From Labilithrix sp. (lineage in GTDB: Bacteria > Myxococcota > Polyangia > Polyangiales > Polyangiaceae): a DNA stretch of 29,225 bases. The stretch is taken from NCBI GenBank assembly GCA_028287035.1, contig JAQBQL010000154.1, positions 1 through 29,225 of the forward strand, written 5' to 3'. The position numbers and the translations under genes were made by a program. A model generated the notes under the pieces. That model was not told where the DNA came from, ran no database searches, and saw only the letters and a list, made by a program, of their open reading frames with translations. This document shows, in pieces, positions 1 through 29,225 of the stretch (the first letter of the stretch is position 1; each line of letters begins with the position of its first letter).

Positions 1-45
1 GCTGCGCGGGCTGCGCGGGCTGCGCGGATGGCGCGGGCTGCGCGG
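1..45. repeat. 9-bp tandem repeat inside coding sequence
   Basis: The unit GCTGCGCGG occurs three times in a row from base 1, then a degenerate copy (ATGGCGCGG), then one more exact copy ending at 45. Read on the minus strand it encodes repeated Pro-Ala-Gln in the partial protein. The array may continue leftwards beyond the window. It is an in-frame coding microsatellite and not a mobile element. Confidence 0.8.
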
Positions 46-280
46 CGTGGCCGGATGGGACCGAGGGCGCGGCATGCGCGCCGGACGATGCGGGTCCCGG
101 CACGGCGTGCCCCTGATGAGGCGTGAACGCGGTCGGCGTGTTGAACTTGCCGAAGCCGACGGCGGGCCGAGCCGGCGCGCGAGCCGCCTCCGCGTCGGGT
201 GCTGCGCCGACGGAGGTCTTCTCCTCGTCCTCGTCGTCGTCGATCCCCTTCAGCCGGGGCGGCGCTTCCCTCTGGGTCAC
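1..280 (-). CDS. Partial hypothetical protein, acidic and Ala/Pro-rich N-terminus (C-terminus beyond window)
   Basis: I do not recognise this protein. About 93 N-terminal residues are visible, read leftwards from a GTG at 280; the frame is open to the window edge. An AGGA ribosome-binding site lies 7 bases upstream. The start is followed by an acidic stretch (residues about 13-20, mostly Asp/Glu) running into Glu-Lys-Thr-Ser-Val, then Ala/Pro-rich low-complexity sequence and finally tandem Pro-Ala-Gln repeats. It begins 25 bases after the stop of the Ser/Thr kinase on the same strand, so the two are very likely co-transcribed. No signal peptide is visible. The acidic-Thr motif resembles the phospho-threonine sites of some kinase substrates, which is inference only. 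The function cannot be told without the missing C-terminus. Confidence 0.6.
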   Translation of the reverse strand, partial: MTQREAPPRLKGIDDDEDEEKTSVGAAPDAEAARAPARPAVGFGKFNTPTAFTPHQGHAVPGPASSGAHAAPSVPSGHAAQPAPSAQPAQPAQ

Positions 281-305
281 ACGAAAGTCCTTTGGCTAGC
301 GGCGC

Positions 306-1919
306 TCAGCGCCGGCACATCACGATCAGGTCCGCTCCGCCGCCCAGCAGCAGAGCGAGGAACTGCTGACCCTCCGAGAAGGGTACCAGAAGCTGCCTAC
401 CGTCCACGACAAAGAGCCGGCCGCCCTGGGCAGGCTGACCGAACGACCAGGAGAGCTCGCCGAGCGGCGTCCGATGCGCGGTGCAGAGCTCGCACGTTCC
501 GTCCTCCGAGACACTGAGCGCGGGCGTGGGCCGCTGGCCGGGACGCGCCACGAAGCAGGTGAGCCCCTTGACGTTCACCTTCTGGCTCTGGCCCGGGAGC
601 ATCGTCACGCGGACGCGCACCGGGGCGCCGCTCTCGTCGACGAACGAGAGGTCGAGACGCTCGTGCACCTGCACGTAACGAACGCGGCGCTCGCCGTACT
701 GCGCGACGCGCTCGGGCGCGGGATGCGCGCGCGCCCCGCTCGAGCCGCCCTCCACCTCCAGCGACAGCGCGATGGCGCGTGAGGACGAGGGCAGCGGCGG
801 CGGTGGCAACGGCGCGACCGCCGACGGGAAGGTGCCGGGAGAAGACGCGGGTGGCAGCGGGCCCGACGGGGCGCCCGAGCCGCCCGAGAGGCTGGGCGCG
901 CTCGGCACGATCGACGGGGCCGAGAGCGCGTCGCTGCTGCGGAACGGAGCGACGCCCGACTTCGGCCGCACCTCGAGCGCGAAGCGGAGCGCCTCGAAGA
1001 GCTCGGGCGCGGTCGCGATGCGGTCGTCGGGGCGCGCGAGCATCGACTGCGTGAGCACGCGCCGCACCTCGGGCGCGAGCTCGATCTGCGCGAGGCGGCT
1101 CGCGACGATGGCGTCGCTCCGGACGCGGTCGTTGAACGTCACGCGCACGTCGTCGTCGCCGAAGAGCACCTTGCCGGTCAGCATGTAGACGGACACGAGG
1201 CCGAGCGCGTAGACGTCGGTGCGCGCGCCCTCGGCCGAGCCGCACAGCTGCTCGGGCGCTGCCCACCGGGGCGAGAAGAGGGCCACGGTGCTCACCGGCT
1301 CCTCGCCGGCCGCGCTCCCGGCCTTCTTCAGGTCGCTGTGGGCGATGCCGAAGTCGGCGAGCTTCGGCACGAGCTCCCCGCGGACGCGCGCGAAGAGGAT
1401 GTTCGACGGCTTGATGTCCCGATGGATGATGTTGTGCTCGTGCGCCTCCGCGAGCGCCCCGCTGATCGCCTCGAGGATCCCGAGCGACTCCTCGGGCGGG
1501 ATGGCGCCGCGCATCCGCACGTGCGTCTCGAGGTTCCCGCCGTCGAGGTACTCGGACACGTGGAACGGGGCGCCGTTCTCCGAGGGGCCCGCGGCGTGCG
1601 CGTCCCGGTCCAGGTACCCGAAGTCGTAGATGCGCAGCGTGTTGGGGTGCGACAGCTTCGAGAGGGCGAGCGCCTCCTTCAGGAAGTGCGAGTACGTCGC
1701 CTGGTACACGGCGCGGCCGCTCGTGTTGTCGCTGCCCGACCCCTCGATGAGCGTCGTGCGGAGAAGCTTGATGCAGACGACGCGATCGAGGCGGTCGTCG
1801 GTCGCCCGGTAGATGGTCGCCATGCCGCCGCTCCCGATCCGGTCGAGGATCGAGTACCGGCCGAGGAGCCGCGTCCCTTCGGCGAGCTCGTGCTCCCCGG
1901 GTCGCCGTTGGCGCGCCAT
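306..1919 (-). CDS. Hanks-type serine/threonine protein kinase with Pro-rich linker and unassigned C-terminal domain
   Basis: A 537-residue eukaryotic-like Ser/Thr kinase. All catalytic motifs are visible: Gly-rich loop GSGGMA (29-34), ATP-binding Lys51, Glu82, catalytic loop HRDIKPSN (166-173), DFG (189-191) and APE (221-223). The kinase domain spans about 20-315. A Ser/Pro-rich linker (about 325-380) leads to a domain of about 145 residues (390-537) that looks beta-rich, holds a Cys-x-x-Cys pair near 476-479, and matches no family I know. No transmembrane segment is visible, so it is probably cytosolic, unlike the membrane-anchored PknB type. The ATG at 1919 follows a short GAGG-like site. 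It lies downstream of ogt in the same orientation and just upstream of the partial acidic protein, a possible substrate. The kinase call is secure; its signal and targets are unknown. Confidence 0.95.
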   Translation of the reverse strand: MARQRRPGEHELAEGTRLLGRYSILDRIGSGGMATIYRATDDRLDRVVCIKLLRTTLIEGSGSDNTSGRAVYQATYSHFLKEALALSKLSHPNTLRIYDFGYLDRDAHAAGPSENGAPFHVSEYLDGGNLETHVRMRGAIPPEESLGILEAISGALAEAHEHNIIHRDIKPSNILFARVRGELVPKLADFGIAHSDLKKAGSAAGEEPVSTVALFSPRWAAPEQLCGSAEGARTDVYALGLVSVYMLTGKVLFGDDDVRVTFNDRVRSDAIVASRLAQIELAPEVRRVLTQSMLARPDDRIATAPELFEALRFALEVRPKSGVAPFRSSDALSAPSIVPSAPSLSGGSGAPSGPLPPASSPGTFPSAVAPLPPPPLPSSSRAIALSLEVEGGSSGARAHPAPERVAQYGERRVRYVQVHERLDLSFVDESGAPVRVRVTMLPGQSQKVNVKGLTCFVARPGQRPTPALSVSEDGTCELCTAHRTPLGELSWSFGQPAQGGRLFVVDGRQLLVPFSEGQQFLALLLGGGADLIVMCRR

Positions 1920-2017
1920 GCCCTCGCAGGATACGCCACCATGTGGCCTACCGTCGACTGAGCCCTCGCGGCATCAATGCGCAATCCTTCGCGCAAGCCA
2001 GCTGATGACGGCAAGGC

Positions 2018-2578
2018 TCAGTCGAAGAGCGAGGTCTGCCGCGCGGCGTCGCCGGTGAGGAGGGTCCCGCCCTCGATCCGGAGAAGGCGCTCCTTCGTGG
2101 CGAGCCCGCCCGGCGCCGAGAACCCGCCGCTCTTCCCGCCGGCCGCGACCACCCGGTGGCAGGGCACGACGATCGGCCATGGGTTCGTCGCCATCGCCCG
2201 CCCCACCGCCTGCGCGGCCCCCGGCGACCCGATGCGGGCGGCGATCTCCCCGTAGGTCGCGGTCTGGCCGGCGGGCACGGCCTGCGCGGCTCGCAGCGCC
2301 CCGGCGTTGAAGGCCGACACGCGCGCGAGATCGAGGGGCAGGCTGGCGAGGTCCTGCGGGCGGCCGGCGAGGTGCTCCTGCAGCCGCGCGACCGCCTCGC
2401 GCACGAAGCCAGGCGCCTCGCTCTCCGCCGCGGGATTGCCGTGCTCGCCAGCGCGGGCGCAGAGCGTCTGGGCGGTCACCGCGGCATCGACCTCGGGCAG
2501 CTGGCAGCCGGTCAGCCCGCGCTCGTTCCAGGCGAGCCCGCAGCGCCCGAGGTCGGTCGCGAAGAGAAGCCACCCCAT
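2018..2578 (-). CDS. ogt: Methylated-DNA--protein-cysteine methyltransferase (O6-alkylguanine repair)
   Basis: A 186-residue suicide repair protein that transfers alkyl groups from O6-alkylguanine (and O4-alkylthymine) to its own cysteine. The active-site motif PCHRV is at 139-143 with acceptor Cys140. It is preceded by the DNA-binding helix with the base-flipping Arg126 (AVGRAMATNP) and the conserved Tyr109 (TYGEIA). The region after the active site (GGFSAPGGLATKERLL) is typical of the family. Length agrees with stand-alone Ogt/MGMT; there is no fused Ada regulatory domain, so it is Ogt-like and not Ada. It lies 24 bases after the SprT-like gene and 98 bases before the kinase, all on one strand. 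No damage-inducible operator was recognised. Confidence 0.95.
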   Translation of the reverse strand: MGWLLFATDLGRCGLAWNERGLTGCQLPEVDAAVTAQTLCARAGEHGNPAAESEAPGFVREAVARLQEHLAGRPQDLASLPLDLARVSAFNAGALRAAQAVPAGQTATYGEIAARIGSPGAAQAVGRAMATNPWPIVVPCHRVVAAGGKSGGFSAPGGLATKERLLRIEGGTLLTGDAARQTSLFD

Positions 2579-2602
2579 GCGAGCCAGCCTAGCGCGAAGC
2601 GC

Positions 2603-3706
2603 TCAGCGGCGCGGGCCGAGGAGGAGCCCGCGCTCCTCGGCCGCGCCCTTCACGCCCTTGTGGATCACGATCTTCTGCCCGGCCTCGCGCCCGTGGAGGT
2701 AGGCGTCGGTGCGCCGCTGCCCGGCGTAACGCACGTGGCGAACGTGCGGGTGTCGGCTCCGGAAGAACCCCTCGAGGTCGGCGTCCGCGACCCACACGAG
2801 CCCGGCGCTCTCCGCCTTCTTGGCCTCGCGCGCGAGCTTGTCGGTCATCCCGGTCATGACGCCGGCGAGGAACGTGCGGCGATCGCGGTTGCCCCGCACG
2901 CCATGCGCGGCCTTGTGCTCGTCCCACAGGCGCTCGGCGGTCTGCACGAGGTAGCCGTGGACGTACTCGGCGATCTCGACGTTCTCCGGCGAGCCGCAGA
3001 TCTCGAGCACGCTCCCGCGCTTGCCGAGGGCCGCCCGGTAGACGGGCACCCAGATCGCCTCGACGAAGAAGTGCTTGCTGAGGAGGAGTGACAGCACGCG
3101 CTCCGCCTCGCTGGTCCGGCCGGTCGGCGTGCCGAGGTGACGCCACGCGTAGCCGTGCGCGCTGCGCGCCGCGCCGAGCTCGAGGTTGTGCTTCAGGAGG
3201 AGGCGCTGCGCGGCGGCCATTGCCGCCTCGGCCTCGTGGACGTTCGGGCTTCCGGCGAGCGCGAGGAGCCGCGCGATGCGCTCGGCGATCTTGCCCTGCT
3301 CGGTGGGCACGTCCTCGGTGCGCGGGATGGGCATCCCGGCGGCGGCCGCGTCGATGCCGAGCTTCCTGCAGACGGCGCGGAAGCGCGGGCCGTGCGCGGT
3401 CTCGCCGCGCTCTCCGAGCACCTCGGTGACGTACTGGTGGGCCATCTCGTGCTTCAGCACCTCGAGGACCACGCCCCACGGCTGTTCCAGGACGAGGGGC
3501 CGTGACAGCTCGATCGTGCGCGTCGCCTCGATCCAGCGCCCGAGGCGCGCGCGCGACTGCACCAGCTCGAACTGCGGCGCCCTCAGGCCGCCGCGGAAGT
3601 AGGTCTGCGCGAGGTGACGGTACGTCCCGCCGACCTCGCGCAGCAGCGCCGTCTCGAGCTCCGCGGAGAGGCGGGGAAGGGCGTCGTCGTTCAGTTGATG
3701 TCCCAC
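2603..3706 (-). CDS. SprT-like zinc metallopeptidase domain fused to DUF2786
   Basis: A 367-residue protein. Residues about 15-120 are SprT-like with the zinc-protease motif HEMAH (86-90) and a further His at 105 (TAHGPRF) as likely third ligand. Residues about 139-178 match the DUF2786 pattern (KIAERIARLLALAG, then an Ala-rich helix ending LLLKHNLE). The rest (180-367) resembles the C-terminal region that usually follows DUF2786 and is of unknown function. SprT/Spartan proteins cleave DNA-crosslinked or DNA-bound proteins, but no bacterial role for this two-domain form is known to me. Its ATG at 3706 lies inside the end of the upstream GTPase gene (16-base overlap), suggesting translational coupling. 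Ogt, a DNA-repair enzyme, follows after 24 bases, which fits a DNA-maintenance role by inference. Confidence 0.85.
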   Translation of the reverse strand: MGHQLNDDALPRLSAELETALLREVGGTYRHLAQTYFRGGLRAPQFELVQSRARLGRWIEATRTIELSRPLVLEQPWGVVLEVLKHEMAHQYVTEVLGERGETAHGPRFRAVCRKLGIDAAAAGMPIPRTEDVPTEQGKIAERIARLLALAGSPNVHEAEAAMAAAQRLLLKHNLELGAARSAHGYAWRHLGTPTGRTSEAERVLSLLLSKHFFVEAIWVPVYRAALGKRGSVLEICGSPENVEIAEYVHGYLVQTAERLWDEHKAAHGVRGNRDRRTFLAGVMTGMTDKLAREAKKAESAGLVWVADADLEGFFRSRHPHVRHVRYAGQRRTDAYLHGREAGQKIVIHKGVKGAAEERGLLLGPRR

Positions 3707-5025
3707 TCGTTGCGGGGCTTGCCGTCCGGCGTGAGGCCGTCCTTCTCGGCCTTCTTCTGCACGTCGCTGAACGACTTCTTCGCCTCGTCGATGGTCACGC
3801 CGCGGAGGAAGTAGTTCCGCGCCGCGGCGCCGATCGCGAGCGTGCCGCCGAACGCCACCGCGCCCGACACCATCGACCCCGCGCCCGGGAACACGAACTT
3901 GATGAGCGCGCGTGCCCCCTCGCGGAACGCGAAGCCGAGGCCCACGTTCGCGCCCATCGCGCCGAGGAACTCGAGGGCCGCCTTCCGGTCGAGCGGACGG
4001 CCGGAGAGCCAGGCGATCCCCGCGACGAGGGTGACCTGGAGCGTCGTGATCGGGATGACGTCGGCGACCGGGATCGGCAGCGCCGCGACGCCCGCGCAGA
4101 TGGCCGCCGTGGCGCGCGTGAGGTTGTTGGCGAGCTCCTCCTGGAGGCCGCGCACCCGGGCGATGCGGACGAGCGTGCCCTTGCCGGCGTCGGGCAGGTG
4201 CCGGAAGAGCGCGCCGACCAGCTCGTCGACCCGCCAGCGCTCGTCGGCGCGGACCGCGCCGTCCGCCTTGAAGGACAGGTACGTCGAGACGCCGCGCGTC
4301 CAGACGAGGTGCGGCGCGAGCTTCGGGCGCTCCCTGATCTTCGTCTCGAGGTGGTGCTCGACCTCGCTCACGCGCAGCAGCTTCTCGTCGAGGTCCTCGG
4401 TGCTCTCGCCCTCGGGCCGGTCGAGGCGGACCGCCTTCGGCTCGAGGACGTCGCAGTGCGTCGCCACCGCCACGAGCGGCGGGCGGAACCGGTGCTCGCG
4501 TTCGAGCTCCGCGTACACGCGCTCGAGCGCGTCGAGGTCCGCGTCGATCGCGCTGTCGGCCTCGGTCGCCTTCACGAGGAAGACGATGACGTCGGGCACC
4601 TTTCGCTTCAGCTCGACGAGGATGGACGCGAGGGCGTCCTTCGCGCTGTCCTTCTCGGCGGGCGTCGAGCCCTCCTGGATGCCGCGCGTGTCGAGCACCG
4701 AGATCGCGCCGCGCTCCGAGGTGTGGTCGAACCAGGTGCCGCGCCCGGTCTGCGCCTTCACGTGCCCGACCTCGGCGACCTTGCTCCCGAAGAGCGCGTT
4801 GACGAGCGAGGACTTGCCCGCGCCGCGCCGGCCGACGAGCGCGAACGCCGGGGCGCGCTGCTCGAGCAGGATGGTCCGCACGAGCGCGATCTTCTCCTTC
4901 AGGTCGCGCACCGTGCCGTCCGGGAGGGGAAGAAACCGCAGCAGCTCTTCGACGCGGCGGATGTTCTCGGCGATGATCTCACGCGTCTTCGCGCTGTCGT
5001 CGCGCGCGTCGGGTTCGCTCGGCAT
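3691..5025 (-). CDS. P-loop GTPase with C-terminal DUF697-like hydrophobic domain
   Basis: A 444-residue Era/dynamin-like GTPase. Walker A/G1 is GRRGAGKSS (65-73), G3 is DTRG (112-115) and the G4 position reads THCD (189-192), a variant of N/TKxD. The C-terminal part (about 300-410) is hydrophobic and Gly/Ala-rich like DUF697 (YcjF-type) domains, which associate with membranes. I start it at the ATG at 5025. An in-frame ATG at 5112 would add 29 Arg-rich residues that look like noise and would eat into the divergent promoter region. It is the first gene of the minus-strand run and overlaps the SprT-like gene by 16 bases. The cellular role is unknown; fission/fusion or membrane-stress functions are guesses from the family. 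Confidence 0.85.
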   Translation of the reverse strand: MPSEPDARDDSAKTREIIAENIRRVEELLRFLPLPDGTVRDLKEKIALVRTILLEQRAPAFALVGRRGAGKSSLVNALFGSKVAEVGHVKAQTGRGTWFDHTSERGAISVLDTRGIQEGSTPAEKDSAKDALASILVELKRKVPDVIVFLVKATEADSAIDADLDALERVYAELEREHRFRPPLVAVATHCDVLEPKAVRLDRPEGESTEDLDEKLLRVSEVEHHLETKIRERPKLAPHLVWTRGVSTYLSFKADGAVRADERWRVDELVGALFRHLPDAGKGTLVRIARVRGLQEELANNLTRATAAICAGVAALPIPVADVIPITTLQVTLVAGIAWLSGRPLDRKAALEFLGAMGANVGLGFAFREGARALIKFVFPGAGSMVSGAVAFGGTLAIGAAARNYFLRGVTIDEAKKSFSDVQKKAEKDGLTPDGKPRNEWDIN

Positions 5026-5145
5026 CGATGTCACATCGTAACGCGGGCCGGGCCGCCGGCGAGCACGACCTCGCCGATTGTGACGCGGCGCACCTCGAGC
5101 GACCTCTTCCATCGAGGCCGGGCTTTGGCGTTATGCTCGCGATTC
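5026..5145. promoter_or_regulatory. Divergent intergenic region, GTPase operon / hydantoinase
   Basis: These 120 bases separate two divergent start codons, so they must carry promoters for both directions. I see no convincing -35/-10 pair, no operator palindrome and no strong Shine-Dalgarno before either start. It would shrink to 33 bases if the GTPase used the upstream ATG at 5112. Confidence 0.4.
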
Positions 5146-6540
5146 ATGACGCGCACACTGATCAAGGGCGGCACGGTGGTCACGGCGGTCGACACGTACC
5201 TCGCGGACGTCGCGATCGTGGACGACAAGATCGCCGCGATCTTCGGCCCCAACGCCGCGCCGGCGGGGCCGTGGGACGTGACCATCGACGCGTCGGGCAA
5301 GTACGTCATGCCGGGGGGCATCGACGCGCACACGCACATGGACATGCCGTTCGGCGGCACCGCGTCCTCGGACGACTTCGAGACCGGCACGCGCGCCGCT
5401 GCCCACGGCGGGACGACCACCATCGTGGACTTCGCGATCCAGACGAAGGGCGAGGCGCTCCGGAAGGGCCTCGACCTCTGGCACTCCAAGGCGGAGAGCA
5501 AGGCCGCCGTCGACTACGCGTTCCACATGATCATGACGGACGTGAACGACGGCACCATCGACGAGATGGCCCAGGTCGTCAGCGAAGGCGTCACGTCCTT
5601 CAAGATGTTCATGGCCTACCCGGGCGTCTTCTTCGTCGACGACGGGCAGATCTTCCGCGGCATGCAGCGGGCGTCCGAGCTCGGGGCGCTCATCTGCATG
5701 CACGCCGAGAACGGCATCCCGATCGACATCATGGTGCAGCAGGCCCTCGCCAAGGGCCACACCGCGCCGATCTACCACGGGCTCACGCGCCCCCAGGTCG
5801 CCGAGGAGGAGGGGACGTTCCGCGCGATCTGCCTGGCCGAGATGGCGAACGCGCCCGTCTACCTCGTCCACCTGTCGGCGCCGCGCGCCCTCCACCGCGT
5901 CGCCGAGGCCCGCGACCGCGGGATGCCCGTCTACGCCGAGACGTGCCCGCAGTACCTCTTCCTGTCGCAGGACGATCTCGCGCGCCCCGACTTCGAGGGC
6001 GCCAAGTACGTCTGCACCCCGCCGCTCCGCCCGGCCGAGATGCAGGAGGACATCTGGCGCGGCCTCAAGACGAACGATCTCCAGGTCGTCTCGACCGACC
6101 ACTGCCCCTTCTGCATGAAGGGCCAGAAGGAGCTCGGCCGCGACAGCTTCGCGAAGATCCCGAACGGCATGCCCGGCGTCGAGACCCGCATGTACCTCAT
6201 GTGGGACGGAGGCGTGCGGAAGGGCCGCATCTCGATGAACCGCTTCGTCGAGATCACCTCGACCGCGCCCGCGAAGATCTTCGGGCTCTACCCGCAGAAG
6301 GGGACGATCGCGGTGGGGGCCGATGCCGACCTCCTCGTGTGGGACGGCGACAAGCGGCACGTGCTGAGCGACCGCACGCTCCACATGCGCGTCGACTACA
6401 CGCCGTACGAGGGTCGCGAGGTGGTGGGCGCTCCCACCCACGTGCTCTCGCGCGGCAAGGTCGTGGTCGAGAACGGCACGTACCTCGGCCGGAAGGGCGA
6501 CGGCCGGTTCGTGAAGCGCCACACCTTCGATCTGCTCTGA
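5146..6540 (+). CDS. D-hydantoinase / dihydropyrimidinase
   Basis: A 464-residue cyclic-amidohydrolase that opens hydantoin or dihydropyrimidine rings to N-carbamoyl amino acids. The binuclear-metal ligands are all visible: His62 and His64 (DAHTHMDM), carbamylated Lys153 (SFKMFMAYPG), His186 (CMHAENG), His242 (LVHLSAPR) and Asp318 (STDHCPF). Length and the terminal beta-sandwich regions fit dihydropyrimidinase (EC 3.5.2.2) better than allantoinase or dihydroorotase. The open frame extends far upstream but those residues are Arg-rich shadow sequence; the ATG at 5146 starts the conserved TLIKGGTVV strand. No carbamoylase, racemase, dihydropyrimidine dehydrogenase or permease is adjacent, so the substrate cannot be assigned. 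The next plus-strand gene is an unrelated membrane protein 103 bases on. Confidence 0.93.
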   Translation: MTRTLIKGGTVVTAVDTYLADVAIVDDKIAAIFGPNAAPAGPWDVTIDASGKYVMPGGIDAHTHMDMPFGGTASSDDFETGTRAAAHGGTTTIVDFAIQTKGEALRKGLDLWHSKAESKAAVDYAFHMIMTDVNDGTIDEMAQVVSEGVTSFKMFMAYPGVFFVDDGQIFRGMQRASELGALICMHAENGIPIDIMVQQALAKGHTAPIYHGLTRPQVAEEEGTFRAICLAEMANAPVYLVHLSAPRALHRVAEARDRGMPVYAETCPQYLFLSQDDLARPDFEGAKYVCTPPLRPAEMQEDIWRGLKTNDLQVVSTDHCPFCMKGQKELGRDSFAKIPNGMPGVETRMYLMWDGGVRKGRISMNRFVEITSTAPAKIFGLYPQKGTIAVGADADLLVWDGDKRHVLSDRTLHMRVDYTPYEGREVVGAPTHVLSRGKVVVENGTYLGRKGDGRFVKRHTFDLL

Positions 6541-6570
6541 GCGGCGGACCGACCGCGCCAGCTCGAGCGA

Positions 6571-6582
6571 GGAATAAATTCC
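6571..6582. promoter_or_regulatory. Short AT-rich inverted repeat upstream of the small membrane protein gene
   Basis: GGAAT-AA-ATTCC is a perfect 5-bp inverted repeat with a 2-base spacer in the 103-base gap after the hydantoinase gene. It is one of the few AT-rich spots here. It could be an operator for the following gene; no T tract follows, so it is not a terminator. It may be chance. Confidence 0.25.
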
Positions 6583-6643
6583 AGCATCAGGCGTCTTTCT
6601 CTCCGCACGTGCGTAGACTGAGAGCACAGAGGAGATCTTCCCG

Positions 6644-7072
6644 ATGGCAGAGCGTTACGTCAGGCCGACCGTCGCCGGCTGGCTCACCCCGACACTGGTC
6701 GCGCCCTGGGTCTCCGCGTACGGCGCGGTGATCGCCGTCGCGCTGCTCCACATCGATGGCCTCTTCTTCCGGGGCCTCGGCATCGCCGCGGGCCTTCTCA
6801 TCGCGTCGATCTGGGCCTTCGTCTACTGCGCGATCCTGATCGTCACCGATCTCGCGCTCCTCGGCGTGAAGGTCCGCACGCTCCCGGCCGGCGGCCGCGG
6901 TTGGGTCGCCGGGCTGCTCTCGCCGCTCGCGGTGTTCGCGAGCTACGTCGCGTTCCCGCCCTACAAGTTCTACGCGGCCGGGCCCTGGGCCATCGGCGCC
7001 GCGGTGATCGCGCCGATGGTCCTCGTGGCCCTCGTGTCGCGCGTCGCGAGCGGCGTGAAGCCCCCGCGCTGA
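6644..7072 (+). CDS. Small multi-pass membrane protein of unknown function
   Basis: 142 residues with about four predicted transmembrane segments (roughly 14-36, 43-70, 87-105 and 110-135) and a short basic C-terminus ending Lys-Pro-Pro-Arg. I recognise no family motif. A good GAGGAG ribosome-binding site sits 8-9 bases before the ATG, which fixes the start. It stands alone between the hydantoinase gene (same strand) and argG, which converges on it with only 7 bases between the stop codons. Hydrophobicity and the clear RBS make it a real gene; nothing in the context points to a role. Confidence 0.8.
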   Translation: MAERYVRPTVAGWLTPTLVAPWVSAYGAVIAVALLHIDGLFFRGLGIAAGLLIASIWAFVYCAILIVTDLALLGVKVRTLPAGGRGWVAGLLSPLAVFASYVAFPPYKFYAAGPWAIGAAVIAPMVLVALVSRVASGVKPPR

Positions 7073-7079
7073 ACGCGCG

Positions 7080-10120
<3,041 letters not shown>

Positions 10121-10127
10121 AGCGCGC

Positions 10128-11588
10128 GTGACCGCCGGAGGTCGCACGCTGGCCGGGCTCGGCGCCCTCGTCCTCGCGCTGGCCGGCGCCTCGCTGGCGC
10201 CGGTGGCGTGCGGGAGCTCGGGCGATGCGAGCGACGCCGGGCCCGGGACCTCGTTCGTCTACCGCGGCGCGGGCTGCGCGTACGACGTGTCGCCGCCGGC
10301 GGCGCTCGGCTTCGTCGACCTCGCGGAGGACGACGTGTCGCCAGGCGCCGAGCCGCTGCGGATCCGCCTCGGCCTCGGCGGCGCGACCGTCCACGGCGCG
10401 CCCGGGTACGCCGATCCCTCGCGCACCGCCGTCCTGACGTGGGAGACGGCGACCCCGAGCCGCGCCGCGCGGGTGCGCATCGCTCCGGTGGGCGCTCCGG
10501 CGCTCGAGCTCCGCGGCTACTCGTGGACGACGCCCGCGCCCGAGAATGGCTTCGGGAGCACCGAGCCAGCAACGCCGATGCACGAGGTGCACGTGTGCGG
10601 CCTCGAGCCGGGCCGCACCTACAGCTACCAGGTCGGCGGCGGCACCCCCGAGGTGTGGAGCGCGCCGCAGACCTTCACCACGGTCCCGGCCACCGGGAAG
10701 ATCACGGTCGGCATCCTCGGCGACGCCCGCGACCGCGTGGACGTGTGGCAGCGGGCCGAGCAGCGCATGCGCGACCGCGCGGTGAACCTCCAGATCACGA
10801 CCGGCGATCTCGTCTTCACCGGGACCCAGCAGTCGCTCTACGACCGCTGGCTCGGCGCCATCTGGAAGGATCCGGCCGACCCGGCGCGCTTCGTCACCCT
10901 CGGCCAGCAGATGATCCTGTTCGTCGCCGGCAACCACGAGAACGACGCCGTCCGCTTCTACGGCTCCTTCGCCTCGCCCGGCACCGGGCCCTTCGCGGAG
11001 TCGTACGGCTCGTTCGACGCCGGCAACACGCACTTCGTCGTCTACGACGACCAGCCGCTCGCGCTCCTTGCCGGCACCCCGCAAGCGGTCGAGATCCAGC
11101 GGTTCCTCGAGGACGACCTCGCCGAGGCGGACCGCCACCGGGACGTGACGCCGTTCGTGGTGGTCGTGCACCACCGCGGCCTCTACACGACGTCCACGCA
11201 CGCGACCGACTCCGACGTGCTCGACCTCCGGAGCAGGATGGCGCCCCTCTACGACCGCCACCACGTGGACCTCGTCGTGAACGGGCACGACCACGCCTAC
11301 GAGCGGACCCGCACGCTGAACGCCGGGAGCGACCCGCGCGGCCTCCCCGCGGTCGTTCCGGCGGGGAAGGGCACCGTCTACGTCGTGAATGCCGGCGCCG
11401 GGGCCGATCCCTATGCCGTCGGCGAAGGTCCGTTCGTCGAGCGCGCCGCGGTGTTCGGTCCGGGGACGCCGTACGACGGCCTCTACGGCGTGCTCACGCT
11501 CGAGGGGCGCCGCCTGGTGCTCGACACGCACGGCCTGACCGCGGCGGGCGACGACCCGGTCATCGACTCGGTCGTCCTCGAGCGCTGA
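10128..11588 (+). CDS. Purple-acid-phosphatase-like metallophosphoesterase, probable lipoprotein
   Basis: A 486-residue exported phosphoesterase. A hydrophobic signal (about 8-24) ends at Cys28 in a loose lipobox (PVAC), followed by Gly/Ser-rich sequence. Residues about 98-186 look like the Fn3-like N-terminal domain of purple acid phosphatases. The metal-site motifs are GDAR (198-201), GD (226-227), GNHE (268-271), HH (348-349) and GHDHAYER (386-393). The first motif lacks the usual GD-x-G glycine, and the metal-bridging Tyr of classic purple acid phosphatases is not evident after GDLVF. It may therefore be a non-purple member acting on phosphomono- or diesters. The GTG start is set by GAGGAG ten bases upstream, inside the end of pruA (7-base gap). 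Its 3' end overlaps the convergent YkgJ-type gene by 29 bases. Confidence 0.88.
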   Translation: MTAGGRTLAGLGALVLALAGASLAPVACGSSGDASDAGPGTSFVYRGAGCAYDVSPPAALGFVDLAEDDVSPGAEPLRIRLGLGGATVHGAPGYADPSRTAVLTWETATPSRAARVRIAPVGAPALELRGYSWTTPAPENGFGSTEPATPMHEVHVCGLEPGRTYSYQVGGGTPEVWSAPQTFTTVPATGKITVGILGDARDRVDVWQRAEQRMRDRAVNLQITTGDLVFTGTQQSLYDRWLGAIWKDPADPARFVTLGQQMILFVAGNHENDAVRFYGSFASPGTGPFAESYGSFDAGNTHFVVYDDQPLALLAGTPQAVEIQRFLEDDLAEADRHRDVTPFVVVVHHRGLYTTSTHATDSDVLDLRSRMAPLYDRHHVDLVVNGHDHAYERTRTLNAGSDPRGLPAVVPAGKGTVYVVNAGAGADPYAVGEGPFVERAAVFGPGTPYDGLYGVLTLEGRRLVLDTHGLTAAGDDPVIDSVVLER

Positions 11589-11955
11589 GCGCGGCGGCGA
11601 CGACGAGCGCGGGGCGATCGCCCTTCGCTGCGAGCTCTCCGGCGCAGCCGCCGCTCCCGCGCTCCAGATCGCGGCACACCTGCGGACGTCGTTCGTAGAG
11701 CGCGCAGAGGAAGGTGCCATGATCGGCGTCGACCACGAGCGCCGCGCAGTGGCTCGGGGCGCCGGCCTCACCTCGCGCGAGGCGCATGAACGCGCGGTTG
11801 TCGATCCACGTGATCCACGCCTCGGCATCGTCACCGAGCCTCGCGTGGTCGTCGCCGGTCACGCGAGCATGCCGTGGAGATTCCGAGAAGCAGCACGCTC
11901 CGCAGCGCGTGCAGTCCCCTGGCGCGCCTTCGCTCGGCTCTTCGCGATCGCCCAT
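11560..11955 (-). CDS. YkgJ family cysteine-cluster (Zn/Fe-chelating domain) protein
   Basis: 131 residues with the family's Cys pattern: CTRCGACC (15-22), Cys70, then FLCALYERRPQVCRD with Cys84 and Cys94, and Cys104. These residues probably chelate a metal ion or Fe-S cluster; the family is named YkgJ/UPF0153 and its function is unknown. The ATG at 11955 is the only plausible start, since the first Cys cluster begins at residue 15. Its 5' end overlaps the upstream membrane-protein gene by 97 bases in another frame, and its 3' end overlaps the convergent phosphatase gene by 29 bases. The unusual packing makes the boundaries worth checking, but the Cys motif is clear. Confidence 0.88.
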   Translation of the reverse strand: MGDREEPSEGAPGDCTRCGACCFSESPRHARVTGDDHARLGDDAEAWITWIDNRAFMRLARGEAGAPSHCAALVVDADHGTFLCALYERRPQVCRDLERGSGGCAGELAAKGDRPALVVAAALSARGRPSR

Positions 11956-12419
11956 GCGATGTCGATCCTAGCGCTGGTCGGCGGCTCGGGGGCGGCCGGC
12001 GGCGCGAGGAACGCCGCATGCGCCAGCATCCCGACGATCGGCGCGAGGCCGACGAAGATCGCGCCCACCGCTTGCGCCTGCAGCACGAGGGCGACCCCGT
12101 AGGCGAGCAGACCGAAGGAGGAGGCGACCGTCACGCCCCCGAGCTCGTGGACGCGGGCCGCCAGGCCGACGCTCGCGAGGACGAGCAGCGCCACGACCGT
12201 GCCGCCGAGCACCTCCGTGCCGCCGGCATGCGCGCTGACGGGGGCCGTCCAGGCGCGGGCGATCTCGATCCCGGAAGCGGAGAGCGTCGTGGCGGCGCCG
12301 ACGTACCCGGCGAAGGCGCGCACCGGCACCCCGCGGCTCGGTCGCCGCGGCGCGGGGAGGGTCTCGGTCGTCGTGGAGGAGGCCGTCGGACCACGCGTGA
12401 AGGAAGTTTCGTCGAGCAT
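11859..12419 (-). CDS. Small membrane protein of unknown function
   Basis: 186 residues in the preferred start at 12419; an in-frame ATG at 12548 would add 43 Arg-rich residues. The N-terminus is Ser/Thr/Pro-rich, followed by about four hydrophobic segments (roughly 38-56, 68-86, 93-112 and 115-137) and a basic tail. No family is recognised. The tail (about the last 32 residues) is encoded in the same DNA as the start of the YkgJ-type gene in a different frame. That is longer than normal for coupled genes, so the true C-terminus may be shorter or the overlap may be real. No Shine-Dalgarno is obvious. It is judged real from the hydrophobic pattern, with moderate certainty. Confidence 0.6.
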   Translation of the reverse strand: MLDETSFTRGPTASSTTTETLPAPRRPSRGVPVRAFAGYVGAATTLSASGIEIARAWTAPVSAHAGGTEVLGGTVVALLVLASVGLAARVHELGGVTVASSFGLLAYGVALVLQAQAVGAIFVGLAPIVGMLAHAAFLAPPAAPEPPTSARIDIAWAIAKSRAKARQGTARAAERAASRNLHGMLA

Positions 12420-12725
12420 CGTGAGCGGCCGACCGAGCAACGGTCGTGCCGCCTCGGCCCGCCGCCGGGGGGTCGGCTTGCGCAGGACGCACGGCAACGG
12501 GCGTTCTGCCCTGCTTTTACGGGCATTCTCGTGCTGCGCCGCGGTCATGACGGGCGGCCCAGCGCGGGCCGCAACGGGGGCTTGCGCCAGCCTGCCTCTC
12601 CGACCGTGGTCGATTCGGCACACGCCGAGCGCCGACGAACGAACACGGTCCTCCCTGCCGCGGCCCCCGAGCAGGAGACCGTCCCGGGCCCGGGAAAGTG
12701 ACGCTAGAGTGGCCTCCGAGCGCCC
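12420..12725. promoter_or_regulatory. 306-base divergent region with an 11-bp direct repeat
   Basis: No gene is evident here (an extension of the minus-strand gene to 12548 is possible). It lies between a minus-strand membrane protein and the plus-strand HtrA gene. Two near-identical copies of ACGGGCRTTCT lie at 12497-12507 and 12519-12529, 22 bases apart (about two helical turns) on the same face, with a short T-rich stretch between. That could be a tandem operator for a regulator. The remainder is featureless GC-rich DNA. Confidence 0.35.
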
Positions 12726-13898
12726 ATGAACACCCGCGTCACCCACTCCCTCCTCCGCGCCCTGACGAGCCGCAGCCTCGCCTGGGGCGTGCTGCTCGTC
12801 GTCGTGTTCACCACGTGCCGCCCCAAGGCGCAGCCGCTCGGCGACGCCCACGCGCCGGTCACGATGACCGCCAGCGCCACGCCGCCGCCGGTGCCGCCGC
12901 TCCCCCCGTCGGCGCGGATCGAGGACGAGAAGAACACCATCGCGGTCTTCCGGAACGTCGCGCAGTCCACGGTGTTCGTCACGCAGACGCGCGTGGTCGA
13001 GGACTACTTCGCGGGCACCCTGCAGGAGGTGCCGGCAGGCTCGGGCTCCGGCTTCGTGTGGGACGCCCAGGGCATCATCGTCACGAACTTCCACGTGGTG
13101 GAGGGCGCCCGCTCGGTCACCGTGACGTTCCACGACCAGGAGACGTTCGAGGCCAAGATCGTGGGCGTCGACCAGCGCAAGGACATCGCCGTCCTCAAGG
13201 TGGACGCGCCCGCCAAGCTGCTCGTCCCGATCCGCGTCGCGAAGGGCGACCAGCTCGAGGTCGGCCAGAAGGCCATCGCCATCGGCAACCCGTTCGGCCT
13301 CGACCACACCCTCACGACGGGCGTGATCAGCGCGCTCGGGCGGCAGATGCAGGGCGCCGGCGGCGTCACCATCCGCGACATGATCCAGACCGACGCCGCC
13401 ATCAACCCCGGCAACTCGGGCGGCCCGCTCCTCGACTCGTCGGGGCAGCTCATCGGGATGAACACGATGATCTACAGCAAGAGCGGCAGCTCGGCGGGCA
13501 TCGGCTTCGCGGTGCCGATCAGCACGATCAGCCGCATCGTTCCGCAGATCATCAAGACCGGCCGCGCCGAGCAGGTCGGCATCGGCGTCGGCGTCGACCC
13601 GCTGCAGAAGCTCGAACGCCGCCTCGGCCTCGAAGGCGTCATCGTGCTGCAGGTCCCGGATGGCAGCGCGGCGGCGCAGGCGGGCCTCAAGGGCCTCGTC
13701 CGCACGCGGCGCGGCATCGCGCTCGGCGACGTCATCGTCGGCATCGACGGAACCAAGGTCACCCACTTCGACGACCTCTACACGGCGCTCGACACGCACA
13801 AGCCGGACGACGTCGTGAAGCTCACGGTGATGCGCGGTGAGGGCCAGGTGACGCTCTCGATCAAGCTCGCCGTGCTCACGACACCCGGCCTCATCTGA
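12726..13898 (+). CDS. HtrA/Deg-like trypsin-type serine protease with one PDZ domain
   Basis: A 390-residue envelope protease. An N-terminal hydrophobic segment (about 17-30) ends in FTTC (Cys31), so it is either a lipoprotein or anchored by an uncleaved signal. A Pro-rich linker (50-62) precedes the protease domain. The triad is His123 (TNFHVVEG), Asp153 (KDIAVLKV) and Ser231 (INPGNSGGP), so it should be active. One PDZ domain covers about 285-385 with the usual GDVIVGIDG strand. One PDZ and an N-terminal anchor make it DegS/HtrA-like and not a two-PDZ DegP. Such enzymes degrade misfolded envelope proteins or trigger envelope-stress signalling; no rseA or sigma factor is nearby. The plus-strand ABC importer starts 48 bases later and could be co-transcribed. 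Confidence 0.93.
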   Translation: MNTRVTHSLLRALTSRSLAWGVLLVVVFTTCRPKAQPLGDAHAPVTMTASATPPPVPPLPPSARIEDEKNTIAVFRNVAQSTVFVTQTRVVEDYFAGTLQEVPAGSGSGFVWDAQGIIVTNFHVVEGARSVTVTFHDQETFEAKIVGVDQRKDIAVLKVDAPAKLLVPIRVAKGDQLEVGQKAIAIGNPFGLDHTLTTGVISALGRQMQGAGGVTIRDMIQTDAAINPGNSGGPLLDSSGQLIGMNTMIYSKSGSSAGIGFAVPISTISRIVPQIIKTGRAEQVGIGVGVDPLQKLERRLGLEGVIVLQVPDGSAAAQAGLKGLVRTRRGIALGDVIVGIDGTKVTHFDDLYTALDTHKPDDVVKLTVMRGEGQVTLSIKLAVLTTPGLI

Positions 13899-13946
13899 CC
13901 GCGATCGACGCACAGCGTCAGCCTCGCGGTCGCTAGGATCGCGGCC

Positions 13947-14945
13947 ATGAATCGCCGCGCCTTCGCGATCGTGCTCGGTCTCTCGGCGCTCCTCTGCGCC
14001 TGCCCGAAGGATGCGCCGAAGGGCGGCGACGGCGGGGCGCGCCTGCGGATCGCCGTCGTTCCCAAGGGCACGACGCACGAGTTCTGGAAGAGCGTCCACG
14101 CCGGCGCGCTCAAGGCCGCGAAGGAGCTCGACGTCGACATCGTGTGGAAGGGCCCGATCAAGGAGGACGACCTGAAGGCGCAGGTCGACGTGGTCAGCAC
14201 CTTCGTCGCCCAGGGCGTGAGCGGCCTCGTGCTCGCGCCGCTGAACGAGAGCGCGCTGCGGGCGCCCGTGAAGCAGGCGCGCGAAGCGAAGATCCCCACC
14301 GTGGTGTTCGACTCGGATCTCGCCGGCGACGAGCACGTCAGCTTCGTCGCGACCGACAACGTCGCGGCCGGGAAGCTCGCCGCCGATCACGTCGACAAGC
14401 TCCTCGGCGGCAAGGGCAACGTCGTCGTCATGCGCTACCAGGAAGGCTCGGCGAGCACGCAGAACCGCGAGAAGGGGTTCCTCGACGGCATCCGCGCCCG
14501 ACCCGGGCTCACGGTCACGAGCGACAACCAGTACGGCGGCGCCACCACCGAGAGCGCGTTCGCGAAGGCGGAGAGCCTGCTGCTCTCGCAGAAGGCGGAG
14601 ACCGGCGCGGTGAACGGCATCTTCACGCCCAACGAGTCGACGACGTTCGGCATGCTGCTCGCGCTGCGCAAGTCGGGCGTCGCGCGCAAGGCGCGGTTCG
14701 TGGGGTTCGACGCGTCGGAGAAGCTCACCTCCGCCCTGCGCGAGGGAGACATCGACGGGCTCGTCGTGCAGAAGCCGTTCGACATGGGGTACGTCGCCGT
14801 GAAGACGCTCGTGCAGCACCTGCGCGGCGGCAAGGTCGAGCGGCGCATCGACACCGGCGCTCGCCTCGTGACGAAGGAGAATCTCGACGATCCCGAGGTG
14901 AAGCAGCTGCTCGCGCCCGACCTGAAGACGTGGCTCGGGGAGTGA
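13947..14945 (+). CDS. Sugar-type ABC importer, substrate-binding lipoprotein (RbsB-like)
   Basis: 332 residues. A short signal ends with lipobox LCAC (Cys19), so the protein is a lipoprotein facing the periplasm. Residues about 33-330 form a two-lobe periplasmic-binding-protein fold of the ribose/xylose group: LRIAVVPKGTTHEFWKSVHAGALKAA at the start, then VSGLVLAPLNESAL, IPTVVFDSD, and AADHVDKLLGGKGNVVV. The ATPase gene follows 7 bases after its stop and the permease then overlaps, giving a complete importer. The ligand cannot be read from sequence. Family members bind pentoses, hexoses, inositol or AI-2, and no sugar kinase or isomerase is adjacent to narrow it. Confidence 0.93.
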   Translation: MNRRAFAIVLGLSALLCACPKDAPKGGDGGARLRIAVVPKGTTHEFWKSVHAGALKAAKELDVDIVWKGPIKEDDLKAQVDVVSTFVAQGVSGLVLAPLNESALRAPVKQAREAKIPTVVFDSDLAGDEHVSFVATDNVAAGKLAADHVDKLLGGKGNVVVMRYQEGSASTQNREKGFLDGIRARPGLTVTSDNQYGGATTESAFAKAESLLLSQKAETGAVNGIFTPNESTTFGMLLALRKSGVARKARFVGFDASEKLTSALREGDIDGLVVQKPFDMGYVAVKTLVQHLRGGKVERRIDTGARLVTKENLDDPEVKQLLAPDLKTWLGE

Positions 14946-14952
14946 GCGTGCG

Positions 14953-16332
14953 GTGCTGAGGGTTGCGGGCATCGAGAAGGCGTTCGGCTCCCAGCCGGTG
15001 CTGCGCGGCATCGACCTCGAGGTGGCGGCGGGCGAGGTGCATGCGCTCCTCGGCGAGAACGGCGCCGGCAAGAGCACGCTGGTGCGCATCCTGCTCGGCA
15101 TCGCGCAGGCCGATCGCGGCGCGATGCTCCTCGGCGGCACGCCCTACGCGCCGCGCGATGCCGGAGCGGCGCGCGCCGCCGGCGTCGTGATGGTGCCCCA
15201 GGAGCGCACGCTCTGCCCGCACCTCACCGTCACCGAGAACATCGTCCTCGGCATCGAGCCGACCGGCCCGGGCGGCCTCCTCCGCCGCGGCGAGGAACGC
15301 GAGCGCGCGCGGCGAGCTACGGCGCTCGTGGCCGGTGAGGGGCGCCTCCGCCTCGACGCCCGCGCCGGGGACCTCGGGGTCGCCGACCAGCAGCTCGTCG
15401 AGATCGCCCGCGCGCTCGCGCAAGGGACGGCGGCGCGCGTCCTCGTGCTCGACGAGCCCACCGCGAGCCTCGGCCACGACGATGCCACGCGGCTCTTCCA
15501 ACGGGTGGCGGCGCTCCGCGCCACCGGCCTAGCGGTCGTGCTGGTGACCCACTTCCTCGGCGACGTCCGCGCGCACGCCGACCGCTACACGGTGCTGCGC
15601 GACGGCAAGGTGCAAGGGCAGGGCGACGCGCGCACCACCGAAGCTTCGGTCCTGGTCGAGGCCATGCTCGGTCCCGCGAGGCAGGCGCTCGCCGCGCGGC
15701 CCGCCAGCGCGAGCGGGGCAGGGGAGCCGGCGGGCGCGAGCGGCCTCGTGCGGCGCGGCGAGGTCCTCGGCATCGCGGGGCTCGTGGGCTCCGGCCGCAC
15801 GTCGCTCCTCCGCGCCACCCTGACCGCCGAGCGCAAGGCCGGGACGCGCATCGGCATGCTGAGCGAGGACCGCGGCGGCGAGGGCCTCATGCTGGCGCGC
15901 AGCATCGCCGACAACGTGGCGCTCTCGCCCCGCGGCTCGTGGCGCGTCTCACCGCGCGCCGAGCTCGCCGAGGCGGCCCGCTGGATCGGCGAGCTCGCCA
16001 TCAAGAGCCGGGGCCCGGCGCAGCCCGCCGGCGAGCTGTCCGGCGGCAACCAGCAGAAGGTGCAGATTGCACGTTTGCTGCGGGAGGATCACGAGGTCCT
16101 CCTCGTCGACGAGCCCACGCGCGGCGTCGACGTGGCGAGCAAGGCGCAGATCCTGAGCCTCCTCCGCGACCTCGCGGGCCGCGGCAAGGCGGTGGTGCTC
16201 GTCTCGAGCCAGCTCGAGGAGCTCGTGAGCACCTGCGACCGCATCGCGCTGCTGAAGGACGGCCGCCTCGGAGAGCCGCGCCCGGCGACGGACTGGGACG
16301 AGCAGAGCCTCCTCCTCGAGGTCGCCTCGTGA
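14953..16332 (+). CDS. Sugar-type ABC importer ATPase (RbsA-like) with two ABC domains, the second compacted
   Basis: 459 residues, starting at GTG 14953, the only in-frame start after the binding-protein stop. Domain 1 has Walker A GENGAGKST (34-42), a degenerate signature LGVADQQ (141-147, compare LSIGDQQ in RbsA) and Walker B VLVLDEPT (163-170). Domain 2 has an altered Walker A GLVGSGRTS (276-284), intact signature LSGGNQQ (362-368) and Walker B VLLVDEPTRGVD (382-393). The mix of one degenerate signature and one altered P-loop is normal for RbsA. The total is about 40 residues shorter than RbsA. The loss falls at the start of domain 2 and between its Walker A and SEDR motif (304-307). The GTG of the permease overlaps its stop by four bases (GTGA), so the two are coupled. 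Confidence 0.93.
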   Translation: MLRVAGIEKAFGSQPVLRGIDLEVAAGEVHALLGENGAGKSTLVRILLGIAQADRGAMLLGGTPYAPRDAGAARAAGVVMVPQERTLCPHLTVTENIVLGIEPTGPGGLLRRGEERERARRATALVAGEGRLRLDARAGDLGVADQQLVEIARALAQGTAARVLVLDEPTASLGHDDATRLFQRVAALRATGLAVVLVTHFLGDVRAHADRYTVLRDGKVQGQGDARTTEASVLVEAMLGPARQALAARPASASGAGEPAGASGLVRRGEVLGIAGLVGSGRTSLLRATLTAERKAGTRIGMLSEDRGGEGLMLARSIADNVALSPRGSWRVSPRAELAEAARWIGELAIKSRGPAQPAGELSGGNQQKVQIARLLREDHEVLLVDEPTRGVDVASKAQILSLLRDLAGRGKAVVLVSSQLEELVSTCDRIALLKDGRLGEPRPATDWDEQSLLLEVAS

Positions 16333-17282
16333 GCGCGCTCGCGGCGCTGCAGCGCGGCCGTCGTCCGGCGTGGCTCGGACCGCTCGCCGCGCTGCTCGTG
16401 CTGTACGCGCTCTTCGCGGTCATCACGCCGGAGCACTCGTTCCTCCGGACGCAGAACCTGCTCACCATGGGCCGCCAGACGGTCGTGGTCGCGATATGCG
16501 CGCTGGGCATGACGCTCGTCATCGTCACGGGCGGGATCGATCTCTCGATCGGTTCGCTCGTCGCGTTCACCACCGTGGTCATCGCGCGCCTCTTGCGGGG
16601 CGGCGCGAGCCCCGTCACCGCGGTGCTCGTGGCGATACTCGCAGCGACGGCGATCGGGGCGGTGATCGGGGTCCTCGTCGGGCGCTTCCGCATGATGCCG
16701 TTCGTGGTGACGCTGGGCGCGATGACCGCCCTCCGCGGCGCCGCCAAGGGGCTCGCCTCCGAGCAGAAGATTGACTGCGACCCGCGCGGCCTCGACCGCG
16801 TGCTCGAGGCCTCGCTGGCCTCTCCCGGCTTGTGGGCGGCGCTCCTGCTCGCGGTGGTCGTGGCGCTCGTCCTCGACTACACGCGCTTCGGCCGGCACGT
16901 CGTGGCGGTCGGCTCGAACGAGGCCACCGCGCGGCTCGTCGGGATCGACGCAGGCCGCGTGAAGATCCTCGTCTACGCGGCCTCCAGCCTCCTCGTCGGC
17001 ATCGCCGGGGTGATGGAGTTCTCGACGCTCACCGTCGGCGATCCGACCGACTCGGCGGGCCTCGAGCTCGAGGTCATCGCCGCCGTCGTCATCGGCGGGG
17101 CGCCGCTCGCGGGCGGGGAGGGGAGCATCGTCGGCTCGGTCCTCGGCGCGCTCCTCATGACCGTCATCCGCACCGGCGCGGTCCACCTCGGCATGCCGAG
17201 CTGGGTGCAGGAGATCGTCACCGGCCTCATCATCCTCGTCGCGGTCGCGATCGACCGCGGCCGGCGGCGTTCACGGAACTGA
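16329..17282 (+). CDS. Sugar-type ABC importer permease (RbsC-like)
   Basis: 317 residues with eight or more hydrophobic segments. Family hallmarks are GIDLSIGSLVAFTTV near the N-terminal third, PFVVTLGAMTALRG, FGRHVVAVGSNEATARLVGI and VIAAVVIGGAPLAGGEGSIVGSVLGALLM near the C-terminus. Two copies would form the channel with the RbsA-like ATPase. The GTG at 16329 overlaps the ATPase stop by four bases; the open frame extends upstream but that part is a shadow of the ATPase gene. The SDR gene begins 42 bases later on the same strand. Confidence 0.93.
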   Translation: MSALAALQRGRRPAWLGPLAALLVLYALFAVITPEHSFLRTQNLLTMGRQTVVVAICALGMTLVIVTGGIDLSIGSLVAFTTVVIARLLRGGASPVTAVLVAILAATAIGAVIGVLVGRFRMMPFVVTLGAMTALRGAAKGLASEQKIDCDPRGLDRVLEASLASPGLWAALLLAVVVALVLDYTRFGRHVVAVGSNEATARLVGIDAGRVKILVYAASSLLVGIAGVMEFSTLTVGDPTDSAGLELEVIAAVVIGGAPLAGGEGSIVGSVLGALLMTVIRTGAVHLGMPSWVQEIVTGLIILVAVAIDRGRRRSRN

Positions 17283-17324
17283 CCGCATCTCACCCGGGTT
17301 ACGCTCATCACGGAGGTCTCGCTC

Positions 17325-18050
17325 ATGCGTCTCGACAAGAAGGTCGCCCTCGTCACCGGCGCCAGCCGCGGCATCGGTCGCGCCAGCTGCCTCGCGCTCG
17401 CCCGGGAGGGCGCCGCGATCGTCGCCGTCGCCCGCACCACGGAGGATCTCGACGCGCTCGCGAAGGAGGTCACGGCGCTCGGCGTCCGGTGCCACACCGT
17501 CACCTGCGACGTCACGAAGTCGGCCGAGGTCGCCGCCGCGGTCGCCGATGCGCACGCCGCCCTCGGGCGCATCGACATCCTCGTGAACAACGCCGGCATC
17601 GGCGGCTATCGGCCCTTCCTCGAGTGGACCGAGGCCGACTACGACGCGATCATGGCGACCAACGCCAAGTCGACGTGGCTCTTCTGCAAGGAGATCATCC
17701 CGCTGCTCCTGGCGCAGGGCGGCGGCAGCATCGTGAACGTCTCGAGCGTCGCCGGTCTCCAGGGCTACCCGAACGAGGGCATCTACTGCATGTCGAAGTT
17801 CGCCCAGGTGGCGCTCTCGCAGTCGCTCGACCGCGAGTTCTACGAGCGCAACATCAAGGTGAGCCTCGTCTGCCCGGGCGGCGTGGAGACGTCCTTCGCG
17901 CTCGGCGACGGACGCACCCCGGACGGCGCGAACATGAAGGGCTTCTCGACCGCCGAGGACGTGGCGGAGGCGGTGGTCCTCGCGGTGCTGCCGCGCGAGC
18001 GTTCGCGCATCGTGAACATCATCATGCGTCCCATGAACGAGCAGACGTGA
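17325..18050 (+). CDS. Short-chain dehydrogenase/reductase (classical SDR)
   Basis: 241 residues of classical SDR fold. The NAD(P)-binding motif TGASRGIG is at 11-18, NNAG at 88-91, the catalytic Ser in VSSVAG (about 140-141) and the YxxxK pair Tyr154/Lys158 (YCMSK). Arg37 (VARTTED) after the second strand hints at NADP preference. A GGAGG ribosome-binding site precedes the ATG by about 9 bases. It resembles 3-oxoacyl-ACP reductases and sugar/polyol dehydrogenases; the substrate is not decidable. It overlaps gpsA by four bases (GTGA) and follows the importer by 42 bases, so it could oxidise the imported compound, which is inference only. Confidence 0.92.
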   Translation: MRLDKKVALVTGASRGIGRASCLALAREGAAIVAVARTTEDLDALAKEVTALGVRCHTVTCDVTKSAEVAAAVADAHAALGRIDILVNNAGIGGYRPFLEWTEADYDAIMATNAKSTWLFCKEIIPLLLAQGGGSIVNVSSVAGLQGYPNEGIYCMSKFAQVALSQSLDREFYERNIKVSLVCPGGVETSFALGDGRTPDGANMKGFSTAEDVAEAVVLAVLPRERSRIVNIIMRPMNEQT

Positions 18051-19081
18051 GCTCCCCGGGCGCGCCCAGGAAGGTGGCGGTCATCGGCGGCGGCGCGTGG
18101 GGCACCGCGCTCGCCGCCCATGCCGCGCGGCAGGGGCACGACGCCATGCTCTGGGCGCGCGAGCCCGACGTGGTGCTCGGGGTCAACGAGGCGCACGAGA
18201 ACCGCCTCTTCCTCGAGGGCGTCGCGCTTCCGCCGGGGCTGCGGGCCTCGTCGTCGCCGGTCGACGTCGCGCGCGGCGCGGAGCTGGTGGTCCTCGTGCC
18301 CCCGTCGGCATTCCTCGGCACGATCGCCGGGCTCTTCGCGGAGCACATCGAACCCGGAGCGCGGATCGTCATCGCCACGAAGGGGATCGACGAGCACACC
18401 GGCGCCCTCATGACCGAGGTGGCGGCGCGTGCCATGCCCCGCCACGACGCGGCGGCCCTGTGCGTGCTCTCCGGCCCGAGCTTCGCGCGCGAGGTGGCCG
18501 CGGGGCTGCCCACCGACGTGGTCGTGGCGTCGCGCAGTGACGAGGCGCTCGCCGACGTCGCGTCCGCGCTGCACTCGCCCTTCTTCCGCGTCTACACGAG
18601 CAAGGACCCGGTCGGCGTCGAGGTCGGCGGCGCCATGAAGAACGTCCTCGCCATCGCGGCGGGCGCGTGTGACGGCCTCGGCCTCGGCACGAATGCGCGG
18701 GCGGCGCTGGTCACGCGCGGCCTCTCGGAGATGGCGCGCCTCGGGGTGGCGCTCGGCGGCGATCCGCTGACTTTCATGGGGCTGAGCGGCGTCGGCGATC
18801 TGATCCTCACGTCGACCGGCGCGCTGTCGCGTAACCGGGCCCTCGGGATGAAGATCGCCGAGGGCATCGAGCCCTCCCGGTACGTCGCCGAGCAGCGCAC
18901 CGTCGCCGAGGGCTACCTGACCGCCCGGGCCGCCTACCGGCTGGCGCAGAAGGTGGGCGTCGAGGTGCCCATCACCGAGCAGGTGTACCTGGTGCTCCAC
19001 GAGGGGCGGCCGCTGCTCGAGGCGATGAAGACGCTGATGCACCGGGCCCAGAAACGCGAGCTGTGGGGGCTCCCGGGGTAG
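18047..19081 (+). CDS. gpsA: Glycerol-3-phosphate dehydrogenase [NAD(P)+]
   Basis: 344 residues. It reduces dihydroxyacetone phosphate to sn-glycerol-3-phosphate, the backbone for phospholipids. Features are the Rossmann loop GGGAWGTALA near the N-terminus, LVPPSAF, ATKGID, the LSGPSFAREVAAGLPT signature, catalytic Lys in GGAMKNVLAIAAG and LSGVGDLILTSTG. Length is typical of GpsA. The start is the GTG at 18047, overlapping the SDR stop; the longer frame upstream is shadow. It is the last gene of the plus-strand run and is followed by a hairpin at 19087-19110. It is usually a housekeeping gene, so its place behind an importer may be only positional. Confidence 0.95.
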   Translation: MSSPGAPRKVAVIGGGAWGTALAAHAARQGHDAMLWAREPDVVLGVNEAHENRLFLEGVALPPGLRASSSPVDVARGAELVVLVPPSAFLGTIAGLFAEHIEPGARIVIATKGIDEHTGALMTEVAARAMPRHDAAALCVLSGPSFAREVAAGLPTDVVVASRSDEALADVASALHSPFFRVYTSKDPVGVEVGGAMKNVLAIAAGACDGLGLGTNARAALVTRGLSEMARLGVALGGDPLTFMGLSGVGDLILTSTGALSRNRALGMKIAEGIEPSRYVAEQRTVAEGYLTARAAYRLAQKVGVEVPITEQVYLVLHEGRPLLEAMKTLMHRAQKRELWGLPG

Positions 19082-19086
19082 ACGCA

Positions 19087-19110
19087 CTTTTCCGGCAACC
19101 GCCGGAGAAG
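19087..19110 (+). terminator. Hairpin after gpsA, possible terminator
   Basis: A 10-bp stem (one G-T wobble) with the four-base loop AACC begins 6 bases after the gpsA stop. No T tract follows, so it is not a canonical intrinsic terminator, but position and stem support transcript end or 3' protection. The rest of the 171-base gap up to 19252 has a small A/T-rich patch near 19205-19225 that may hold the promoter of the next gene. Confidence 0.4.
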
Positions 19111-19252
19111 GTGGCCGAGGAGGCTGCTCACAACAAGGTGCTTGCCTTCACGTCACGGTCCCAGCAGATTCTGGGGCGCCGGGCGTGGGGGTGTCCGTCG
19201 CGACCGCTCGCGGCGAGACTGCAAATGACAATTTCAGCGTGAGGAGTGACCA

Positions 19253-20854
19253 ATGCGTAAGGGGATCATCACCGTCGGTTGCCTGCTGGTCGCCGGCTGC
19301 GGAGCCTTCTCGGGCGAGAGCGACCCCCCCGCGGCGACGCCGCCGGGCGACGCGCCGACGAACAACGGCCAGACGCCCAGCGACAACGCGACCAACGTGC
19401 CGCCGGTCGGCGGTACGGCCGTCGCCGGCGTGTACGTGTCCGCCTCGCTCGGCCTCGACGGAGCGACCGGCAGCGCGGCGCATCCCTTGAAGAAGCTCGC
19501 CGACGCGATCGCCCTCGCCAAGGCGCAGAACCTCCCGGTCAACGCCTGCGCCGAGACGTATGCCGAGGCGGTCACGCTCGTCGATGGCGTCTCGATGTTC
19601 GGGTACCTCGATTGCACGAAGGAGTGGGTCCGCGGCGCCGCGAACGCGAAGATCGTGTCGCCGACGTCGCCGGCGATGACCGCCGCCTCGATCACGCTGC
19701 CCACCCGGATCGCCGGCTTCGACGTGCAGGCGCCCGATCTCGACGCGCTCGCCGCGGCGGACGCCCCCGCCTCGATCGCCCTGTCGGTCCGCGACTCGAA
19801 GAACCTCACGTTCAGCGCGTTCGTGGCGCGGGCCGGCAAGGGAGCGCCGGGCGCGAACGGCGCGGCGGCCGCAACGAACGCGGCCACGTTCTCGGCGCCC
19901 GGGAACGCTCGCGACCAGTACGCCCCGTGCGCGGGGCTCCTCAAGCCCACCTTCTGCACGAACGCCGGCGTTGGGCCAAATACCAGCTCCGCTCCGGGAG
20001 GGACTGCGACCTGCGCGCTCGGAGGCGCGGGCGGCGCGGGCGGCGTCAGCGGGGCGCCTCGGATCTTCCTGGACGGAGGGATGATCCTCAATCCCTCGAT
20101 CCCGCCGCAGGACGGCCAGGCGGGCGGCGGGGCGGCTCCAGGCGCCGGCGGGACGAACGGCGGTAACGGCGCCAACGGCGGCGACGGTACTCCGGGCCTG
20201 AACGGCGCCAACGGGCAGTGGCTCCTGACCGCTGACGGATTCGCGGTCGGGAACGGGACCGCCGGCGCGGGCGGCAGCCCCGGTGCGGGTGGCGGGGGCG
20301 GCGGCGCCACGACCGTCTTCTGGGACGCGGCGGGCAACGTTTCGGCCCAGCCGGGCTCGGGCTATTACATCACCGCGAGCGGCGCGGGTGGCGGGGCTGG
20401 CGGCTGCGCGGGCCAGGCCGGCACGCCCGGAACCGGCGGCGGCGCGAGCATCGCGGCGTTCGTCGTCCGCAGCGCTGTCACGTTCGAGCAGTCGCGGCTC
20501 GAGTCCGCGGCCGGCGGTCGCGCCGGCAAGGGGACGCTCGGCACGATCGGAACGCCGGGCCAGGCCGGCCTGGTGGGCCTCACCCGCAAGAAGCTCAGCG
20601 GGACCCCGCCGGCGTTGATGACCATCCACATCACCGGGGACGGCGGAACCGGCGGGTCCGGCGGCAGCGGCGGCGCGAGCGGGCACGGCGCGCCCGGGCC
20701 CTCGATCGCCCTCGCGTACAGCGGCGATCGGCCGACCCTGACCGGCACCGACCTCGCGCCGGGACCGGCCGGGGAGGGGCAGCCCGAGCTCACGAACCCG
20801 TCGACGGTGCCGGCCATCGCCGGCATCTCGGAGGCCGAGCACCACATCCAGTGA
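19253..20854 (+). CDS. Gly-rich lipoprotein with N-terminal DUF1565-like region
   Basis: 533 residues. The signal peptide ends in lipobox VAGC (Cys16). A Pro/Asn/Thr-rich spacer (20-53) leads to a segment (about 58-125) of the form VYVSASLGLDGATGSAAHPLK, the pattern of DUF1565-like starts of parallel beta-helix surface proteins. Residues about 190-500 are dominated by Gly, Ala and Asn with many GAGG/GGNGANGGDG runs, reminiscent of PGRS or collagen-like low complexity, interrupted by more ordinary strands. It has several Cys residues (for example in CAGL, TFCTN and GGCAG). GAGGAG six bases before the ATG is a strong RBS. It is monocistronic and convergent with the urease operon. The role is unknown; surface or matrix structure is a guess. 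Such proteins are common in Polyangia. Confidence 0.85.
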   Translation: MRKGIITVGCLLVAGCGAFSGESDPPAATPPGDAPTNNGQTPSDNATNVPPVGGTAVAGVYVSASLGLDGATGSAAHPLKKLADAIALAKAQNLPVNACAETYAEAVTLVDGVSMFGYLDCTKEWVRGAANAKIVSPTSPAMTAASITLPTRIAGFDVQAPDLDALAAADAPASIALSVRDSKNLTFSAFVARAGKGAPGANGAAAATNAATFSAPGNARDQYAPCAGLLKPTFCTNAGVGPNTSSAPGGTATCALGGAGGAGGVSGAPRIFLDGGMILNPSIPPQDGQAGGGAAPGAGGTNGGNGANGGDGTPGLNGANGQWLLTADGFAVGNGTAGAGGSPGAGGGGGGATTVFWDAAGNVSAQPGSGYYITASGAGGGAGGCAGQAGTPGTGGGASIAAFVVRSAVTFEQSRLESAAGGRAGKGTLGTIGTPGQAGLVGLTRKKLSGTPPALMTIHITGDGGTGGSGGSGGASGHGAPGPSIALAYSGDRPTLTGTDLAPGPAGEGQPELTNPSTVPAIAGISEAEHHIQ

Positions 20855-20876
20855 TGCCGCGCGCGGCGGTCGGCGC

Positions 20877-21629
20877 TCAGACGCCGCCCGCCGCCTCCTT
20901 CGCGAGCGCCTCGGAGCGCGCCGCCAGGAAATGCGCGACGATGGTGTCGACGCCCTGCCCCACGTTGCAGCGCGCGAACACCACGGGCCCGCCCTGGCGG
21001 ATGCGATCGGCGTCGCGCTTCATCACCTCGAGGCTCGCGCCGACGTGCTCGGCGAGGTCGATCTTGTTGATGACGAGCAGATCGCTCTGCGTCACGCCCG
21101 GTCCTCCTTTACGCGGGACCTTGTCGCCGCCTGCGACGTCGACCACGTAGATGGTGAAGTCGACGAGCTCGCGGCTGTACTGCGCCGCGAGGTTGTCGCC
21201 GCCGCTCTCGACGACGAGCAGCTCGGGCTGCACGTCGGCCATGAGCTGCTCGAGCGCGTCGAGGTTCGGCGTGATGTCCTCGCGGATCGCGGCGTGCGGG
21301 CACCCGCCGGTCTCCACCGCGCGGATCTGAGCCGGCGGCAGCGCCTCCTGCCGGTGGAGGAACTCCGCGTCCTCGCGCGTGAAGATGTCGTTGGTCACGA
21401 CCCCGAGGCGCATCGTGTCCCGCAGCATGCGGCAGATCGCGAGCACGAGGGCGGTCTTGCCGCTCCCCACGGGCCCGCCGATGCCGACCGTGAACGCGCG
21501 CTGCCGGAAGTCACGGGGCCGGCGCGGCGGCCGCGCACGGAAGAGCCCGGGACCGTCCAGCCTCTCGTGCGTGTGCCCGTGGTCGTCGTGCGGGTGGTGG
21601 TGATGGTGGTCGGGTCCGTCGTGGGGCAT
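20877..21629 (-). CDS. ureG: Urease accessory GTPase UreG with His-rich N-terminal tail
   Basis: A 250-residue GTPase that powers nickel insertion into urease together with UreD/UreF. P-loop GGPVGSGKT (51-59), nickel-binding CPH (110-112), ESGGDN (141-146) and guanine-specific NKID (188-191) are intact. Residues 1-21 contain ten His, five of them consecutive, plus several Asp. This tail is absent from ordinary bacterial UreG (about 205 residues) and is like plant UreG or the tail of UreE/HypB nickel stores. I choose the ATG at 21629 because GAGG lies six bases upstream; an ATG at 21635 would add Met-Pro. It is the last gene of ureD-ureAB-ureC-ureF-ureG, 17 bases after ureF. No ureE is present. 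Confidence 0.95.
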
Positions 21630-21646
21630 CGGCATCCTCGTGGGGT

Positions 21647-22303
21647 TCAGGACTGGAAGAGCCGGCCGTCCAGCCGGTCGTGTAGCGCGCCGAACAGCTC
21701 GGCGACAGGCGAGGCCTGCGCGCTCTCCTCGGGAACGACGTCCCGGGCGGCAAGCGCGATGCGCTCGAGGAGGCCGCGGCGCTCGGCGAGGAGCCGCTGC
21801 GCCTCGAGGGGTCCGAGGAGCCCGAGCCGCACGCCCGCCGAGAGGAGCCCGCGCGCGCACCCGTGCAGGTACCCGGTGACGGCGTCTGCCGGGTCGATGC
21901 CCAGCGCGCCGAGCACCGCCCCGAACACCGGCGCATGGTGGGCGGGGCCGTGCCGCGCGTGGTCGGCGATTGCCTGCACCGCCGGATCGTCGTAGATGCG
22001 CCCGCACGTGCTCGCCAGCGATCGACCCTGCGCGCGGCTGGCGCGGCTCGCGACGTGGCTCGTGCACGAGGCATCGAAGAGCGCGTCGAGCTGGGCGAGC
22101 GCCGCCCCTTCACCACGCTGCTCGCAGGCGCGGCGGACGAACGGCAGCGAGGCGCGACCGGCCTGCCACAGCGCCTCGTCGAGGTAGCCGTCGATCTCGC
22201 GCAGCCCCCGGAGGTGGAGCGCGGCCTCGAGCCCCTGCGAATGCGCGAAGCCGCCCGACGGAAAGCCGCCGTCGACGAGCTGGAGGAAGAGCCACGAGGT
22301 CAT
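21647..22303 (-). CDS. ureF: Urease accessory protein UreF
   Basis: 218 residues. UreF bridges UreD-bound apo-urease and UreG and gates nickel delivery. The N-terminal [22 protein letters not shown] (about 6-27) and the region [28 protein letters not shown] are family hallmarks. The ATG at 22303 overlaps the ureC stop by one base (TGATG), so it is translationally coupled. The frame stays open upstream of this ATG, but that sequence is a shadow of ureC. Length is slightly below the usual 220-230 residues. Confidence 0.94.
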
Positions 22304-24015
22304 CAGAAGAGCGAATAGAGCCGCGACAGCGCGACCCGCGTGGCGGGGACCGACCGCAGGAGCGCCCCGTCCGCGAAGACCTCGTACGACTCGGGATCGA
22401 TGCGCATCACGGGGAGCGCGTCGTTCAGCTTCATGTCGACCTTGCCGATCCCGCGGCACCCGCGCACCGCCTCGACGCGCTTGTGCAGGCCGAGGCCCTT
22501 CACGTTGCCCTCGGCGACGGCGCGCTGCGAGACGAAGGCGATGCTCGAGGCGCCGTTGGCGCGGCCGCGCGCGCCGAACATCGGCCGCATGTACGACGGC
22601 TGCGGCGTCGGGATCGACGCGCCGGGGTCGCCCATCTCGGCCCAGGCGATGAAGCCGCCCTTCATCACGAGCTCGGGCTTGAGCCCGAAGAACCCCGGGC
22701 GCCACAGCACGAGGTCCGCCCACTTGCCGACCTCGACCGAGCCGATCTCGTGGGCCAACCCGTGCGCGATGGCCGGGTTGATCGTGTACTTGGCGACGTA
22801 GCGACGGACCCGCAGGTTGTCGTTCTGCCCGCGCTCGCCGGCGAGCCGCCCGCGCTCCTCCTTCATCTTCGCGGCGGTCTGCCAGGTCCGGCAGATCACC
22901 TCGCCGACGCGGCCCATCGCCTGGCTGTCCGAGGACACCATGCTGATCGCGCCCAGATCGTGGAGGACGTCCTCGGCGGCGATCGTCTCGCCGCGGATGC
23001 GGCTCTCGGCAAACGCGACGTCCTCCGGGATGGTGCTCTTCAGGTGGTGACACACCATGAGCATGTCGAGGTGCTCGTCGAGCGTGTTCACGGTGAAGGG
23101 GCGCGTCGGGTTGGTGGAGCTCGGGAGGACGTTGGGCTCGCCGACCACGCGCATGATGTCGGGCGCGTGGCCGCCGCCCGCGCCCTCCGAGTGGTACGTG
23201 TGGATCGTGCGGCCCTTGAAGGCGGCGATCGAGTCCTGCACGTAGCCCGACTCGTTCAGGGTATCGGTGTGGATGGTGATCTGGACGTCCTCTTCCTCCG
23301 CAACGGCGAGGGCCGTGTCGATCGTGTCCGGCGTCGTGCCCCAGTCCTCGTGGAGCTTGAGGCCGAGGGCGCCGGCGCGGATCTGATCGACGAGCCCCTC
23401 GGGCTGCGAGGTGTTGCCCTTGCCGGTGAGCCCGACGTTCACGGGTAGCGAGTCGGTCGCGAGGAGCATCAGCTCGATGTGGCGTGCGCCCGGCGTGCAG
23501 GTCGTCGCCTTGGTGCCGGTGGCGGGGCCGGTGCCGCCGCCGACGAAGGTGGTGATGCCGCTCGCGATCGCCTCGTCGGCCTGCTGCGGACAGATGAAAT
23601 GGATGTGCGAGTCGATGCCGCCGGCGGTGAGCACGAGGCCCTCGCCGGCCACCGCCTCGGTGGTGACGCCGACGAGCATGGACGGGTCCACGCCGTTCAT
23701 CACCCGCGGATTTCCGGCCTTGCCGATGCCGACGATGCGGCCCGCCTTGATGCCGATGTCGGCCTTGTAGATGCCCGTCCAGTCGACCACGAGCGCGTTG
23801 GTGATGACCACGTCGAGCGCGCGGTCGTCGCCGATCCCGGGCATCTGGCCCATGGCATCGCGCAGCACCTTGCCGCCGCCGAAGACGCACTCGTCGCCGT
23901 ACGAGGTGAGATCGCGCTCGACCTCGATGACGAGGCCCGTGTCGCCGAGCGAGACCTTGTCGCCGGTGGTCGGTCCGTAGAGCGCGGCGTAGGCGCGGCG
24001 GTCGATGCGGCTCAT
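22303..24015 (-). CDS. ureC: Urease subunit alpha
   Basis: 570 residues, the catalytic subunit hydrolysing urea to ammonia and carbamate. Nickel ligands are in place: His137 and His139 (DSHIHF), carbamylated Lys220 (GLKLHEDWG), His249, His275 and Asp363 (SSDSQAMGR). The mobile flap holds Cys322 and His323 ([13 protein letters not shown]). Numbering is shifted by +3 from the Klebsiella enzyme, so length is standard and the enzyme should be active once metallated. The ATG overlaps the ureAB stop by four bases (ATGA). It is cytosolic, assembling with the fused gamma/beta chain. Confidence 0.98.
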
Positions 24016-24677
24016 GCCTTCACCTCGGCGGGCGCGGCGTCATCGACGAGCGTGACGGTCCGGGTCTCGCCGGGCTCGAAGCGGACCGCGGTGCCGGCCG
24101 GGATGTCGAGGTGCTTGCCGCGAGCGAGCTCCCGGTCGAACCGGAGCGCCGAGTTGACCCGCGCGAACGGGTAGTGGCTGCCGACCTGGATGGGGCGGTC
24201 GCCGGCGCTCGTGACCTCGAGGACGGTGCGCGCGCGGCCCGCGTAGAGCTCGATCTCGCCGGGGACGACCTCGACGTGCCCCGCTGCCGGCCCGGCGAGC
24301 GTCGGCCCGAACACCGCGAGGTCCGGCACCGGCAGGAAGCTGCCGTGGAGCGCGAGGCGCAGGTCGCCGTCCTCGAGCGTGAGCGGCTCGTGCACGGTGA
24401 CGAGCTTCGTGCCGTCCTCGAACGTGCCCTCGACCTGCACCTCGTGCACGAGGTCGGGCACGCCCGGAAGGACCTGGCGGATGCCGAGGATGCGGCGCCC
24501 GGTGTCCATGAGCGCGGCGACGCCGTGGCCGTCGCGGATCAGCTCGAGGAGCTGCGTGGCGATGAGCGCCACCGCCTCCGGGTAGCTGAGACGGAGACCG
24601 CGCGCGAGGCGCTTCTGCGCGAGGAACCCCGCGTTGTGGAGGAGCAGCTTGTCGATGTCGCGAGGGGAGAGGTGCAT
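24012..24677 (-). CDS. ureAB: Urease gamma-beta fusion subunit
   Basis: 221 residues combining two structural subunits. Residues 1-100 are UreA/gamma ([55 protein letters not shown]). Residues about 135-215 are UreB/beta (VVPGEIEL, then [35 protein letters not shown]). The linker (101-134) is a Leu/Pro/Gly-rich bridge. Such fusions occur in Helicobacter and some other bacteria. In the beta part the usual GSHxHFxExN motif reads [10 protein letters not shown] (166-175), so the second His and the Glu are lost. The start ATG at 24677 follows a GGGGAGAG-like RBS; ureD ends two bases before it. The longer upstream frame is a ureD shadow. Confidence 0.95.
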
Positions 24678-24679
24678 GG

Positions 24680-25510
24680 TCAGTGTCTCGACAGGAAGGG
24701 ATCGACGACGCCGATCGCGAGGAGGTCCCGGAGCCGGCCTCGAGCCTCGGCAAGCGCATTCATCGGGCGGGTGGCGGCGATGCGGACGATGGCGGCGTCG
24801 GCCTGGCCGGCGATGGCGCTCGGCGCGGCGACGAGGGCGGCGGTGAGCGGGGACGCGGCGAGCACGCCCGCGCGCACCGGCGCGACGCGCGGCCCGATGG
24901 CGATGAGCGTCGCGAACGCCTCGAACGCATCGAGACGAGGCGCGAGCGGTCCGTCGGCGCGGTCGAGGACGAGCGCGTCCCGCACCGCGAGCACTCCGTT
25001 CCGGGTGACCGTGGTGGTGAGCGCGATCCGCGCCGCCGACCACCGTTCACCGTACGCGGGACGCCCGGACGTGAAGCCGTCGAGCAGGACGGCCGAGCCT
25101 TCGCCGTGGAGCGCGACGTCCACGCGCTGCGTGAAGTCTGCGTCCGCGAAGCACGCCACCGGGTCGGGCAGCAGGACGAGCGTGCCGTGGACGTCGGCGC
25201 GGATGGTCTGGCGGCTGCGGCCGCGGAACACCTTCGTGGAGCTCTGCGTGAAGACGAGGAGCGTGGCGCCGGGACCGACGGTCAGGTCCAGATCGAGGAC
25301 GTCGCCGTCCATGAGACCGCCGCCGAGCGTGACGAGGCACACGTCCGCGGCGCGGCTCCCGGGCAAGGTCGGGCGCAGGAACCGCAGTGGGCTCGCGGCG
25401 GTGAGGCGTTCGAGGGTGGTCGCGCCGTGCGCAGCGCTCGCCACGATCGTTCCGCGGCCATGGCCGGAGGGTCGCGCCGCGGGTGCTTCGGCGACCGCCA
25501 TCGGCGACAC
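24680..25510 (-). CDS. ureD: Urease accessory protein UreD (UreH)
   Basis: 276 residues. UreD binds apo-urease and channels nickel from UreG/UreF to the active site. Recognisable are [36 protein letters not shown] (about 62-97), [18 protein letters not shown] and [14 protein letters not shown]. It is the first gene of the urease operon, ending two bases before ureAB. GTG at 25510 or ATG at 25501 may be the start (three residues apart); neither has a clear RBS. The 100-base gap to the divergent acetyltransferase gene (25511-25610) must hold the operon promoter, but I see no clear promoter or NtrC/Nur-type operator in it. Being upstream of the structural genes is a common bacterial order. Confidence 0.93.
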
Positions 25511-25610
25511 GCTCGCGCCGCGTGCCGCTCCGTGTCAAGGGTTCGCCGCCAGCGAGCGCACGCTCGGCCGGAAACCGATCCGAAACGCGGGCCGGGGTCC
25601 GCTGTGGAGC

Positions 25611-26171
25611 ATGCCGATCCGTGACGCCACCGGGCTCGACCTCGCGGCCATCGACGAGATCTACAATCACTTCGTCCTGACCTCGACGGCGACGTTCCAG
25701 ATCGAGCCGACGACCGCGGGCGAGCGGCGCCGCTGGTTCGAGGAGCACGGGCCCGAGCATCCGGTCGTCGTGTTCGAGGAAGACGACCCCCCGAGCAGCG
25801 GCGGCAAGACCGGCGTGGCGCGCGTCGCCGGGGGGCGGGTCACGGGCTGGGCGAGCCTGAACCGGTACCGGCAGCGCGAGGCGTACCGCCGGACCGTCGA
25901 GCACTCGGTCTACGTGCGCCACGACCAGCACGGCCGCGGCGTGGGCGGTCAGCTCCTCACCGAGCTCATCGCGCGCGCCACGACCCTTGGCCACCACGTC
26001 ATGCTCGCGCACGTCGCGTCCGATCAGGCCCCGAGCCTCGCGCTCCACCGGCGGCTCGGGTTCGCCGACGCCGGACGCATCCGCGAGGTCGGCTTCAAGT
26101 TCGGCCGCTGGGTCGACGTGTCGATCCTCGACCTGGTCCTGCCGGCACCCCCTGGCCCGAAGTTGACATAA
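25611..26171 (+). CDS. GNAT-family N-acetyltransferase (Pat/MnaT-like)
   Basis: 186 residues. It begins MPIRDATGLDLAAIDEIYNHFV, typical of the phosphinothricin/methionine-sulfoximine acetyltransferase group, and carries the acetyl-CoA loop RHDQHGRGVGG (103-113) and the motif-B stretch APSLALHRRLGFADAGRIREVGFKFGRW (140-167). The region 56-80 (FEEDDPPSSGGKTG...) looks like an insertion relative to the usual 165-175-residue enzymes. I start it at ATG 25611; the open frame upstream is antisense to urease genes. The substrate is unknown; such enzymes often detoxify amino-acid analogues. The final codons AAG TTG ACA TAA lie inside the dif-like site, so its C-terminus is set by that element. Confidence 0.9.
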   Translation: MPIRDATGLDLAAIDEIYNHFVLTSTATFQIEPTTAGERRRWFEEHGPEHPVVVFEEDDPPSSGGKTGVARVAGGRVTGWASLNRYRQREAYRRTVEHSVYVRHDQHGRGVGGQLLTELIARATTLGHHVMLAHVASDQAPSLALHRRLGFADAGRIREVGFKFGRWVDVSILDLVLPAPPGPKLT

Positions 26172-26188
26172 TGCATCTTATGCGAAAT
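26161..26188 (-). other. dif: Candidate dif site (XerC/XerD chromosome-dimer resolution site)
   Basis: Read on the minus strand, this 28-bp element has left arm ATTTCGCATAA, 6-bp centre GATGCA and right arm TTATGTCAACT. The arms match the E. coli dif arms GGTGCGCATAA (8 of 11) and TTATGTTAAAT (9 of 11), and the right arm differs at one position from the Bacillus subtilis arm TTATGTAAACT. The CATAA/TTATG inner halves form the expected inverted repeat around a 6-bp spacer. It stands out as AT-rich in very GC-rich DNA. XerC would bind the left arm and XerD the right; recombination there resolves dimer chromosomes at the terminus under FtsK control. It overlaps the stop codon of the acetyltransferase gene. 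The alternative is a dif-like site used by a Xer-dependent mobile element, but no such element is visible. Confidence 0.8.
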
Positions 26189-26210
26189 TCGAAGGGCGAC
26201 GAAAGGCCGT

Positions 26211-26260
26211 AAAAAAGGGCTCCGGCAGCCCCCGCGTCGCGTGCGGGTGTGCCGGAGCCC
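26211..26260 (-). terminator. Strong intrinsic terminator for the minus-strand yfgM-bamB operon
   Basis: A perfect 11-bp stem, GGGCTCCGGCA (26217-26227) with TGCCGGAGCCC (26250-26260), encloses a 22-base loop that can itself pair partly (CCCCGC with GCGGG). On the minus strand the stem is followed by six T (plus-strand A run 26211-26216). It lies 40 bases beyond the BamB-like stop codon. This is a textbook rho-independent terminator reading leftwards. Its hairpin lies 28 bases from the dif-like site. Confidence 0.92.
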
Positions 26261-26299
26261 TCTCGTGTCGTGGCGTCCGCCCCCAGGCGGCACGCGCCT

Positions 26300-27607
26300 T
26301 CAGGGATGAACGCTGACGCGCTCGTCGGGGCGACGCATCGCGAGCGGCGGCGTGACCGCGAGCCCGATGAACGTCCCGGCGTTGGTGAGCGCGTACGCGC
26401 GGCCGCCATAGGCGCCGGGCGTCTGGGAGAACCCGGTGTTCAGGTCGAAGCCGTCGATGACCTTGCCGTTGCGCGGCGAGATCAGGAACATGCCGTAGCG
26501 GCTCGTGCCGACCAGCAGCGCCCCGGAGAGCGCGACGGGCGCCGTGACGCCGCCCTCGGGCAGCTTGTTCCGCCAGACCGTCCGGCCGGTGTACGGGTCG
26601 AGGCCCGCCAGGCCATACGCGGAGCTCGAGGCGACGAGCAGCTTCCGCTCCGGCACCATCGGACCGTCGCGGTCGGGGCCGTTCGGGTTCGGCCGGTGGG
26701 CCGGCTCGCGCCACAGGAGCAGATCGGTGACGCCGACCGCCTTGTCGTTCGACCAGATGCGCGCCCCGGTCGCCGCATCGAGCGCGTAGACGCCGCCCGC
26801 GTAGCCGGAGACGTAGACGACGCGGCCTTGCGGGTGGTCGTCGAGCACGGGAGTCGTGTCGGCGTCGAGGTAGCGCGGCGCCTCGCCGGCGGCCTGCTCG
26901 GCCTCCGCCGAGAGGTCCACGGGCGTCCACTTCTCGGCGCCGTCGCGGCCGTCGTACGCGATGACGTGCCCGTCCGAGAACGCCATGTAGACGAGCCCGC
27001 TCCGCGGGTCGACGGCGGCGCCGGAGTGGCCGCTGATCTCCATGCCGAGGGCCGGCGTGCGGTGCACCTGCCAGCGCGGCTTGCCGGTGCGCCGGTCGAT
27101 CGAGAAGAGGTAGTCGGCGGCGTTCGAGAAGAAGAGGTTCTCGCCCACGCGCACCGGCTTCCGCGAGACCTCGGCGCCGGTGTCGAAGCGGTAGATCAGC
27201 TTCCCCGTCTGGGCGCTCACGCAGTAGAGCGCGCCGTCGTTGGAGCCGAAGTAGACATAATCCATCTCGATGTCGTACAGGGGCTCGCTCTGGACGACGT
27301 TCAGCGTCTCGTAGCGCCAGATGGTCGAGCCGTCCCCGGCGCGCAGCGCGTAGAGCCCGTGGTCGGACGAGCCGACGAACACGCGGTCACGGACGGGGTC
27401 GATCTCGGGGCGGCCGCGCTCCCACTCCTCGCCGCTCGCGCGCGAGCCGGCGGTGAGCGTGCGATGGGCGAACACGCTCATCGAGCCGCTCGGCCGGTTG
27501 TACCAGCTCGGCACCTCGGGGTTCGTGCGGTCGCCCTGGAGGACGTCCGCGAAGCCGCAGCCGGAGAGCCCGACGAGCGCGACGAGGCCGAGGACCGACG
27601 GCCTCAA
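26300..27607 (-). CDS. BamB-like PQQ-type beta-propeller lipoprotein
   Basis: 435 residues. The start is a TTG at 27607 overlapping the upstream stop codon (TTGA); GGGAG lies just upstream, and this start directly yields a classic signal peptide with lipobox LSGC (Cys17). The body is a beta-propeller of PQQ/WD-like repeats with motifs such as DHGLYALRAGDGSTIWRYE, DGALYCVSAQTGKLIYRF, DYLFSIDRRTGKPRW, GHVIAYDGRDGAEKW, GGVYALDAATGARIW and AGLDPYTGRTVWRN. Lipoprotein anchoring, size and the YfgM-like neighbour match BamB (YfgL), a scaffold of the BAM complex that inserts outer-membrane proteins. Other PQQ-repeat lipoproteins are an alternative. No der (engA), which follows bamB in E. coli, is present; a terminator follows instead. 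Confidence 0.85.
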   Translation of the reverse strand: MRPSVLGLVALVGLSGCGFADVLQGDRTNPEVPSWYNRPSGSMSVFAHRTLTAGSRASGEEWERGRPEIDPVRDRVFVGSSDHGLYALRAGDGSTIWRYETLNVVQSEPLYDIEMDYVYFGSNDGALYCVSAQTGKLIYRFDTGAEVSRKPVRVGENLFFSNAADYLFSIDRRTGKPRWQVHRTPALGMEISGHSGAAVDPRSGLVYMAFSDGHVIAYDGRDGAEKWTPVDLSAEAEQAAGEAPRYLDADTTPVLDDHPQGRVVYVSGYAGGVYALDAATGARIWSNDKAVGVTDLLLWREPAHRPNPNGPDRDGPMVPERKLLVASSSAYGLAGLDPYTGRTVWRNKLPEGGVTAPVALSGALLVGTSRYGMFLISPRNGKVIDGFDLNTGFSQTPGAYGGRAYALTNAGTFIGLAVTPPLAMRRPDERVSVHP

Positions 27608-28899
27608 TGCCCGCTCCCCGCCGGCGCCGACTTCTGCTTCCGCTGCGCGTCCTCGATCATCTTGCGGATCTGCTCCTGCGTGAGCTGGCTCCCGCCAGGA
27701 TTCCGAGCCGGAGGAGCGACCTTCGGCGCCGCCGCGGGGTCGATGGCGCGCAGGCGGTCGAGCGCGACCTCCTTCAGGTACGGGAACTCGGGCGGCTGGT
27801 TCTGGCTCATCGAGGCCATCGTCCCGTCCTCGTTCTTCGCGAGGCGGTCCTTCAGGCCGACGAGCAGCTCCTTCGCCTTGTCCTTCTCGCCCTTCAGCTC
27901 GGTGACCCGGGCCTCGTGGTAGATGGCCATCTCCCTGAAGCCGCGGACGTCGAGGTTCTCGAGCTCCTTGTAGGCCTTGAGCGCGTCGTCGAGGTTCTTC
28001 GCGGCGGCGTCCGGGCTCGTGGCGGCCTTCAGCTCGTAGGCGAAGCCCGTGCCCTCCATCGCGCGGCCACGCACTTCCTTGTCGGCGGCGGCGAGCGCGG
28101 AGCCCTTCACGTCGTTGAAGGCGGCGAGCGCGGCGTCGGGCTCGCGCTTGTCGAGGAGCAGCGAGCCCTCGGCGAGGCGCGCGAGGATGGCGGCGCCCGT
28201 CTTCGGGAACTTCGACTCGATCTCGCGGTACTTGCCGAGCGCCGACTCGCGGCGGGCCTCGAAGGTCTTGAACGAGAGCGGCGCCTCCGCCGTGCTCTCG
28301 GGATCCTCTTCCTTGGGCGGCTCGCCGACGCGGGCGCGCTCGTCCTCGACGGCCTTCGTGAGGAGCGCCGAGGCCTCGGTCTCCTGCTTGTTCTCGCGGT
28401 AGAGGAAGCCGGCCACGCCGAGCAGCGCGACCGCGATCAGCGCGCCGACGATCTGGACCGTCTTCTGGTTCCGCTTCGCCCACTCGCCGACCTGGGCGGT
28501 GCGCTCGATGAGCGGGTCGGCGTCCTGCGCGACGGCGGTGGTGCGCCTCGGCTCGGCGCGGGTGCCGATCTTCGACAGCTTCTTGGACGCGGCGACCTCG
28601 AGCCCGCCCTTCTTGGCGGTCTTCTTCTTCGTGCCGGCGCGGCGCTCGGCGAGCTTGCGCTCCTCCTCGCGGGAGCGCGCCTCTTCCTGGTCCTCGTCGC
28701 CGAGGGCGGCGACGCGACGAGCGATGGCCTCGGGGCTGGCGCTGTCGAGGGCTTCCTCGTCGTCAGCGTCGCCCTCGCCAGGCGCGAGGCCGACGGGCTC
28801 TTCGCTCGTCTCGGCGCGCGTCTCCTCGGGCGTCCCCTCGGAAAGGGCTGCCGTCAGCGCGTCCTTCTTCTCGTCCTCGCTCGTCTTTTCGTCGCTCAC
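27604..28899 (-). CDS. YfgM-like inner-membrane protein with periplasmic TPR region and long charged N-terminus
   Basis: 431 residues from a GTG at 28899. Residues 1-85 are strongly acidic, 86-120 are Lys/Arg-rich (KKKTAKK), one transmembrane helix spans about 147-167, and the remainder (about 170-400) is helical with TPR-like repeats (ALGKYREIESKFPKTGAAILARLAEGSLLLDKREPDAALAAFNDV). The tail is Gln/Lys-rich. This is the YfgM layout (anchor plus periplasmic TPRs, a partner of SecYEG and chaperones) but the cytosolic extension of about 145 residues is far longer than in E. coli, where it is short. The stop overlaps the TTG of the BamB-like gene, matching the enterobacterial yfgM-bamB order. The partial gene upstream ends 59 bases before it. 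Confidence 0.8.
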   Translation of the reverse strand: MSDEKTSEDEKKDALTAALSEGTPEETRAETSEEPVGLAPGEGDADDEEALDSASPEAIARRVAALGDEDQEEARSREEERKLAERRAGTKKKTAKKGGLEVAASKKLSKIGTRAEPRRTTAVAQDADPLIERTAQVGEWAKRNQKTVQIVGALIAVALLGVAGFLYRENKQETEASALLTKAVEDERARVGEPPKEEDPESTAEAPLSFKTFEARRESALGKYREIESKFPKTGAAILARLAEGSLLLDKREPDAALAAFNDVKGSALAAADKEVRGRAMEGTGFAYELKAATSPDAAAKNLDDALKAYKELENLDVRGFREMAIYHEARVTELKGEKDKAKELLVGLKDRLAKNEDGTMASMSQNQPPEFPYLKEVALDRLRAIDPAAAPKVAPPARNPGGSQLTQEQIRKMIEDAQRKQKSAPAGSGH

Positions 28900-28958
28900 G
28901 GGCGCGACTCTAGCCTCGATGCGGAAGCGGCGTCAAAGGCCGCTTCTCGGCGCCTGCC

Positions 28959-29225
28959 TCACGGCGCTCCGGGCGTGCTCGACGGGTCCGGCACCCAGGG
29001 CTGCGGCGGCGGCGGCGGGATCTCCTCGGCGCGGCGCACGACCCAGAACGCGGCGCCGGCGTCGAGCTCCACGTGCACCTGGGCGCCTGCCGCGGGAAGC
29101 TCCGCGACCCACACGCGTGGCGCGTCCGGAGGAGCGTCGGGGGGATGCAGCGTCAGCGTCACGGGCGCGCCGTCGACGCGCGCTCGCGGCGCCTCGGGGC
29201 CGACCGGCACGACGAGCAGGCGCGC
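28959..29225 (-). CDS. Partial hypothetical protein (C-terminal end only)
   Basis: About 88 C-terminal residues are visible; the frame remains open to the right window edge, so the start lies outside. A GTG at 29210 is in frame but probably internal. The sequence looks like strands of a small beta domain (APVTLTLHPP, RVWVAELPAAGAQVHVELDAG, AAFWVVRRAEE) followed by a Pro-rich tail of five consecutive prolines and a Pro/Ser end. I recognise no family. It lies 59 bases upstream of the YfgM-like gene on the same strand and could belong to the same operon. Confidence 0.6.
   Translation of the reverse strand, partial: ARLLVVPVGPEAPRARVDGAPVTLTLHPPDAPPDAPRVWVAELPAAGAQVHVELDAGAAFWVVRRAEEIPPPPPQPWVPDPSSTPGAP

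Follow-up and report, generated by a model that had tools for sequence, protein, structure and literature searches.

FtsK is described as loading in a fixed orientation on KOPS and travelling from there to XerCD/dif, where XerD, once activated by the gamma domain of FtsK, makes the first strand exchange and XerC the second (PMC5357621). The reversal of KOPS at dif is a known hallmark of these sites (PMC13342612), and dif has been predicted in 641 organisms (PMC3025954), a set that may already include sites related to the one reported here. We analysed a stretch of 29,225 nucleotides from Labilithrix sp. (contig JAQBQL010000154.1), referred to below as the window, for which a preliminary description had proposed a dif-like XerC/XerD site. 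That proposal has held up well: the site scores like published dif sites, is conserved exactly between unrelated flanks, occurs once in nearly all of the family genomes that match it, and is the place where the octamer GGGNAGGG changes strand in each of three relatives. We are therefore highly confident, on sequence grounds, that this 28-mer is the chromosomal dif of a myxobacterium from the Polyangiaceae/Labilithrix neighbourhood, where it would resolve dimers via XerC/XerD and FtsK.

On the plus strand, positions 26161-26188 of the window read AGTTGACATAA-TGCATC-TTATGCGAAAT, which is indeed the 11-6-11 arrangement with CATAA/TTATG inner arms that had been claimed. The contrast with the surroundings, described earlier as an AT-rich site in a GC-rich setting, is equally clear, as the 28-mer has a G+C content of 32% against 68-77% per kb in the window. 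It occurs there once, in a search allowing up to 11 mismatches. The site, its parts and its immediate neighbours are the following.

26161-26188, minus strand: predicted dif, 28 bp, reading ATTTCGCATAA GATGCA TTATGTCAACT on the minus strand; based on sequence, a score of 42.4 bits and conservation.
26178-26188, minus strand: XerC-side arm, ATTTCGCATAA on the minus strand; orientation by matrix score; the outer four positions vary among 30 family copies.
26172-26177, no strand assigned: central hexamer, TGCATC on the plus strand; from the sequence; variable among family copies.
26161-26171, minus strand: XerD-side arm, TTATGTCAACT on the minus strand; orientation by matrix score; 10 of 11 positions invariant among 30 family copies.
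25611-26171, plus strand: GNAT acetyltransferase gene, from Pfam Acetyltransf_1 and the translation; start codon picked by hand.
26210-26261, minus strand: terminator-like hairpin where the BamB-like gene ends, with arms at 26216-26227 and 26250-26261 and a run of T on the minus strand; found by eye.
26300-27607, minus strand: gene for a BamB-like PQQ-repeat lipoprotein, from Pfam PQQ_2 and the translation; NCBIfam BamB models stay below cut-off.

The 28-mer thus lies between the GNAT gene and the terminator-like hairpin of the BamB-like gene, and the GNAT gene finishes in a TAA stop codon (26169-26171) whose three bases are also the innermost ones of the XerD-side arm. The GNAT protein is closest to ArsN1/phosphinothricin acetyltransferase models, under their cut-offs (113 vs 170 bits). 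Adjoining its gene are urease genes on the minus strand (22303-25510), encoding the alpha subunit, the gamma and beta subunits within a single open frame, and UreD.

How well the site agrees with known ones was measured with a scoring matrix built from the proteobacterial dif sites that Table 1 of PMC2731167 lists, 47 of its 48 being used. With this matrix the 28-mer reaches 42.4 bits when read on the minus strand, as against 32.6 bits on the plus strand, the second-best place in the window scores -0.0 bits, and the best score in 100 first-order shuffles of the window is 9.6 bits. Since the median for the published sites is 45.4 bits when each is scored by a matrix from which it was omitted, the 28-mer is as good a dif as those already described. 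The difference between the two strands also sets its orientation, which is that of the minus strand; the plus-strand reading, which the Xanthomonas campestris site in the same table resembles, was rejected for its lower score. The minus-strand result is unchanged when the three sites with a TTATGCGA arm are removed (42.7 vs 24.6 bits), and a matrix made solely from the seven delta-proteobacterial sites of that source gives 38.4 vs 19.0 bits, with 7.0 at the next place and at most 14.9 in shuffles. A search of the whole window with the E. coli dif consensus at up to three mismatches gave no match and was too strict for this site.

Conservation was followed in eight loci of relatives (Labilithrix sp., Polyangiaceae bacterium and Myxococcales bacterium), which were found by means of the window's BamB-like protein at 60-83% identity; by this one protein the window belongs to the same myxobacterial neighbourhood. 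An identical 28-mer lies downstream of the BamB-like gene in four of the eight (L001, L003, L004 and L005), at L007 it differs in one base and at L002 in five, while the sequence of L008 stops within the BamB-like gene. At L006 there is no site within 11 mismatches near the BamB-like gene, and its genome is also without a match at up to three mismatches or to a looser pattern. Five of the genomes behind these loci match at up to three mismatches, with one copy each. The distance from the BamB-like gene to dif ranges among the loci from about 0.2 to 6.3 kb, and across seven loci the core is 96-100% identical to that of the window, as against 20-42% for the 60-base flanks, so that the 28-mer is conserved independently of the flanking sequence, as one would want of the site proposed. 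In the window and seven of its close copies (L001, L003, L004, L005, L007, L209 and L211), the three bases past the XerC arm (26189-26191) are TCG in seven of the eight sequences and TTG in one; conservation may therefore reach slightly beyond 28 bp.

At the level of the family, 57 of 108 genomes match at up to three mismatches, 54 with one copy and three with two (the drafts G020, G076 and G099), and a reversed-pattern control gave no match in the 108. The 51 family genomes without a match at this threshold include many drafts. A looser pattern matches 228 of 317 genomes of the class, 28 of them more than once, and its reversed control again matches none of the 317. In 30 family copies the XerD arm is constant at 10 of 11 positions and the XerC arm varies at its outer four, figures that describe copies chosen by the pattern of up to three mismatches and are biased as an estimate of variability.

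If the site is a dif, KOPS-like octamers may be expected to point at it. The preliminary description listed five plus-strand copies of GGGNAGGG and a single minus-strand copy, with none to the right of dif; all of these stand, and two more on the plus strand, at 15616 and 15716, had been overlooked. The window thus holds seven plus-strand copies and one minus-strand copy, all of them left of 20961.

3674-3681, plus strand: GGGAAGGG, KOPS-like, towards dif.
11364-11371, plus strand: GGGAAGGG, KOPS-like, towards dif.
12354-12361, plus strand: GGGGAGGG, KOPS-like, towards dif.
15616-15623, plus strand: GGGCAGGG, KOPS-like, towards dif.
15716-15723, plus strand: GGGCAGGG, KOPS-like, towards dif.
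17115-17122, plus strand: GGGGAGGG, KOPS-like, towards dif.
20771-20778, plus strand: GGGGAGGG, KOPS-like, towards dif.
20953-20960, minus strand: GGGCAGGG, away from dif.

Their number is ordinary (8 against a mean of 4.3 expected, reached by nine of 100 shuffles), and their 7:1 polarity, which is informative for the left side of dif only, has a one-sided binomial P of 0.035. The relatives give a far fuller picture. Within 200 kb on either side of dif, the octamers directed towards and away from it number 134:18 in G015, 89:6 in G084 and 74:12 in G082. In the same order, the turning point of the cumulative strand count lies at -3386 to +492, -7427 to +3640 and -2762 to +1633 bases from dif. 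A de novo ranking of words of the shape NNN.NNNN by polarity places GGGNAGGG first of 11,876 (297:36, z 14.3), the next word having a z of 7.9. The polarity is not merely a matter of G-rich leading strands, because GGGNTGGG, with towards:away counts of 90:58, 44:42 and 43:45 in the three relatives, and other G-rich octamers are less polarised there than GGGNAGGG. Coarse samples of G015 and G084, 20 of 20 kb each, flip across dif (from 7:1 to 1:7 and from 2:0 to 0:3) and have a weaker polarity far from it, where two samples of G084 (at 12.25 and 12.93 Mb) have the opposite of the expected polarity (3:0 and 2:0). Eight more relatives, represented by pieces of 12-21 kb around dif (L001, L003, L004, L005, L007, L209, L210 and L211), together give 46:1; this count leaves out L206-L208, which overlap three of the counted pieces, and L002, a variant outside the pattern. 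GGGNAGGG converges on dif, its strand reversing at the site in all three relatives examined, and we infer from this polarity that FtsK in this lineage would recognise the octamer.

Other signs of a terminus are less distinct. The strand of the genes had been taken to support forks converging here, an argument that does not survive counting, as nine plus-strand genes left of dif (9,600 bp) are balanced by eight on the minus strand (9,237 bp). A GC-skew switch near dif was likewise looked for and nothing sharp emerged in G015, G082 or G084, the skew being noisy in the window and in the relatives, so that it was dropped as the deciding test: the cumulative G-C maximum of the window, at 27593, tells us little since just 3 kb of the window lie right of dif; in 20-kb bins over 200 kb on either side, G084 has a weak switch (10 of 10 bins positive on the left, 6 of 10 negative on the right), and G015 and G082 have no clear one. 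In the four contigs that start at dnaA (G015, G082, G083 and G084, the length of G083 being rounded), dif lies at 38 to 54% of the contig, a position not strictly opposite dnaA; three of these contigs have unequal arms. The site is on the minus strand in three of them and on the plus strand in one, implying that it has no fixed orientation with respect to the origin. According to the passages of PMC13342612 that deal with dif, the site marks late-stage processing and not necessarily the end of replication. Of the earlier suggestion that the window may contain the replication terminus, what stands is the convergence of FtsK-orienting motifs at dif, as seen in the relatives; the part about meeting forks does not carry over, because dif need not mark the point where they meet (PMC13342612). 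For the same reason we prefer to speak of the point where FtsK-orienting motifs converge.

The proteins that such a site calls for are present in the relatives. All 14 examined have at least two Xer matches (XerD model, E <= 1e-40), ten of the 14 being over the XerD cut-off, and each has one FtsK gamma domain; the XerD model was the one run, and the weaker second match is taken to be XerC. We infer XerC/XerD binding, recombination and control by FtsK by analogy with E. coli and Vibrio cholerae. An odd number of crossovers would leave sister chromosomes fused; the septal translocase FtsK would then load on GGGNAGGG octamers aimed at dif from both sides and move along the DNA until two copies of dif meet. 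There XerC would be expected on 26178-26188 and XerD on 26161-26171, and the gamma domain of FtsK would activate XerD and then XerC, so that strand exchange would restore monomers.

Several genomes of the class hold two to six dif-like sites, for example G037, G117, G301 and G048, and in G117, besides five extra dif-like sites that have a consensus of their own, two integron integrases of full length pass the cut-off. By far the largest number is found in a family genome, G056, where the looser dif pattern has 60 and 60 matches, about 120 in all. These sites are embedded in a repeat of about 95 bp, for which 82 copies gave the consensus. This composite unit, with its core of dif quality, is present in 95 copies in this one of the 317 class genomes and absent from the other 316 at three mismatches. 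We counted 96 sites in 18 stretches of G056 taken from site-bearing contigs, and there were none in two 20 kb stretches of other contigs. The array can be seen in the following stretches.

L192, 265-12001: example of the G056 array; further examples are L186, L187, L189, L197 and L200.

Among 78 sampled neighbouring pairs, 57 have the same orientation, and 61 of the 78 are, by reading of the list, 0.38-4.1 kb apart or below that upper bound. The six stretches viewed often have one plausible gene between two sites, in either direction, and some intervals have several genes or none. Five of ten proteins from the intervals have Pfam hits, of varied kinds, and the intervals are not all unique, as 56 short similarities connect different ones. 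The consensus of the integron attC box is GTTRRRY. By eye, no attC boxes were seen in the G056 consensus, in which a conserved GTTGGGG mostly lacks the final pyrimidine, and no integron integrase is over cut-off (best 93 vs 265 bits, in a fragmented assembly from which the gene could be missing); on these two grounds the array was not taken for an ordinary integron. It bears some resemblance to the chromosomal dif-module islands of Acinetobacter as described in the part of PMC12907356 that concerns them, in that many Xer-type sites stand in a row with genes between them. Modules there lie between C/D and D/C sites and strain M10 has 22 chromosomal sites, whereas in G056 there are about 120, mostly direct and within a longer repeat unit. 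It is conceivable, though rather doubtful, that Xer recombinases in G056 run a superintegron-like cassette array on dif-like sites and that the dif core of this family serves more than dimer resolution. If this were true, the arrangement would link dimer resolution with the capture of cassettes.

Such genomes, together with the existence of elements that use XerCD and carry dif-like sites (PMC12907356) and of three IMG/VR contigs with a close 24-mer, lend some colour to the idea that the site in the window was left behind by a mobile element making use of XerCD (an IMEX or a pdif module) and is not the chromosome's own dif. We consider this very unlikely, given the single copy in 54 of the 57 matching family genomes and the reversal of GGGNAGGG at the site; moreover, those neighbours in the window for which Pfam gives hits have ordinary metabolic or housekeeping roles, and no mobile module around dif is found among them. 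As to the viral contigs (L218, L219 and L220), whose dif-like core is close to that of the window and of which L218 and L219 show the same site in the same surroundings, their G+C content of 37-41% speaks against an origin in the window's host; they probably have another host and are perhaps XerCD-using phages of such hosts. A search of IMG/VR with the G056 core returned no contig.

Hardly any weight can be given to two further readings. The TTGACA at 26163-26168 and the inverted CATAA/TTATG arms could suggest a promoter, a short palindrome for another regulator or a chance resemblance, but among 30 family copies 18 have T and 3 have A in place of the G of TTGACA, the copies have unrelated flanks and hence unrelated neighbouring sequence, one would not expect the reversal of GGGNAGGG to coincide with a promoter, and chance is excluded by score and conservation. 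It is just as improbable that the site is the dif of a chromid or megaplasmid: big secondary replicons too have a dif with KOPS reversal (PMC13342612), but the homologous site shares a long contig with dnaA in G015, G082, G083 and G084, and the window includes housekeeping genes such as gpsA and argG. A dif of the main chromosome is thus the reading we retain.

With this reading, dif is precisely located in a lineage of myxobacteria whose genomes are large and whose GC skew is weak. The polarity of GGGNAGGG places dif within a few kb in these genomes, draft contigs included, and can therefore be used to place termini and to check assemblies. We found no earlier report on KOPS in myxobacteria among the open-licence papers covered by our searches, and the E. 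coli type of FtsK motif gains sequence support in these organisms. The octamer is the same as the KOPS of E. coli and V. cholerae (PMC5357621, PMC13342612), it is likewise directed at dif and strongest near it, and, as there, it reverses at dif in three relatives, a polarity which suggests that FtsK would load on it here as well.

The site itself has much in common with proteobacterial dif sites, including those of Myxococcus xanthus and Anaeromyxobacter dehalogenans (PMC2731167), with which it shares the 11-6-11 layout, a TTATGTNAANT XerD arm, CATAA at the inner end of the XerC arm, low G+C and a single copy in most relatives. It departs from the Myxococcus and Anaeromyxobacter sites, as far as the table of PMC2731167 represents them, in its XerC arm, which is ATTTCGCATAA where theirs is of the TCCGATAA type, and in overlapping the stop codon of a gene. 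Nor does it resemble the dif-module islands of Acinetobacter in the account of PMC12907356, a likeness that concerns G056 only. As a class, chromosomal dif sites are well known, and the one in the window is very probably a clear new example, not something new.
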